Below, piece by piece: positions 1 through 62,650 of a stretch of 62,650 nucleotides of DNA. Position numbers and translations under genes: made by a program. Location of the stretch: assembly GCA_009691785.1 (NCBI GenBank), contig SIAM01000007.1, positions 1 through 62,650 on the forward strand, written 5' to 3'. The notes under the pieces are model-generated. The model did no database searches. It had not been told where the DNA came from and was given only the letters and a program-made list of their open reading frames with translations. Origin of the DNA: Phycisphaerales bacterium (GTDB taxonomy: Bacteria; Planctomycetota; Phycisphaerae; Phycisphaerales; SM1A02). Position 1 is the first letter of the stretch, and the number at the start of each line of letters is the position of its first letter.

Positions 1-60
1 AAGAGCAAAAAGAACAAGAGCAAAAAGAACAAGAGCAAAAAGAACAAGAGCAAAAAGAAC
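1..60 (+). repeat. 15-bp tandem repeat, four perfect copies, coding
   Basis: Four identical 15-bp units (AAGAGCAAAAAGAAC) lie head to tail from base 1 and continue out of the window; a fifth unit is degenerate after base 60. The unit is a multiple of three, so copy-number change keeps frame and only lengthens the EQKEQ tail of the BatC-like protein. Confidence 0.9.
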
Positions 61-230
61 AGGAGCAAGCAGCCACTGGTCAAGAAGTTGCCAAAAGCGA
101 ACAAAAAATGGACAAGCAGGAAACCTCTCGACTATTGCAAATGGTTCGAGACAAAGAGAAACAACGCAACGCCGACAAAAAGGCTAAAGTAAGCCGAATT
201 CAGTCCGCCCCCGCCGGTAAAGATTGGTAG
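3..230 (+). CDS. batC: BatC-like TPR/coiled-coil protein, C-terminal fragment
   Basis: Only the last 75 codons are in the window; the 5' end lies to the left. The visible part is a charged, glutamine/glutamate/lysine-rich tail built from repeated EQKEQ units, followed by a segment LLQMVRDKEKQRN and a terminal KDW. In the BatC/aerotolerance TPR family the protein ends with a similar LL..(V/I)RDKEK..KDW motif, and batD follows 9 bases downstream, as in Bat operons. The family acts at the inner membrane or periplasm with VWA proteins BatA/BatB; its exact biochemical role is not settled. The identification rests on tail motif and neighbours, because the TPR domain itself is not visible. Confidence 0.65.
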   Translation, partial: EQKEQEQKEQEQKEQEQKEQEQAATGQEVAKSEQKMDKQETSRLLQMVRDKEKQRNADKKAKVSRIQSAPAGKDW

Positions 231-239
231 TCAATACAT

Positions 240-2081
240 ATGCCTCGCATCATTCGCAATTTCATTCTTGCATTTCTTGCCGCGACATGTCTTTGTGCCA
301 ATGCTTTTTCACAAGCCGTTGAATTTAAACTGCAACAACGTGAGGGTTGGGTGGGTACGCCAATCATCATGCAAGTTGTGGCGGCGAATTCAACGGGTGA
401 ACCTCAAGCGCCAGAAATTGCCGCAAGCGCAGACTTTGTCAGCGCGGTTGTTGGCGCGCCGCAACGAATGGAAATGCGCCAAAACATTAACGGAGTTGTT
501 TCGCGGCGCACGACCACCACTTGGACCGTGCAGATGACCCCCAACCGTCCTGGGATGCTGACACTTCCGCAAGTTAAAATCAACGCCGATGGAAGAACCT
601 ATCTCAGCCCTGCGAAAAATGTGCCCATATCCGCCACCGATAGTGGCGATGTGCTCGCCGTGTCCGTGAGAAGCAATCCAACAACTATATTCGCCGGTCA
701 AGCCGCCCATGTGATTTTGGAAATTGCCATTCGGCCTTACTCCAATCGTGAACATGACGTGTCCCTCAATGATCGCCAAATGTGGGACTTAATTGACAAA
801 CCAACAAGTTCATGGGGCTTGTTTCAACCGCGGATACGCGAACTTCTGCAGAGCAATCAACCGCCGCCTGGCCGTGAGGAAATTCGCGACGGCGCAAGAT
901 GGTACGTTTATGACATCACTGCCAATACAAACGCATCAAGAAGCGGCGCCCTTGATGTTGGAGATGTGCGAATTGATTTGCGATACCCAACTGGTATTAC
1001 TGTCAACAGCGACTTCTTTGGATCTCCTGAACTTTCAATCAGCGGCATTCGCAAAGTCACAGCTAGTCCCGAAACTTCAAATCTAATTGTGAAAGCCTTG
1101 CCGGAGGCGGGTCGTCCCGCTTCATTCCGCGGAGCAGTCGGACAATTTTCCATTCAAGCCAGCGCGAAACCAACCAAGGCAACGGTGGGCGATCCAATGA
1201 CGCTGACTATTTCAATCCAAAGTCTTTCAGTTAACAAAGAAGAATTACGCACCCTTCAACCGCCACCACTTGAAAGCCCAGCGCTCACACAAGGTTTCCG
1301 CATGCCTTCGGATCCTCTTGCGGGCATAGTGGACGGATCCACAAAAATATTCACGCAAACTCTGCGCGCCCTCAACGCGGATGCCAAGGAAATTCCGCCA
1401 ATTGAATTCTCTTACTTTGATCCATCCACTTCCAAATATGTCACAACCACAACCAAGGCGATTCCAATTAGCGTGAGTCCCGCAGAACGAATTTCCACCA
1501 CCGCTATGGAAGGCGTGAGCGCCACCAAGAAAGACGCGGCCAAGACAAATCTCACCGAGGTCAACGGCGGACTTTTTGCCAATGCCGCGCCCAGCGTGGA
1601 TCTTGTCAGTGATCAACGACTTACGGTGGGTTGGACAACTGGAATGGTCTTGGCTGCCCCACCACTTATGGCGGCCACTTTGTTTTTGTTGCGCAGACGA
1701 AATCGATATGTTAAAAACAACATGGGTTTGGCGCGCGCTCGTGGCGCCGCCAAGAACGCTCTGCGACAGCTTGAAAGCGCGAATGACGCCGCCGCTATTG
1801 CCACACTGATTCAAGGATTTATTGAGGCTCGCACCTTGCGCCCCGCGGGCACGGTGACTCGAAGCGATGCGGCAAACCTTGCGCACATGGCGGGCGCCAA
1901 TGCCGCGTGCATGCAAACACTTGATTCAATTTTGGCGGTGGGCGAACGCGCGGCATTCGCTCCACAACGCGGCGAAAGCGCGCAAGCCTTGCGTGCGCAG
2001 GCCACCAAACTTATAGATGAGCTTGCTCAACTTTCCTGGCGTCATAGGACCGCCTCCATTCTTGATGGAATCCAACCATGA
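240..2081 (+). CDS. batD: BatD-like oxygen-tolerance protein
   Basis: A 613-residue exported membrane protein. Residues 1-25 form a signal peptide (hydrophobic core FILAFLAATCLCA, cleavage near AFSQA). A long beta-rich extracytoplasmic region follows, with several repeated Ig-like segments (for example VEFKLQQREGWVGTPIIMQV and ASAKPTKATVGDPMTLTISI). One transmembrane helix sits near residues 462-483 and is followed by RRRNR and a helical cytoplasmic tail of about 120 residues. This is the BatD architecture. It lies between batC and batE in the usual order and its stop overlaps the batE start by ATGA, so the three are probably translated together. No strong Shine-Dalgarno is visible before the ATG. 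The family is linked to aerotolerance and envelope stress; the direct activity is unknown. Confidence 0.8.
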   Translation: MPRIIRNFILAFLAATCLCANAFSQAVEFKLQQREGWVGTPIIMQVVAANSTGEPQAPEIAASADFVSAVVGAPQRMEMRQNINGVVSRRTTTTWTVQMTPNRPGMLTLPQVKINADGRTYLSPAKNVPISATDSGDVLAVSVRSNPTTIFAGQAAHVILEIAIRPYSNREHDVSLNDRQMWDLIDKPTSSWGLFQPRIRELLQSNQPPPGREEIRDGARWYVYDITANTNASRSGALDVGDVRIDLRYPTGITVNSDFFGSPELSISGIRKVTASPETSNLIVKALPEAGRPASFRGAVGQFSIQASAKPTKATVGDPMTLTISIQSLSVNKEELRTLQPPPLESPALTQGFRMPSDPLAGIVDGSTKIFTQTLRALNADAKEIPPIEFSYFDPSTSKYVTTTTKAIPISVSPAERISTTAMEGVSATKKDAAKTNLTEVNGGLFANAAPSVDLVSDQRLTVGWTTGMVLAAPPLMAATLFLLRRRNRYVKNNMGLARARGAAKNALRQLESANDAAAIATLIQGFIEARTLRPAGTVTRSDAANLAHMAGANAACMQTLDSILAVGERAAFAPQRGESAQALRAQATKLIDELAQLSWRHRTASILDGIQP

Positions 2082-2920
2082 GCCCTTCGCGCCCACACTT
2101 TTGGCCCATCATTCTTTGCGCGCTCGCCGCTCTTTCACCAAGCGCGATATGCGCCAATGATGTCAACGAAAAATTTGCCGCCGAATTGCAAGCCGCGCAG
2201 ACCGCGTATGACCAAGGGGTTGAAATCGCACGGACAGATCCCGCAGCCGCGCAAAAATATTTTGCGGAAGCCGCCAAGGGTTTCGACAAAATTGTAAAGA
2301 GCGGCGTGACCAACGGCCAACTTTTGTACAACCTTGGCAACGCTCAAGTGCAAGCCAAACAAATCGGCAGCGGCATTGGCTCATACCTGCAAGCGCAGCG
2401 CATCATGCCGGGCGATTCTCAACTTCAATCCAATTTGGCGCACGCACGCACTTTGGTGAAGGACAGATTTGACTCCGGCGGCGGCATGTTAATGGAAGAT
2501 GTTTCCGCTTGGTGGCATTTGATTTCCTTCAAAAGCCGCCTCACACTGGCGGGAATGTGTTGGATTGCCGCTTGGGCCCTTGCAGCGTTCTTGTTATGCA
2601 AGCCAGCGGTGGCTCACCATGAAACCGCGCGCGTGCTTGTTCGACGCGTCGCTTGGAGTTGCGCAATTGTGGGCGTCATTCTTGCCACGACCGTGGCAAC
2701 CGACATGGCAGCCGCGAAACTCTGGCCCCAAGGTGTCACAATCAGCGACGGCGTCATGGTGCGCAAAGGCAATGGGGACGGCTTTGATCCGCAATTCGCC
2801 GAGCCACTTTCGCAAGGCGTTGAATTCCGCGTGCTGGAACAGCGTCCAGGCTGGCTGCTCATTCGCCTTGGCGATGGAAAATCTGGTTGGATTGCCGCCA
2901 CGCAAGCCACCACGGCGTGA
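2078..2920 (+). CDS. batE: BatE-like TPR and SH3 domain membrane protein
   Basis: 280 residues. A signal peptide or anchor at residues 1-26 is followed by TPR-like helices (about residues 35-125, with the typical LLYNLGNAQVQAKQIG and a paired helix ending at LAHARTLVKDR). Two transmembrane helices lie near residues 150-168 and 185-205. A bacterial SH3-like domain closes the protein (about 215-278: VMVRKGNGDG, GVEFRVLEQRPGWLLIRLG, GKSGWIA). This TPR, two helices, SH3 order matches BatE. The ATG overlaps the batD stop, which supports this start and coupling. Confidence 0.75.
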   Translation: MSPSRPHFWPIILCALAALSPSAICANDVNEKFAAELQAAQTAYDQGVEIARTDPAAAQKYFAEAAKGFDKIVKSGVTNGQLLYNLGNAQVQAKQIGSGIGSYLQAQRIMPGDSQLQSNLAHARTLVKDRFDSGGGMLMEDVSAWWHLISFKSRLTLAGMCWIAAWALAAFLLCKPAVAHHETARVLVRRVAWSCAIVGVILATTVATDMAAAKLWPQGVTISDGVMVRKGNGDGFDPQFAEPLSQGVEFRVLEQRPGWLLIRLGDGKSGWIAATQATTA

Positions 2921-2994
2921 GTGGACACAATTTCCATAAATTAGATCGTTGACCAGATTCGCTTCCAGCGTCATACTTGAGTTCCCATCAAGTC

Positions 2995-3081
2995 GGAGAG
3001 GTGCCTGAGTGGTTGAAGGGACCCGTCTCGAAAACGGATAGTGGGCTTGCCTACTCGTGGGTTCGAATCCCACCCTCTCCG
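2995..3081 (+). tRNA. tRNA-Ser(CGA)
   Basis: A complete class II tRNA. The acceptor stem GGAGAGG (2995-3001) pairs with CCTCTCC (3074-3080), with discriminator G at 3081. The anticodon loop is CTCGAAA, giving anticodon CGA (serine, UCG codons). The long variable arm forms GTGGGC/GCCTAC, and the T arm contains GGTTCGAATCCC. CCA is not encoded. A pyrimidine run, then T8, follows at 3082-3096 and may end the transcript. Confidence 0.95.
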
Positions 3082-3124
3082 CTTCTTCTTTTTTTTGCAA
3101 GTTCGCCGTTGGCCAACTTGGCAT

Positions 3125-3153
3125 AAAAAAACGCCAGGCAATGCCGAGCGTTT
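3125..3153 (-). terminator. Rho-independent terminator of rpoZ
   Basis: On the minus strand AAACGC (3153-3148) pairs with GCGTTT (3134-3129), with an inner GGCATTGCC stem-loop, and the stem runs into T7 (3131-3125). It lies about 30 bases after the rpoZ stop. A second hairpin (3098-3120, CAAGTT/AACTTG with inner GCC/GGC) sits between it and the tRNA but has no T run on its 3' side on either strand. Confidence 0.7.
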
Positions 3154-3184
3154 GAAGAATTTAATTTTCAGCCAAAACGAAAAT

Positions 3185-3418
3185 TTATTTTCGCTTGTTT
3201 AGAATTGGCTTTGGCAAATTGCTCTTCTCCCAATCAATCGTGATCTTGTCTTCCATGATCTCGGCCACGACAACTTCCAAGTGACTGCGATTATTTCTTT
3301 CCACAAGCGGCCGCGCGCCTTCGATGATTTCTTTGAGACGCTTTTGAATCAGCGAGGTCAATTTAAAACGACCACCAAACTTTTCCACAATCTCATCGCT
3401 TAAAAGAGCTTCAATCAT
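3185..3418 (-). CDS. rpoZ: RNA polymerase omega subunit
   Basis: 77 residues, the usual size for omega. The core is MIEALLSDEIVEKFGGRFKL, then TSLIQKRLKEIIEGARPLVE. This carries the conserved GGRFKLT.LI..R and GARPLV motifs by which omega binds the beta-prime C-terminus and helps assemble RNA polymerase. The C-terminal tail is basic. The frame is open 12 codons further upstream, but the ATG at 3418 is preceded by GGAG at a good distance and starts exactly at the family's MIEAL, so it is chosen. A consensus-like promoter and a terminator bracket it, so it appears to be a single-gene unit. Confidence 0.8.
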   Translation of the reverse strand: MIEALLSDEIVEKFGGRFKLTSLIQKRLKEIIEGARPLVERNNRSHLEVVVAEIMEDKITIDWEKSNLPKPILNKRK

Positions 3419-3469
3419 GTTTAGATCTCCAATATGGTTCGAAGAATTCGCCACTTTGGCGAGCCCAAC

Positions 3470-3498
3470 AGTATAACAAAGTTTCGCCTTTCAGTCGA
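3470..3498 (-). promoter_or_regulatory. Candidate sigma70-type promoter of rpoZ
   Basis: Reading the minus strand: TCGACT (-35, four of six matches), 17-base spacer, TATACT (-10, five of six), about 50 bases upstream of the rpoZ ATG. It is one of the clearest vegetative-type promoters in the window, but it is unsupported by transcription data. Confidence 0.45.
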
Positions 3499-3597
3499 CC
3501 ACCTTCAATTGCGCCAATCTTGGTCATTGCCGCAAGTGGCTGAAACATTGCCAGAACGTGCCAAGCGCCCCGCTTGGGCAGTTACCCTGCAAGGTGC

Positions 3598-5418
3598 ATG
3601 CTTTCAAGCTCATTGACAAACCGACTTCGCATACGCCTTGGGCTTGACCGGGAATGGTGGTTGGTTCTTGTCGCTGGAGTCCTTGGAGTTGTCATGGGAA
3701 CCGCCGCGATTGGTTTCATACTTCCCATCCGCTGGTTGGAGCGATTGCCCGAATTTCTAGGCGCGGAATTTGTGGACCTCAGCCAAGTTCTTATATTGCT
3801 CGCGCCTTGCGTGGGCGCGTTGCTGACCGCGTTTGTTTTCTGGATATTTCCAACCAACTTTCGCGGTCACGGAGTGACGCGCGTGATATTGGCGGTGAAT
3901 CGCGAGCAATCCAATTTGCCTATTCGCCTTGGCATTCGACATTGGTTGGCCAGCACATGCACGATTGGTTCAGGTGGAAGTGCTGGACCTGAAGGACCAA
4001 TCGTCACGATTGGTGCCACTGTTGGCAGCAATATTTCCCGCTGGCTCAAAGGCGATGGAGCCAGTGCGGCGACTTTGCTTGGATGCGGTTCCGCCGCGGG
4101 ATTGGCGGCGGTATTCAACGCGCCGTTGGCCGCCATTTTTTTCACCATGGAAGTGATCTTGCGCGACTTCTCGCTGCGCACCTTCACGCCCATTGTGATT
4201 GCCAGCGTGGTCAGCGCCGCGACAGCGCAAATGTGGCTAGGCAGTTCAGAGCCCTTGTTTGGCGTGGGCGTGGACTTCTTTCAGGACAAGTCAGAGACAT
4301 TCACGATCGGACAAACATTGTATTATGTGGTGTTTGGATTGTTAACTGCGCTCATAGCGGTCGCATTCATACGCTTGCTGCCGCTGAGTGAAAAACTTTT
4401 TGCGCGCATACCAGTACACCAATTATTTCGGCCACTGATGGGGGCGATTCTGCTTGGCAGCCTTGGCGTGGCGTGGATGGGTTTGAACAAATCGGATTCG
4501 GGCTATCCACCATTTTTCGGCGCGGGGTACGCGCCAACGCGTGAATTATTAAATCGAACGCTCTATGAACCGGCGTTGCGTGGCGCGAACGCGGACATGC
4601 TGTGGATCGCGGGTGGCATTTGCGTTGCGCTGCTGTTGAAAATGATCGCCACATGCCTCACGCTTGGCTCTGGCGGCGCGGGCGGATTATTCGCGCCAAG
4701 TTTGCTTCTTGGCGCCATGTCTGGCGGGGCATTTGGCATGTTTTTGCACGCCGTTGGCTTCACAAGCGCGCCTCCGCCCACGCATCTGGCGCTGGTTGGA
4801 ATGGCGGCCATGCTTGCATCAACCACGCATGCCCCACTCACCGGGGTGTTGCTGGTGTACGAGCTCACGCGTAGTTACAGCATCATGTTGCCACTCATGT
4901 TGACCGCGGTCATAGCGGCTTTGGCTAGCCGTGTGCTCTACCGTGACAGCATTTACACCGCTGAGCTTGCGTCGCTTGGAATTCGCCTGGGTGGCATGAG
5001 CGACTTAACCGTGTTGCGCCGATTGCGTGTGACCAACCTGCCACTGGACACGGCCATTACCGTGTCGGCGGACGACGAATTGTCAAAGATCATTGGCATC
5101 AGCGCCGAGCAAGGAGTGGATGACTTTGTGGTGCTTCACGCGGATGGTTCCTACCGCGGCATGGTGACATCAAATGATTTGCGTCAGACCCTGATCAATC
5201 GTCAAGTGATTGCGCTGCTGAGCGTGGACGAGGTCACACGCGACGATTTGCCTGTGGTCTATGAGAATGAAACCCTTGATGTTGCGCTGGATCGATTCAG
5301 CCGCCATGATGTTGAGCGTCTCACCGTTCTTTCGCAAGGCGTGCCGGCGCGTGTGATAGGACTCATTTCGCGAGCCTCCCTAATGAATCGCTACCAACGC
5401 GAATTAGAAACGTCATAA
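3598..5418 (+). CDS. ClC-family chloride channel/antiporter with CBS domains
   Basis: A polytopic ClC protein of about 606 residues. The selectivity-filter segments are recognisable: GSGGSAGPEGPIV (the GxEGP loop, with the gating glutamate) and GSGGAGGLFAPSL (the GxFxP loop). After the last helices a soluble C-terminus holds a pair of CBS domains (about residues 460-600), which in ClC proteins bind adenine nucleotides and regulate gating. It moves chloride, or exchanges chloride or fluoride for protons, across the inner membrane; channel versus exchanger cannot be told here. The frame opens at a TTG (3574), but the ATG at 3598 has AAGG five bases upstream and is preferred. rnpA starts one base after its stop. 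Confidence 0.85.
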   Translation: MLSSSLTNRLRIRLGLDREWWLVLVAGVLGVVMGTAAIGFILPIRWLERLPEFLGAEFVDLSQVLILLAPCVGALLTAFVFWIFPTNFRGHGVTRVILAVNREQSNLPIRLGIRHWLASTCTIGSGGSAGPEGPIVTIGATVGSNISRWLKGDGASAATLLGCGSAAGLAAVFNAPLAAIFFTMEVILRDFSLRTFTPIVIASVVSAATAQMWLGSSEPLFGVGVDFFQDKSETFTIGQTLYYVVFGLLTALIAVAFIRLLPLSEKLFARIPVHQLFRPLMGAILLGSLGVAWMGLNKSDSGYPPFFGAGYAPTRELLNRTLYEPALRGANADMLWIAGGICVALLLKMIATCLTLGSGGAGGLFAPSLLLGAMSGGAFGMFLHAVGFTSAPPPTHLALVGMAAMLASTTHAPLTGVLLVYELTRSYSIMLPLMLTAVIAALASRVLYRDSIYTAELASLGIRLGGMSDLTVLRRLRVTNLPLDTAITVSADDELSKIIGISAEQGVDDFVVLHADGSYRGMVTSNDLRQTLINRQVIALLSVDEVTRDDLPVVYENETLDVALDRFSRHDVERLTVLSQGVPARVIGLISRASLMNRYQRELETS

Positions 5419-5419
5419 A

Positions 5420-5821
5420 ATGGCCATTTCCTTGCAATTTCCAGCCAAAATGCGCCTGCGGCTTAACCGTGATTTTCGGCGTGTCTACGCCGGTAAACAG
5501 CGGGTCGATTTGGGCTTTCTCACAATCTACGCGTTGAGAAATTCACTCGCGCACACACGCATTGGCGTGAGCTTGCCGCGCAAAGTTGGAACCGCGGTGC
5601 GTCGCAATCGCATCAAGCGTTTATTGCGCGAGGGCTTTCGTCTTTGGCAGAAACAGCTGCCGACGTGTCTTGATGTGGTGATTGTGGTTCGCCCGCATGA
5701 GCCAAAGCTGTTGCAGGAATATCAAGAGACGCTGTTGGGCGCGCTGCGCAAACTGGAAAGCCGATGCCAGAAGCTGGAATCGGATCAAATCCAGAACCAC
5801 CCCAAGGGTGACAGCGAATAA
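5420..5821 (+). CDS. rnpA: Ribonuclease P protein component
   Basis: 133 residues. It has the RnpA fold signatures: an N-terminal [35 protein letters not shown] (the RNR motif contacting RNase P RNA), then LLREGFR and DVVIVVRP. It binds the catalytic RNA and tRNA leader and helps remove 5' leaders from precursor tRNAs. rpmH, the usual upstream neighbour, is absent; a ClC gene precedes it instead. The last 13 codons ([11 protein letters not shown]) are a variable tail whose antisense strand encodes the conserved end of YidD, giving a long convergent overlap. Confidence 0.9.
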
Positions 5822-6011
5822 TTCTGCGCGCCGTCAACCACAATCCACGCAACGCGCCGTGCGTTTGAAACGCCTCCATTGAATAGCATGAGCACGATGG
5901 CTCAAAGCGACAACGGCCACCAAGCAACGGGGAAAGAATAATTTGATACCCACGAACGAGGCGCATGAAGCCACGCGCCGCGAAAGAAAGTCGCGCCGTG
6001 GGCGTGTTCAT
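5613..6011 (-). CDS. yidD: YidD membrane protein insertion efficiency factor
   Basis: 132 residues. The first 80 contain the whole YidD core: [37 protein letters not shown] and a basic [18 protein letters not shown]. These hold the conserved cysteines and an amphipathic N-terminal helix. The family assists YidC-dependent insertion at the inner membrane. The remaining 50 residues have no family counterpart and are exactly the part antisense to rnpA. The ATG overlaps the upstream FAH gene stop (ATGA), so it ends a long minus-strand operon. In most bacteria yidD follows rnpA on the same strand; here it is inverted and overlaps rnpA tail to tail by 209 bases. Confidence 0.85.
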
Positions 6012-6676
6012 TTTTCGCTTTGCACGGGATTGCGCACACGGCCCACGCCAGGAATTTCAACCTCCACAATGTCGCCATTCTTCAGGAAAACAGGTGGTTT
6101 TCTGGCTGCTCCAACGCCCGCTGGTGAGCCAGTCAGAATAATCGTGCCCGCAAGCAAAGTGATTCCATCACTCAGCACAGAGATTATTTTTGCAACCGAG
6201 TGATACATGTCCGCGGTGGAAGCATCCTGCATCAATTCACCATTCACGCGAGTGATAATGCGCAACAGTTGCGGATTCGGGACGCGCTCGGAGCGAGTTG
6301 GTTGCGAGAGAGGACAGAATGTGTCGAAACTTTTTCCTCTGCAAAACTGACCGCCCGAACCCTGCTTCTGCCACCAACGCGCGCTGACATCATTGGCGGC
6401 GCAGTAGGCGCGCACCATGCCAAGCGCATCGCCTTCCCTTACATTTTTACACGTCGTTCCAATTTCAATCGCCAACTCGCCCTCCCAATCAACTTGTGGA
6501 CCCGACCTCTCGCAAATTGCGGGAATAACAATCGCTTGCCCGTCGCCAATTACGCAGGCTGGATTTTTCATGAAGATGATTGGATTGGGATCCACCGTCC
6601 CGCCCATTTCCTGAGCGTGCTCCGGATAGTTGCGCCCAATAGCGAAGATGACTGGCGGAATTGTAATTTGGCTCAT
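6008..6676 (-). CDS. Fumarylacetoacetate hydrolase (FAH) family protein
   Basis: 222 residues, a single FAH domain. Metal-binding acidic residues appear as [10 protein letters not shown] (E-x-E) and the aspartate in [11 protein letters not shown]. Further family motifs are [21 protein letters not shown] (usually TGTPAGVG) and [16 protein letters not shown]. Members cleave or decarboxylate beta-diketo acids and related compounds (acylpyruvase, oxaloacetate decarboxylase, hydroxyhepta-diene-dioate isomerase); the substrate cannot be assigned. Both ends overlap neighbours by ATGA, so it is translationally coupled to the unknown gene upstream and to yidD downstream. Confidence 0.8.
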
Positions 6677-8628
6677 TTTCTCTGGGTTTCTGAACGATTT
6701 TGATTATCAAGACTTGCTTTTCGCACACGCGCGGCCTCCGCTTGCAAGACTCTGTAGGAATCCATTTCCGGTGGCTCTGGAAATGCCGCGGAAAATTCAA
6801 TCGCCTCACTTAATGGACTTGCTTTCAGTTCCATGGCAATTTGGTCTTTGACCGCGTCGTACACCATGCGTCGCTGCTCTTCAGAGGCTCGGTTGTAAAT
6901 TGTTAAGCGGTCAAGCAATGGCTGGTTGTTATCGCGAAGCAAAAGAATCAATACATCCTCCACGCTGCGGCGTATGTCGCCGACCAGATCGGCCATTCGC
7001 ATCTCGCCAAACTTGTTCACAAAATCCGTGTAACGATTTCCTTGAAAGTAGTCTGTTAGATCCTTGGCAAATTGCAAACTTTCTTCTAGAATTTTTTTCC
7101 GCCCTAAAAGCAAACCCTCTCGAAAGCCTCTCTGCAATACGGCGTAGACGTCCGTGCGTGCGACATCGGGAACCATGTCATACTCGCCATAGGTGGCGTC
7201 GCGCACAAAATCTTCCAGCGATTTCTCGTATTGATTATTTGGTATCAAACCCCCACGCCCGTACAATTGATCTAAATGGTCAAGAATTTCCTGGGCTCCG
7301 GCGTAGTCACCAACACGAAACAGCTGCCGAATAGCTTGCCCCATGAAGTTTTCATGAAAGTCACAAAATGTATCCCCGCCAGCTCCACGGGTTTGATAGT
7401 GCTTCTTATACAACTCTAAAAAATATTTCTCGATTGATTTGATCCAACGATTATCTTGAAGCCGCGTTGGGTTGTCGTTTGAAAACGGATCAATTGCCAC
7501 CAAGCCAGAATTATTCATCGCCTGCATCGCCTGAATTACCAGGCGATCATTATTCATGACTTTATATGCGTTATCGGGAGCGCCGTAGCGGGATTCGCCT
7601 TGCTCGGCACCTAGGCGACTCCAATAAAACGCATGCGCCTGCGCGTGGCGCCAATCAAGCGGTCCGTAATCGCGCGTGTAATCCGCCATCTTATTTGGAT
7701 CCATGTTGTAGTCGTCAATCAAGGCCCGCTTGCGTAGAAATGGCAATAGCGCGTTCAAGGCCGCTTGCTGATTCGGCTTTGACAGCACGCGATCAAACGC
7801 CACAAAGATTGGATCACTCGATTTAAATTTTTTCTCCAAATTTAGAATTCGGGCGTACGGCGATGACTTCACCGCCATCCACTTTCCCAGATTGATGAGA
7901 AACTCCTTATCCAACTTAAATCGAAACTTTTTGTCAAATGGTGTAAATTCTGCTGTTAATTCTTCAATCAGAACTTTGACATCAGGTTTTTTTTGCTCAA
8001 GTTCCTCAACCGTGTCGGGAGCGTTGGCAATCGCCCTCATCCATTTCTCACGTTCAACTTGGTCATACGGGGGTGATCCAAGAATGTAAAGCCATTCCTT
8101 GGCAAACTCCCGTTTGTAGTGCAGATGCGCGTCGTCGGAAACCCCATCAATTTTATGGGCAAACCAAAAAGCGAGTTCCTTGTTCAAACCCAGATCATTG
8201 GGATTGTATCGAAGACCTCTGTTGCGAACCAATTCAATGCCCGCGTTGACCCAAGCCCAGCGCTCACTCGGCGTGTTGGTAATCACAGAAATGTTGTAGG
8301 CCATGTTGTGTCCATGGAAACCCCAAACTTCCGCGAAACGAGGCTGCAATTTCGTGATCAAGTCCGCATCGGCCATGGCTTCATAAAAAAGGCCTTGATC
8401 TTTTTGCATTTGCAATTTAATCCATAAATAATCCGCAAGCACGCCACGAAGCGCGCCAATTGCAGTACCAAGTGCGATGATTGGAGGCGCGCCCTCGACG
8501 GGATCAGATGTGTAGCGCAGTCCTTCTTTGTTTGCTTGCTCTAAAAGTTTAGGCACCGCGTCGCCACTAATTACGGCGCCGACACAAAAGATACATAGAC
8601 AAATGAGTTGAATGATTCGATCTCGCAT
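6673..8628 (-). CDS. Large membrane-anchored protein of unknown function
   Basis: 651 residues; no named family recognised. Residues 1-25 form a signal anchor (IIQLICLCIFCVGAVISG). A second hydrophobic stretch (APPIIALGTAIGALRGVLAD) is followed by helix pairs that look TPR-like (MADADLITKLQPRFAEVWGF, then ERWAWVNAGIELVRNRGLRY). The rest is long, helical, charged and extracytoplasmic or cytoplasmic without obvious catalytic motifs. AAGGA stands seven bases before the ATG. It sits three bases after the ABC permease gene and overlaps the FAH gene, so it probably works with the ABC exporter, for example as an accessory or substrate-handling subunit; that is inference from position only. Confidence 0.6.
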   Translation of the reverse strand: MRDRIIQLICLCIFCVGAVISGDAVPKLLEQANKEGLRYTSDPVEGAPPIIALGTAIGALRGVLADYLWIKLQMQKDQGLFYEAMADADLITKLQPRFAEVWGFHGHNMAYNISVITNTPSERWAWVNAGIELVRNRGLRYNPNDLGLNKELAFWFAHKIDGVSDDAHLHYKREFAKEWLYILGSPPYDQVEREKWMRAIANAPDTVEELEQKKPDVKVLIEELTAEFTPFDKKFRFKLDKEFLINLGKWMAVKSSPYARILNLEKKFKSSDPIFVAFDRVLSKPNQQAALNALLPFLRKRALIDDYNMDPNKMADYTRDYGPLDWRHAQAHAFYWSRLGAEQGESRYGAPDNAYKVMNNDRLVIQAMQAMNNSGLVAIDPFSNDNPTRLQDNRWIKSIEKYFLELYKKHYQTRGAGGDTFCDFHENFMGQAIRQLFRVGDYAGAQEILDHLDQLYGRGGLIPNNQYEKSLEDFVRDATYGEYDMVPDVARTDVYAVLQRGFREGLLLGRKKILEESLQFAKDLTDYFQGNRYTDFVNKFGEMRMADLVGDIRRSVEDVLILLLRDNNQPLLDRLTIYNRASEEQRRMVYDAVKDQIAMELKASPLSEAIEFSAAFPEPPEMDSYRVLQAEAARVRKASLDNQNRSETQRK

Positions 8629-8631
8629 GGC

Positions 8632-10671
8632 TCATCCTTGCCCGCTGTACACGGCCAATTCCTTGCGCCGAAACGCTAACCAGCCCACGAGGAGTGTTGT
8701 TCCAGTCCAACCAAGTCCAATGACAAAGATTGCAAGACTCATTCGATCCCAACTGACATTGCGGCCTCTAACAAGAAGGTCATTCGCACTGGTCTGCCCG
8801 AATGGTCGAAGGGCATATTCCACCACTACTGCAATGGCTCTGACCGTAATCTGAACGAAGTTTTCAATGGACCCAGCATCCGCAGCGGAAGTCCAGTACA
8901 TAAGACTTTGCGCTAAAAATGGAGCCAGACTGCCCGCCAGAAATATGGAGAAAGAAAGAAGGCAAGCCACGGGAAAACTAAGTGTGGTGGCTGCACATAG
9001 GGCCAGCATTGCCAGGAATGAAAGCTTGACCAAATTGACAACCATGCCACGCAAATAATTCGCTTCAAATCCCCCCACGCGATAGAGCACCTCCAAACTA
9101 TCTTCATCCCAATTGAAAGCCCATTCGCTGTTTTCAAACGTATTTTTCTTGGAGTTAAATTTCAGATTGATAATTTCAATTTGCAATTGACCCTGATCAT
9201 TGATCAAACTGGCCGGAATCGCAAGAATGTGTCCTTGAGCTGGAATAAACATGCGGTCAATCCATGATCCATCTGAAAATTTAAAAATAATTGGAAATGA
9301 TGCGTGTGATTCACTTCCTCCCGCATGCAAAAAATATCGTAGCGACAATGTTCCACCAATTGATTTCGCCGGCAATAATCCCTCGAATAGAAAGAATTTA
9401 TTCATCCCCGGTTCAATTCTGCGCTGCGAAGATTGAAACTCCGCCTGTCTCTGCGTGGCGATTTCACGGCGGACATCTTCCAATCGCCGACGCCCACTAT
9501 CTAGATCCGCTTTCAAAATGGCGTCCGACGCAATCATTGAGTCCACGGATAATTCCAATTCTTCCCTTCCTAGACGTTCATAGTGTGGTCGCGAAGTATC
9601 GCGAGCAACCAATACCTCATCACGAACTGCGATGCGATCAAATTCGTCAATCGCTGGGCGAGTTCGCATCCATTGCACGAAAATAAATATACCCACGCCG
9701 CTCACAAGAAATAGAATAAGATTTAGAAATACAAGTCCCGCCCACTTTCCAATTAAATACTGAAGGCGATCAAGTGGCTTTGTCATTAATTGCCAAATCT
9801 GACGATCACGAATTTCAAATGCAACTGTGGCGCAACCCAGCATAAGTGTCATGCATGCAGCGCTGACATACGCAATGTCCAATGCGCGCGCCATGAAAGT
9901 TTGAATTTGATAACGCAACGGACTTGCGCCATCAATAAATAACGGAAGCAGTGGAAGCGCAATAAGAACAACCGCGATAAATGAAACGCTAATACGCTGC
10001 CGAATTGATTCACGCACCAATGTTTGAGCCACTGCGCACCAGCCTGTCCGTCCATTGAGCAACACAATCAGGAGTTGAATTAAAAGGCAGAATGAAAGTA
10101 CAAGCGCTGTGATTCCTGATGTAACAAATGCCACTGAAAAATATCCCTGGCCTACGGCTGGAATAACAATTGCTCCAGTGAACAACATGACGCACAAATA
10201 GGGAAGGAACATATTTAGCCCCAAAGCCAGAAACGCGGAACTTAAAAATACAACAAAGACGATCACTGGCGCTGAAGGGTGTTCAACCAAAAAAATGGGC
10301 GACCATGTAGGAAAGGATGTAGCAAGCAGCACATCTGAAACAAGAGTGACGTCGATAATTTTTCCTTGCCGATCAAATAAGTCGCCGCCCATTGAACGCA
10401 ACTGGCTACTTTGAAAGACTGCTTGCGGGGTTCTCACTTCTCCGCGTTCTAAAAGCGCCACACTGATGGGATCGCGATCATTCAAATTGCCTTGACGTAC
10501 AACAGTTTCAATGGCATCTCGCTGAGATTGCAATTTCAGGCTTGCAATGAAAAAGGGGGTCATGAGACCCATCACAACAAAACTGGTAATGATCGAAGCG
10601 ATTACTTTGACACGCGTTTTTTCTAAACTGTGGTTCCAACCCGACCACCGCTGCCGAAACAATGGCGTCAA
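8632..10671 (-). CDS. ABC-2 type transporter permease
   Basis: 679 residues with one N-terminal transmembrane helix (about 25-47), a cluster around residues 130-270, more near 325-345, a large central hydrophilic domain (about 350-520), and a C-terminal cluster of helices (560-670). This is the layout of ABC-2 exporters with a large extracytoplasmic domain inserted in the membrane part. The ATPase gene ends in TGA overlapping this gene's TTG start (TTGA), so the pair is coupled. The substrate is unknown. The start is a TTG; no ATG lies nearby in frame. Confidence 0.7.
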   Translation of the reverse strand: MTPLFRQRWSGWNHSLEKTRVKVIASIITSFVVMGLMTPFFIASLKLQSQRDAIETVVRQGNLNDRDPISVALLERGEVRTPQAVFQSSQLRSMGGDLFDRQGKIIDVTLVSDVLLATSFPTWSPIFLVEHPSAPVIVFVVFLSSAFLALGLNMFLPYLCVMLFTGAIVIPAVGQGYFSVAFVTSGITALVLSFCLLIQLLIVLLNGRTGWCAVAQTLVRESIRQRISVSFIAVVLIALPLLPLFIDGASPLRYQIQTFMARALDIAYVSAACMTLMLGCATVAFEIRDRQIWQLMTKPLDRLQYLIGKWAGLVFLNLILFLVSGVGIFIFVQWMRTRPAIDEFDRIAVRDEVLVARDTSRPHYERLGREELELSVDSMIASDAILKADLDSGRRRLEDVRREIATQRQAEFQSSQRRIEPGMNKFFLFEGLLPAKSIGGTLSLRYFLHAGGSESHASFPIIFKFSDGSWIDRMFIPAQGHILAIPASLINDQGQLQIEIINLKFNSKKNTFENSEWAFNWDEDSLEVLYRVGGFEANYLRGMVVNLVKLSFLAMLALCAATTLSFPVACLLSFSIFLAGSLAPFLAQSLMYWTSAADAGSIENFVQITVRAIAVVVEYALRPFGQTSANDLLVRGRNVSWDRMSLAIFVIGLGWTGTTLLVGWLAFRRKELAVYSGQG

Positions 10672-11861
10672 GAAGATCCACTCCCGCCAGATTGAGAATC
10701 ATTTCCCATAAGCCCGTCAAGCATGCCGCGATCCACGCCGACCACAGGTTTTGGTATGGGAACTGTGCGTGGTTTTTCAACTACCGGTTCTTGCGCGCGC
10801 GACAACTCCGCCAACACATTCGCCGTCACTTCCTTCTCCTTAGTTTTCACTACGCGAGCATTTTTGGCTGGAATTGGTTTAGGTTCTTCAGTAAGTCTAG
10901 AAAGCAGATCGGCATTCTCCGCCCCTGTTTCCGCCAAGAACCTGGCTGTTTTGCCCCCATGCAAGGCTCCGCTATTGGCAAGTTGCTCGGCTTTGGCTTG
11001 CTCGACAATCTTCATAAAGAGATCCTCAAGTTTCTGCCGTGGAGCATGCGTGCTTTGAATACCAATTCCCTCTGATTCCTGAAGGACTTTTTCAATTCGC
11101 AAAATTGTTTCTGGACGAAGCCGCTGCGTTTCAATCACCGTGTGATCTGAATCCTCAAGCAATTCATTGCCAGTTCCGCTGGCGCGAATTTTTCCGCCAT
11201 ACAGCACGACCATGCGATCGCACACATCTTCAACATCGGCTAAAAGATGGCTGGAAAGAAGAATTGTTTTACCACGTCGACCTAGTTCTAGAAGCAAGTC
11301 TTTGACTTGCCTGGTTCCAATTGGATCAAGTCCGCTGGTTGGCTCGTCTAAAATTAGAAAATCCGGATCATTCACCAAGGCTTGCGCCAGACCTAGCCGC
11401 CGCGCCATGCCTTTAGAAAACTCTCCGACACGGCGCCGACCAACTTGATTTAAGCCGACCATTTCAAGCAACTCTTCGCAGCGTCGACGTCGAAGCCGCC
11501 GCTCCAAACCAAATAATTTTCCGTAATAATCCAACGTTTCCATTGGATTGAGAAAGCGATACAAATAACTTTCTTCTGGTAAATAGCCAATTCTAGATTT
11601 CACCTTGACATCATCGGGAGCGTGGCCAAGAACGGACAACCGACCATGAGTTGGTCTTAAGAGGCCCAACATCATTTTAATTGTCGTGCTCTTGCCACTG
11701 CCGTTTGGACCTAGAAGACCAAAGATTTCATGCTGGCGAATTTCAAAATCTATTCCATCCACCGCGACGGCTTTGGCTCTCATCCAAAAATCGGTAAATA
11801 CTTTTGTCAGCCCCACGGCTTGCACCGCAAGATCCGCGCTTTTCTGCGAAGTCTTTGCCAC
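10668..11861 (-). CDS. ABC transporter ATP-binding protein
   Basis: 397 residues. The nucleotide-binding domain (about 1-240) has Walker A GPNGSGKST, Q-loop region GYLPEESYLY, signature FSKGMARRLGLAQAL (the ABC signature as FSKGM), Walker B FLILDEPTSGLDP and H-loop LLSSHLLADVED. An unusual C-terminal extension of about 150 residues is charged and low in conserved motifs. The domain type is that of ABC-2 exporters (CcmA/drug-export-like). The GTG start overlaps the upstream SPFH gene's TAG stop (TAGTG). It energises the permease encoded immediately downstream. Confidence 0.85.
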   Translation of the reverse strand: MAKTSQKSADLAVQAVGLTKVFTDFWMRAKAVAVDGIDFEIRQHEIFGLLGPNGSGKSTTIKMMLGLLRPTHGRLSVLGHAPDDVKVKSRIGYLPEESYLYRFLNPMETLDYYGKLFGLERRLRRRRCEELLEMVGLNQVGRRRVGEFSKGMARRLGLAQALVNDPDFLILDEPTSGLDPIGTRQVKDLLLELGRRGKTILLSSHLLADVEDVCDRMVVLYGGKIRASGTGNELLEDSDHTVIETQRLRPETILRIEKVLQESEGIGIQSTHAPRQKLEDLFMKIVEQAKAEQLANSGALHGGKTARFLAETGAENADLLSRLTEEPKPIPAKNARVVKTKEKEVTANVLAELSRAQEPVVEKPRTVPIPKPVVGVDRGMLDGLMGNDSQSGGSGSS

Positions 11862-13294
11862 TATTTATTCTCCCGACCAAATCCTTGTGTCGCCTTGTCA
11901 TCAAGTCGACGACCAGCTTTATCCAAGACGGTCTGTCGCACACCTAGCTGCCAACTTGGTCGAAGCGCTTCGCTGATTGCGGCGGCTTGCTTTCGACGAG
12001 CCATGTCCGCATTGCGCCGCAGTTGCATTACTTCAGGGCTAGATGCGATGCTGATTTGACTTTGTCCAACCCCAGGCGGCACTGCAAAAACTTCGACCTC
12101 GTTTTGAGTCAGCACGCTCCGCAAAGCATCAAGCCAGAGTTGCCGCGCAAGTTGTTGCGGATTTTGGCTCCATGTTTCACGAAGTCCTTCAATACGGCGG
12201 ACATCTTTTCCTAAATTGGCAGCAATGGCGCTTTGATAACTTTTGCCGCGATTGATAATGGAACTGGCCGTACCGCCAATGTCTTTCATTTCCAGCCGCT
12301 CGCCAATTTGACGCAACAATTGATCAGAGCGGGTCATGTCGCCCGAAGCCAAAACTGCTTCGTACCCATCAATCAAGGTCAGGATTTGCTCATACTTTGG
12401 ACCGGCTGCGGCCAAGAGCTGTGCAGTGGCTTCTTGCCGCGAACGATCAACCACAGTCTTGGCATCTTCTTTTCCAGTTTGCACACGGCGCAGAACACTG
12501 CGAACCGCAAACGGCGCGCTGCGCTCGGGCATGGAAACTTTTTGCAATCGAATTCCACTTGCCATACTGTCCAACACGCGTTGCGCTTCCACTTGCACCA
12601 TAGCGGCTGGTTGCTCACGTTGATCAACAAGTTCAACAAGCGGAATTCGGGCAACCGCAGTTGTTACTCCGCTTGAAAGGGCGATACGAACAATCGCGTC
12701 CGATTTCTCAAGATCAACAGCTTGTAAAAAGCGAACTGGATCCTCAACAACATACTCGGCCACCAATTGGACATGAGCTAAATCTCCGTCACCGGTGATC
12801 ACCGTTCCATCCAATCCCGGCTTCAAAGGCGCTGTCACATCGGCGCTATCCATCATTTGTTCAATGGTCGCATTCTTGCTGGACATGCGTGGCCAAAATT
12901 CGAAGCGAAGTTCCACCACTCGCTTTGTTTCAAAAACAGTGATATCTCCCACTGGATATGGCCAAAACGGATTTAATCCAGGGCTCAAAGCCTCTTGCCC
13001 CGACTCGCCAGAAATTTTTCCAAAGATCGTTCGTATGCCGCTCATTCCCTCTTGAACTGTTTGAAATCCGCTGAACAAAAATGTGATGATGAGACCAACA
13101 ATTGCCACTTGCAAAAGTCTGTAGGAAAGACGCAACGCTTCGCCCAGACTTTGATTGGCTGGGTCCATTGCCTGCCGCATCGCAGCTTCGGCGGCCACTG
13201 GCGCCGCCACTTCAAACTGCGCGCTTGCGCCGCGCCGTGGTTCCTCGGCGTCATCCGAACTATTGGATGAAATGTCTTGGTTTGAATCCGCCAT
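11861..13294 (-). CDS. SPFH/band-7 family protein, HflK-like (second of three)
   Basis: 477 residues. A cytoplasmic N-terminus (rich in Ala/Ser/Asp) leads to one transmembrane helix (about 58-78, LLQVAIVGLIITFLFSGFQT), then an SPFH domain starting VQEGMSGIRTIFGKI and containing GLNPFWPYPVGDITVFETKR. The C-terminal half is helical with many Ala/Gln/Glu residues, as in HflK. HflK/HflC form a large cage at the inner membrane that modulates the FtsH protease; whether this paralogue does so is unknown, as no ftsH is present here. Its ATG follows the upstream gene's TAA with no gap. Confidence 0.75.
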   Translation of the reverse strand: MADSNQDISSNSSDDAEEPRRGASAQFEVAAPVAAEAAMRQAMDPANQSLGEALRLSYRLLQVAIVGLIITFLFSGFQTVQEGMSGIRTIFGKISGESGQEALSPGLNPFWPYPVGDITVFETKRVVELRFEFWPRMSSKNATIEQMMDSADVTAPLKPGLDGTVITGDGDLAHVQLVAEYVVEDPVRFLQAVDLEKSDAIVRIALSSGVTTAVARIPLVELVDQREQPAAMVQVEAQRVLDSMASGIRLQKVSMPERSAPFAVRSVLRRVQTGKEDAKTVVDRSRQEATAQLLAAAGPKYEQILTLIDGYEAVLASGDMTRSDQLLRQIGERLEMKDIGGTASSIINRGKSYQSAIAANLGKDVRRIEGLRETWSQNPQQLARQLWLDALRSVLTQNEVEVFAVPPGVGQSQISIASSPEVMQLRRNADMARRKQAAAISEALRPSWQLGVRQTVLDKAGRRLDDKATQGFGRENK

Positions 13295-14242
13295 TTATTT
13301 ATTTCCTGCTGGACTTGACTGTCCCCATGAGGATTTCTGAGATGGTTGCGGAATACCTTTGGCGTCAACAGGAGAATCAAGATCCATCATGTGAAACGGC
13401 GCCTTGTTCATATCCGTGACAAATGTGGTGCTGCCGGAAAGACTTGCTTTGAGAGTGTCAAGCCATGCGAGAAAGATTGCCAGATCCGCTTCTTTTTTCA
13501 TTTGTTCGTAGTAGCGAGTGGCCTCCGAGTTTCCAACCGCTTCAAGTTCCGCGGCCCACTGCTCGGCAAAATTACGAATGGTGTCCGCTTGACTCGCGGC
13601 CATGCTCTTAATGGCGTCCGCCTCCGCTTGCCCGCGACTTTCCTCAAGGTTGGCCAATGTTTCTTGCACCGCGCTCATACGTTTCACCACCGCAATGGTG
13701 GTCTTTGGAGGCAATACCACTTGGCTCAAGCCCACCGTGACTGGCTCAACACCAACCATTGGATTTCGCTTGATATCAGCCAATAAAGAGGCTTCCGCAT
13801 CTGGAAGCCTACTCTTTGAACCAATTAAATCGGTGAAGGAAAACTGCCCCACGGCGCCCCGAATACTGGCGTTGAGTCGCGTCTCTAGTTCCTTGTTGGC
13901 GGAGTCAAGATTGCCATAGCCAGTGTAGAACGCCAAAGGCGCGTCCCCTTTGCTGTCCACACGCCACAATAAAAAAGCTTTGACAACAACTTGTTGCCCA
14001 TCTTTGGTCAACACTGTCTCCATGTTGCTTTCAGTAAGTTGCAGCCTGGTGTCCAATTTTGATACTTGATCAATAAAGAATGGCGCTTTGAAGTGCAGCC
14101 CCGCTTCTCGAACAATTCCAGCCGGCTTGCCAAAGCGAGTTGCGACCGCAACCTCGTGGTAGTTGACTGTGTAGGTGGTGTTGAACAAAGTCAACACTAG
14201 AAGAATGAACGCGGCTGCGGCAATTGGAAGAGTTTTTGACAT
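13295..14242 (-). CDS. SPFH/band-7 family protein, HflC-like
   Basis: 315 residues. One N-terminal helix (IAAAAFILLVLTLFNTTYTV) precedes a clear SPFH/PHB domain: YHEVAVATRFGKPAGIVREA, GLHFKAPFFIDQVSKLDTRL. The C-terminal helical part has VKRMSAVQETLANLEESRGQ followed by AEADAIKSMAASQADTI, the same layout as HflC (R..Er..eA...rseG..eae.I.a.Ad). Size is normal for HflC (about 290-330). It lies between two larger SPFH genes, which could supply HflK-like partners. Substrate or protease partner is unknown. Confidence 0.8.
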   Translation of the reverse strand: MSKTLPIAAAAFILLVLTLFNTTYTVNYHEVAVATRFGKPAGIVREAGLHFKAPFFIDQVSKLDTRLQLTESNMETVLTKDGQQVVVKAFLLWRVDSKGDAPLAFYTGYGNLDSANKELETRLNASIRGAVGQFSFTDLIGSKSRLPDAEASLLADIKRNPMVGVEPVTVGLSQVVLPPKTTIAVVKRMSAVQETLANLEESRGQAEADAIKSMAASQADTIRNFAEQWAAELEAVGNSEATRYYEQMKKEADLAIFLAWLDTLKASLSGSTTFVTDMNKAPFHMMDLDSPVDAKGIPQPSQKSSWGQSSPAGNK

Positions 14243-14259
14243 GATGTTTTGTTTCTAAA

Positions 14260-16419
14260 TTATTTATCCGATTTTTTCTCTACATAATCAGCCAAGTTGA
14301 AACCAACTTCCGGCTGTTGCATTTGAATATCAACACGAATTCGATTTGGGTCAATGCCCAAAACATATTTTTGACGGACAGTTGAAAGACTTTGAGAAAG
14401 CGCCTCCATTAATTTTCGCTGCATGAATAAATCAGTCGCGGTGTGATAGGCAGCCGCCTGACCAAGCACTTCACTGGCAGTAATGCGCGCCCTGAGATGC
14501 AATGCCCAGCGGCGAGCCCGTGAACTCTTAATTTGTGTGGCAATTTGCCCACGAGTTGACACCAGAATAGTTTCAACAGCTAACCGGGCGGTCAATGTTT
14601 CGGGCGCAGTTTCACCCTTTTCACGCAGGGTACTTCGCCAGACTTCAATTGCGTCAATCGCTTGCGAAGCCAATCGAGCATCCCCTAGCAATGCTGCCAT
14701 TGTGGTGTTGGCAATGCGTTGCGCTTCTTCTTTAACTTTGCGCGCATTTTGCGTGTCCATGGAAAGTTCTTCATACAAGGCCGCCGCCTCGCCTGGTGGA
14801 CGCAACGCAGGAATCTGAATGCTCACAACTTCCACACCGGTGCTTTGAAGATCAAACGACTTTTGAATGCGCTCACGGAGCGCTGTCGCCAAAGCGGCCC
14901 CACTTGGACTGAGAACTTCGTCCAGCGGTCTAGTCGATAAATACTGACACACCTCGCGGCGACAAATTTCGCGCAAAATGACTTCGCGCATTTCAATACC
15001 GGAGCGGCGAATCTTGACGTCGCTTGCAAAGCTCAACCATGACAGCAGTCCATTGGATTTGATGCGCCAAATTAAAACCAAGTCTGCGTCAATAAGGGCA
15101 AATCGATCGCTAATGCCTTTAGCAGCGGCCTCATTGCTGAGATCGCTAGCGCTTGGCAATGAAAGTGGTGACAAAGCCGTGGACGCTTCGCTTCCAGTAC
15201 CGAGATCCCTTTGCACCTCGTCAGCAAGATTGGGCGCCGCCACCAAATACGATGCTCGCTCAGTTTCTGAATCAACCGGCCCATCCCACAGATTCACTTT
15301 GCCAACTTTCAAATTGCTGGCCTGCAGAGGAAGTGCGTGAACTTGGGCAATATCGACCACTTCCGCGGTTTCAAATGGCCATGGCAACTTCCACATCAGT
15401 TCGCCTTGGTGAACACGCCCAGCGATTGAGCCGCCACGAAGCCGCACGGCTTGTTCTCCGGGACCAACCACAACAAGGCTGCTCAGAACAAGAAGCGCGA
15501 CAACCCCAATCGCAACCAACGCGCCACTGCTTCGAAGTACAAGTTTATATCCCCAACTTGAAGTGATGTCGAAACCAAACTGATAATTGACTGCTTCATT
15601 TATGCCGCGAACCAAATTATCTGGCGCCGCCAACAATCCAAGCACGCGACTATCAAACGCGGGACGCGGAATTTCATTGGCGCGCCGCGGACGATACAAG
15701 TTCAATGTCCAATTTAAAAAGATTTCAATTGCCAAAGCAATTTGGAAACCAGCGATTCCAAGAGCCATCCATTCAATAATGAAGGGCCGTTGAAATACAT
15801 GAAAGACAATTCCCACAGCCGTGGCGAGCATGACCAGCGCGCTGCTGACCATAAAACCTGCGCCGCCGCGTAAATTTTGCCACGCGGTCTGCTTGGACAT
15901 TCCAGCCACAAATCGCGCGAAAATAAAGGCCGCAAGGGCAAGCCCAAGGCACACCGCAAGTTGCCAACCCAGGACGGAACCTACACCGAATGGGCTGGCA
16001 TCTGGTCCGGGGTCATTCATTTCTTGCAAGCGCGACCAATTCCACAATCCAAGCCCAAGCAACAACAGCGCCACCGCCAAACTTGAGAGCGGCATAAGCC
16101 ATCGATGCATTTGCCCTAATCTTCGCGCCGCAACTTCTTGATCAAGCGCCGAGCGCTCAAATATGGTTTCACCTCTGGACTGCGCCAGTTCTTCTCGTTC
16201 AAGCGCTTCAAGTCGTTCAAGTCGATGCTGATGAAATACAACCGCCAAAGCCGTCCAGACAGGTAGCCCGCAAAGCACCATTGTGGAAGCCACAACCAAA
16301 GTGGTGTCCCCCGCAAGGCGTCCAAACACCAACAACACAATACCTATGGAAAACTGCAGACAAAAACCAAGGATAGAAACTCGGCTGGCCTGTTGATATG
16401 AAAAGTGATCGATTCTCAT
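14260..16419 (-). CDS. SPFH/band-7 protein with extended multi-helix N-terminus (HflK-like)
   Basis: 719 residues, far longer than HflK (about 420). The first 230 residues hold three pairs of transmembrane helices (near 17-60, 110-165 and 185-230) with a charged linker HRLERLEALEREELAQSR. Another helix at about 298-318 precedes the SPFH domain (VVVGPGEQAVRLRGGSIAGR, ELMWKLPWPFETAEVVDIAQ). A long coiled-coil-like C-terminus follows. It is the first gene of the minus-strand operon and faces a divergent ABC-2 permease gene. Its length suggests a scaffold combining membrane spans with the SPFH ring; function is inferred only. Confidence 0.7.
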   Translation of the reverse strand: MRIDHFSYQQASRVSILGFCLQFSIGIVLLVFGRLAGDTTLVVASTMVLCGLPVWTALAVVFHQHRLERLEALEREELAQSRGETIFERSALDQEVAARRLGQMHRWLMPLSSLAVALLLLGLGLWNWSRLQEMNDPGPDASPFGVGSVLGWQLAVCLGLALAAFIFARFVAGMSKQTAWQNLRGGAGFMVSSALVMLATAVGIVFHVFQRPFIIEWMALGIAGFQIALAIEIFLNWTLNLYRPRRANEIPRPAFDSRVLGLLAAPDNLVRGINEAVNYQFGFDITSSWGYKLVLRSSGALVAIGVVALLVLSSLVVVGPGEQAVRLRGGSIAGRVHQGELMWKLPWPFETAEVVDIAQVHALPLQASNLKVGKVNLWDGPVDSETERASYLVAAPNLADEVQRDLGTGSEASTALSPLSLPSASDLSNEAAAKGISDRFALIDADLVLIWRIKSNGLLSWLSFASDVKIRRSGIEMREVILREICRREVCQYLSTRPLDEVLSPSGAALATALRERIQKSFDLQSTGVEVVSIQIPALRPPGEAAALYEELSMDTQNARKVKEEAQRIANTTMAALLGDARLASQAIDAIEVWRSTLREKGETAPETLTARLAVETILVSTRGQIATQIKSSRARRWALHLRARITASEVLGQAAAYHTATDLFMQRKLMEALSQSLSTVRQKYVLGIDPNRIRVDIQMQQPEVGFNLADYVEKKSDK

Positions 16420-16559
16420 TGGGACGAACTTTGGTTTGGAAATAGTATCTTAGAGATGCGTTATGTGGCGGCAAATTTTTATACGTAATTTTATGAATTT
16501 AGTTCGCTATTGCGCTAGTCTTAGTAAATAATTTTGCGCAGTCTACCGAAAGAACCCTC

Positions 16560-17597
16560 ATGGCTTGGATTGAAAAACTACTTGCTCTGACCAAAAACAC
16601 ACTGCTGGAATGTATTCGGCAACCCGTTGTCTTGGCGACTTCCGTTGTTGGTTTTTGTCTGATTTTGCTCTCAGTTCCCTTTAGTGCGTTCACCATGGAA
16701 GATGACCAACGCATGTTTGTTGACATCGGTCTGTCCACAATTTTTATGTGTGGCGTCATCATGTCTGCATTTCTGGCGACTGGTGTAGTGAACCGTGAAA
16801 TTGAAAATAAAACCGTCTTAACGGTCGTGAGTAAACCAGTCCCACGGCCAATTTTTGTACTTGGAAAATTTTTAGGGGTTGCGTGTGTTTTGCTCATGGT
16901 CACGCTTTGGTTGGGATTGATTTTCATGTTGACCGAGTTGCATGGAACCCTGCCTACGGTGACGACGCCCTACAACCAGCCAGTTCTGACCTTTGGATTT
17001 TCCGCGTTGATCATTTTGTTCGCCGTCGGAATCTGGTGCAATTTTTTATATGACTGGAATTTTGGAGCGACCGTGATCACGCTTGGCTTGCCGTTGTTCA
17101 TGTTGGCGTATTGCGTCTGTCTGATTTTTAAACCTGATTGGGCGACAGCCGACATTGCCACAACGTTCCAACCAAATCTATGGAAGGCGCTTGGCATGTT
17201 GATGCTTGCGGAACTTGTGCTCGGTGCGATCGCGGTCGCGGCAAGCACTAGGCTTGGGCAAGTGCTGACACTTGCCACCGTGCTGGCGACATTTATGTGT
17301 GGCATGCTGAGCGATTGGCTCTTTGCCCGCAAGTTGCAGCAACTTTCAGATTTAATGGGCAAGCTGCCCGCCGCGGATCAATCGTGGCACGATTCCATGC
17401 ATTTAGAGTGGGGTTTCTACAAGGTCATGCAATCCGTTGTCCCAAATTTCCAACTTTTTTGGCTCAGCGATGCGCTAACGCAGAAGAAAAATATTGGATT
17501 TGAATACATCGCCACCGCGGTGCCCTACGGCTTTGTTCTTATTGTGATGGCCCTGGCGCTGGGAACATTTCTGTTTCAACGCCGCGAGGTGGGCTGA
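16560..17597 (+). CDS. ABC-2 type transporter permease subunit
   Basis: 345 residues, six or more transmembrane helices (near 24-45, 58-78, 105-127, 150-170, 178-200, 215-260 and 315-340). The segment GVVNREIENKTVLTVVSKPV followed by PRPIFVLGKFLG is the characteristic cytoplasmic loop of ABC-2 permeases. No ATPase is encoded beside it on this strand. The nearest one (10668-11861) is in the divergent operon, so the two operons may supply one exporter; this is inference. Confidence 0.75.
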   Translation: MAWIEKLLALTKNTLLECIRQPVVLATSVVGFCLILLSVPFSAFTMEDDQRMFVDIGLSTIFMCGVIMSAFLATGVVNREIENKTVLTVVSKPVPRPIFVLGKFLGVACVLLMVTLWLGLIFMLTELHGTLPTVTTPYNQPVLTFGFSALIILFAVGIWCNFLYDWNFGATVITLGLPLFMLAYCVCLIFKPDWATADIATTFQPNLWKALGMLMLAELVLGAIAVAASTRLGQVLTLATVLATFMCGMLSDWLFARKLQQLSDLMGKLPAADQSWHDSMHLEWGFYKVMQSVVPNFQLFWLSDALTQKKNIGFEYIATAVPYGFVLIVMALALGTFLFQRREVG

Positions 17598-17656
17598 GCG
17601 CGCAGTTTGCCAAGCCCGCAAATGGATGGCCGCATGCTGCTTTCAAGCCATCAAAT

Positions 17657-18223
17657 TTAACTTGTCCATGTCGCAACTTCGGCTCGTCGCTTTGGGGAAA
17701 TTAAAATGAAACCGATGACCAACGGTGGAAGAATTCCCATGATTCCCGGGCAACCCACTTGCGCAAACCAAATTCCCTTGATCATTTCAGGCGTCATTTG
17801 TAAAGGGGGCTGAGGGATCTTATCCGATACTTCCAACAATTTTCTCTGCATGAGCGCTTGCATATCTTCACGCCCTATAATTTGAATTGCGACAGTGACC
17901 ACAGTGATCGCAAGAGAAAGTACAACCCAAATCATGGTCAATGAATAACCCCGACGTTTTTTTTTACGAAGAAACCAACCTGCAACTACGCCAAGCAAGG
18001 ACATAGCGATTCCGAGAAGAATACTCATCCGAACCGCCGCCACCATCCAATTAGGGAGGCCTTGATACGTCTCGACCGCCAATGAATTGCTGGCAAGGCT
18101 CCAGATGTAACTAATGACACCCAACACACCCCAAATCAGCATTATCCAACCAAGAATGGTTGGCCATTTCGTGGGCGCTGGCGGCAGAAACGGATCTTCA
18201 ACTTCGGAAAATTGTTGGGACAT
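17657..18223 (-). CDS. Small integral membrane protein of unknown function
   Basis: 188 residues with four hydrophobic segments (near 20-45, 62-86, 95-118 and 158-178) and a polar loop MTPEMIKGIWFAQVG. A basic cluster RKKKRRG follows helix two. The frame opens at 18265, but the ATG at 18223 gives a natural start (MSQQFSEVED) without an odd cysteine-rich leader. No clear Shine-Dalgarno is visible; TATATT occurs a few bases upstream. The gene lies 51 bases after the ClpP-fold gene on the same strand. No family was recognised. Confidence 0.55.
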   Translation of the reverse strand: MSQQFSEVEDPFLPPAPTKWPTILGWIMLIWGVLGVISYIWSLASNSLAVETYQGLPNWMVAAVRMSILLGIAMSLLGVVAGWFLRKKKRRGYSLTMIWVVLSLAITVVTVAIQIIGREDMQALMQRKLLEVSDKIPQPPLQMTPEMIKGIWFAQVGCPGIMGILPPLVIGFILISPKRRAEVATWTS

Positions 18224-18274
18224 GCCATGAATATAGCAAGTATGCGCACACTGAAACAGTTTCAAAAGATGCGA

Positions 18275-19462
18275 TTATTTATTATTTCGCATCTCGGCAA
18301 GTTGTTGCTTATATTGCTTCTTCAAGCGATCGAAAGCTTGCTTCACAATTGGGGCTTTCACTTTCGCTTTTTGAAAGCTGGCGAATAGGTCCTCATATTG
18401 CTGGGCATCTTCAGGAATGAGTATCCCACCACCTTCGTACCCCATGGCGACAGGCTCACATTTTTCCCAGATACGCAACATTTCGTCGAGCAACTTCATA
18501 CGAACAGCAATTTGCGCTGCAGGACCTTGGCCCGAACCTTTAATGTCCCATTCATTTGAAATTCGCTCCCGCGCCTTGACTGAATCTTTAATTATTTTTT
18601 CCCACGCTTCAGCAACTTTCTTGCCTTGCGGGTTGACCACGTATGAATTTGGTTTCAACTGCATGATCTTGAAGAGTTCTTCTTCCGTGTCCGCGGTGCC
18701 TTGGGAGAAACCACAATCAAGCGCCACATCTTCCGTGAAAGTGAGATTGTCCTTGTCATCACTGAGCATGTGCTCCCCAGTGTCGTTTTCAAAAAATGTC
18801 ACCTTGCCACTTTTTGCGTCCTTGGTGTAACTCACAACAAGCGGTGAATACACCATGCAACGACCCACTTGCGCATTGCGTCCTGCACCCTCTGATACTT
18901 CGGCGACGCGAGCGATCCAGGCCTCGAGCACCTTGCCCTCGACACTCTTGACGCCTTCATACATGGTGATTGAACCCAAGGTTCCGGTCTTTAAGAAATA
19001 AATTTCGCGGCAATGCATCGCGGTGAATGCGGCTCCGGAAATGGCCACCTCAATCCAAGCCACCACTCGGTGCTTGTCGCGCATGCGTGTTAAAGAATCC
19101 GCAATGTCATCGCCTTCGGTCACCAAGCCGCCACCCGAGTTGATTCGGATCACAATGATTTGGCCAGGCCCAAATTTGTCGGCCTCCTTTTCAATTTTTT
19201 CCATTTCTTGATGGCGCAAACCCACTCCCACCATTCCGCCAAGCGGAAGAATGAATACTTGGCGGCGAGTATCTTTTTCGACCACGCCAAGTTTTGTGGC
19301 GTCAGACTTGGCAGCGCTTGAACTTGCGTCCGCTGGTTTGGCAACAGGTATTGCGGGCGCTTTTGTGGGGTCCGCGCTAGGTGGACTGGGCGGTTTCGTT
19401 TGAGCGACAGCGATACTAGATACAACGGCGAGGGCGAATAGTGTTGTTGAAATATATTTCAT
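18275..19462 (-). CDS. Secreted/periplasmic ClpP-SppA-fold (NfeD-like) serine protease-like protein
   Basis: 395 residues. A signal peptide (MKYISTTLFALAVVSSIAVA) and a Pro/Ala/Ser-rich linker lead to a crotonase-type fold: IIVIRINSGGGLVTEGDDIA resembles the SPGG oxyanion segment, and VAISGAAFTAMHCREIYFLK followed by TGTLGSITMYEG resembles the SppA/NfeD stretch that carries the nucleophilic serine. Such proteases cut membrane-associated peptides. The C-terminal 150 residues are helical and unassigned. AGGA lies nine bases before the ATG at 19462, which also gives a proper signal peptide, so it is preferred to the longer frame. A paralogue lies directly upstream. Confidence 0.65.
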   Translation of the reverse strand: MKYISTTLFALAVVSSIAVAQTKPPSPPSADPTKAPAIPVAKPADASSSAAKSDATKLGVVEKDTRRQVFILPLGGMVGVGLRHQEMEKIEKEADKFGPGQIIVIRINSGGGLVTEGDDIADSLTRMRDKHRVVAWIEVAISGAAFTAMHCREIYFLKTGTLGSITMYEGVKSVEGKVLEAWIARVAEVSEGAGRNAQVGRCMVYSPLVVSYTKDAKSGKVTFFENDTGEHMLSDDKDNLTFTEDVALDCGFSQGTADTEEELFKIMQLKPNSYVVNPQGKKVAEAWEKIIKDSVKARERISNEWDIKGSGQGPAAQIAVRMKLLDEMLRIWEKCEPVAMGYEGGGILIPEDAQQYEDLFASFQKAKVKAPIVKQAFDRLKKQYKQQLAEMRNNK

Positions 19463-19493
19463 AAAAACATTCCTACATGAAAAGAAGACTGCA

Positions 19494-20594
19494 TTAACGA
19501 CCCCCACCTGATGGGGCCTTGCCCTCTTTTAATTGCAAAAGCAATGTGTCTAAATCAGCGAGACTAGGCCGGCCTTCCATGTTGAAGCGATACTCCACCG
19601 CGGGAAATTTTTTCATTGCAGAACGAATTTGTTCAAGCGTTTGCTTTGCTGCGCTTCTCTTCTTTGGATCTTTCGCATAATTTTCAAATTCTGTAAAATT
19701 CTCGATGGATTTTGTGTACGCCTTGCGCCAATCCGTGATGTAATCGCCGACAATTTTCACGCCATCCTGGTTTCCCTTACCAAGTGAATCATCCCATTCG
19801 CGATAGCCCAACAAGAACATCAGGTCCTCAACACTATCGGCGATGCCGTCGCAAAGCCCCAAGTCTTCCGCGGTTTTCGCGTCGAAGTTCGCGACAAAAA
19901 TTTCACTCCCATCGACCAAGAATGTTCCATTGGTGTCATCGCGCCAAATCAGATTGCGACCATCCCAAGAAACACTAAGTGTTTTTTCAGGTCGCATCAT
20001 GGCTAGCCCGAGTTCGGGCGGATAGCCGCCACGGCGCAAGAAACCATTGGCGTAACCGGTCACAGCGGCGAGAAATTTGCGCACCACTTCGGGATCCGAA
20101 TGCTTCGCACGTTCCATCACGCGCGACATGCCCCACAAACGCGCGTTGCTTGTCATATACAGATCTGGCCACGCCATCGCGATCACCGTGCTGAATCCAA
20201 CTGAATCCTTCACCCACATCACTTGCGCAATGCCGCCCAAGTCCAACTTCAACAAGTCGACCATTTTTCTGGCGTCTTCAAAATCAATCGCGCCTTTCTC
20301 GTTTCGATCTTCATTTTCTAAATAGGTTTTTCCAGTTTTACCGTCGGTGCTCTCCAGTTGAAAAATAATCAGGTCGGGTTTTTTTGCCTTGACATCCTTC
20401 ACTACTTTTTCAAACGCGCTTAAGCGAATGTCCGTGCCCATTTGCCCATGGCCATCAAGACCAATGGGTATGACATAAATTTTAGGCGCCTTGGATGGAT
20501 CCTTCTGATTCATTTGCAAAGGGGACGGAGCGTCCGCGGCAAATGCGAACAACGCGGCAAGCATCATGGCAAACAATGGGGCGAAGCGTTTCAT
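19494..20594 (-). CDS. Secreted ClpP-SppA-fold paralogue, degenerate catalytic motifs
   Basis: 366 residues with signal peptide (MKRFAPLFAMMLAALFAFAA). The layout parallels the next gene downstream: YVIPIGLDGHGQMGTDIRLS corresponds to the FILPLGGMVGVG segment, and VKDSVGFSTVIAMAWPDLYM corresponds to the serine-bearing VAISGAAFTAMHC stretch. The glycine-rich oxyanion segment is not evident and the ISGAA motif reads DSVGF, so activity is uncertain. The two genes look like an old tandem duplication and are separated by about 30 bases on the same strand. It follows the CCA enzyme gene by 18 bases, so it may be read from the same transcript. Confidence 0.6.
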   Translation of the reverse strand: MKRFAPLFAMMLAALFAFAADAPSPLQMNQKDPSKAPKIYVIPIGLDGHGQMGTDIRLSAFEKVVKDVKAKKPDLIIFQLESTDGKTGKTYLENEDRNEKGAIDFEDARKMVDLLKLDLGGIAQVMWVKDSVGFSTVIAMAWPDLYMTSNARLWGMSRVMERAKHSDPEVVRKFLAAVTGYANGFLRRGGYPPELGLAMMRPEKTLSVSWDGRNLIWRDDTNGTFLVDGSEIFVANFDAKTAEDLGLCDGIADSVEDLMFLLGYREWDDSLGKGNQDGVKIVGDYITDWRKAYTKSIENFTEFENYAKDPKKRSAAKQTLEQIRSAMKKFPAVEYRFNMEGRPSLADLDTLLLQLKEGKAPSGGGR

Positions 20595-20612
20595 GATCCG
20601 TGAGTATACGGA

Positions 20613-21887
20613 TCAACCCTTGGAAAGTTGCTTGGCGAATAACTTGGCGGCGCTTTTGTTTGTGAGCGTTCCTTCTAATTGGGCGTCATAGACCGCGTCC
20701 AATATGCGGCGAAATTCGGGACCGGCGCGCAAACCCATGTCTATTAAATCATCGCCGCAGAGCCAGGGCGCTGGGGAAATGCCTTCTTTTTCAAGGAGTT
20801 GGAAGTCTTTCTGAATGCGCGCCGCGGCGTCTGGGGCGTCGGTGGCAAAGACTTGAAGCGCGTCCGTGAAAGACAAATTGGCGGCGGTTCTTTTTTGAAG
20901 CGCCTTTGAGAATGTGGCCCACTGCGGCAATGTTATTTGCAATTGCAGCGTGCTCATAAGGGCATCGCGCTCCTTGTTTGAAAGCACAAGCGCGCTTGTC
21001 CATTGATTGACGCGCTCTTGCCAGGGCAATGTGGACTGGCGGTCAAGCAACCACGCCGCTAGAACCGTGGCCAACTGTTGCGCCTGAAGTGTTTCCGATT
21101 GTGGCGGCGACGCTGTTGATTGCGCAACGGTTGTCGCAAGTGATCGCACTCGTTGCAGCGAAGTTGGCGGCGAAGTTTCAAGCAGTGTGCTTGGCGCAAG
21201 GCCCAATGACTCGATGAGTTCCAACGCCTTCACACGACTTGGGTGCGCGATCATGCGGCGCAATTCCTGACCCACGCGTTCGCGGCTGACTCCGCGAAGT
21301 TCATGCGCGTGCGCGCGAATGGCGGTTTCCGTTTTGGGCTCAATGGACAAGTCAAAGCGCGCCGCGAAACGCACCGCGCGCAACAGGCGAAGCCGATCCT
21401 CGCTCAGTCGCGCGTCGGGATTGTTGATGGCGCGCAAGATTTTGTTTTGAATGTCGGCGCGGCCATTGACATGATCAATAATGTCGCCGCTAGCGGGATG
21501 CATGAACATTCCATTGATGGTGAAATCGCGGCGATTGGCGTCGGTTTTTTCATCGCCAACTTCAATGTCCTCGGGACGGCGGCCATCCACATAGAGGCCG
21601 TCGGCGCGGAAACTTGCCACTTCAACCACGCGCCCTTTGTGATGCACAAGGATGACGCCAAAACTTTCACCAACGCCGCGCGCCTTGGGAAAGATTGAGC
21701 GAATTTGCTCGGTGGTGGCGCTGGTGGCAATGTCGAAATCGATCGGAGAGAAGTTGAGCAATTCATCACGCACACACCCGCCCGCGAAATACGCGGTGTG
21801 GCCAGCCGCGGAAAATTTGGCGGCTATTTCCGCCGCAGCGTCGCGCGCGCTGATGCTTGGACCACTTGGAAAATTCACTTCAGTCAT
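20613..21887 (-). CDS. cca: CCA tRNA nucleotidyltransferase / poly(A) polymerase family
   Basis: 424 residues. The class II nucleotidyltransferase head has FAGGCVRDELL and the metal-binding DFDIATSAT (D-x-D), then RRDFTINGM and RLSEDRLRLLRAVRFAARF, the neck-helix motifs for nucleotide recognition. The C-terminus is helical. It adds or repairs the 3' CCA of tRNAs, which fits the tRNA-Ser here lacking encoded CCA; A-adding or CC-adding specialisation cannot be excluded. The frame is open to 21992, but the ATG at 21887 overlaps the plsC stop (ATGACTGA) and fits the family N-terminus. Confidence 0.85.
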   Translation of the reverse strand: MTEVNFPSGPSISARDAAAEIAAKFSAAGHTAYFAGGCVRDELLNFSPIDFDIATSATTEQIRSIFPKARGVGESFGVILVHHKGRVVEVASFRADGLYVDGRRPEDIEVGDEKTDANRRDFTINGMFMHPASGDIIDHVNGRADIQNKILRAINNPDARLSEDRLRLLRAVRFAARFDLSIEPKTETAIRAHAHELRGVSRERVGQELRRMIAHPSRVKALELIESLGLAPSTLLETSPPTSLQRVRSLATTVAQSTASPPQSETLQAQQLATVLAAWLLDRQSTLPWQERVNQWTSALVLSNKERDALMSTLQLQITLPQWATFSKALQKRTAANLSFTDALQVFATDAPDAAARIQKDFQLLEKEGISPAPWLCGDDLIDMGLRAGPEFRRILDAVYDAQLEGTLTNKSAAKLFAKQLSKG

Positions 21888-22680
21888 TTGCGTTGGTGGA
21901 GGAAGTGGAATGCGAACTTGGTGGTTGCGAATGCGCCGCGCGCGCGCTGTCGCTTTCTGGCGCGGGCACAAGCAATTGATCGCCTGGTCCAACAGCAGGA
22001 TAGCGTCCTTGCGTGGATCGTCGAATAGATTCGCGGCGGTTCATGCGCAATCGATCCACCGCCAATCGCAAGCGTTCAATGCCGCCGTCGGGATCGTTGA
22101 TCAACACTTCTGGATCGATCGCCTCACCAGCCTCCACTTCAAGGCGCCCACCAAGGCGCGGCAACTTGTGCGAACTAGGCCAAATATCAAATCCGCCCTC
22201 GAGTCCGATTGGAACCACTGGAACTTTGGCGCGGCGAATCAATAGCGCAACGCCGCGTTGAAACGGCGCAATGGCTCCATCGTCGCAGCGGCCGCCTTCG
22301 GGATAAATCAACAAGCAGCGCCCTTGCGCCAGAACTTGCAACGCGGCCTTGATTGCCGCGGAGTCGGATTTTTCTTTCAGTGGAATGGCGTTGAATGAGG
22401 CGATCAGTGAGCCAAACCATTTGTTGTGAAACAGCGTGCTGCGCGCGATGTATGCGGTCTGCCTGTCGTAGGCCACGGTAGCGTGGGGAATTGGATCAAA
22501 GAATGATTGATGATTGCCCACCAGCAACACGCCGCCAGTGCGCGGAATGTTGTGGGCGCCAACGACTTTCATGCGATAGAAAATTCTGGCCAAGACACTG
22601 CAGAACAGCGCAATGAAATCCCACCAAACGGCTTGCAGAACTGTGCGCCCAGGCGCGCGCCGCGCGAAGTCATGGAACAT
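21880..22680 (-). CDS. plsC: 1-acyl-sn-glycerol-3-phosphate acyltransferase (PlsC family)
   Basis: 266 residues. The acyltransferase core has NHQSFFDP (the HX4D motif, histidine as base) and YPEGGRCDDG (motif III, glycerophosphate binding). A hydrophobic segment lies near residues 18-35. It transfers an acyl chain to lysophosphatidic acid at the inner membrane. The C-terminal 50 residues are Ser/Pro/Thr rich and not part of the domain. Its ATG overlaps the cmk stop (TAATG) and its stop overlaps the cca start, so translation is coupled on both sides. The cmk-plsC order is widespread in bacteria. Confidence 0.85.
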   Translation of the reverse strand: MFHDFARRAPGRTVLQAVWWDFIALFCSVLARIFYRMKVVGAHNIPRTGGVLLVGNHQSFFDPIPHATVAYDRQTAYIARSTLFHNKWFGSLIASFNAIPLKEKSDSAAIKAALQVLAQGRCLLIYPEGGRCDDGAIAPFQRGVALLIRRAKVPVVPIGLEGGFDIWPSSHKLPRLGGRLEVEAGEAIDPEVLINDPDGGIERLRLAVDRLRMNRRESIRRSTQGRYPAVGPGDQLLVPAPESDSARAAHSQPPSSHSTSSTNAND

Positions 22681-23405
22681 TAGTGGCGCACCGCCGCGTT
22701 GTTTGCAATAGGCAACCGTTCGCCAAGTCGTTGGCGAGCCAAATGTTCAAGCGTGGCAACAACCGCTTCAAGATCCAGGTGGCTGGTGTCCACGCGATCC
22801 GCGCCTGTTGGAATGCGAAGCGGTCCAACTGCTCGCGTGGAATCCACATGATCGCGATGTTGAATGGCGCGCAGAATGCTGTTCTCATCGGCCACATGAC
22901 CCGCCGCGAGCAACTGCATCACGCGTCGCTGGGCGCGCACTCGGGCGTCGGCCTCTAAATAAATTCGTAGTGGTGCATCTGGAAAAACCACCGAGCCTTG
23001 ATCGCGACCCTCGGTGACAAGGCGCGGATGCGCGCTGGCGATTTCGCGTTGACGGCGCACCATTTCGCGGCGCACATCGGAGCACGCCGATACGGGCGAC
23101 ACGGCCTCGGTGACTTCAGCGGTGCGAATGAATGGAGTCACATCGCGACCGCTGAGCAAAAGTTTGGGCGGACTGGATTTCCAATCGAACACCAATGTGG
23201 TGCTTGCCAACTCGGCGGCTATGGATTCGCCATCGTCAATGGGAATTGAATTCTCAATCGCCAACAACGCCGCCGCGCGGTACATGGCGCCGGTGTCCAG
23301 AAATTCCAAACCAAGCCGCAGCGCCAACATGTGCGCCACGGAACTTTTGCCCGTGCCCGCGGGACCATCAATGGTGATAATGAGCGGTTTTTGCAGGGAA
23401 TTCAT
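22680..23405 (-). CDS. cmk: Cytidylate kinase
   Basis: 241 residues. The P-loop is TIDGPAGTGKSSVAHMLALR, followed by LGLEFLDTGAMYRAAALLAI, both diagnostic of CMP kinase. Later segments DQGSVVFPDAPLRIYLEADA and ARVRAQRR form the lid and nucleotide base region. It phosphorylates CMP and dCMP with ATP. The ATG overlaps the upstream isomerase gene stop (ATGA) and the stop overlaps plsC. Confidence 0.9.
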   Translation of the reverse strand: MNSLQKPLIITIDGPAGTGKSSVAHMLALRLGLEFLDTGAMYRAAALLAIENSIPIDDGESIAAELASTTLVFDWKSSPPKLLLSGRDVTPFIRTAEVTEAVSPVSACSDVRREMVRRQREIASAHPRLVTEGRDQGSVVFPDAPLRIYLEADARVRAQRRVMQLLAAGHVADENSILRAIQHRDHVDSTRAVGPLRIPTGADRVDTSHLDLEAVVATLEHLARQRLGERLPIANNAAVRH

Positions 23406-24202
23406 GCTGGTTCCGCGGCTTCGATGGCCGCAGAAAGCATGTCACGCGCCATGCTGAGCGGCTTGATTGGATCGCCTTTGCCCAAATAATCCAGCGACAG
23501 CGAATTGACATAGCCAACCGCGCGCAGTGTTTCAACACACTCGTCCAAACTCCATTCTGTATGGTCGCCGTCCACCGAAAAACCTTTCACGCTTGCCGTG
23601 ATGGACTGGGAGTACGGCGCAAGTTTTCGCAACTCTTGATTCACGCCGCCATGGGCTGCCGCATGGTGAAACGACGGCATTGTTCCAATGCGGAATCCAC
23701 CAACTTTTTTCACGACATCAACCAAGGCTTTCCCTTCGCTCAACATTCCCGCGCCACTTTGCAACAACAATGCGATTTCAAATTTGTCCATTTCAGCCAG
23801 AGCCATTTTCAGGGTTTTGACCACGGCGTCAACGCGTTCTTGCGTTGTGACTTCGGCCAAGCTTATGGCCACACTGGAGCAACCAATGCGGGTTGCCGCG
23901 GAGGCCAGGCGGCGCAAGCGCTCAACCACGGCGGATTGATTACCCAGACTCCACAAATCCAATTCGGGAGTTTCGATCAACACCAAAAATGGACAGTGCG
24001 CCTTGTCGGAAAGATCGCACAGTCGCTCAAAATCTTTGGGCGTGCGCCCCGCCAACAAATCGGACGGAATATTCAGCCCACGCAAGCCCATTTCTTCATT
24101 GACAAAATTTGGAAGTTCAAAAATATCCAAAGGCTTTTTCGCCCGCTTTATTAAAGGTCGAAGTGCTCCGACCGAAAGCGTTAAAACCATTTGGGATATC
24201 AT
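23402..24202 (-). CDS. Sugar phosphate isomerase/epimerase-like TIM-barrel protein
   Basis: About 266 residues. Alternating short strands and helices fit the xylose-isomerase-like TIM barrel: FELPNFVNEEMGLRGLNIPS, CPFLVLIETPELDLWSLGN, IALLLQSGAGM, VGGFRIGTMPSFHHA and GDHTEWSLDECVETLRAVGY. Members interconvert or epimerise sugars and inositols; the substrate is not inferable. Metal-ligand residues cannot be fixed without alignment. Two ATGs (24202 and 24190) are candidates for the start; the first is preceded by a purine-rich AGAGAG. It is the first gene of the cmk-plsC-cca operon and diverges from gcvH. Confidence 0.65.
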   Translation of the reverse strand: MISQMVLTLSVGALRPLIKRAKKPLDIFELPNFVNEEMGLRGLNIPSDLLAGRTPKDFERLCDLSDKAHCPFLVLIETPELDLWSLGNQSAVVERLRRLASAATRIGCSSVAISLAEVTTQERVDAVVKTLKMALAEMDKFEIALLLQSGAGMLSEGKALVDVVKKVGGFRIGTMPSFHHAAAHGGVNQELRKLAPYSQSITASVKGFSVDGDHTEWSLDECVETLRAVGYVNSLSLDYLGKGDPIKPLSMARDMLSAAIEAAEPA

Positions 24203-24278
24203 CCGGGGGTCTCTCTTTCCAATGGCAGGATAGCAAAGCTTGGGGACACTATGATCCCGCACCCCAATGGAGAACACA

Positions 24279-24662
24279 ATGAAAAGTCCTGAACAATGTC
24301 GCGTGTCTGAAAGTCATGAATGGTTCGTCGCGCAAGCTAGCGAAGTCACGGTCGGTATCACACAATTTGCGGTCAATGAGTTGACCGATGTCACCTATGT
24401 CCAAACCAAAGCGGTTGGAACGGTGATCGCCGTTGGCGATGTGGTTGGCGAAGTCGAGAGCGTGAAGACCACCAGCGAAATTTATTGCTTCGTTGCTGGA
24501 ACAATCAGCGCCGTCAATGACGCCGCGGTGAAGGACCCATCGTTGCTCAACAGCGATCCATACGGCAAGGGCTGGCTGGTGAAATTGAAAGTGAGCGATG
24601 TGTCACCGCTTTCCAAATTGATGGACGCGGCGACATACGACTCCAAGCATGCAGTCCACTGA
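24279..24662 (+). CDS. gcvH: Glycine cleavage system H protein
   Basis: 127 residues, normal size. SESHEWFV opens the lipoyl-carrier fold, and GEVESVKTTSEIY carries the lipoylated lysine (K63). The C-terminal segment NSDPYGKGWLVKLKVSD is typical. It shuttles the aminomethyl group between P, T and L proteins; no gcvP or gcvT is near. The ATG at 24267 is also possible, but 24279 has GGAGA upstream and gives the family N-terminus. A TATGAT hexamer (24250-24255) may be its -10 element, without a good -35. The 3' end overlaps the ABC ATPase start by 14 bases. Confidence 0.9.
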   Translation: MKSPEQCRVSESHEWFVAQASEVTVGITQFAVNELTDVTYVQTKAVGTVIAVGDVVGEVESVKTTSEIYCFVAGTISAVNDAAVKDPSLLNSDPYGKGWLVKLKVSDVSPLSKLMDAATYDSKHAVH

Positions 24663-25419
24663 CATCCATCTTCAAGCGTGCAGAATTCGACTGCGGGGTG
24701 TTCGAAAAAGTTACGCCATGGGTTCGCGGCGCGTTGACGCGTTGCGTGGAATTGATCTTGAGCTTCAAGGTCCGGGCTTTCACGCCATCATGGGTCCGTC
24801 TGGCAGCGGCAAGAGCACGCTGCTGCATTTGCTTGCGGGTCTTGACTGCGCGGATTCCGGCGAACTTGAAGTGGGCGAATCGCGGCTTGATGGACTCTCT
24901 GAAACTGAATTGACATTGCATAGACGACGCAGAAGTGGCGTTGTTTTTCAGGGTTTTAACCTGCTTCCAACATTGACCGCCCTGGAGAATGTCACGCTGC
25001 CAAGCACGCTTGATGGAATGTCGCACGCCAGCGTGGCCGGCCGCGCGCAGGAATTGCTGCGCGAACTTGGTCTAGGCGAGCGCATGGATCATCGACCAGA
25101 TTCGCTTTCTGGTGGCGAGCAACAACGCGTCGCCATTGCGCGCGCGCTGTTGAACGAGCCGCCCGTGTTGTTGGCCGATGAGCCAACTGGAAATTTGGAC
25201 AGCGACACCAGTGATCGCTTGTGGCGATTGTTGGCGGGTCTTGCGGCGCGCCGAAATATGTTGGTGGTGATGGTGACGCACGAACCAGCCGCGGCGGCGC
25301 ATTGTGAAAAAGTTCATGTTCTTCGAGATGGCCTTTTGGCCGGGAGCTTTAATGTTCAAGGGATGGATGCTTCCCAGTTGGCGCTTCGCGCGGCGGACAT
25401 TGTTCGCTCGCCCAGGTAG
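24649..25419 (+). CDS. LolD/MacB-type ABC transporter ATP-binding protein
   Basis: 256 residues. Walker A GPSGSGKST, Q-loop VVFQGFNLLPTLTALENV (NLLPTLT is typical of LolD/MacB ATPases), signature SGGEQQRVAIARAL, Walker B LLADEPTGNLDS and H-loop VTHE. It drives a mechanotransmission-type FtsX-fold permease, encoded by the next gene. Likely tasks are lipoprotein release or export of a small molecule. The start lies inside gcvH and the end overlaps the permease gene by about 50 bases, so the three genes are tightly coupled. Confidence 0.85.
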   Translation: MQSTDIHLQACRIRLRGVRKSYAMGSRRVDALRGIDLELQGPGFHAIMGPSGSGKSTLLHLLAGLDCADSGELEVGESRLDGLSETELTLHRRRRSGVVFQGFNLLPTLTALENVTLPSTLDGMSHASVAGRAQELLRELGLGERMDHRPDSLSGGEQQRVAIARALLNEPPVLLADEPTGNLDSDTSDRLWRLLAGLAARRNMLVVMVTHEPAAAAHCEKVHVLRDGLLAGSFNVQGMDASQLALRAADIVRSPR

Positions 25420-27958
25420 AAGCGCGCTGCTCTTTGCCGCCATTGCAATGGCAAGCATGCTGGTGACAGCTGTTGGTAGCGGCATGCGCACAGTGCACAA
25501 CAATGTGCAAGGGAAATTGACAAATTTGTTGGGTGAAGTGGACGCGCGATTGGTGCAGCAATCGGCGGCGCCATTTTCCGCGGGGATTGTGGAGCAAGTG
25601 AAGTTGTGGTCCGATGTTGATGCTGTTTCCGCGCGTAGATTGGGCTCATTAACGCTGAGCCGCGCCGATGGCGCGCTTGATTCCGCGGGCAAATTGCGCA
25701 GAACAACGGCGCAAGCGCGCGGCATTGATCCAGCCTCTGATCCGCGCTTTGACCCCATACCCATGCAGGAAGGCCACCGGCCAATCGACGCCAATCAAAT
25801 TGCGCTTGATCCGGTGACGGCGAAAAACCTGGACGCAAAAATAGGCGATGCATTGTTGGTGCTGCGATTAGGCGCGCCGGTGAAATTAGTCGTGTGCGGA
25901 ATTGTGCAACGGCCAATGTTGGGTGCGCTGCAAAAACCCGCGGTCGTTCTGTATCGCTCGACTTTGAATGAAGCCATGGGCCGTGAGGACGAGGCCACGC
26001 AAGTCGCCATTTTGTTGAAACCTGGAACAGACATTGGCGCGTGGTGCCAAGCGCATTCAAAGGATGTCGAGAGCGACATGTTGCTGGAGCCAGCGGAAAT
26101 GGCGACATCAGGCATGGACAAGCAAGTGTTGGCTGGGCAACTTGGATTCACGCTGGCCACGGTGATCGCGTTTCTGGCGTGCTCATTTATTGTTGGCGTT
26201 GGCATGACCACGGCGGTTGCGGAATTGGAACGCGAACTGGCCACGCTGCGCTGCTTGGGCGCATCACGCGGACAACTTTTCGCGGGGCAATGTTGCGCAG
26301 GCGTGGTCCTAAGCAGCACCGCTGGAATTGTGGGAATTCCATTTGGATTTGCGGGTGCGTGGCTGGTGACTTGGTGGTTTCGCGAGAGTTTGCCCGAAGG
26401 TTTCACACCATCGTGGCTGGGCGCGGGATTGGCGCTTGGCGGATCGGTCATGTCAGGCTTGCTGGGCGCGTTGACTCCCGCGCGCATCGCGTCGCGCACC
26501 TCGCCACTAGAAGCGTTGCGCCGAAGGGCGACACCGGTATGGCGCGCTGGAATTTGGATTTGTCTTGGTGTTGGAATTGCGTGCGCAAGTTTTGAGGCGT
26601 TGGTGCTGACGCTTCCAACAAACGCGCAACAGAAATTTTGGCTGCACGCATTGGCTGGCTTGCCCATCATTCATATTGGATGGTTTCTCTTGTGCGTGCC
26701 CATCATGCAAATGGTTGGCGTGTTGTTCAGCGGACCGTTGACAACATTGTGCGGGTTGCCCAATGGCCTGTTGCGCGGTGGGGTCATGCGCGCGCCATAT
26801 CGACTGGGCTTGACCGCGGGCGCGCTGATGATGGGCATGAGTATTTTGGTGAGCTCGTGGAGCAATGGCGAAAGCGTGTTGAACGAAATTCGCTCCAAGG
26901 TGAAATTTGGCGACGCGTTCGCGTTTCGCGTCAGTGGCTTGAGTCCGCGCGACCAAGAGGCGCTGCGCAAACTTCCTGGCGTGCGACACGCCGCGGCGGT
27001 TGGATATTTACCGCTGAAGACCAATTCAAAGATGGCGCTGGGTGTGCAATCCATCGCGCCGCCCAATGTGATTTGCGTTGGTTTTGAGCCTGATTCCTTC
27101 TTAAAAATGAATCGCTTGGATTGGATTCGCGGCTCGCCTGAAACGGCGCTGGCGCAACTTAAACGCGGCGAAGGCGTGTTGGTGGCGGAGCAATTTCTCA
27201 CCGCTCGTGGAATTGATGTGGGCGACTCGATTGATTTGATTGGACCTAAAAGCCGCGTGACCATGAAAGTGGTTGGCGTTGTTTCAAGTGCGGGCTTGGA
27301 CATGGCAACGCAAGTTTTTGGAATTCGCAGCGTCTACATGGAGCACGCCATGAGTTGCGTGTTCATGGATTTGTCGGCCGTGGCAAAAAACTTTGGCGTG
27401 CGCGACGCGGTCATCATGCAAATGGATTTGGAACCGGCTGGCTCCACCGAGCAAGATGAAGAGTTGGCCGCCGCCGTCGCCAACGCGGTGCCAGGCGCGC
27501 TGTTTGCAAGTGGCCGTGGCATTCGCACGCAAGTGGATGAGGTTGGCAAAGTCATTCTTGGAATGGGCGGCGCCATTGCGTTTGCCGCGCTGCTGCTTGG
27601 ATGCTTTGGCGTGGGCAATGTGATCGCGGCGCAAGTGTCCGGGCGCGGCTATGAATTTGGCGTGCTGCGCGCCACGGGCGCAAGTAGAAATGCCGTCGCC
27701 GGCTTGGTGCTGGCCGAAGCCGCCATGATTGCCGTAACTGCGATTGTGGGCGGCACTGGTTTAGGTTTTGAATTGGCGTGGGCAGGTTGCATTTTGTACC
27801 GCGACTTGATCGGCATGAATCTTGTGGCCATTTTTCCAGTGATTCCGTGGATGATTGGGGCCGTGACGGTTGTCATTTTCACCATTCTTGCGGCCATTCC
27901 TGCGGTTGCGCGGTTGCTAAAAAAATCGCCACGCGAACTTTTAACTGGAAACGCATGA
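25367..27958 (+). CDS. FtsX-like ABC transporter permease (two FtsX domains)
   Basis: About 863 residues. An N-terminal helix (LLFAAIAMASMLVTAVGSGM) is followed by a periplasmic MacB-PCD-like domain, then three helices (near 250-400), a linker helix, a second N-terminal-type helix (around 480-505), a second periplasmic domain and three C-terminal helices (740-860). The duplicated layout resembles permeases of LolC/E-like or SalY-like type rather than MacB. The frame opens at 25304, but the ATG at 25367 has AAGGGATGG just upstream and begins at the conserved cytoplasmic segment LPSWRFARRTLFARPGRSAL. It pairs with the ATPase immediately upstream. Confidence 0.8.
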   Translation: MLPSWRFARRTLFARPGRSALLFAAIAMASMLVTAVGSGMRTVHNNVQGKLTNLLGEVDARLVQQSAAPFSAGIVEQVKLWSDVDAVSARRLGSLTLSRADGALDSAGKLRRTTAQARGIDPASDPRFDPIPMQEGHRPIDANQIALDPVTAKNLDAKIGDALLVLRLGAPVKLVVCGIVQRPMLGALQKPAVVLYRSTLNEAMGREDEATQVAILLKPGTDIGAWCQAHSKDVESDMLLEPAEMATSGMDKQVLAGQLGFTLATVIAFLACSFIVGVGMTTAVAELERELATLRCLGASRGQLFAGQCCAGVVLSSTAGIVGIPFGFAGAWLVTWWFRESLPEGFTPSWLGAGLALGGSVMSGLLGALTPARIASRTSPLEALRRRATPVWRAGIWICLGVGIACASFEALVLTLPTNAQQKFWLHALAGLPIIHIGWFLLCVPIMQMVGVLFSGPLTTLCGLPNGLLRGGVMRAPYRLGLTAGALMMGMSILVSSWSNGESVLNEIRSKVKFGDAFAFRVSGLSPRDQEALRKLPGVRHAAAVGYLPLKTNSKMALGVQSIAPPNVICVGFEPDSFLKMNRLDWIRGSPETALAQLKRGEGVLVAEQFLTARGIDVGDSIDLIGPKSRVTMKVVGVVSSAGLDMATQVFGIRSVYMEHAMSCVFMDLSAVAKNFGVRDAVIMQMDLEPAGSTEQDEELAAAVANAVPGALFASGRGIRTQVDEVGKVILGMGGAIAFAALLLGCFGVGNVIAAQVSGRGYEFGVLRATGASRNAVAGLVLAEAAMIAVTAIVGGTGLGFELAWAGCILYRDLIGMNLVAIFPVIPWMIGAVTVVIFTILAAIPAVARLLKKSPRELLTGNA

Positions 27959-28001
27959 CTTTCAATTCGCATGCAAGCGCCCCACTTCCTACAGTGCATG
28001 T

Positions 28002-30101
28002 GTGAGCGATCGCGCGTTTCAAATTCAGGCTCCATTTGTTCCCACGGGCGATCAACCGGCGGCGATCGAGGCATTGGTTGAAGGTTTAAATGAGGGCCGA
28101 CAATGGCAAACATTGCTTGGCGCCACGGGCACTGGAAAAACATTCACCATTGCCAATGTCATTGAGCGCGTGCGCAAACCCACGCTTGTGATCAGCCACA
28201 ACAAAACGCTTGCCGCACAACTGTATGAGGAGCTGCGCGAATTATTTCCAAACAACTCGGTGAATTATTTCGTGAGTTTCTATGACTACTACCAACCAGA
28301 GGCGTACATACCACAGCGCGATATTTACATTGAGAAGGACGCATCGCGCAACGACGACTTGGATCGCCTGCGCCTTGCAACCACCAGCGCCCTGCTTTCT
28401 CGCCAAGATGTGATTGTGGTTGCCAGCGTGAGTTGTTTGTACGGCTTGGGCAGCCCCGCGGAGTACATGAATCGAATGCTGGCCGTGCGCCGCGGCGAGA
28501 AGCTTGATCGGCGAGCCTTTTTCCTTGGTTTAACCACCATGCAATACACCCGCAACGAGGTCGCGCCGGAGCGCGGAACCTTTCGCGTGCGCGGCGATTT
28601 AATCGAGGTCTATCCCGCCTACGAGCAACACGCGATTCGCATTGGCATGTTTGGCGACGATGTGGAGCGCATTGAAATTGTCGATCCCGTGAGTGGCGAA
28701 ATTTTAGCCGAGGAAGTTGCCGCGTTTATTTTTCCGGCCAAACATTACATGATGCCGGAGGACCAAGTGCAGAAGGCGCTAAGCGAAATGCGCAAGGATC
28801 TTTCGGCGCGGGTTCTTGAATTGCGATCCGCTGGAAAGTTGGTTGAAGCGCAGCGACTGCAAGGCCGCGTGCAGTACGACTTGGAAATGATCCACGAGAC
28901 GGGCTTCTGCAGCGGCATTGAAAATTACAGCCGCTACTTCGATGGCCGCACCGCGGGCGAGCGCGCCTATTGCTTGCTGGATTATTTTCGCAGCATTCCT
29001 GGGCGCGACAAAAATAATTGGCTGTGCGTGATCGACGAGTCGCATGTCACCATTCCACAAATGCGCGGCATGTACTTTGGCGACAGAAAACGCAAGGAAA
29101 CGCTTGTGGAACATGGATTTCGTTTGCCCGCGGCGCTGGACAATCGACCGCTCACATTTCCAGAATTTGAATCGTTGGTGCCGCAAACTATTTTAGTGAG
29201 CGCCACTCCTAGCGCGTGGGAACTGGAGCATTGCGGCGGCGTGGTCACTGAACAAGTAATCCGCCCCACCGGTCTAGTGGATCCCCCAATCACTATTTTG
29301 CCAGCCCTCACGCAGGTTGCTGATTTAATTGAACGCGCCCGCGAGCGCGCGGCGCGCGGCGAACGCACGCTTGTGACCGCCCTCACGAAAAGGTTGTGTG
29401 AAGATTTGTGCACGCACTTGGATAAGCAAGGCCTACGCGTGCGATATTTGCACAGCGAAATTGAAACGCTTGATCGACTTGAACTGCTGCGTGAATTACG
29501 CGAGGGCGTGTACGACGTTTTGATAGGCGTGAACTTGCTGCGCGAAGGACTGGATCTTCCAGAGGTGAGTTTGGTGTGTATTTTAGACGCCGATCGCCAA
29601 GGATTTTTGCGCAGCACTTCTAGCTTGATTCAAACTATGGGTCGCGCGGCGCGCAACGCAAACTCGCAGGCTATTTTGTACGCCGACAAAGTGACCAAGG
29701 AAATGCAGTCGGCCATTGACGAAGTTTCACGGCGCCGGCAAAAGCAAATCGCCCACAATACCGCCAACAACATCACGCCCGAAACTATTCGCAAGGCAAT
29801 TCGCCGTGGAATTGAGCAGGAATTGGCGGCTTCCCGCAGCGTGCGCGCAGCCGCTGGGCGCAAAGATGACAAAGAAATGGACCGTGAGGAAATGCTGGAA
29901 GCCATGCATGCGGACATGCTCAATGCCGCCGAGGAAATGGAATTTGAGACGGCCGCAAAATTGCGGGACCGCATCAACCGCTTGAAGGCCGCGCCCCTGG
30001 TGGAAGGAATGGTGTTGCCAGAAGAGGAACCATTGCAAAAGCGCTCAAGCAACGCCGGCATGCCTGGCACGCGCGCCAGCGGCAAACGCATTCACCCTTG
30101 A
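28002..30101 (+). CDS. uvrB: Excinuclease ABC subunit B
   Basis: 699 residues. The helicase-like Walker A is GATGTGKT; the beta-hairpin that probes damaged DNA is in YYQPEAYIPQRDIYIEKD; later motifs are DESHVTIPQMRGMY, VSATPS, REGLDLPEVSLV and MGRAARN. The C-terminal UVR domain (EEMEFETAAKLRDRINRLK) contacts UvrC. It verifies lesions handed over by UvrA in nucleotide excision repair. The start is a GTG giving MSDRAFQIQAPFVPTGDQPA, exactly the family N-terminus. The last 30 residues are a variable tail. uvrA follows after a 600-base spacer. Confidence 0.97.
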   Translation: MSDRAFQIQAPFVPTGDQPAAIEALVEGLNEGRQWQTLLGATGTGKTFTIANVIERVRKPTLVISHNKTLAAQLYEELRELFPNNSVNYFVSFYDYYQPEAYIPQRDIYIEKDASRNDDLDRLRLATTSALLSRQDVIVVASVSCLYGLGSPAEYMNRMLAVRRGEKLDRRAFFLGLTTMQYTRNEVAPERGTFRVRGDLIEVYPAYEQHAIRIGMFGDDVERIEIVDPVSGEILAEEVAAFIFPAKHYMMPEDQVQKALSEMRKDLSARVLELRSAGKLVEAQRLQGRVQYDLEMIHETGFCSGIENYSRYFDGRTAGERAYCLLDYFRSIPGRDKNNWLCVIDESHVTIPQMRGMYFGDRKRKETLVEHGFRLPAALDNRPLTFPEFESLVPQTILVSATPSAWELEHCGGVVTEQVIRPTGLVDPPITILPALTQVADLIERARERAARGERTLVTALTKRLCEDLCTHLDKQGLRVRYLHSEIETLDRLELLRELREGVYDVLIGVNLLREGLDLPEVSLVCILDADRQGFLRSTSSLIQTMGRAARNANSQAILYADKVTKEMQSAIDEVSRRRQKQIAHNTANNITPETIRKAIRRGIEQELAASRSVRAAAGRKDDKEMDREEMLEAMHADMLNAAEEMEFETAAKLRDRINRLKAAPLVEGMVLPEEEPLQKRSSNAGMPGTRASGKRIHP

Positions 30102-30180
30102 CCGCGTGGCCGAAGGCGCGGCAGGATGTGCGATGAATTTACGGCGAAATAAAACTGAAATATTCAGCTTAAAAACAAAT

Positions 30181-30202
30181 CAGCCCCGCATTCACGGGGC
30201 TG
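30181..30202. terminator. Bidirectional Rho-independent terminator
   Basis: CAGCCCCG (30181-30188) pairs perfectly with CGGGGCTG (30195-30202) across a six-base loop. On the plus strand TTTC follows, closing uvrB; on the minus strand ATTTGTTTTT follows, which would close a transcript coming from the small minus-strand gene. Confidence 0.75.
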
Positions 30203-30254
30203 TTTCAATTCATGTGATTTCAAAGTTCAATTGTATCTCAGAGTTTCAAAAGCC

Positions 30255-30446
30255 TCATCTGAATTTTTTTATCAGCGGTTCTGCAATCACCGAGCGACTA
30301 AGTCGCGTGCGCTGACAAGCTTGCCGCAGTGCCGCCATTTCAACAAGGTCTGGAACTTCATCAGCGCTTGGTCGACGCACAGCCTCAAAGTTATCTTTGA
30401 GAATGCCTGGCTTGTCAATGGCAGGTGATGCGTTTCGGTTTTCCAT
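30255..30446 (-). CDS. Possible small protein of 63 residues, unknown
   Basis: An open frame of 63 codons starting MENRNASPAIDKPGI, charged and without hydrophobic segments or cysteine motifs. An AAGG stands nine bases before the ATG, and a strong terminator lies about 50 bases after the stop in the right orientation. These two points support a real gene. Against it are its short length and no recognised family. Confidence 0.4.
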   Translation of the reverse strand: MENRNASPAIDKPGILKDNFEAVRRPSADEVPDLVEMAALRQACQRTRLSRSVIAEPLIKKFR

Positions 30447-30698
30447 AGATCTGTACCTTAGGCGGACAAGTTACATTTGGTTGTATCGGCAAAAACTACG
30501 AGTTGTGCCACAAGTTTTTTCTCTTTGCACCTACCATGCTTCTGCCTACACACATTTCCACCCCCAAGACCTAAATAAACATGCATTATCTCATATTAAT
30601 CAAATTTTAGCGCGCCATGAGACCTTTAATGTTCCTATAAGTTTTTTCCCTGCTTTGATAAACCGACCAAACCTCATCCAAATACATTTCAAGATTCC

Positions 30699-33656
30699 AT
30701 GACCCAACCTAAACGAGAAATCCGAATTGAAAATGCGTGCGAGCACAATTTGAAATCGCTCTCGCTGTCAATTCCGCGCGATCAATTGGTGGTGTTCACG
30801 GGCGTGTCTGGAAGTGGCAAAAGCAGTTTGGCGTTTGACACCATTTTTGCCGAGGGTCAACGCAAATACATGGAAAGTTTGTCGGCGTACGCGCGGCAAT
30901 TTCTCAACCAGATGCAGAAGCCAAATGTGGAGCGCATTGATGGCTTGCCGCCAACGATCGCCATTCAACAACGCGGAGGTGGCCACACTCCGCGCAGCAC
31001 GGTTGCAACCACCACGGAAATTTACGACGCCATGCGCTTATTGTGGGCTCGTTGCGGCACGCCAACATGTTGGCACCGCGAGGACGCTGGGAAAATATGC
31101 GGCCGCGAAATTACGGCCATGAGCGCCACCCAAATCACGGACGCAATTCTTGTTGCATTTACAGGCAAACGCGTCATGTTGGCGGCAACCGTGATTCGCG
31201 CGCGCAAAGGCTTTCACAAAGATGTGCTTGAAGCGTTGCAGAAACAAGGGCTTGTTCGCGCGCGTGTGGATGGCACATTGATCGACATTCGCGAGGCGCT
31301 GAAAGCTGGCGGCGAAAATCCGTTGGCGCTTGGACGCTACGAGTTGCACACCATTGAGGCCATTCTGGATCGCATTGTTCCCGCTCAGAGTGATCGACAA
31401 CGCTTGGCCGAAAGCGTTGAGACCGTATTGAAACTTGGCGCGGGAAGCGCGCTTGCCCTGGTTGAAGATGGGGCGAATTGGATTGAGCACCGCTTCAGCG
31501 AAAAGTTGGCGTGTCCAGAGCATCCCGAGTGCTCTTTGGCCGAACTTGAGCCAAGGTTATTTTCTTTCAACTCGCCACAAGGCGCGTGCGCCGCATGCAG
31601 CGGCCTTGGACAAATTCAAGAATTTGACGCGGAACTTGTGGTTGCCAATCCGGACGCGGGCGTCGCCGATGGCGCCATTGAACCGTGGCGGCGCAATGGT
31701 CGGCGCATGAATATTTATTACGGTCGAATTTTGCGCGCATTTTGCGCATTTTTTAAAGTTGAACGCGAGCTGCCCTATTCCAAATTGCCGCCGCGGATTC
31801 GCCGCTATCTGATGGATGGAATTCCAGAGGATGACGCCGAGAAACTTGGAGTGAAGTTTGAGGGTGTGCTGCCAAATTTGCGCCGTCGCTATTTGGAATC
31901 TGAAAGCGAATTTGTGAAGGAGCGCTTGGTGCACTACATGCGCGGCGCGGCGTGTCCCGCCTGCCAAGGCAAGCGCCTTCGCCCCGAAAGTTTGGCGGTG
32001 AAAGTTTGCGGCATGAACAAACACATGAGCATCGCCGACGCGAGCGCGTTGAATGTTGGCCACGCTATTGAGTTTTTTAAACAACTGGAATTGTCAGCGG
32101 GTAAAATACAAATCGCGCAACCCATTCTAAAAGAAATTGAATCACGACTTGGATTTCTGTACAGCGTTGGCCTGGACTATCTGACGTTGGACCGCGCCAG
32201 TGGAACACTTTCTGGCGGCGAAGCGCAACGCATTCGCCTGGCGACTCAAGTTGGCAGCGGACTGGTTGGCGTCTGTTATGTGCTGGATGAGCCAACCATT
32301 GGCTTGCACCAGCGGGACAACAATCGCCTAGTAAAAACCCTGCGTAAACTGACTGATATTGGCAACTCGGTGATTGTGGTTGAACACGACGAGGACACCA
32401 TTCGCGCCGCTGATTTTGTGGTGGACATTGGTCCCGGCCCGGGTCGACATGGTGGAAAAGTTGTGGCGCAAGGAACTCCAGCGGAAATCGCCGCGCATGC
32501 CACAAGCTTGACGGGCATGTATCTGCGCGGAGAGCGTTGCGTGGAAGTTCCTCAAACGCGCCGATCGGTGAGCGAGGTGAAAGCGATCGTGGTCAAAGGC
32601 GCGCGCGAAAACAATTTAAAAAATATCGACGTGGTGTTTCCACTTGGTGGATTTATTTGCGTCAGCGGAGTTTCTGGAAGCGGTAAAAGTTCGCTGGTGA
32701 ATGAAGTACTGTTGAAGGTTGCGCAAAAGACAGTGCATGGATCCAAAGTGGTCGCTGGCGCGCATGACCGCGTGACTGGGCTCGCGGGAATTGAGCGCGT
32801 GGTTGAAGTGGATCAAAGCCCGATCGGTCGAACGCCGCGATCAAATCCCGCCACGTACACTGGGATTTTTGACGATATTCGCAAGCTCTTTGCGGCTGTG
32901 GCGGAAAGCCGCGTGCGCGGCTACGAACCCGGTCGATTTTCTTTCAATGTGAAAGGCGGCCGCTGCGAAGTGTGTCAAGGGCAAGGCGTGCGCAAAATTG
33001 AAATGCATTTCTTGCCGGATATTTTTGTGACCTGCGAGTCCTGCAACGGCACACGCTACGCCAAGGAAACGCTAGATATTCGATTTAAGAACAAGACCAT
33101 TGCCGAAGTGTTGGATATGACCATTGATGACGCCGTTGGTTTCTTTGACGCGCACCCTAAGATTCGCGAAATGCTCAAGTGCGTGCGCGATGTTGGCCTG
33201 GGCTACATGCAACTTGGCCAAGCCAGCACAACGCTTTCTGGCGGCGAGGCGCAGCGCATTAAATTGGCAACGGAACTTGGAAATCGCTCCACTGGTTGCG
33301 CGCTGTATGTGCTGGATGAACCAACAACCGGATTGCACTTTGACGATGTGCGTAAATTGCTGGAAGTGTTGAACCGATTGGTCGACGCCGGCCATACGCT
33401 GATTGTGATCGAGCACAATTTGGATGTGATCAAGTGCGCCGACTGGATTATTGACTTGGGTCCGGAAGGCGGCGAGCGCGGTGGCGAAGTTCTTGCCACG
33501 GGAACACCAGAGAAAGTCGCTCAAAATGAGGCAAGCGCCACTGGTTTGTATTTAAAGCGCATGTTTGGGCAAGTCGCCATTCGCGGCGCAAAGAAATCAA
33601 GCATGGAAGCGACAGTGAAAAAAAGTTCCAAACGCGCCTCGACAAAAACTTTGTAG
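30699..33656 (+). CDS. uvrA: Excinuclease ABC subunit A
   Basis: 985 residues. There are two ABC ATPase modules, each with Walker A (FTGVSGSGKSSLAFDT near the start; VSGVSGSGKSSLVNEV near residue 656) and signature (GTLSGGEAQRIRLATQVGSG; TTLSGGEAQRIKLATELGNR). Zinc-binding cysteines appear as CPEHPEC..CAACSGLG and CEVCQGQG..CESCNGTR, and CPACQGKR. It scans DNA for bulky lesions and loads UvrB. The C-terminus carries a lysine/serine-rich extension of about 40 residues beyond the family end. The ATG at 30699 matches the family start. Confidence 0.97.
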   Translation: MTQPKREIRIENACEHNLKSLSLSIPRDQLVVFTGVSGSGKSSLAFDTIFAEGQRKYMESLSAYARQFLNQMQKPNVERIDGLPPTIAIQQRGGGHTPRSTVATTTEIYDAMRLLWARCGTPTCWHREDAGKICGREITAMSATQITDAILVAFTGKRVMLAATVIRARKGFHKDVLEALQKQGLVRARVDGTLIDIREALKAGGENPLALGRYELHTIEAILDRIVPAQSDRQRLAESVETVLKLGAGSALALVEDGANWIEHRFSEKLACPEHPECSLAELEPRLFSFNSPQGACAACSGLGQIQEFDAELVVANPDAGVADGAIEPWRRNGRRMNIYYGRILRAFCAFFKVERELPYSKLPPRIRRYLMDGIPEDDAEKLGVKFEGVLPNLRRRYLESESEFVKERLVHYMRGAACPACQGKRLRPESLAVKVCGMNKHMSIADASALNVGHAIEFFKQLELSAGKIQIAQPILKEIESRLGFLYSVGLDYLTLDRASGTLSGGEAQRIRLATQVGSGLVGVCYVLDEPTIGLHQRDNNRLVKTLRKLTDIGNSVIVVEHDEDTIRAADFVVDIGPGPGRHGGKVVAQGTPAEIAAHATSLTGMYLRGERCVEVPQTRRSVSEVKAIVVKGARENNLKNIDVVFPLGGFICVSGVSGSGKSSLVNEVLLKVAQKTVHGSKVVAGAHDRVTGLAGIERVVEVDQSPIGRTPRSNPATYTGIFDDIRKLFAAVAESRVRGYEPGRFSFNVKGGRCEVCQGQGVRKIEMHFLPDIFVTCESCNGTRYAKETLDIRFKNKTIAEVLDMTIDDAVGFFDAHPKIREMLKCVRDVGLGYMQLGQASTTLSGGEAQRIKLATELGNRSTGCALYVLDEPTTGLHFDDVRKLLEVLNRLVDAGHTLIVIEHNLDVIKCADWIIDLGPEGGERGGEVLATGTPEKVAQNEASATGLYLKRMFGQVAIRGAKKSSMEATVKKSSKRASTKTL

Positions 33657-33678
33657 TCGCATAGATACACTCGCCAAT

Positions 33679-34083
33679 ATGAATCCACGCGATCAAGCGC
33701 TCACGCTTCGACATGTGACGCACCCCGAAGATGCCAACCACCAAGGAACTATTTTTGGCGGGAAAATATTAAGCCTGATCGACGAAGCGGCGTACTTGGA
33801 AGCGCGCAAGCATGGCTTGCATCGCTGGGTCACGATTCTTTTTGACCGCGTTGAATTTAAAGCACCAGTATTCACGGGCGATGTGCTGACGGTGTTCACC
33901 AAGACCGCGGCATCTGGCCGCAGCAGCGTGACCGTGTCGCTGATTGTGGAGGCCGAGCGTTACCGCGGCGGCGAAAAAGTAATCGTGACCCACGCCACCG
34001 TAAAGATGGTCGCTGTGGACAAGGACGGCCGCAGCGTTGATTTCCGCACAAAGCCAGACATTTCGGACCATTCCCCCGCATGA
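33679..34083 (+). CDS. Hotdog-fold acyl-CoA thioesterase (YciA/BFIT type)
   Basis: 134 residues, a single hotdog domain. DANHQGTIFGGKILSLIDEA matches the N.xGtlFGG..l...D motif, with the aspartate as likely catalytic acid. WVTILFDRVEFKAPVFTGDV supplies the dimer strand. It would hydrolyse acyl-CoA thioesters; chain preference is unknown. The stop overlaps the purN start (ATGA). No CoA-metabolism genes are adjacent, so it is probably a housekeeping thioesterase. Confidence 0.8.
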   Translation: MNPRDQALTLRHVTHPEDANHQGTIFGGKILSLIDEAAYLEARKHGLHRWVTILFDRVEFKAPVFTGDVLTVFTKTAASGRSSVTVSLIVEAERYRGGEKVIVTHATVKMVAVDKDGRSVDFRTKPDISDHSPA

Positions 34084-34730
34084 ACACAAACGACATGGAT
34101 AATCCCGTGCGCGTTGCGTGCTTGATTTCGGGCGGCGGCCGAAGCGTTGTGAACTTGCAACAAAAAATAACCAGCGCAAAAATTCCGGCGCGCATTGTGC
34201 TGGTGGCGGCAACGCGCGCCAATGTGGCTGGCATTCCCGCCGCCGCCGCGCTGGGCCTTGAACCATGTGAAATTGCCGCGCTTCCAGCGGAAACGCTTGA
34301 TGATCGCGTGGATGCGGCGTTGGAAAAATCTGGCGCCGAGTTAATCGTGCTTGCTGGGTATGTGAGATTGTTTCGCGTGGCGCGCTGGAAAAATCGTTGC
34401 ATAAATATTCATCCGTCGCTGCTGCCTAAATTTGGTGGCCGCGGAATGTGGGGCGAGCATGTGCACAACGCGGTCATTGCCGCGGGCGAAATTGAAAGCG
34501 GTTGCACCGTACACTGGGCCGACGAACAATTTGACAAGGGCTCTATTATTTTGCAGCGTCGCTGCCCAATTGATAGCGCAATGGACGCCGCACAACTCGC
34601 CGCGCGGGTCTTTGAAGAAGAGCGCCAGGCTTTGCCAGAAGCCGTCGCGCGGGTCGCCCATTGGCTGCGTCAAGGAGGAACTCGGCCCAATTTGGCTATT
34701 GAATCGAACCCAATTCAAAAAATGAACTAA
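34080..34730 (+). CDS. purN: Phosphoribosylglycinamide formyltransferase
   Basis: 216 residues. VACLISGGGRSVVNLQQKI is the phosphate-binding loop; ELIVLAGYVRLFR and INIHPSLLPKF hold the catalytic Asn and His; ADEQFDKGSIILQ holds the catalytic Asp. The enzyme formylates GAR using 10-formyl-tetrahydrofolate in purine synthesis. The first loop reads SGGGRSVVN rather than the common SGxGSN, so a related formyltransferase is possible but less likely. Its ATG overlaps the thioesterase stop. Confidence 0.85.
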   Translation: MNTNDMDNPVRVACLISGGGRSVVNLQQKITSAKIPARIVLVAATRANVAGIPAAAALGLEPCEIAALPAETLDDRVDAALEKSGAELIVLAGYVRLFRVARWKNRCINIHPSLLPKFGGRGMWGEHVHNAVIAAGEIESGCTVHWADEQFDKGSIILQRRCPIDSAMDAAQLAARVFEEERQALPEAVARVAHWLRQGGTRPNLAIESNPIQKMN

Positions 34731-34809
34731 GTTTCTGAAATATGCCTTGTGAATTTTGAATCTACAACCTAGGTTTAAACTTGTCGGGATTCATACGAAA
34801 GGAATCAAA

Positions 34810-35130
34810 ATGATTGTGAACATTAGCGCCAAACATTTGGACTTGACCCCGCCCATTGAACAATACATTCGAAGCAAAGTGACGCGTTTAGAGCGTCATT
34901 TTGACAAGGTATTGCAAATTAATTTTGTAATTGAAAAACAGCCGCACCATGGCTTTCATGTGGAATTAATCACCGATGTCGAACACCATGAGGACTTCAT
35001 CGCCAACAGCACGCACGATGATTTGTACGCGTGTGTTGATTTGGTTCTTGACCGCGGTGTGCGCCAATTGGCCGACCATAAAGACCGTTTGCGCAATCGA
35101 AAGCACCCTGAGACGGATAAACACGCTTAA
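34810..35130 (+). CDS. hpf: Ribosome hibernation-promoting factor (short HPF/RaiA type)
   Basis: 106 residues. MIVNISAKHLDLTPPIEQYI, RSKVTRLERHFDKVLQINFV and HDDLYACVDLVLDRGVRQL are the conserved strands and helices of the HPF/YfiA fold. It binds the 30S decoding region and silences or dimerises ribosomes in stationary phase. It is the short form, lacking a C-terminal dimerisation domain. The frame opens at 34756, but the ATG at 34810 has AAGGA upstream. Followed by ptsN, the same hpf-ptsN order found in proteobacterial rpoN operons. Confidence 0.9.
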   Translation: MIVNISAKHLDLTPPIEQYIRSKVTRLERHFDKVLQINFVIEKQPHHGFHVELITDVEHHEDFIANSTHDDLYACVDLVLDRGVRQLADHKDRLRNRKHPETDKHA

Positions 35131-35243
35131 TTTTGTGAGGTGTAACAGCACATTATGACGATTTCAGCTTGATACTCTCTCTGCATGTTCTTGTGCATTT
35201 TGCCAACAACACAATGTGGTTTGAAAGGAAATAGGACTCTCGC

Positions 35244-35720
35244 ATGAAACTTCGCCAATTGGTACTTGAAAAAGCAATCGTTACGGGAATGAAATCTCCC
35301 AAGCGCGACGATTGCATTGGCGAGCTTCTTGACGCTTTGATGAAAGGCGGCGCATTCAAGCCTGCGTACCGCGATGAATTTCTCAAGGCCGTCATCAAGC
35401 GTGAGAAAAAAGGTTCCACTGGTTTCGGACATGGCGTCTCGGTGCCGCATCTTAAGACTTTGGAAGTGAAAAAATGCGTTGCCGCAATTGGATTGCATCC
35501 CACGGGCTTGGATTTCAACGCGCTTGATCGACAACCTGTGCACGCAATCTTTTTACTGCTGAGTCCCGAGGACAAACCTGAGCTGCATTTGGCGGCAATG
35601 GAAGGATTATTTTCCATTTTGAGCCAAGATCAGTTTCGGAAATTTCTTCGCCAAGCGAAGACCGTGGCGGATGTGGTCACGCTGCTTGAAGAAGCTGACG
35701 CCAATCCATTGGTACGCTAA
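35244..35720 (+). CDS. ptsN: PTS IIA domain protein (PtsN-like)
   Basis: 158 residues, one EIIA(Ntr/Fru) domain. GFGHGVSVPHLKTLEVKKCV carries the phosphorylatable His69, and PVHAIFLLLSPEDKPELHL is typical. Together with the HPr encoded next it would form a regulatory phosphorelay rather than a sugar uptake system, since no EIIB/EIIC genes are near. AGGA stands before the ATG. HPr follows after four bases. Confidence 0.85.
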   Translation: MKLRQLVLEKAIVTGMKSPKRDDCIGELLDALMKGGAFKPAYRDEFLKAVIKREKKGSTGFGHGVSVPHLKTLEVKKCVAAIGLHPTGLDFNALDRQPVHAIFLLLSPEDKPELHLAAMEGLFSILSQDQFRKFLRQAKTVADVVTLLEEADANPLVR

Positions 35721-35724
35721 AGAC

Positions 35725-35997
35725 TTGAAATCGTCGCGCGCGTTGATATTGAACCGACTAGGGCTTCATGCACGCCCCGCAATGGCGTTCGCCTCCATGG
35801 CGGGTTCGTTTCGTTGCTCAATTAAAGTGCACCGAACGGATAATCAAGAACGCGTGGATGGAAAAAGTGTCATGCAAATGTTGATGCTGGCTTGCACTCA
35901 TGGAACGGAAATTGAAATTGAAGCCGAAGGCCCCGACGCCAGCGAAGCTGTTGCCGCGTTGCGCACCTTGATTGAAGGTAGATTTGAAGAGGAATAA
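35725..35997 (+). CDS. ptsH: Phosphocarrier protein HPr (TTG start)
   Basis: 90 residues from a TTG start. LNRLGLHARPAMAFASMAG has the active-site histidine at position 15 exactly as in canonical HPr, which is the reason for choosing this TTG; the only in-frame ATG (35671) lies inside ptsN and adds 18 alien residues. GKSVMQMLMLA holds the regulatory serine (Ser48) that HPr kinase would phosphorylate. No Enzyme I or HPr kinase gene is in the window. Confidence 0.85.
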   Translation: MKSSRALILNRLGLHARPAMAFASMAGSFRCSIKVHRTDNQERVDGKSVMQMLMLACTHGTEIEIEAEGPDASEAVAALRTLIEGRFEEE

Positions 35998-35999
35998 GC

Positions 36000-36998
36000 A
36001 TGCAGCAAATAATTTCGATCGCTGGTGATGGCCAAATGGCGCTGGTTCTTGCGTCCATTGTTGCGCAATCGGGCCATGAAGCGCGGCTTTGGAGTCCATT
36101 TCCAGAGGACGCGAAAAATTTGGCGCACACACGAATCAGCCCGCGCCTTGCCAACTTTCAACTACCGGCGCAAGTGAGAGTGAGCGCGAATATTGAGGAA
36201 ATTTTTACCGATTCCACGCTTGCGGTCAGCGCAATTCCGGCGCAATTTGCGCGCGCTTCGTGGCAGCGCATTGCGCCCACGCTGATGAAAAACACTGGCA
36301 TTGTCACCGTGACCAAAGGTGTGGAAGTTTCATCGCTTTGCCCGCCACTTGAAGTGCTTTTAACAGTGACAGGCAAACGCCCGCTTGCTGTGTTGAGTGG
36401 TCCGACTATCGCCAGTGAATTGGCGCGGCAACTTCCCGCCACGCTGTTGTGCGCAAGTGATCTTGCGCCCTTCGCGGCGATAGTGCAAGAAATTTTTTCC
36501 AGGCCATGGCTGCGCATCTACACAAGCCATGATCCGATTGGTGTTGAAATTGCAGGCGCGGCGAAAAATGTCGTGGCGTTGGCGGCTGGAATGTTGGATG
36601 GATTGGAAATGGGATTCAACGCAAAGAGCGCGCTGCTTGCGCGCGGACTTGCGGAAATTGTCCGACTTGGTTTGGCCATGGGCGCTCAACAAGAAACTTT
36701 TTTTGGCATCGCTGGTGTTGGCGATTTGGCCACCACATGTTTCAGCCCGGAAGGTCGCAATAGAACGCTGGGTGAAAAAATTGGGCGCGGAATGTCATTG
36801 CCCAACGCGTTGGCTGCGACCAATGGCGTGGTTGAAGGCGTGGAAACCTGCAAGAGTCTGCGCGCGCTGGCGCAAAGACACAGCATTGAAATGCCCATTG
36901 CCACGGCGGTTCACAGCGTTCTATTTGAAAATCATTCGCCTGCCCAAGCCGTGCGCGACTTAATGGGCCGCTCGGCCAAAGCGGAGCGAATTGGATAA
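36000..36998 (+). CDS. gpsA: NAD(P)-dependent glycerol-3-phosphate dehydrogenase
   Basis: 332 residues, normal size. VTKGVEVSS, AVLSGPTIASELA, GAAKNVVALAAGMLDGL (catalytic Lys) and GVGDLATTCFSPEGRNR are GpsA motifs. It reduces dihydroxyacetone phosphate to sn-glycerol-3-phosphate for phospholipids. The N-terminal dinucleotide motif is GDGQMA rather than GxGxxG, with alanine in place of the last glycine, a moderate deviation. Starts two bases after the HPr stop, so likely co-transcribed with the ptsN-HPr genes. Confidence 0.88.
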   Translation: MQQIISIAGDGQMALVLASIVAQSGHEARLWSPFPEDAKNLAHTRISPRLANFQLPAQVRVSANIEEIFTDSTLAVSAIPAQFARASWQRIAPTLMKNTGIVTVTKGVEVSSLCPPLEVLLTVTGKRPLAVLSGPTIASELARQLPATLLCASDLAPFAAIVQEIFSRPWLRIYTSHDPIGVEIAGAAKNVVALAAGMLDGLEMGFNAKSALLARGLAEIVRLGLAMGAQQETFFGIAGVGDLATTCFSPEGRNRTLGEKIGRGMSLPNALAATNGVVEGVETCKSLRALAQRHSIEMPIATAVHSVLFENHSPAQAVRDLMGRSAKAERIG

Positions 36999-37190
36999 AT
37001 CCGCAGACCTCATTTGGGGAACTTGCCAAAATTAGTTTGCAATGGCGAACTCCCTGCTTGCGCCGTGCGAACCGCTGCGATGACATGGAAACCCACACTA
37101 ATTGCGTGCTTGACCCTCTACCATTTTGCGTTTGCCACGGGCGGACATGGCGCTTGCCTCATGCTTAACCCGTGCTAGGCTTTGACCTTC

Positions 37191-37214
37191 ATCAAAAAGA
37201 GTGTGCTTTTTGAT
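37191..37214. promoter_or_regulatory. Perfect inverted repeat upstream of the P-type ATPase
   Basis: ATCAAAAAG (37191-37199) and CTTTTTGAT (37206-37214) form a perfect nine-base inverted repeat with a six-base loop, 30 bases before the ATPase start. No T run follows on the plus strand, so it is not a typical terminator there. It could be an operator for a metal-responsive regulator or an mRNA leader hairpin. Confidence 0.35.
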
Positions 37215-37244
37215 TCATGAACCCAACCAAACGAGACAATTCAG

Positions 37245-39266
37245 ATGAGTCCATTCGACACGCTTGCCAACACATCCACCCGCCGCGACCTTTCGCAAGG
37301 AGGCGAACGCCTTGAACGAAGATTATTTATAGCGCTGGCTGGCGGAACATTGTTGCTGACAAGTTGGATTGGAAGCCTGCTGGGATTGCAACCTCAAGTG
37401 GCGCAAATTCCCGCGGCGATTGGCGCGTTGATGTTGGTGACGCCTTTGGCTTTTGGCGCGTTGAAAGAAATGAAAATGGGCCGCCCCAGCGGCGACTCGC
37501 TTGCAAGTTTGGCAGTGCTGGCCGCGCTTGCGAATAATTTGTATTTGGCCGCGGGTTTTTTGGCGTTCTTCTTGTGGCTCAGCGAACTTATTTTAAGCCG
37601 CACCGCGTGGGGCGCCCAGCGCGCCATTCGCGATCTTGTTGAATTAACACCCAACATTGCGCGCCTGATTCAAAATGATGGAAGCGAGAAGGAAACCACG
37701 CTGGATGAAATTCGCGTGGGGCAAAAAGTTCGCGTGCGTCCAGGCGAAAATCTTCCCGTGGACGGGCGCGTGATTGCGGGCCAAAGCAGCGTGAATCAAG
37801 CCAGTTTGACTGGTGAAGCCATTCCCATTGAGGCCAGCGAAGGAACCGCGGTGTACGCGGGAACCACCAATCTCACAGGACAGCTAGACATTGAAGTGAC
37901 GGCGGTCGCGGGCGAAAGCACAATTGGAAAAGTGGAGTCGCTGATTCGTGAGGCGGAAAATGCCAAGGGACATCGACAAGAATTAATCGAGCGCTTGGCG
38001 ACCTATTACGTTCCAGTTGTGTTAATGGTGGCGGCGCTTGTGTGGTTCTTCACCAGCAAAAGTGAAATTGCCGCGGTGCGTGATCAAGCCGCCGAGCGCG
38101 CGGTGACCGTGCTGGTGGTGACCTGTCCTGGCGCGTTGTTGATTGCGTATCCAACCGCCATGGTCGCGGCCTTCGCCGCCGCCGCCCGCTTAGGAATTAT
38201 GATCAAGACCACGCGCGTGCTAGAAAGCGCGTCCAACATTGACACGGTGATCATGGATAAAACCGGAACGCTGACCACGGGAAAATTTAGCGTGGGTCGC
38301 CTTGCGCCAGCCACCGGCGTGGACCCCGCGATTTTATTGCAAGCCGCAACCGACGCCGAGCAAAGTAGCAACCATCCGTTGGCGCGAAGTATATTGGAAA
38401 CCGCCGCAAAAGCCCGTATTTTGCCGCGCGCCATTCGCGACTACAAGGAACTGCACGGCCGCGGTGTGAGCGCGCAAACGGATGACGGACAAGTCCTTGC
38501 TGGCCGCGCTCAGTGGCTGTTGGAGAATGACGCGTCCATCGCCGCGCAAGTGGATCAAGCAAGCAAAAAAATCGAGGGCATGAGCAGCGTGCATGTGATG
38601 TTGGGCGGACGCTATTTGGGCGCGGTTGGTCTTGAGGATAAGTTGCGCCAAAATGCCAGTGAAGTTGTTTCGCGATTGCGCGAACTGGGCGTGCGCAAAG
38701 TGTGCATCTTCACGGGCGACCGCCTTGAAGTGGCCACGCGTATTGGCGAGGCCGTTGGCGTGGACTCCATTGAGGCGGAATGTTTGCCCGAGGAGAAGCA
38801 CGAGGAATTGAAATACCTGATTCGCCGCGGACACCGCACATTGGTGGTGGGCGACGGAATTAACGACGGTCCAATTCTTGCCAGCGCGGATGTGGGCGTG
38901 GCCATGGGACTTTCCGGCAGCGACATTGCCACCAACTCGGCCGGCGTGGCGTTGATGAACGACGACCTGCGCCACATTCCATTTTTACTGGAATTGGCGC
39001 GGCGCGCGCGCGGAATTATCGCGCTGAATATCGCGGCGGCACTGCTACTAGCGATCATTGGACTTGCGCTTGCGGCGACCGGTCGAATTCAAATTTGGAT
39101 CACGCCGTTTTACCAAGCTGGCGCCTACATATTTGTCATCGCCAATTCGCTGCGCCTTGTGCGCTTTGGCGAGGACGTGCGTGGCGCCGAGGAAATTCGC
39201 CGCTCCATGGAGGCCGCGCGCCCAACCAAACCAACTCGCCAGGCAGAATTACAGCGAGTCACCTAG
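37245..39266 (+). CDS. Heavy-metal P1B-type ATPase with CPG motif
   Basis: 673 residues. There is no N-terminal HMA domain. The actuator motif is SLTGEAIP; the phosphorylation site is MDKTGTLTTGK; the P1B His-Pro pair is SSNHPLAR; the hinge is GDGINDGP. All mark a metal-transporting P-type ATPase. The intramembrane metal site is TCPGALLIAYP: the second cysteine of the usual CPC is glycine, so ion specificity cannot be read from known classes. Eight helices are expected; the first hydrophobic pair is at about 28-65. No metallochaperone or regulator gene is adjacent. Confidence 0.85.
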   Translation: MSPFDTLANTSTRRDLSQGGERLERRLFIALAGGTLLLTSWIGSLLGLQPQVAQIPAAIGALMLVTPLAFGALKEMKMGRPSGDSLASLAVLAALANNLYLAAGFLAFFLWLSELILSRTAWGAQRAIRDLVELTPNIARLIQNDGSEKETTLDEIRVGQKVRVRPGENLPVDGRVIAGQSSVNQASLTGEAIPIEASEGTAVYAGTTNLTGQLDIEVTAVAGESTIGKVESLIREAENAKGHRQELIERLATYYVPVVLMVAALVWFFTSKSEIAAVRDQAAERAVTVLVVTCPGALLIAYPTAMVAAFAAAARLGIMIKTTRVLESASNIDTVIMDKTGTLTTGKFSVGRLAPATGVDPAILLQAATDAEQSSNHPLARSILETAAKARILPRAIRDYKELHGRGVSAQTDDGQVLAGRAQWLLENDASIAAQVDQASKKIEGMSSVHVMLGGRYLGAVGLEDKLRQNASEVVSRLRELGVRKVCIFTGDRLEVATRIGEAVGVDSIEAECLPEEKHEELKYLIRRGHRTLVVGDGINDGPILASADVGVAMGLSGSDIATNSAGVALMNDDLRHIPFLLELARRARGIIALNIAAALLLAIIGLALAATGRIQIWITPFYQAGAYIFVIANSLRLVRFGEDVRGAEEIRRSMEAARPTKPTRQAELQRVT

Positions 39267-39410
39267 GGATAATTCATCAAGTCGGATAGATCACAGCGCA
39301 TGACGCGTGAGCAACCGCCGCGCTCATCGAGCGCCAACACTTGCTTTGTGCCGCAGCTATCGCGCTGTTTCTATTGCTATGACGCGCTTGCGCCACTGCG
39401 GGCCGAACAC

Positions 39411-39899
39411 TTATTTCTCGCCACCGCCATCGCGAATGGCTTGGATAATTTCATTGACTTGCGTCTCGCTGATTCCGTTCTCTCCAATGCGAACGATCAC
39501 CTGACGCGACAACGGTGATTGCAATATGGCGACATAGACAATTTTCCCTTTGAACATGACCGCCAATAAATCACGCAGATGGGAACCGGTGTCACTTTGT
39601 AACCCGCTGCGCGAAGAAACTTTGACAGTGAGATAGAGAAAATTGTCGCCCGAACTGGAGCGCGCCGCGTTTGAAATATCTTGAAGGCGCAGAATGGGCT
39701 CGGGAGCGACCCACAATTTTCCACCGCCTTTCACAATTTCAAGTTCGGTCATATCCACATAGCCTGGTAATTTTTTTTCACTCGCCAAATGCCACTGCAA
39801 CTGAATTGTTGAACCGGTCGTTGCCGACGCAGTCGTGGATTTGCACCCACACAGCAACGCGCACACGCATAGCGTCAGAACTGCTCGAAAGAATCTCAT
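39411..39899 (-). CDS. Lipoprotein with SecDF-P1-head-like domain
   Basis: 162 residues. The signal peptide ends in a lipobox (ALLCGC), so the mature protein starts at Cys19 and is lipid-anchored. The body resembles the P1 head subdomain of Sec[21 protein letters not shown], then [20 protein letters not shown] (the lAvv.dGk..) and [17 protein letters not shown]. In SecD this periplasmic piece helps pull substrates outward; here it stands alone and its role is unknown. It ends a short minus-strand run and starts three bases after the aldolase stop. Confidence 0.6.
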
Positions 39900-40966
39900 G
39901 CGATGGTGATTTCCTTGTCTAAGAACACATCTTGAACCGCGTTGAGCAACTTCACGCCATCCGCCATTGGCTTTTGAAACGCCTTGCGGCCCGTGATTAA
40001 ACCAGTTCCACCGGCGCGCTTGTTAATGACAGCGGTGCGAACGGCCTGCAACAAATCATCGCTGCCCGAAGCGCCACCCGAATTGATCAGACCGGATCGA
40101 CCGCCGTAGCAATTAAGCACTTGGTAGCGCGTGAGATCAATCGGATGATCGGTGCAGAGATCGGTGTAAATGCGCGGATCAAATTTGCCATAACTGGAGT
40201 TGCCCATGTTCAGCGCCTCGTAGCCGCCGTTCAATTCCGCCTGCTTTTGCTTGATAATGTCGGCTTCAATGGTCACGCCCAAATGATTTGCCTGACCCGT
40301 GAGGTCGGCGCTGACATGGAAATCTTTTCCATCTTTCTTGAACGCGGGATTGCGCAAGTAGCACCACAAGAAAGTGCACATGCCAAGTTGATGCGCCTCA
40401 TAAAATGCGTTGGCCACTTCAATGATTTGGCGATCGGAATCCTCGGAGCCAAAATAAATAGTTGCTCCCACTGCGGCAGCGCCCAAGTTCCACGCCTCTT
40501 TCACCGAGCCAAACATGATTTGCTTGAACTGATTTGGAAATGTCAGCAACTCGTTGTGATTTAATTTCACAAGGAAAGGAATTTTGTGGGCGTACTTGCG
40601 GCTGACCGAACCCAGCACGCCAAATGTTGTGGCGACGCCGTTGCAACCGCCCTCCATGGCCAGCTTGACAATATTTTCGCCGTCAAAGTAGAGCGGATTC
40701 TTGGCAAAACTTGCGCCCGCCGAATGCTCAATGCCTTGATCGACAGGAAGAATGCTCATGTAGCCCGTGCCCGCCAAGCGACCGTGGCCATAGAACGATT
40801 GCAGATTGCGCAGCACTTGCGGGTTGCGATCGGAACCCATCCAAATGCGCTCGACAAAGTCGGGCCCTGGAAGATGCAAAAGTTTCTTGTCCACTTTCGC
40901 CTTGTGCGTCATTAAACCAGCCGCTTCCGCGCCCAAGATGTCCGATGTCTTGCTGCTTGTTGCCAT
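39896..40966 (-). CDS. fbaB: Class I fructose-bisphosphate aldolase (FbaB/DhnA type)
   Basis: 356 residues. [77 protein letters not shown] and LINSGGASG match the FbaB family closely. It is a Schiff-base aldolase splitting fructose-1,6-bisphosphate. The open frame runs far upstream to 41641 through antisense of the next gene, but the ATG at 40966 has AGGA upstream and begins at the family N-terminus. The lipoprotein gene follows with a short overlap. Confidence 0.92.
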
Positions 40967-41063
40967 GATGCTGTTCCTGTTGCGTGAGAATGTAACCGAC
41001 ATTGCGCCATTGATGCGCGCCGAAAAATGGATCGCCGCGCCCGCTTGTTGTAGGCTTGAAAGT

Positions 41064-42062
41064 ATGCGCATGTACGCGGGCATTGACGAGGCGGGATACG
41101 GCCCACTGCTTGGACCGATGACTGTGGCGTGCACCGTGTGGAGCACCGATGAGGCGCTTGGTCCGTGGCCAGATTTATGGAAACCGCTTGCAAGCGCGGT
41201 GTGCAAGCGCCCCACGGACCGCAAGGACCGCATTGCGATTGATGACTCCAAAACCCTCAAGGGTTCCAAAGAAGCCAAGACGCACCCACTTCGAAACTTG
41301 GAGCGCGGCGTGTTGAGCATGCTTGACGCTATGACGCGCCATGTGCGCCCACAAGAAATCGAGCTATTTCCCCTGAAAGAAAGCGATTTTTTAAAGTTGC
41401 TGGGGTGCGGCCCCGCCGATGCGTTGCCCTGGCACAAGGAATTGCCCACCACCTTGCTTCCCATTGCGACCACCGGCGACGAGTTGCGCATTGCGGCCAA
41501 TCGAATACGGCTTGCCTTTGAAACTTCTGGCGCGCGCCTGGTGTGGAATCGCTGCACCATTATTGAGCCAGAGGAGTTGAACCAATTTTCCAAAGCCACT
41601 GGCAGTAAATCCGCCGTGAGCGAGTTGGCGCTGCTGCGCATTTTATGCGAGTTGCGTGAAAAATATGCAGACGCGCAATTGTGCGTGGCGTGCGACAGGC
41701 AAAGCGGGCGAACGCGTTATCTAAAGCCGCTGCAGCGCGCGTTTCCAGAGGCCATGATTCGCATTCATGAGGAGAACGACCGCGACAGTCGCTACCAAGT
41801 GATTGATGGAAAACAAAATATGTTTATTTCTTTCGAGGCGGAATCGGAGCAGCGACATTTGCCAGTTGCGTTGGCCAGCATGACGGCGAAATATGTGCGC
41901 GAACTCAGCATGAGCAGAATGAACGCATTCTTTGCAAATCTGCTTCCAGGCATTGCCCCGACCGCGGGATATGTGGAGGACGGCCGGCGATTTCTGGAAG
42001 TGATTCGTCCGCATCTGGCAAAATGGGGTTTGGATATGGACAGATTGGTACGCAAGATGTGA
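41064..42062 (+). CDS. Ribonuclease HII-like nuclease, long form
   Basis: 332 residues against about 200 for RNase HII. The N-terminus [20 protein letters not shown] matches the DEAGRGPLAGP motif with both catalytic acids (Asp8, Glu9). [12 protein letters not shown] matches the DSK.L motif. [16 protein letters not shown] gives the next metal-binding Asp, and [18 protein letters not shown] the conserved S..AK..RD helix. A roughly 100-residue helical insertion separates the halves. It probably cleaves RNA in RNA/DNA hybrids, but specificity is inferred. It diverges from fbaB. GAAAG is the only weak ribosome-binding signal. Confidence 0.65.
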
Positions 42063-42209
42063 GCGAATTAGTTTGATTTGCAACGGAAATTGAGGCATTT
42101 GCAACATTTGCGCTTGTCCCTGCGCCGACCGTACCGCGACAAAGATTCACAACGCATTGACAAGGATTTGCGCAGGTTCTTGAATGGGTGATTTGCATTG
42201 ATTCAACCC

Positions 42210-42239
42210 TTGACCTGAACCCCCCAAAATGCCTACTCT
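42210..42239 (+). promoter_or_regulatory. Candidate promoter of fusA
   Basis: TTGACC, 18-base spacer, TACTCT, about 100 bases before the fusA start. A GCCCC/GGGGC hairpin (42309-42324) lies in the leader just before the start codon and could influence initiation. Weak -10, so tentative. Confidence 0.3.
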
Positions 42240-42337
42240 CTTCGATTCTTCACCGCAGGCGTCTTATGCGGATGAAGTCGAATTCTGGACGCACGCACAC
42301 TTTTACACGCCCCGCATTTGGGGCAGACGAGTTACAC

Positions 42338-44452
42338 ATGCCCATTGATCTGACCAAGGTTCGAAACATCGGAATTTGCGCCCACATTGACGCTGGCAAG
42401 ACCACCGTGACGGAGCGCATTCTTTTCTACACCGGAAAGATCCATCGCATGGGTGAAGTGCATGAAGGCACCGCCACCATGGACAGTCTTGAGGAAGAGC
42501 AGAAGCGCGGCATTACTATTCAAAGCGCCGCCACAACTTGCCCTTGGGAATATGAAGGCAATGAATACAAGGTGAATTTGATCGACACGCCGGGCCACGT
42601 GGATTTCACAATTGAAGTGGAACGTTCGTTGCGCGTTCTTGACGGCGCGGTCGCGGTGTTTGACGGCAAGGAAGGCGTTGAAGCGCAAAGTGAAACCGTG
42701 TGGCGCCAAGCTGATCGCTACGGTGTTCCGCGTTTGTGCTTGATCAACAAGATGGACAAACTCGGCGGCGATTTTGATTACTCGTTCGCCAGCATCAAGG
42801 CGCGCTTGGGCGCCAATGCAATCGCTATTCAAGTTCCCATTGGCAGCGGCCCAACCTTCAAGGGCATTGTTGATTTGATGCGCATGAAGGCCATGTATTG
42901 GAATCCAGCCGAACAAGGCAACGAAATTAAAGAGACCGAAATCCCCGAGGATTTCATTGAAACCGCGCAAAAGTGGCGCACGCAAATGGTGGAGAACATT
43001 GCCGATCTTGACGACTCGCTCGCCGAGAAATTCTTGACGGATCCGTCCACCATCACCATTCCAGAATTAAAGTTGGCGCTTCGCAAGGCCACCATCGCTC
43101 TGAAGTGCTCGCCAGTATTGTGTGGCTCCGCGCTGAAGTACATCGGCGTGCAGAAAGTTCTTGACGCCGTTGTGGATTACCTGCCCTGCCCAACAGAGCG
43201 TCCGCCAGTGGAAGGCGTGGATCCAAAAGATATTTCAATTAAACTTTCCAGGCCGCACAGCGAAAGCGCGCCGTTCTCCGCCTTGGTGTTCAAAGTGGTC
43301 AGCGATGTCGCTGGCAACTTGACCTACCTGCGCATTTATTCCGGCAAGTTGGCCAAGGGCAGCCGCGTGCTGAATCCTGGAAACGGTCGGCGTGAAAATG
43401 TCAGCCGCTTGTATGAAATGCACGCGCAGAATCGCACCGCGCTTGATGAGACCGGCACCGGTCAAATTGTGGCCGTGGTTGGTTTGAAGGATTCATTCAC
43501 GGGCGACACATTGTGCGACCCTGATCATCCGATCGTGCTTGAGCGAATGGTGTTCCCGGAGCCCGTGATCTCCATGAGCATTGAGCCAAACACCGCCGAC
43601 GACAAGAAGAAGTTGGGCGAGTCGCTCACCATCATTCGACGCGAAGATCCTTCGTTCCGCAGCAATTACAACGAGGAAACAGGCGAAACCATCATCAGCG
43701 GAATGGGCGAATTGCACTTGGAAATCATTAAAAACAAGTTGGTTCGCGACATGAAAGTGAATGTGACCGTTGGCAAGCCACGCGTGGCTTACCGCGAAAC
43801 CATCATTGGAACAGCGAAGGACATTCGCGGTCTGTTTAAGAAGCAGTCCGGTGGTCGCGGTCAATACGGCGACGCCGTTGTGACCGTGTCCCCAATGACC
43901 AAGGAAGAGGCCGAGGCCGCAGAACTTGTAATGAAGAATGGCGTTGTCTTTGAAGACAAGGTCAGCGGCGGTTCTATTCCCCGTGAATTTATTCCAAGCG
44001 TGGAGTACGGCGCGCGTCAAGCGGCCGCCAGCGGAATTCTTGGTGGCTATCCAGTGATCAACGTGCGTTGCCAACTTGTGTTTGGTTCGTACCACGATGT
44101 CGATTCAAGTCAGATTGCGTTTGAACAAGCGGGCGCTCTTGCGTTCCGTGAAGCATGCACGCGCGCTGGATTGGCGTTGCTTGAGCCAATTATGAAGTTG
44201 GTCGTGACAACACCTGACGAATTCTTTGGAAACGTGGCCGGCGATATCGCCAGCCGACGCGGTCAAATTATTGACAGTGAATTGCGCGGCGTGACACGAA
44301 TGATCACCGCGGAAGTTCCACTTGCGGAATTGTTCGGCTACGCCACCACGCTGCGCAGCATGACCCAGGGTCGCGCTTCAAGCGTGATGGAACCAGCCAC
44401 CTATCGCATCATGCCTGAGCGTTTAAAGGATGAAGTGTTGGCGAAGGCTTGA
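42338..44452 (+). CDS. fusA: Translation elongation factor G
   Basis: 704 residues. G-domain motifs: AHIDAGKTT (G1), [11 protein letters not shown] (G2), DTPGHVDF (G3), NKMDKLGGD (G4). Domain IV/V segments such as [20 protein letters not shown] and [20 protein letters not shown] are canonical. It catalyses ribosomal translocation. The frame extends to 42188, but the ATG at 42338 ([20 protein letters not shown]) is the family start, although no clear Shine-Dalgarno precedes it. It is not in an rps/tuf operon; planctomycetes often have several EF-G paralogues, so this may be one of them. Confidence 0.92.
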
Positions 44453-44470
44453 CCTTTCGCTGACGGCGCC

Positions 44471-45652
44471 ATGCCGAAGAGCACACTGAACACGATCCGC
44501 CCCGATGTCCAAATTGGGACGGATCTTTGGCTTTTTTGGCTGAAAGTTGCGGCGCGACTGGCTGTGCGCGGGCATGGATTTGTGGAGCCGAACCCCATGG
44601 TGGGTTGCGTGATTTTGGACGCTAAAAAGAATATGGTCGGCTGGGGCTATCACCGCAAAATTGGCGGTGCTCATGCTGAAGTGGATGCATTAAAGCGCGC
44701 GGGCGCAAAGGCGCGCGGTGGCACGGCGATTGTGACGCTGGAACCCTGCGCGCACGTTGGCCGCACACCGCCTTGCGTTGACGCGTTGAAGAACGCGGGC
44801 GTGGCGTGCGTGGTGTACGGTTGCACGGATCCAAATCCCGACGCGGCTGGTGGCGCGGAAAAATTGCGCGGCTATGGAATTGAAACACATTTGTTGGAGT
44901 GCGACGAAACGCGCGAGTTGAACGCGCCGTTTGTGAAGCGTGTGCGAACAGGTTTGCCGTGGGTCATGGCTAAATGGGCGCAAACCGTTGATGGTTGCGT
45001 GGCCACTCGCGATTATGACTCCAAGTGGATCAGTTGCGACCGCAGTCGCCGCATGGTGCACCGCGAGCGCGGCCGAGTGGACGCAATCTTGACTGGCATT
45101 GGAACAGTGATGCACGATGATCCGCAACTGACCGCGCGCGAAGTGCGTTTAAGGCGCAACGCCATTCGCGTGGTGATTGATCCGGAGTTGGCGCTGCCGC
45201 TGACCGCGGCGTTGGTGCAAACCGCGCGAAAATACAAGACGGTTGTGGCCACGCTGGCGAAATCTTTTTCAGAACGCTCAGAGCATCGGCGCGCGTTGGG
45301 CGATTTGGGCGTGGGGTGCATGAAACAGCACTCAGATTTTCGTGGACTTTTGGCTGCTTTACGCAAGGAATATGGAGTGTCCACGGTCCTGGTGGAGGCC
45401 GGCGGCGGACTGACTGGTGAGCTACTAAAAGAAAATGTAATCGACGAGGCTTGGGTTTTTGTGGGGCCAAAAGTTTTGGGCGACCGCGAAGCCATTCATC
45501 CCGCGCGCGGGCTTTCGCCCCTTTCAATTCATGATTCTATTTCCGTGCGTCTGCTTTCTGTGCGCCGACGCGACCAGGACGCCCTGCTGCATTATCGATT
45601 TGAGGACCCAAAGAGCGCTGGCTCAATTGGAAACGCAAGCGTGGCTGGATAA
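44471..45652 (+). CDS. ribD: Bifunctional riboflavin biosynthesis deaminase/reductase
   Basis: 393 residues. The deaminase part has GGAHAEVDAL (zinc His and catalytic Glu) and EPCAHVGRTPPCVDAL (two zinc Cys). The reductase part starts near residue 165 (WVMAKWAQTVDGCVATRD) and ends with VLVEAGGGLTGELL. It converts the first GTP-derived pyrimidine by deamination then side-chain reduction. The first 20 residues have no family match and overlap a terminator-like hairpin; a start nearer WLKVAARLAVRGHGFVEPNP, which aligns with the family, is possible. The 3' end overlaps the DUF4340 gene on the other strand by 61 bases. No other rib genes are adjacent. Confidence 0.88.
   Translation: MPKSTLNTIRPDVQIGTDLWLFWLKVAARLAVRGHGFVEPNPMVGCVILDAKKNMVGWGYHRKIGGAHAEVDALKRAGAKARGGTAIVTLEPCAHVGRTPPCVDALKNAGVACVVYGCTDPNPDAAGGAEKLRGYGIETHLLECDETRELNAPFVKRVRTGLPWVMAKWAQTVDGCVATRDYDSKWISCDRSRRMVHRERGRVDAILTGIGTVMHDDPQLTAREVRLRRNAIRVVIDPELALPLTAALVQTARKYKTVVATLAKSFSERSEHRRALGDLGVGCMKQHSDFRGLLAALRKEYGVSTVLVEAGGGLTGELLKENVIDEAWVFVGPKVLGDREAIHPARGLSPLSIHDSISVRLLSVRRRDQDALLHYRFEDPKSAGSIGNASVAG
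44494..44525 (+). terminator. Terminator-like hairpin at the fusA-ribD junction
   Basis: GATCCG (44494-44499) pairs with CGGATC (44520-44525); an inner CCC/GGG extends it with one mismatch; TTTGGCTTTTTT follows. It sits 42 bases after the fusA stop but inside the first codons of the longest ribD frame, so it is either the fusA terminator with a later ribD start, or an attenuator. Confidence 0.5.
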
Positions 45653-46998
45653 ACCCGCGTTAAGTTTTCGCCGTCGCCGACAAGCCAGCGACCTTGCGAA
45701 TCTTTTCCAACATCCAACTGAATGGTGGCGCCGCTGGAAAGCGTCACGATTATTTTTGCAACGGTCATATTGAAAGGAATCGTTTCAGTGGCAAGATCAG
45801 TGGCGCGCGCGGCGCACAATGTTTGCAGCAAGTCTCGAATGCGTTGCATGTTGGCGGGTTGGGTGCTTGTGACTTCAGTGGTCGCCGTGCCAGTGGTGAC
45901 GGGTTGGGTGTTGCTTGATTGCGCGGTGGCGGGTTGCGTGGCAAGAGTGAGTTGCCACTGCGTGACGTTGCGAACAAGTTGCGCCGTTGGTTCACCACTT
46001 GCATTTTGCAACGCGATGGATTTGATCTCGGCGGGATCAACGCCCAACATGGTGGCATCAATGAAGGCGGCACTAGGCGGAAAAAGTGTGGAAAGCACAC
46101 GTTTTTCAAGCTGAAATACGCCTGGCCTGTCGTGGCGCTTGCCAAAGCGCCCGCCCGGACCAGCGGCGCCATCGCCACCGATTTCTAAAATTTCCTCGGT
46201 GACAGCGCCTTTTGAAACATCAAGGGAGCGAATTGCAATCGTGGCGGCGGGTTGCATTAAACCAAACAGCGCGAGATCTTTTGGCGAGTCATCGACAAAG
46301 CCCTCATGCTCAAGGCGCGCGACGGCTTCTAGAAAATCCGCCACCGCGATATTGTCGGCGCGCGCTTCAATGGGCTCGATCAAAGACCAACGTCCATCTT
46401 TCTTTTGAAGAACAATTTCTAGGCGCTTGGTTCCAGAGTTCGCTTGCAAAATCACGCGATCACTTTCCGCGCCCGAGCGGTCAAAAAGTCTGGCGCTACG
46501 AAGTTGCACAGGGTCGCCATCCACAAGTAGGTGATGCATTTCGCTGGAGCCCGGACCGCCAATATTTTTCTGAATATCGGCCAGCCATGCCAAACCAGCG
46601 GGATGACTTTTTCCAACTCGCAAGGTTGCGCTGCCATTTGGCCAAGTAACTTTAATGTTGGGCGCGCTGTCGTCCAAACCAGAACGCGCAGGCAACTGAG
46701 ACAGCGGCGAAACTTGCAACAAGCGCGCCTCCGCCATGGCCACGACCATTTTGCGGATTGCCACCGGATTGGCTGACTGAACATAGGGCTGCGTCTGCTG
46801 CCAGGCATCGCCAATTCGATCAAACACAAGCGTTCTACCTGCTTTTTGAAGCTCAATGTGAGAAACCAAGTCCACCGGAATATCAAATACAAGTTGCGCC
46901 TGACTTGTATTTCCAGAACTTGCCCGCAAGAGCCAGCCCAACATGATGGCCAACAAAGCGACGAGCCACGGTTTTAAAAATTGAGGAATGAATCTCAT
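45592..46998 (-). CDS. DUF4340 domain protein
   Basis: About 468 residues. One N-terminal helix (LKPWLVALLAIMLGWLLRAS) anchors an extracytoplasmic region with repeated beta segments of the DUF4340 type: VDLVSHIELQKAGRTLVFDR, KDGRWSLIEPIEARADNIAV and SGATIQLDVGKDSQGRWLVG. A Thr/Gln-rich linker lies near residues 365-390. This family regularly follows Gld-type ABC transporter genes, as here. The ATG at 46998 overlaps the upstream stop (ATGA), so it is preferred over the longer frame. Molecular role unknown; probably a component of the envelope complex formed with GldA/GldFG-like proteins. Confidence 0.75.
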   Translation of the reverse strand: MRFIPQFLKPWLVALLAIMLGWLLRASSGNTSQAQLVFDIPVDLVSHIELQKAGRTLVFDRIGDAWQQTQPYVQSANPVAIRKMVVAMAEARLLQVSPLSQLPARSGLDDSAPNIKVTWPNGSATLRVGKSHPAGLAWLADIQKNIGGPGSSEMHHLLVDGDPVQLRSARLFDRSGAESDRVILQANSGTKRLEIVLQKKDGRWSLIEPIEARADNIAVADFLEAVARLEHEGFVDDSPKDLALFGLMQPAATIAIRSLDVSKGAVTEEILEIGGDGAAGPGGRFGKRHDRPGVFQLEKRVLSTLFPPSAAFIDATMLGVDPAEIKSIALQNASGEPTAQLVRNVTQWQLTLATQPATAQSSNTQPVTTGTATTEVTSTQPANMQRIRDLLQTLCAARATDLATETIPFNMTVAKIIVTLSSGATIQLDVGKDSQGRWLVGDGENLTRVYPATLAFPIEPALFGSSNR

Positions 46999-49682
46999 CG
47001 GCGCTTCCTTGATTTCCAAATAAGGCTTCCAGTGAGCGCCATTGAAAGTGGAATAGCCACCAAACTAAACGCGCTCAGAATGACGCGCGCTTGCTCGCCA
47101 AGTTCTGGAACGCGTCCAGGGTCCGCCACGGTTGAAATTGGCTCGCTGCCAGCAAGCCACCGAATGACACCAATGGCAAGATCGCGATTGCCTGGATAGC
47201 GCAGAGCGCGCATGTCGCCATCGCTTATGCCGCTATGAAGCGTGAGCAACCAGGAAAGACCACCCGAGATTGCGATACGAATGCCGTCATCACGCTGCGC
47301 CACGACCAATACAGGAACTCCTTGCGTGAATACTTTTTCTTCGGGAGCCGCTTCCATGGAACGGCTCACCACGCGTGGATCATTTTCAATCCACCGCTGT
47401 GGCGCTGGCGGAATGAATTCAATCGCGGTCGCCGTCCACGAGTCGCGCTTGGTGATTTCAATTGGAATTGGCATGGGCCACAACAAATTTTCATTGGCGG
47501 CGGCAATGGACGCGCCATGCCCCATTGCGCTACCTGAAAACTCAACGAAATTGCGCAATTCCTTGATGTTTTCAGAACGGGCGCCAAGATCCAGCACCAC
47601 TTGACCGCTCTTGGCGCGCAATCCAGCGTATTGAAAAAGATCGGCCCAAGGATCGCTGATTCCCATGGCGGCGAATGGATTTGGAGTGGCGGTTACGAAA
47701 ATATTTTCGCCTTCAGACATAAGGCGCCGTGTTGCCGCCAACAACGCGATCTCGGCGGGGTCTGGTTCTTGCGCGCTGCGATCAAGTGGAGGAACCACTA
47801 TCCACACCCGCTTCACTCCCTGAGTCAGCGGTCGAGTCGCATTGACTGGATTCCATTGATCCACTTCAATTCTCGCGGCGCGCAACGATTGGACAATAAG
47901 GGATAAGTCGCCGCCACCAGAAACACTGTCAAGCGGTGATGTTGTTTGTGAGTGAACAATGGTGACCGCGATTCGTGGCGCGCCCTCGGCGCAGCGCATG
48001 GCCTCCGCCAATGCAAGCTCGGTCGCATCCACACTACTACGCATTTGCCAAGCGGGGATGGCGGCTACACCCTTTGTACCACTCACAATAATCGTGGGTG
48101 GAAATTGCATCGCCGCGGCGACTTCAGAAAGCCGCAGTGGTGGAAGTTGATCAATTTGATCTTGCGCGGCTTTGGCTTGCTCGGCGTGGCGCGCACAATT
48201 TCGCTGAGTTTGGCGCGTGATCGTAGCCAGGGCTGGCGTTAGGTTTTGCAGCCTATTTCCTGCAATATCTGCGACTTCCTGAAGCGTGCTTGACCACCAC
48301 TTCAATTCATTTGCCAACTTGCGCCCGGCCCCTTCCGCATTGCCCAGCGGTTGCTCTGCCGTGGGCGTTGCCAATTGTGAAATTGCCTCACGCACCACAT
48401 GTCCTTGCGAAGCGGTCTTGTTCATGGCCGCGGCGAAAGCCTCTAGTTTGACGCGGGCCGTGTCATCTTTGGCAAGAGCATTTGCCAGCGTTTGAATTTG
48501 CGCGACCGATGCGTCGGCGAAACTTTCAATGGAGCGAAACGCCTCCAACCCTTTGTCGTTGGCCTGTCGCCATGCGTTGACATTCTTGGACTCGCTTGCT
48601 TCAATCATCTCAAACATCGCGGCGCTTTTTTCGGCGTCGGCAAGTTCAAGCGAATCAAATTCTTGGCAATTCAGAAGTGTTCCATCCGCAAGCACTCCGC
48701 CAGAGGCACGCGCCAACACCGTGCGCGCGTTGCGCAATGCCGCTGCGTCGGCGTTTCCTTTTGCGGACAACAATGTAATGTTCATTGGCGCCGCGCATTG
48801 GGCCATGAACTTCTTGGTGGCAGATTGCAATGAGCCGCTGAACATTGTCGATGCTTCCACGCGCGCGGCGGGTGCGCCCGCTCCACGCACGGCGATCACA
48901 GTGGCCACCACCGCGACGAACACCCCGGCGCACATGACAAATCGCCGCAATTCCCTGCGTTTTGTAGGCATTTCGGCATCATTTATTGCCCACGCGCCAG
49001 CGCACCACGCGCTGCCAACACCCATGGCCAGCAAGGCCACGGCGCTACCAAGATCCAGCGTGCCGCGCGTGAAATCTTCGCCGCGGCGCAGTGGATCCAG
49101 CGCGAACGCGGCCGATGCGATTGCCGGCCAATGCAATGATTGCCCGCCACGACAAAGCGCGATCCACGCCGCGATGGCGGTCAATGAAGCCACGATGGCT
49201 CCGGCATTTGAGCGCACCACAACTCCCGCGAACAAGCCAACTCCACTTGCAGCGACAATAATGAACCACAACCCAAGCGCGCCGCATGTGATGACGCTCC
49301 ATGATGGCGTAGCCACCGTGGACAACACAATCGCCTGCAAGAAAATAGGAACAACCAGCGCGGCGCTTGCCACGGCAACGGCTGCGAACTTTGCGTGCAA
49401 CACGGTTGCAACATTGATGGAGGATGCCAGCGTTAAGTCCCAAGTTCCCGCGCGCCTCTCGCTTGGAACACTGCGCGCCGCCAATGCGCAAGCCGCGGCG
49501 CCAACGCACCACAGTGAAATTCCAATTGCGCGCGACAAGTCCGCCACCGATCCCGCAACAAGTCCGCCAAAGGCAAAGCCCATGCCAGCTGGAATTGCAA
49601 CCGCCGCCGCCGCGCCCCACACCAATGGCGTGGCCACAAGCGAGCGCAATTCCCTATGGAAAGCCACGGTGAATCCGCTCAT
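46995..49682 (-). CDS. GldF-GldG fusion: ABC permease plus auxiliary domain
   Basis: 895 residues. The first 260 form an ABC-2 permease (helices near 22-45, 55-70, 100-130, 135-160, 165-185, 210-230) with the loop RSVPSERRAGTWDLTLASSI followed by NVATVLHAKFAAVAVAS. After one more helix (about 248-266) comes a large GldG-like extracytoplasmic part with a predicted coiled coil (about 330-520) and the ABC-auxiliary domain (PPTIIVSGTKG, VKRVWIVVPPLDRSAQE, LLAATRRLMSEGENIFVTAT). A C-terminal helix ends the protein (VILSAFSLVAIPLSMALTGS). GldF and GldG are separate proteins in Bacteroidota; here they are fused. Works with the ATPase upstream. Confidence 0.8.
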   Translation of the reverse strand: MSGFTVAFHRELRSLVATPLVWGAAAAVAIPAGMGFAFGGLVAGSVADLSRAIGISLWCVGAAACALAARSVPSERRAGTWDLTLASSINVATVLHAKFAAVAVASAALVVPIFLQAIVLSTVATPSWSVITCGALGLWFIIVAASGVGLFAGVVVRSNAGAIVASLTAIAAWIALCRGGQSLHWPAIASAAFALDPLRRGEDFTRGTLDLGSAVALLAMGVGSAWCAGAWAINDAEMPTKRRELRRFVMCAGVFVAVVATVIAVRGAGAPAARVEASTMFSGSLQSATKKFMAQCAAPMNITLLSAKGNADAAALRNARTVLARASGGVLADGTLLNCQEFDSLELADAEKSAAMFEMIEASESKNVNAWRQANDKGLEAFRSIESFADASVAQIQTLANALAKDDTARVKLEAFAAAMNKTASQGHVVREAISQLATPTAEQPLGNAEGAGRKLANELKWWSSTLQEVADIAGNRLQNLTPALATITRQTQRNCARHAEQAKAAQDQIDQLPPLRLSEVAAAMQFPPTIIVSGTKGVAAIPAWQMRSSVDATELALAEAMRCAEGAPRIAVTIVHSQTTSPLDSVSGGGDLSLIVQSLRAARIEVDQWNPVNATRPLTQGVKRVWIVVPPLDRSAQEPDPAEIALLAATRRLMSEGENIFVTATPNPFAAMGISDPWADLFQYAGLRAKSGQVVLDLGARSENIKELRNFVEFSGSAMGHGASIAAANENLLWPMPIPIEITKRDSWTATAIEFIPPAPQRWIENDPRVVSRSMEAAPEEKVFTQGVPVLVVAQRDDGIRIAISGGLSWLLTLHSGISDGDMRALRYPGNRDLAIGVIRWLAGSEPISTVADPGRVPELGEQARVILSAFSLVAIPLSMALTGSLIWKSRKRR

Positions 49683-49773
49683 AAAGCCCCCACTTCACGC
49701 GGCGCTTTTGCTTGTGAATAGAGCCGCAAATAATTGCGCCCCGCAAATAAAGAGCTGATGCGTGAAATCATTT

Positions 49774-50703
49774 TCACGAAGCCTCCAAAGCCAGTTGCCG
49801 AAACGCCTCTTCAAGCGCGCCCGACTGCACATCCATGCGGCGCACTGCAACACCATCGCGCGCCAAACATTGCGAAAGCACCGAGCGCGCCGCAAGCGTG
49901 ACATTGCCCTTGGCCGTCATGGCGTGCCACGGCGCGTCAAGCACGCGCCGCGATTGCACATGCAAACCAGCCTCCGCAATGGCCACTTCAGCGCGCGCTG
50001 GATCGTTGACTTCTATCTCAAGCGTGGCGGCCACGCCCAATTTCAAACGCACCTCGTGCGGTGAACCTGTTGCAATCACGCGGCCGCGGTCAAGCACTAT
50101 CAGTCGATCGCATGTGGCCTCCACTTCCGCCAGCACGTGCGTGGAAAGCAACACGGTCACGGAACCTTTGAGCGACTGCAACAATTCGCGAAACGCAAGC
50201 ACCTGCGCGGGATCAAGTCCAGCCGTGGGTTCATCTAAAAGCAAAACTTTGGGCCGCGAAGCCAGCGCCGCCGCCAAACCAACGCGCTGGCGAAATCCGC
50301 GGCTCAACTCGCCGCACAAGCGCGCGCGCGCATCAAGCAATCCGCACTGACCCATGGCGTGCTCCGCGAAGTGCGCCACGGAATTTTTTACAACTCCCTT
50401 CATGCGCGCCGACCACTGAATAAATTCCTCCACGCTTGCGTCCAACTGCACGGGCGCGTACTCCGGCAACCAACCCACGCGCGCGCGCGCCACACGCGGT
50501 TGCGTCCACACATTGGCGCCATCAATCATCACGCTGCCACCATCCGGCGCCAACGCGCCCGCAAGCATTCGCATTGAAGTGCTCTTTCCAGCACCATTTG
50601 GACCAAGAAAACCACAAATGCTTCCTGCAGGCACTTGAAAACTGACGCCATCAATTGCGGGGCGCGATGCGAATTTCTTGAATAAATCTTGAGCAACAAT
50701 CAT
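49774..50703 (-). CDS. ABC transporter ATP-binding protein, GldA-like
   Basis: 309 residues. Walker A GPNGAGKST, Q-loop region VGWLPEYAPVQLDASVEEFI, signature LSRGFRQRVGLAAAL, Walker B VLLLDEPTAGLDP and H-loop LLSTHVLAEVEAT. The C-terminal 90 residues resemble the regulatory tail of GldA/NatA-type ATPases. The open frame runs to 50988 through antisense of the next gene; the ATG at 50703 is the family start. It energises the GldFG-like fusion 90 bases downstream. A palindrome lies in the shared divergent promoter region. Confidence 0.85.
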   Translation of the reverse strand: MIVAQDLFKKFASRPAIDGVSFQVPAGSICGFLGPNGAGKSTSMRMLAGALAPDGGSVMIDGANVWTQPRVARARVGWLPEYAPVQLDASVEEFIQWSARMKGVVKNSVAHFAEHAMGQCGLLDARARLCGELSRGFRQRVGLAAALASRPKVLLLDEPTAGLDPAQVLAFRELLQSLKGSVTVLLSTHVLAEVEATCDRLIVLDRGRVIATGSPHEVRLKLGVAATLEIEVNDPARAEVAIAEAGLHVQSRRVLDAPWHAMTAKGNVTLAARSVLSQCLARDGVAVRRMDVQSGALEEAFRQLALEAS

Positions 50704-50730
50704 TATGAAACCGATTGAATACATAGTGTA

Positions 50731-50748
50731 AACCTTCTCGTAAAGGTT
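50731..50748. promoter_or_regulatory. Operator-like palindrome between divergent genes
   Basis: AACCTT (50731-50736), six-base spacer CTCGTA, AAGGTT (50743-50748). It is a perfect inverted repeat in the 60-base gap between the GldA-like ATPase gene (minus) and the GAF-REC gene (plus), placed where a dimeric regulator could control both. Confidence 0.4.
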
Positions 50749-50763
50749 GGCGTCCCCTAGACT

Positions 50764-52284
50764 GTGATTGAGACTGAAATCATGACCGCCAAGATCCACA
50801 ACTCTGGAACCTTTGACGCCGCAACCTTGCTTGAAGGTTTGGTGGATGGGGTGGGCGTGGTCGATACCGCCGGCGAAATTGTGTGGATGAGCGGTAGGCT
50901 TGCGGCGCAGACGCCCGAAGTGATGCGCCGATTCGCGGACACATGCCGCGATATTTTGTGCGAGGCAAAGAGCGAGCGCACCAGCCACTTGCGCCGCTTT
51001 CGCAGCGGCACAAAAACATTCGAAGTTGCCGTTTCTAAATTAGTAGTGGCTGGTCAGGGTGATCACACCGTGGCAACACTGGTGAATGTCACGCCGCGCC
51101 AGCGATTATTTGACCGCATTGAACAGGTGGACAACGCCGGCGACATGATGTTGAATTTGGACGCGGTGATTGTGAATCCGCTGAATGTGGCGGAGCGATT
51201 GAAATTGCTGGAAAGCCGTGTGGAGCAAGCCTTGCGCGAACTGTTCGCGGCCTCCAATTATCAAGTGCGCTTGCTTGATCGCAAAACGCGCGTGTTGGAA
51301 TTGGTGTTGCACCGCGGCATTGCGCCGCTGCCCATTGGCCAGCAAATGCGCGCCGATATTGATGGCGCGGGCATCACCGGATATGTCGCAAGCACCGGTC
51401 AAAGTTATCTCTGCAAGGACCCCGCGAATGATCCGCGCTACCGATCTGGCTTGCCCAACTGTCGCTGCTCGTTGACCACGCCGCTGCTGCTGCATGACCG
51501 CGTTGTCGGAACCATTAATTTGGAAAGCGGCGACCCGCGTGCCTTTGAGGAGGAGGACCAATTTCTTCTTGAGTTGTATGGCCGCTATGTGGCCATGGCG
51601 CTGAACATTTTGGACATGCTGATTGTTGAGCGATACACCACCAATCAGCGCATCACTGGAAGTGTGCAAGAAGAAATTGCAATTCCGGTGCGAACATTGC
51701 GCGAGTCGCTTGATTCCTTGCGCGACAATATGTCCAACACCAGCGCGGGTTTGTTGGCGCTGGGACAAATGGAGGATTGCGTGGCTACTTTGGAGAAGCG
51801 ATTGCAAAATGCCACGGAAGGTTTCAAGGGCGTGCTTGGAGTGGACAGAATTTCCGTCGCCGGTTCACAACAACCCAAACTTGCGGGCCGGCGCGTGTTG
51901 GTTGTGGACGATGAGATCGGAATTCGCGAGGCGATTGTGACAATTTTAAGTCAACAAGGCGCCATTGTGACTTCGTTTGCCAGCGGCGAGCCCGCGTTGC
52001 TGGCGCTGGAGGCCGCCAAAAATAAAAACGCGCCGTTTGAACTTGTGCTCAGCGATGTGCGCCTGCCCGATCGCAATGGCTACGAAATTTTCCGCGCCAC
52101 CAAAGCCATTGACACGGAGACACCTGTGATCTTAATGACGGGCTTTGGCTACGACCCGAATCATTCAATTGTGCGTTCAAGCCAGGAAGGCCTGCATTGC
52201 TTTTTGTTCAAGCCATTTCAAGCGCAGCAACTTCTTGATGAGGCTTGCAAAGCCATTGTCACGCCGCCGCCGACTGGTTTGTGA
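50764..52284 (+). CDS. GAF domain and response-regulator receiver protein
   Basis: 506 residues from a GTG; an ATG at 50782 is an alternative start. An N-terminal PAS-like sensor (about 15-110: VDGVGVVDTAGEIVWMSGRL) is followed by a GAF domain (about 155-290: YQVRLLDRKTRVLELVLHRG, GITGYVASTGQSYLCKDPAN, TTPLLLHDRVVGTINLESGD), a helical linker, and a REC domain (about 380-500) with acidic pocket VVDDE, phospho-acceptor Asp in LVLSDVRLPDRNGYEIF, Thr in ILMTGFG and Lys in FLFKPF. No kinase or output domain is present. It may sense a ligand and act through phosphorylation-dependent protein contacts. Confidence 0.8.
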   Translation: MIETEIMTAKIHNSGTFDAATLLEGLVDGVGVVDTAGEIVWMSGRLAAQTPEVMRRFADTCRDILCEAKSERTSHLRRFRSGTKTFEVAVSKLVVAGQGDHTVATLVNVTPRQRLFDRIEQVDNAGDMMLNLDAVIVNPLNVAERLKLLESRVEQALRELFAASNYQVRLLDRKTRVLELVLHRGIAPLPIGQQMRADIDGAGITGYVASTGQSYLCKDPANDPRYRSGLPNCRCSLTTPLLLHDRVVGTINLESGDPRAFEEEDQFLLELYGRYVAMALNILDMLIVERYTTNQRITGSVQEEIAIPVRTLRESLDSLRDNMSNTSAGLLALGQMEDCVATLEKRLQNATEGFKGVLGVDRISVAGSQQPKLAGRRVLVVDDEIGIREAIVTILSQQGAIVTSFASGEPALLALEAAKNKNAPFELVLSDVRLPDRNGYEIFRATKAIDTETPVILMTGFGYDPNHSIVRSSQEGLHCFLFKPFQAQQLLDEACKAIVTPPPTGL

Positions 52285-52349
52285 AATAAATTTTAGACAG
52301 TGCCGCCGCGAATTGAGAAGGCGCATTGGTTGCGACTGTCTTGCAATAC

Positions 52350-53291
52350 CTACTCCACGCGATCAGCAACCAACACACGCGGCAAATTGTCGCCGTCATT
52401 TTCAACGCCGTGAAAAACAAGTTGCGTGTTGGCGCGCGTCAAGCGCTCCACGACCGCGGCTTGGGAAGCCGCTATTTCCAGCAACAATCGGCCACCAAGC
52501 CGCAACCACTGCGCGACATTTTCAAGAAGCGGTTTGATCACATGCAAACCATCGGAACCGCCGCGCAGCGCCGTGGCTGGCTCATGCAGCCGCACATTTG
52601 GCGCGCATTGCTCCCATTCCGCGTCGCTTATATATGGAGGGTTGGCGGTGATCAAATCAAATGTGCCCTGCTGCGCGGCGGGAATGGTTTCAAACAAATC
52701 GCCCGCGAAAAACTGCACGCGCGCTTGAACGCCGTGGCGCGCCGCGTTGCGCGCCGCCAACACAAGCGCGGCGGGAACCAAGTCGCTGGCCAAAGCTGAA
52801 ACTTCCATTGCCGCAACTGGCGGCTCATAGTTGTTGCGCTTGGGCGTAACCAACGCGCTGACCACGCTGACCACAACGCAACCCGAACCCGTGCACAGAT
52901 CTAACATGCGCAAAGAAGTTTGCCCCGTCAGCCGCGCCCACGCCACGGCAAGTTCAGTGACGCGCTCGGTGCTTGGCCGCGGAATCAGCGTGCTGCCATC
53001 CACGAAATATGGCTTGGCATAGAACCAAGTTTCACCAACCAAATATTGCACGGGCTCATGCTCCGCGGCGCGACGAACCAAGTCACGCAAGCGCGCAAGT
53101 TGCGCCGCGTCCACCACGCGGTCGGACTCCATGTACAAACGGGTGCGATCGCAACCCAACACATGGCCAAGCAACATTTCAGCGCCCACGCGTGGCGAAT
53201 CTATTTTCTTTGCCGTGAGAAACGGCGTCATCCACGCCAGCAATTCGCGCGTGGTCCAGATTTTTTCGGTTGTCCCTTGTTTGGCGTTCAT
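52350..53291 (-). CDS. prmC: Peptide chain release factor N5-glutamine methyltransferase
   Basis: 313 residues. Helical N-terminal domain, then a Rossmann methyltransferase: MLDLCTGSGCVVVSVVSALV binds AdoMet and LITANPPYISDAEWEQCAPN has the catalytic NPPY that contacts the glutamine. The linker motif is IPRPSTERV rather than the usual IPRPETE, a change at a well-conserved position. It methylates the GGQ glutamine of RF1/RF2. No prfA gene is adjacent. Size is slightly larger than usual because of a short insertion after the AdoMet motif (VTPKRNNYEPPVAAMEV). Confidence 0.88.
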   Translation of the reverse strand: MNAKQGTTEKIWTTRELLAWMTPFLTAKKIDSPRVGAEMLLGHVLGCDRTRLYMESDRVVDAAQLARLRDLVRRAAEHEPVQYLVGETWFYAKPYFVDGSTLIPRPSTERVTELAVAWARLTGQTSLRMLDLCTGSGCVVVSVVSALVTPKRNNYEPPVAAMEVSALASDLVPAALVLAARNAARHGVQARVQFFAGDLFETIPAAQQGTFDLITANPPYISDAEWEQCAPNVRLHEPATALRGGSDGLHVIKPLLENVAQWLRLGGRLLLEIAASQAAVVERLTRANTQLVFHGVENDGDNLPRVLVADRVE

Positions 53292-53417
53292 GGCAAAGCT
53301 TTCGCGGAGTGATTGAGCGTCATGGTCAAGCGCTTGGGCGCTCGAAGTGTAAAGACTGTGTTCAGTTGAACTTTGGTTACAATCTTCCTCCCATCAGTGT
53401 ATGAAAGGATTTGGCGC

Positions 53418-53879
53418 ATGATGAAAAATGTTCGGGAATTCTTGGAAAGTGTCGCGGAAATTGCGCGCGATCGAAACGTCTTCAGCTCCGTGGAGGTGCG
53501 CGGCGATTTGCTGCGTTGCCGCGCCCGCGATGTGAAGGAGGAGGCGTGGTATCTGGTGCAACCACACAATGGACATTGGACCGTGAGCTTGAGCACTCCC
53601 GACCGTTGGCTAAGTGAAAGCATTGAGACTGACTTGATGCACTTTGGCGATCCACTTGAAGAGCTGATTGAGGATGAACTGGTTGAACTTGGCTCCGACT
53701 TTGAAGTTGAGGCGCCAAAACATTTCCGCAGCGAACAGCGCGAATATGTTTTTGTGAACAGGGTTCCGTTGCAAAATGATTCACTCAACGGCGATGCGTC
53801 CATTGTGGCCACATGGCTGCTGGCGTATGAAGCGGCGTTTCGAAACTTGGGCGACATGTCTGGCGAAGAGGACAACTGA
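53418..53879 (+). CDS. Conserved-looking acidic protein of unknown function
   Basis: About 153 residues, acidic, mixed alpha/beta, without signal peptide or membrane segment. Notable stretches are YLVQPHNGHWTVSLSTPDRW and the acidic DPLEELIEDELVELGSDFEV. AAAGGA stands before the ATG at 53418 (a second ATG follows directly). The glycosyltransferase gene begins three bases after its stop, so it is probably co-expressed and may serve the same pathway. Upstream, TACAAT (53378-53383) may be a -10 element, with a GTTCA/TGAAC inverted repeat (53360-53371) just before it. Family not recognised. Confidence 0.6.
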   Translation: MMKNVREFLESVAEIARDRNVFSSVEVRGDLLRCRARDVKEEAWYLVQPHNGHWTVSLSTPDRWLSESIETDLMHFGDPLEELIEDELVELGSDFEVEAPKHFRSEQREYVFVNRVPLQNDSLNGDASIVATWLLAYEAAFRNLGDMSGEEDN

Positions 53880-53882
53880 TTC

Positions 53883-55382
53883 ATGGGGCGACGCGTGCTT
53901 ATGCTTGGCTGGGAATTTCCACCGTTCATCACGGGTGGCCTGGGCACTGCGTGCTATGGATTAACCAAGGCGCTTGACCGCCGCGGCGATGACGTGACCT
54001 TTGTGTTGCCAAAACATATTGATGGCCAATTTGCCAGCCATGTGCACATGCTTTCGCCGGGCTCGGACTTGCCGCATCCATCGCTTCCGCCGCCTGAAGC
54101 CGTGCAAAGAGAGCGCGTGGAGCGCGATATTGTCAATCAAGCGACGGAGTTGATCAGCAAGGTAATGCAGCAGACGGTGCGGCCCGCCGATGTTGCCGCA
54201 GCCGCAAAAAGCGCTGGATTCAATGTTATTTCCGTGCCCACAAGCGTGAGCGCGCCCTATGTTTCTAGCCAAGCCAATATGACGGTGCAAACATTACTAG
54301 GCTCCGCGGCGCTGCGCAAAACATTGAACTTGCCAACATGGATGAGCGCGCAAACGCGCACGTGGCTCACGCATGAGTTGGCAATGATGGAAGCGCTTCC
54401 GGAATCCGGTGCGGGCATAAATCAAGAAATTCAGGCGCGCGGCGCCAGCAGCGCGGACTACGGCGGAAACTTAATTCAAGAGAGCGAGCAATACGCGCGC
54501 TTCTGTTTGCAAGCCACGCGTGGCGTTGCCTTTGATGTGATCCACGCGCACGATTGGCTGACATATCCGGCGGGCCTTGCCATTGCGCGCGCAACGGGCA
54601 AGCCGCTGGTTGTGCATGTGCACAGCACGGAGTTTGACCGCTCGGGCGAGCATGTGAATCAACCGCTGTACAACATTGAGCGCCGCGGAATGCACGGCGC
54701 GGTTCGCGTGATCACCGTAAGCATGCTCACGCGCAACTTGGTGGTGAACCGCTACGGCGTGAACCCCAACAAGGTGGATGTTGTTTATAACGGCGTGGAC
54801 CTTGATCCCTCCGGTGTGGGCGCGGAGCCCATCAAGCGCAGCGATAAAATTGTGCTGTATTTTGGGCGAATTACCATGCAAAAGGGTCCGGAGTATTTCA
54901 TCAGCGCTGCCAAGCGCGTGCTGGATGTCATGGACCATGTGAAGTTTGTGGTAGCCGGCAACGGCGACCAAGCGCAACGCATGATTGAAATGGCGGCGTC
55001 CATGGGAATTGGAAACAAGGTTTTGTTCACCGGCTTCTTGCGCGGCAAGGACATTCCAAAAGTTTTTGCAATGGCGGATTTGTATGTCATGCCAAGCGTG
55101 AGCGAACCGTTTGGCATTGCGCCGCTGGAGGCGCTTGGCCACCGCGTGCCCGTGTTGATTAGCCGCACCAGTGGCGTGAGTGAAATTCTGACCAACGCCT
55201 TGAAGTGCAATTTCTGGGACATCGACGACATGGCCAACAAGATTGTTGCCGTGTTGCGCCATCCGCCACTGCAGCGAACATTGCGCGACAGCGGCTTCTT
55301 TGAAGTGCGCGGCATTACTTGGGATGGCGCCGCCGCCAAGGTGGACGCCGTGTACGAGCGCGCCATTGCCGCGGTGCACTAA
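53883..55382 (+). CDS. Glycogen synthase-like glycosyltransferase (GT4/GT5 type)
   Basis: 499 residues, GT-B fold. The N-terminal domain starts VLMLGWEFPPFITGGLGTAC with the nucleotide-sugar loop GGLG; FDVIHAHDWLTYPAGLAIAR and PLVVHVHSTEFDRSG are acceptor-side motifs. The C-terminal domain has IVLYFGRITMQKGPEYFI and the donor-binding SVSEPFGIAPLEAL (E-x7-E). It transfers a hexose from a nucleotide sugar, most likely building an alpha-glucan; trehalose or exopolysaccharide synthesis cannot be excluded. An Ala/Ser-rich insertion lies at about residues 95-165. Confidence 0.8.
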   Translation: MGRRVLMLGWEFPPFITGGLGTACYGLTKALDRRGDDVTFVLPKHIDGQFASHVHMLSPGSDLPHPSLPPPEAVQRERVERDIVNQATELISKVMQQTVRPADVAAAAKSAGFNVISVPTSVSAPYVSSQANMTVQTLLGSAALRKTLNLPTWMSAQTRTWLTHELAMMEALPESGAGINQEIQARGASSADYGGNLIQESEQYARFCLQATRGVAFDVIHAHDWLTYPAGLAIARATGKPLVVHVHSTEFDRSGEHVNQPLYNIERRGMHGAVRVITVSMLTRNLVVNRYGVNPNKVDVVYNGVDLDPSGVGAEPIKRSDKIVLYFGRITMQKGPEYFISAAKRVLDVMDHVKFVVAGNGDQAQRMIEMAASMGIGNKVLFTGFLRGKDIPKVFAMADLYVMPSVSEPFGIAPLEALGHRVPVLISRTSGVSEILTNALKCNFWDIDDMANKIVAVLRHPPLQRTLRDSGFFEVRGITWDGAAAKVDAVYERAIAAVH

Positions 55383-55383
55383 A

Positions 55384-55410
55384 CCACAAAGTTGCGGCCA
55401 CAAAGTTGCG
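55384..55410. repeat. Short direct repeat after the glycosyltransferase gene
   Basis: CCACAAAGTTGCG occurs twice (55384-55396 and 55398-55410), one base apart, starting just after the stop codon. The rest of the 214-base gap before putA shows no convincing promoter or terminator. Confidence 0.7.
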
Positions 55411-55596
55411 CGCCGTTTTCGCGCCAGCGTGAGCGACCCCTCCATGCAATTGCAAATATGCGTTGACCGTGGATAGGAACACAGTGCAAGTGGAAAAGCC
55501 TTTCTAAGCAGGCAAATCGGGGCCATTTTGAAATTCCGACAATCCACCACTTGATGGGCAGGAATCCGTGGGCGGATGCATCTAGAATGAATTTCT

Positions 55597-58593
55597 ATGG
55601 GATTATTTTCCAAGCGTCGTCTAAAAGTTGCCCCCGCATTTCATGTTGCGGCCAGCGCCGATCCAATTCTTGAGGCGTTGATACAAGCCAAAGGCGCCGA
55701 CATTCTGGCGCGTTCGCGCAACAACAAGTCGGGCATTCTGAGCGCGCAATTTTGGTCGGACAAACTTATGGACTGGTCCATGAAGGACGAGGCGTTCAAG
55801 ATTCAACTGTTTCGATTTGTGGACGCGTTTCCCATGTTGCGCACAGCGGATCAAGTGCACGAACATCTCACGGACTATCTCACACAACCAGGCGTGAAGT
55901 TGCCGCCCGGGCTTGACCTGGGTTTGAAAGCTGGCGGACTTGCCAAGGGCTTGATGACCAAGACCATGAGCAATCAAATCACGGGCATGGCCAGCAAGTT
56001 CATCGCGGGCACGGACGCGCACAGCGCATTGCCGCAGTTGAAAAAAATGTGGCAAGACGGCGTGGCGTTCAGCGTGGACTTGCTTGGTGAATCGTGCGTG
56101 AGCGACGAGGAAGCCGCCGCATATCAGGCGAAATATCTTGATTTAATCCGCAACTTGCCGCAGGCCGTTTCGGCGTGGCCGAGCAACGATCAACTGGAGC
56201 GCGACCACTTGGGTCCCATCGCGCGCACCAATGTCAGCATAAAAATTTCGTCGCTGTACGCGCGCACCGATCCAATTGATACGGAAAGTTGCATCAAAGG
56301 CTTAATGAAAGCGCTGCGCCCAATTCTGGAGGCGGCCGTTGCCAACAAGGTGCTGGTGAACTTTGACATGGAGCAATTCGCGCTGAAGGATCTCACGCTT
56401 GAATTGTTCATGCGTTGTTGCCAAGAGATTCCGTTTGAAGCAGGGCTTGCCATGCAAGCGTATTTGCGCAGCGGCGATGATGACGCGCACCGCATTGCAT
56501 CGTGGGCGCAGAAAAGTGGCCGCGTGGTCACGGTGCGTTTGGTCAAGGGCGCGTACTGGGATTACGAAACCATTCATGCGGAGCAACAAGGTTGGCCGTG
56601 TCCGGTCTGGGCAACAAAGGTTGAAACCGACGCGTGCTTTGAGCGCATGCAGAAAATTTTCTTGCAGCATTGCCCGCGCAAAGTTGGCGACGGCGGCACC
56701 AAGTTGGCGCTGGGCAGCCACAATGCGCGCAGTATTGCGGCCACATTGGCAACGGCGGAGCAATTGGGCTTGCCCCCCGCCGCCATTGAGTTGCAAATGT
56801 TGCACGGCATGGCGGACGCTTTGAAATTTGCGGTTTCGCAAATGGGTTTGCGCATTCGTGAATATGTCCCAGTGGGTGAAATGATTCCGGGCATGGCGTA
56901 TTTGGTGCGCCGGCTTTTGGAGAACACCAGCAATGAAAGTTGGCTTAAGGCTGGCTTCATGGACAACGCCGATGTGTCGGTGCTGTTGGCTTCGCCGCAC
57001 GAAAAGATTTCCGCGGCTCACAACAAAACAGAGCAAGAGCGTCTGGCGCAGGCCGCGGACAAGCACAAACTTTCGCACTCGCACCCTGATGTTGGCAATG
57101 GACGCGCGTTCTTCACCGAACCGTACCGAAACTTTTCCGTGTCCAGCGCGCGCGAACAATTCGCGGCGGCCATTAGCAAAGCCAGCGTGCCTGTTGGAAT
57201 TAAAAATGTCTCCGCGCAAACCGCGCGCGACGCCGTTGGCTTGCTTGCGGCGGCGTATCCCGCGTGGCGCGACAAGCCATTCACGCAGCGCGCCGAAACT
57301 TTGGTGAAGGCCGCGGCCGCCATGCGCGCTCGCCGCGACGAATTGTGCGGCGTGATAATTCGCGAGGCTGGCAAGACATGGCGCGAAGCCGACGGCGACA
57401 TTTGCGAGGCGATTGATTTCTGCGAGTACTACGCGCGCCAAGCCGCTGGTCTGTTTGACCGCGCCAGATTGGGCCGTTTCGTGGGCGAATTGGATGAAAT
57501 CACCTATCAACCGCGCGGCGTGTGCGCCGTGATTAGTCCGTGGAATTTTCCGCTGGCTATTTGTTGCGGCATGACCGTTGCCGCGCTGGTGACTGGAAAC
57601 ACCGTGGCGGTGAAACCCGCGGAACAAACCGTGGGCATTGCAAAGATCATGTGCGACATTTTGTGGAGCGCGGGAGTTCCGCGCGAGTGCCTGGCTTTCT
57701 TGCCCGGCCCTGGCGAAGAAGTTGGCGCGGCGTTGGTGCGCGATCCGCGCGTGGCGTTGATCGCGTTCACCGGCAGCAAGGGAGTTGGCCTTGACATTAT
57801 TCAAGCGTGCGGCGTGGTCACGCCGGAGCAAGAAGTGGTGAAAAAAGTTGTGTGCGAAATGGGCGGCAAGAACGCAATCATTGTTGACGCCAGCGCCGAC
57901 CTTGATGAGGCGGTGCTTGGCGTTCGCCAAAGCGCGTTTGGTTTTAGCGGGCAAAAATGTTCCGCATGCAGTCGCGTGATCGTGGTGGACAGCGCGCATG
58001 ACGCGTTCTTGCACAGGCTTGTTGAGGCCACGCGTTGCTTGACCGTGGGCGATCCAATGTTGCCGAACATCGATGTTGGACCAGTGATTGATCAAGAGGC
58101 CGCGAATAAAATTCGCCACTATATTGAGATTGGCAAGAGCGAAGGCAAACTTGAGTTGCAGTTGCCCGTGCCCGCGGGGCTGGAAGAGCGCGTTGGAAAA
58201 CCGTTTGTTTCCCCCACTATCTTCAGTGGAATTCGCCCCGAGCACCGCCTTGCCAACGAGGAAATATTTGGCCCCGTGCTTGCCGTTATTCGCGCGAGCG
58301 ATTTTGATGAGGCTTTGAAGATTGCCAACGCCACTGCGTACAAACTCACCGGCGGCGTGTATTCACGCAAGCCAAGCAATCTTGAGAAAGCCAAGCGCGA
58401 CTACCGCGTGGGCAATCTATATATCAACCGTGGAATTACTGGCGCGCTTGTTGGACGTCAACCATTCGGCGGCTTTGGCATGAGCGGCATGGGAAGCAAG
58501 GCCGGCGGCGCCGACTACTTGTTGCAATTTACGGAGCCGCGCGCGATTTGCGAGAACACCATGCGCCGCGGTTTCGCGCCAGGCGTGGATTGA
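55597..58593 (+). CDS. putA: Bifunctional proline dehydrogenase / glutamate-semialdehyde dehydrogenase
   Basis: 998 residues. The N-terminal PRODH domain (about 60-470) has NVSIKISSLYARTDPID, VLVNFDMEQFALKDLTLELF, RVVTVRLVKGAYWDYETIHA and a C-terminal AKLLR-like part before residue 480. The aldehyde dehydrogenase domain (about 520-990) has VISPWNFPLAICCGMTVAAL, FTGSKGVGLDI, the catalytic Glu in VVCEMGGKNAIIV and the catalytic Cys in SGQKCSACSRVI. It oxidises proline to glutamate at the membrane face, channelling the intermediate. There is no DNA-binding N-terminus, so it is not a PutA repressor. Confidence 0.93.
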   Translation: MGLFSKRRLKVAPAFHVAASADPILEALIQAKGADILARSRNNKSGILSAQFWSDKLMDWSMKDEAFKIQLFRFVDAFPMLRTADQVHEHLTDYLTQPGVKLPPGLDLGLKAGGLAKGLMTKTMSNQITGMASKFIAGTDAHSALPQLKKMWQDGVAFSVDLLGESCVSDEEAAAYQAKYLDLIRNLPQAVSAWPSNDQLERDHLGPIARTNVSIKISSLYARTDPIDTESCIKGLMKALRPILEAAVANKVLVNFDMEQFALKDLTLELFMRCCQEIPFEAGLAMQAYLRSGDDDAHRIASWAQKSGRVVTVRLVKGAYWDYETIHAEQQGWPCPVWATKVETDACFERMQKIFLQHCPRKVGDGGTKLALGSHNARSIAATLATAEQLGLPPAAIELQMLHGMADALKFAVSQMGLRIREYVPVGEMIPGMAYLVRRLLENTSNESWLKAGFMDNADVSVLLASPHEKISAAHNKTEQERLAQAADKHKLSHSHPDVGNGRAFFTEPYRNFSVSSAREQFAAAISKASVPVGIKNVSAQTARDAVGLLAAAYPAWRDKPFTQRAETLVKAAAAMRARRDELCGVIIREAGKTWREADGDICEAIDFCEYYARQAAGLFDRARLGRFVGELDEITYQPRGVCAVISPWNFPLAICCGMTVAALVTGNTVAVKPAEQTVGIAKIMCDILWSAGVPRECLAFLPGPGEEVGAALVRDPRVALIAFTGSKGVGLDIIQACGVVTPEQEVVKKVVCEMGGKNAIIVDASADLDEAVLGVRQSAFGFSGQKCSACSRVIVVDSAHDAFLHRLVEATRCLTVGDPMLPNIDVGPVIDQEAANKIRHYIEIGKSEGKLELQLPVPAGLEERVGKPFVSPTIFSGIRPEHRLANEEIFGPVLAVIRASDFDEALKIANATAYKLTGGVYSRKPSNLEKAKRDYRVGNLYINRGITGALVGRQPFGGFGMSGMGSKAGGADYLLQFTEPRAICENTMRRGFAPGVD

Positions 58594-58663
58594 TTTTCCA
58601 AGCACGAAAGCATCAGCCATCGCTTCACGGAAAATGCGCGCACAGTTTCACGCCAGGCGTGGA

Positions 58664-60364
58664 TTACATTCCCATTCCAGCCATCAGTGGTTCCGAATTG
58701 GGACGGAAGCGATCCAGTATTCGATATTGAACCGCCTCCGCAATATCTTGCGCGCGAATGCATTCAGCGCCATCTAGATCCGCAATGGTGCGCGCCACGC
58801 GGCGAATTTTGTCATACGCGCGCGCGCTTAAACCAAGTTCGGTCATGGCCTGTTGCACAATGGATCTGCTTTCATCATCAAGCACGGCAACGCGATCAAG
58901 CGCGGCGCCAACCAAACGCGCGTTGGGCGTTTCACCTTGACGATTCACGGCGCGGGCGCGCGCAACTAGAACTTTCTCGCGCAACTCGGCGGTGCTGGTT
59001 GCCGCGCGCGTGCCAGACAACGCCGCGAAAGAAACCGCGCGCACTTCAACATGTAAATCAATGCGGTCAATCACGGGGCCGCTGAGGCGCGACAAATATT
59101 GCTCCACGGCGCGGCGCGAACCCTGCCCCATGTCGCCGCGGGCGGTTGGATTCATGGCGGCAATCAACAACGCGCGCGCGGGAAATCGCGCTGTTCCTCG
59201 CGCGCGACTGACCGTGACAAACCCATCTTCTAGCGGCTCGCGAAGCGCCTCAAGCACGCTGCGGGGAAACTCCGCAACCTCATCCAAAAATAAAACGCCC
59301 TCGTGCGCCAAACTCACTTCACCGGGCCGCGGATTGCTGCCGCCACCAACCATGGCCGCCGTGCTGGCCGTGTGATGCGGACATCGCACGGGCCGCGCGC
59401 GCATAAGACCCTCACCCGGCGGCAACACGCCGGCGCACGAATGAATGCGCGTCACCTCCATGCTGCTGGCCACATCAAGCGGCGGCAAAATGCCAGGAAG
59501 CGCGCGCGCCATTAAAGTTTTTCCGCTACCCGCGGGACCAATCAACAACACGTTGTGCCCGCCCGCCGCCGCCACACATAGCGCGCGCTTGGCGGCCTCT
59601 TGGCCGCGCACGCGGCTGAAATCAATCGCGGCAATGTCACGCGCCACAGAAATCTTTTCCTGCAGCGCGGGCGCGTCTTGCATGCCGGACAAAATCGCCA
59701 CCGCGTGCGCCAGCGATGACGCCGCAAGTATGCGAATGCCATCGACCGCGGACGCCTCCGCCGCATTTTCCGTGGGCAACAACACCGCGTCAAAGCCAAG
59801 TTCTTTGGCCAAGATGGCCATGCAAATTGCGCCACGAATAGGGCGAATACGTCCATCAAGGGCCAACTCGCCCGCCGCCAACAAGCGACCAAATCCGCTT
59901 GCATGCGCCGAAGTATTTGCCACGCCACTCACACCACCACTCGCGCAACCATTCACGCCGCCACTCATCCCACCACTGACGCCGCCACTGACGCCACTCA
60001 CACCACCACTCGCGCCGCCAAGCGCAAACCCACGCGCGCCCTTCTTGCGCTTCAACGCGCCCGATGCGATCAACACCGACAACGCCATTGGCACATCAAA
60101 GGCGGGACCTTCCTTGCGCAAATCCGCGGGCGCCAAATTAATTGCCACGCGCCCGCCCGGCCACGCGAAACCCGTGTTGGCCACCGCAGTTTGCACGCGC
60201 TCCACGGCTTCACGCACCGACGCGTCCGGCAAACCAGTCAGCGTGGTGCGCGGCAAGCCTTGGCCGCTGACATCCACTTCAATTTCGCACGGCACCGCGT
60301 CAATGCCACGAAGCGCAAAACCAAACACGCTGGTATGCGCGGCGCGAACACCGCCGTGCACCAT
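58664..60364 (-). CDS. comM: Mg-chelatase-like AAA+ ATPase (ComM/YifB)
   Basis: About 566 residues from the chosen start. SVFGFALRGIDAVPCEIEVD followed by GLPRTTLTGLPDASVREAVE is the Lon-like ComM N-terminus; Walker A is GPAGSGKT; Walker B FLDEVAEF; sensor AMNPTARGDMG; the C-terminal domain has LSARAYDKIRRVARTIADLD. The helicase promotes branch migration during natural transformation. A roughly 38-residue insertion of Gly/Ser/Val repeats splits the N-terminal domain, encoded by an imperfect 12-15 bp repeat at about 59910-60015. The frame runs to a GTG at 60526, adding a low-complexity leader; the family begins at 60364. Confidence 0.85.
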   Translation of the reverse strand: MVHGGVRAAHTSVFGFALRGIDAVPCEIEVDVSGQGLPRTTLTGLPDASVREAVERVQTAVANTGFAWPGGRVAINLAPADLRKEGPAFDVPMALSVLIASGALKRKKGARGFALGGASGGVSGVSGGVSGGMSGGVNGCASGGVSGVANTSAHASGFGRLLAAGELALDGRIRPIRGAICMAILAKELGFDAVLLPTENAAEASAVDGIRILAASSLAHAVAILSGMQDAPALQEKISVARDIAAIDFSRVRGQEAAKRALCVAAAGGHNVLLIGPAGSGKTLMARALPGILPPLDVASSMEVTRIHSCAGVLPPGEGLMRARPVRCPHHTASTAAMVGGGSNPRPGEVSLAHEGVLFLDEVAEFPRSVLEALREPLEDGFVTVSRARGTARFPARALLIAAMNPTARGDMGQGSRRAVEQYLSRLSGPVIDRIDLHVEVRAVSFAALSGTRAATSTAELREKVLVARARAVNRQGETPNARLVGAALDRVAVLDDESRSIVQQAMTELGLSARAYDKIRRVARTIADLDGAECIRAQDIAEAVQYRILDRFRPNSEPLMAGMGM

Positions 60365-60688
60365 CTCGACACGCCGCTCGCCACCGTTCGCAACAGCAGC
60401 AAGCGAATGACCGCCACGGCGACTTTCCGCGCCTTGCTCGCCACCGCTCGCGGCCATTTCATCTGTGTTGCTCTGGCCCATGTTGCAGCGCATCATGACG
60501 CGCAAAAGCGCGCGCCAGAAAATCACGGCCTTTTTTCATGAAGATTCCTCAAACAAATCATTGACGAGCGCAAGCATGCAACGCGGTGTCCATGCTGATT
60601 AAAATGCGCGTACAAAAATTTACCGCATTGGCACCACTTGAGATCACAATCTTTAATACCCCATTTGTTTGACTATTGGCAGAGACAT
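60365..60688. other. Gap between comM and the ORF6N gene
   Basis: The comM-proximal 160 bases are an in-frame, low-complexity extension of comM that may or may not be translated. The remaining 160 bases (60527-60688) are AT-richer than the neighbourhood and show no gene, terminator or clear promoter. Confidence 0.4.
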
Positions 60689-61198
60689 TTATTCCTGCTG
60701 TCGATTGAATCCAATCTTGCGCTTTGGCTTCTGAATGGGCGGCAACAAAAGCGGCAGAAGTTTTTGATAGACATCTCGAAGCGCCGCGTCATGCGCAAAG
60801 ATGGATTGATCTATCTCCGCCAACCGTTTCAGAATGCTGGCGTTGGCGGAAAGTTCCTCGCGCATTTTCACAAACGCACGAATAATGCCAAGACTCATTT
60901 GCACTGCCCGTGCACTGTTTAGAACACTGGCCGCTTGCAACGCCCCGTGTTCAGTAAAAACCAAGACGCTATTTGAAAATTTCAACGAAAACAAGGGTAT
61001 CACAGATTGTGATACCCTCATTATTTCCGCACGATTAAGGGTAAATGCAAACTCTACGGGAAAGCGGTCCGCGTTGCGCTTGACAGCTTGATTCAGCACC
61101 CGCGTTTGCACGCCGTACAACTGCGCCAAATCCGAATCAAGAAGAACCCGTTGCCCGCGGACAATCAAAATGCGAAGTTGATGCGCGTGTGAATCCAT
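60689..61198 (-). CDS. ORF6N domain protein (phage antirepressor-type DNA-binding)
   Basis: 169 residues. The N-terminal half is an ORF6N domain: ILIVRGQRVLLDSDLAQLYG, VQTRVLNQAVKRNADRFPVE and FAFTLNRAEI, then VFTEHGALQAASVLNSARAV. The C-terminal half is helical, ending in a basic, proline-rich PPIQKPKRKIGF. ORF6N proteins are typical of phages, mobile elements and toxin-linked loci, where they bind DNA. The ATG at 61198 is preferred to the frame start at 61228. A perfect 9-bp inverted repeat lies inside the coding region. Compared with its neighbours the gene is AT-richer, consistent with horizontal acquisition. Confidence 0.8.
   Translation of the reverse strand: MDSHAHQLRILIVRGQRVLLDSDLAQLYGVQTRVLNQAVKRNADRFPVEFAFTLNRAEIMRVSQSVIPLFSLKFSNSVLVFTEHGALQAASVLNSARAVQMSLGIIRAFVKMREELSANASILKRLAEIDQSIFAHDAALRDVYQKLLPLLLPPIQKPKRKIGFNRQQE
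60995..61017. repeat. Perfect inverted repeat inside the ORF6N gene
   Basis: GGGTATCAC (60995-61003), five bases, GTGATACCC (61009-61017). A 9-bp perfect palindrome in coding sequence at codons for MRVSQSVIPL. It could be an autoregulatory binding site or an attenuating hairpin, or chance. Confidence 0.6.
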
Positions 61199-61231
61199 TG
61201 CCGCACCGTATCGCCGAGGCCCGACCACTTT

Positions 61232-61257
61232 AAAAAACCTCGCTATTTTTCTGCGAG
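61232..61257 (-). terminator. Rho-independent terminator downstream of the avd region
   Basis: On the minus strand CTCGC (61257-61253) pairs with GCGAG (61243-61239) around a nine-base A-rich loop, then GG is avoided by one base and T6 follows (61237-61232). It would end transcripts of the target/avd side before the ORF6N gene. Confidence 0.6.
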
Positions 61258-61380
61258 ATTCTTTAAATTGAAATCAGCCTGTCGCGCAAATTCCACTGCA
61301 CGACGCCGCTTGCCACGCGTGACTTCGCGCCACCCACCACGCCGCTTGAAGCAACCGATTTTATACCAGCCATGGGATTT

Positions 61381-61493
61381 GCCGTGGTTCGCTTCGCAGC
61401 CAACTGGTCCGGGCCGTGGTTCGCTTCGCAGCCAACTGGTCCGGGCCGTGGTTCGCTTCGCAGCCAACTGGTCCGGGCCGTGGTTCGCTTCGC
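61381..61493. repeat. 32-bp tandem repeat, 3.5 perfect copies
   Basis: The unit, starting GCCGTGGTTCGCTTCGCAGC and continuing CAACTGGTCCGG, occurs at 61381-61412, 61413-61444 and 61445-61476, with a 17-base partial copy to 61493. Copies are identical. The unit length is not a multiple of three, so successive copies are read in different frames and it is unlikely to encode a repeat protein. It begins 18 bases after the avd-like stop on the minus strand. Confidence 0.9.
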
Positions 61494-61511
61494 CCTATCG
61501 GCAGTGGTTCT

Positions 61512-61868
61512 TCATGCCAAATGCCGCGCCACCTGCAGGCGCCTATTGGCAATGTCCAAACTGCGCGCGCGATCACCACCGCGTGCATATTGCGCGTGCA
61601 ACAATTCTTCCAGCACATCCATGTGCGCCATTTCTATGCGCGAACCAAGTCCGTAGCGCACCGTGCGTGGAAACTTTCCAACCTTGGGAATAATCCAGCG
61701 CAACAAATCGCTGGCCAACACCACGGCGGCGGGCTCGCTGGCTCGCCCGCCGGCAGTGACTGGATGAGAGACTTTGGTTTTTTGCGCCACTGGAATGTGC
61801 AGTTTTTCGGCGGCCAAATCTGCTGGCGCAGATTTGGCCGCGTCTTTGTTCTGGCTTTGTGGTTGCAT
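61512..61868 (-). CDS. avd: Avd-like four-helix-bundle DGR accessory protein, apparently shortened
   Basis: About 118 residues. After a polar leader the protein shows VVLASDLLRWIIPKVGKFPR, TVRYGLGSRIEMAHMDVLEE and LLHAQYARGGDRARSLDIAN, then RRLQVARHLA. This is the Avd/bAvd pattern (DLl.WllP...KFPR..R..LG.Ri......LE.L..A.Y.r). Avd forms a basic pentameric barrel that binds the DGR reverse transcriptase and template RNA. The protein stops where the family normally continues with a last helix (..LAhDL....IGrmlGGW), and a 32-bp tandem repeat begins just after, so it may be truncated. Frame opens at a TTG (61892); the ATG at 61868 is chosen. It follows the target gene by about 110 bases. Confidence 0.75.
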   Translation of the reverse strand: MQPQSQNKDAAKSAPADLAAEKLHIPVAQKTKVSHPVTAGGRASEPAAVVLASDLLRWIIPKVGKFPRTVRYGLGSRIEMAHMDVLEELLHAQYARGGDRARSLDIANRRLQVARHLA

Positions 61869-61943
61869 GAACGCGTTTACTTTACCTTGCAATTTTGCGC
61901 AGTGACAGAGAGGTAAAAGTGAAAGGGTAAAAGTAAAATAGAA

Positions 61944-61963
61944 GCTGATTCCAAGGAATCAGC
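61944..61963. promoter_or_regulatory. Perfect hairpin just after the DGR target gene
   Basis: GCTGATTC and GAATCAGC pair over eight bases around a four-base loop (nine bases with a two-base loop), 15 bases beyond the target gene stop. On the minus strand TTCTATTTTACTTTT follows. In the Bordetella phage DGR an 8-bp stem with 4-base loop just after the variable region is needed for efficient retrohoming; this may be the equivalent, or a plain terminator, or both. Confidence 0.55.
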
Positions 61964-61978
61964 AAAGGGTAAAGGGAA

Positions 61979-62650
61979 CTACGGATTCTTCGCGGGCGGC
62001 GCCACATATTCCAACGGATTCTTCGCGACACGGAAGCCGATGCCGTTGCCGCGGTAGTCGCAATCGCTGTAGCTACGGAACGACGAGCGGCAGCCGAAGG
62101 AGAAGCCGCCCCAGCCGCCGCCGCGCCGCACGCGGTACGAACCTGACGAAGGTCCTGCTGGGTCCGTAGATGGGCTTGTGCTGTAATACGTACTTCCATA
62201 CCAATCATTGCACAACTCATACACATTGCCCGACATGTCGTACATACCAAACGCATTGGCGGCTTTGCCTGCAACGGGCTTTGTTCCATGAGGTGAATTG
62301 TTACTGCTGTACCACGCAATGTTTCCAAGCAACCCTTCATCATTGGTGCCGTTGGGGTAGCCAGGCATGCTGTGAAACGCAGTTGTTGTTCCGCCTCGGC
62401 AGGCGTATTCCCACTCCGCTTCGCTAGGTAAGCGCAAACCTGTTGCAGTGTTAAAGCCAGCAATGTCATTCCAACTTACTTGCTCAACAGGGTTGTTGGC
62501 ATTGCCACTGAAATAGCTTGGATTGCTGCCCATTTTGGCTTCCCACTGCGCTTGCGTTACTTCGGTCTTACCCAAATAGAACGCCTTGCTTAGCGTCACT
62601 TGGTGATTGGGACTCTCATCGGGATAGCAGTCGTGACTATCAGACGCACT
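61979..62650 (-). CDS. Formylglycine-generating-enzyme-fold protein, probable DGR target (5' end outside window)
   Basis: 223 codons are visible; the frame runs open through the window edge. FGE-sulfatase motifs are in order: YLGKTEVTQAQWEAKMGSNP, NNPVEQVSWNDI, LRLPSEAEWEYACRGG, KAANAFGMYDMSGNVYELCN and a C-terminal YRVRRGGGW..GFRVA. This C-type-lectin-like fold is a common display scaffold for diversity-generating retroelements, whose variable region is the last part. Here the GGGW to GFRV stretch shows adenine-mutagenesis features (see the separate entry). Catalytic cysteines of true FGE are not evident, so ligand binding is likelier than sulfatase maturation. An Avd-like gene follows on the same strand. 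Confidence 0.85.
   Translation of the reverse strand, partial: SASDSHDCYPDESPNHQVTLSKAFYLGKTEVTQAQWEAKMGSNPSYFSGNANNPVEQVSWNDIAGFNTATGLRLPSEAEWEYACRGGTTTAFHSMPGYPNGTNDEGLLGNIAWYSSNNSPHGTKPVAGKAANAFGMYDMSGNVYELCNDWYGSTYYSTSPSTDPAGPSSGSYRVRRGGGWGGFSFGCRSSFRSYSDCDYRGNGIGFRVAKNPLEYVAPPAKNP
62024..62137 (-). other. Candidate DGR variable region (VR)
   Basis: In reading frame, 18 candidate variable codons (W+6: GGC GGC TTC TCC TTC GGC; one TTC after CRSS; seven: AGC TAC AGC GAT TGC GAC TAC; four: GGC AAC GGC ATC) all end in C except one T, as expected from AAC/AAT template codons after adenine mutagenesis. The intervening fixed codons (CGC GTG CGG CGC GGC GGC GGC TGG; TGC CGC TCG TCG; CGC; GGC TTC CGT GTC GCG) contain no adenine at all. 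Spacing 6-1-7-4 equals the known FGE-type DGR pattern (WNNNxxN CRSxN R 7 R NNNN GFRV). The template repeat is not in the window. Confidence 0.75.

Follow-up and report, generated by a model that had tools for sequence, protein, structure and literature searches.

Does the gene at the end of this contig carry the variable region (VR) of a diversity-generating retroelement (DGR), and is that region still being rewritten? The window, by which we mean the whole stretch of 62,650 nucleotides analysed, is the entire contig C13 of a draft genome of 2.19 Mb (77 contigs, 92% complete) from a Phycisphaerales bacterium. Our preferred reading, to which we give a probability of about 0.75, is that it ends in a degenerate DGR locus that was diversified in the past and is now probably frozen (Table 1).

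Table 1 Coordinates of the features at the target locus, numbered from the first base of the window.
Feature	Position	Strand	Details
Shared flank	61295..61516	.	91-94% to G008:C89, G010:C23 and partly G002:C15; starts at the avd break; includes 32-nt repeat copies
avd (accessory variability determinant), truncated	61512..61892	-	Homologous between about residues 47 and 126; lacks the C-terminal part
Inverted repeat, 8-bp stem and 4-nt loop	61944..61963	-	GCTGATTCCTTGGAATCAGC; folding z = -6.0
FGE/C-type-lectin-fold target gene	61979..62650	-	223 codons and stop; last gene of the window; 5' part lost at the contig end
33-nt insertion after the VR 3' end	61982..62014	-	13-bp direct repeat CGCGAAGAATCCG
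VR core, 33 codons	62027..62125	-	RGGGWGGFSFGCRSSFRSYSDCDYRGNGIGFRV; 13/13 template-Asn codons C-ending

The stretch that raised the question, 62024-62137, lies close to the end of the domain with the fold of formylglycine-generating enzyme (FGE) and reads YRVRRGGGWGGFSFGCRSSFRSYSDCDYRGNGIGFRVA on the minus strand. All of its variable codons between TGG and GGCTTC are NNC or NNT, as the first-pass annotation had described, although we count 17 of them and not 18. The fixed codons between them lack adenine in the minus-strand reading, and this contrast is indeed local, with an A fraction of 0.27 upstream in the same gene. The annotation derived the variable codons from AAC or AAT; this holds for 13, which align with AAC codons of real template repeats (TRs), and fails for the last, TGC, which is CCC at the same place in the genus consensus and is therefore not a product of adenine mutagenesis. 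Three others in the VR, GAT, GAC and ATC, also contain A. Upstream in the gene, only 53 of 175 codons end in C, so that 13 of 13 would arise by chance with a probability of 0.30^13 = 1.6e-7, and no run of 13 upstream codons holds more than 8. Across the whole window, 101 frames of at least 150 codons are free of stops, and none of their 30,676 runs of 13 codons ends in C throughout, a rough yardstick because the VR codons are not consecutive.

We compared the VR with templates from other genera of the family, which are heterologous, none coming from its own genus. Against the closest of ten, the TR of G177, it differs at 25 of 33 A sites and 9 of 66 other sites (p = 1.4e-9), and the excess at A sites was found with all ten TRs compared of the 12 seen (p < 2e-5). 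The substitutions are concentrated at template-A positions, as in a DGR target. As a negative control we used C16, the genome's second full-length FGE gene, in which 6 of 14 corresponding codons end in C. It also showed an A-site excess (27 of 33 A sites, 29 of 66 other sites, p = 2.7e-4), because FGE proteins vary at these sites in any case; the weight of the argument therefore rests on the low number of non-A differences (9/66 against 29/66) and on the C-ending codons.

A search of 61 genomes with the target gene gave matches in 23, those of G008 (9 matches) and G002 (5 matches) being the closest. Of the 16 genus genomes, 9 yielded readable VR-like gene ends, some of them without the codon pattern. 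We assembled a comparison set of 25 genes, 23 of the genus and 2 from other genera of the family; in 10 of these all 13 variable codons end in C, and in the others 5 to 12 do. Flank divergence lay between 0.1 and 0.6 in 251 of 253 pairs. Among these 251, the first and second positions of variable codons differed by 0.678, 0.677, 0.699 and 0.688 in the flank bins 0.1-0.2, 0.2-0.3, 0.3-0.4 and 0.4-0.6, and the third positions by 0.16-0.32 across bins. Variable positions are saturated in each flank-divergence bin above 0.1. The other two pairs point in opposite directions. G002:C61 and G008:C87, from two species, have flanks that are 6.3% divergent and differ by 73% at the variable positions and by 3.5% in the constant codons of the VR. 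G012:C101 and G008:C51, also from two species, have identical variable positions beside flanks that are 3.2% divergent; this VR is unchanged since the species split. The two loci (L069 and L063) share the same VR amino acids with synonymous changes and inserted codons, and their shared VR is a diversified variant that has become fixed. Whole-codon insertions relative to template length occur in the VRs of L062, L061, L069, L063 and L073. Such insertions are not usual products of DGRs.

Of the 57 constant bases of the VR, 4 are changed in the window relative to the genus consensus; other genus genes carry 1 to 13 changes, and four of the 25 genes (two in G008, one each in G002 and G010) carry none. 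A synonymous-only comparison of VR homogenisation gave 17.4% upstream and 3.6% in VR constant codons when pooled over 45 pairs from 10 genes chosen of the 25; the pairs are non-independent and single-pair P values range from 0.007 to 0.92.

Complete cassettes exist in other genera of the family, in which we found DGRs with an FGE target, avd, reverse transcriptase (RT) and template. Counted at E <= 1e-10, 18 of 181 family genomes, from 10 of 45 genera, hold an RT relative, and the 20 RT loci include 12 with a template-like repeat and 11 with avd. In G020, from another genus, the RT is followed by the template repeat RGGSWNNNSNNCRASNRNNNSPGNTNNNIGFR, and the contig begins inside a VR; no avd was seen at this RT locus, which is not among the 11. 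Its RT, aligned with Bordetella phage brt along 99% of the query, shows 34% identity and carries IGNLTSQ, which we take to be a DGR-type RT motif. Four loci that contain a TR together with its VR served as controls: 20/29, 18/31, 14/32 and 23/29 of their A sites differed, and 0/70, 3/68, 0/67 and 1/67 of their other sites. On two G020 contigs (L077 and L078; G020:C59 and C61), one starts inside a VR and the other breaks inside a VR at its start, as if population variation in the VR had split the assembly. The sequence of the G127 locus also occurs, without a difference over 3843 bases, in a public MAG record labelled Singulisphaera sp. GP187, a planctomycete name.

The reading of 62024-62137 as the VR of a DGR target with a history of diversification is well supported. 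The first-pass annotation had held that the gene is, or recently was, diversified. Its past tense stands: differences from relatives fall at template-Asn codons with a third base that is mostly C, and the family has DGRs with homologous FGE targets, an RT and an adenine-rich template. The present tense is not supported, and diversification is probably not taking place now, given that neither RT nor template was detected in the genome, that avd is truncated and that the VR carries non-A changes and an insertion. That annotation had also named two outcomes that would together, and only together, refute it: no template-like copy in the genome, and differences between relatives that are not concentrated at template-A positions. 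We found no such copy in the 92%-complete draft, and the relatives' differences are concentrated at these positions.

Downstream of the VR, the insertion and the shifted hairpin point to decay. At the place of the 33-nt insertion, 11 of 14 genus loci compared have a stop codon; L061, L062 and L065 continue with other sequence. The inverted repeat that follows resembles the hairpin found after DGR targets, and its exact 20-mer is present at 5 of 16 loci compared (the window, L057, L058, L059 and L070); no such hairpin follows the VR end of G020 (folding z -0.35). Measured from the CCG that stands at the VR end, it lies at 51 nt instead of the 18 nt seen in G008:C8, a shift that the insertion accounts for. 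For phage DGRs PMC3240598 gives a distance of 4-34 bp, a range that the repeat here exceeds, and it reports that longer insertions reduced target function in BPP-1. The hairpin could alternatively be a terminator.

The avd remnant has the target gene on one side and, on the other, the position expected for RT and template. It matches NCBIfam NF033474 (DivGenRetAVD, 3.6e-8) over profile positions 8-70 of 104 (63 positions) with 33.7 bits, below the whole-protein cut-off of 80, as expected of a fragment; the open reading frame has no Pfam match. It shares 89% amino acid identity over 74 residues with the avd beside the G177 RT, and breaks off after residue 126 (at 61516), with homologues running 36-51 residues further. 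Pairwise dN of 0.16-0.32 and dS of 1.4-2.8 with four homologues indicate that avd was conserved over most of the divergence time. We did not find avd in G008, G010 or G002, the three genomes that share the flank. The sole other avd match in the genus, in G007 (E 1e-4), is antisense to a peptidase-like frame (product named by eye) and was rejected as spurious. Head-to-tail copies of a 32-nt repeat occupy 61381-61493, near the avd break, with matching sequence in three genus mates, and an ORF6N-domain protein (PF10543, 1.5e-24) is encoded nearby at 60689-61228 on the minus strand.

These features fit the following course of events. Mutagenic retrohoming would have replaced the AAC codons of a template with NNC in the C-terminal part of an FGE/C-type-lectin-fold protein. 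The cassette would once have run in the order FGE target, avd, RT and template repeat, and a deletion starting inside avd would have eliminated the RT, the template and the remaining part of avd. We infer such a deletion as the cause of the loss; the 32-nt repeat may have mediated it. The VR is probably no longer rewritten, since its 4 changes in 57 constant bases approach the flank rate (11% to G008:C8) and the insertion has shifted the hairpin, and we take it to be frozen at present.

Could an engine persist elsewhere? In the window's own genome, a search with RVT_1 at E values up to 1 returned nothing, a search with a family RT protein at E values up to 0.1 found no RT, and neither a DGR-clade RT nor a template near-identical to the VR was found in this draft. 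Template searches of the genome by blastn with the VR, by blastn with a family TR and by adenine-rich patterns found none; the only blastn match of the VR was the VR itself, which dismissed a second DGR-like copy. As further targets in the genome we rejected C16, which is without the codon pattern, and C23, with a partial FGE match. The candidate at G000:C19:14105-14720 (L080) is a broken SUMF-like gene in which no VR was seen; it lies near a contig end and has stops in all three frames. Across the 16 genus genomes, a family RT protein gave a single match (E 0.06, with four stops), and RVT_1 was found in one, G014, whose RT we rejected as the engine because it is without the DGR-type motif and G014 is without a target-gene match. 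A template-pattern search of the genus returned 6 matches, one of them a known VR; the other 5, together with 8 weaker blastn candidates, were read and showed no Asn-rich FGE-like frame, the candidate at G000:C11 having an Asn-rich frame of another kind. A 27-base VR pattern proved too loose, its backward control being commoner in 15 of 16 genomes. An RT or template could still lie elsewhere, as the draft, at 92% completeness, is split into 77 contigs and the target gene runs off the contig end.

The strongest alternative, although an unlikely one, is that a complete DGR outside the draft continues to diversify the target in trans, the local avd being the leftover of a duplicated cassette. PMC10907252 reports that incomplete loci of Thiohalocapsa PB-PSB1 are active in trans. 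Genus mates carry several target genes, 9 in G008 and at least 4 in G002, with VRs that differ at variable positions. The four VRs without changes at constant bases come from three species and have identical constant codons despite flanks that differ by 26-29% (the G002 gene against both G008 genes), as if one template had been copied. At a matching chromosomal spot, G008:C89 and G010:C23 differ at 11 of 13 variable residues and no avd was found at either, though the downstream flank is shared with the window, which suggests that VRs were rewritten in trans without a local cassette or that both cassettes were lost late. Assembly breaks would also help to hide an engine: 5 of 20 RT matches lie less than 1 kb from a contig start, and four genus target matches begin within 10 bases of one. 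Against this stand the searches above, in which the only genus RT was that of G014, a family DGR RT matched nothing better than E 0.06 and template candidates were known VRs or, among those checked, had no Asn-rich FGE-like frame. Recent retrohoming should moreover have overwritten, at least in part, both the non-A changes and the insertion.

A quite doubtful extension is that the whole genus keeps families of variable proteins, with up to nine or more members, and that a visiting RT, not resident in the chromosome, rewrites their VRs from a plasmid, phage or island that is missing from the genome bins. If so, repertoire and engine would be inherited separately, and the window would hold a target abandoned by its engine. 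No viral contig matches the genus-type template pattern, and searches for a phage or plasmid source gave seven viral RT relatives of at most 41% identity, with all 165 phage records and the best 5000 plasmid records below 60%.

It is very improbable that no DGR was involved and that the pattern arose in a multigene family through diversifying selection and gene conversion. The numerous paralogues and the codon insertions of some VRs would suit such a family, but protein selection does not produce C-ending codons at 13 of 13 positions in 10 of 25 genes while the first and second positions are randomised, a partial avd adjoins the target, and elsewhere in the family homologous targets have an RT and a template as neighbours.

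The target itself belongs to a fold known from DGR proteins. The solved structure nearest in sequence (2y3c, 2.8e-32) is that of Treponema denticola variable protein 1, TvpA, which we take to be a DGR variable protein and target; TvpA was also the top fold match for an AlphaFold model (pLDDT 81), and the structure matches listed include the human enzyme mutants C336S and C341S. Pfam, structural relatives and model agree on a C-type-lectin-type fold, as expected for display of a DGR variable region. That this is an ordinary formylglycine-generating enzyme with an odd-looking C-terminus is the least probable alternative, for in spite of a Pfam FGE-sulfatase match of 1.2e-44 the alignment with the Streptomyces coelicolor enzyme places a Cys opposite only the second of two neighbouring cysteines, presumably the catalytic pair, and the closest solved protein is TvpA. 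Searches of genome and viral contigs with the target gene returned broad FGE relatives, and records near to the window's genome may be absent from these collections. The degenerate-locus reading places the target with TvpA and other FGE-subtype C-type-lectin targets, with which it shares fold and position of the variable region; it differs in its broken cassette, and its relatives seem to carry dockerin-like and thrombospondin-like repeats beside the domain (judged by eye), in contrast to TvpA-type targets. The protein is probably a secreted binder of variable ligands.

A DGR locus with a broken cassette is of a known kind: degenerate and remote loci are described for Thiohalocapsa (PMC10907252). 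As in strain PB-PSB1, targets here sit at loci with RT or template missing or broken; that strain keeps one complete locus per class, whereas we found none in the window's genome or the 16 genus genomes. With the DGR of Bordetella phage BPP-1 (brt, avd and a hairpin after the VR; PMC3240598) the locus shares a putative hairpin of 8-bp stem and 4-nt loop after the VR, and differs in having an FGE target on a cellular contig, a CTTG loop instead of GRNA and a stem that is not GC-rich. Our literature search recognised no published description of an FGE-avd-RT-TR family, and the family in these bacteria, together with a genus that has many targets and no detectable RT, seems to be new. A large DGR survey states that targets remote from an RT would escape its detection (PMC8144416). 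The target in the window, beside a truncated avd, is recognisable from its codon pattern. The genus offers a natural series, from rewritten VRs through a VR unchanged between two species to a target with a dead cassette, and this series allows one to ask what becomes of a diversified repertoire after its engine is lost.
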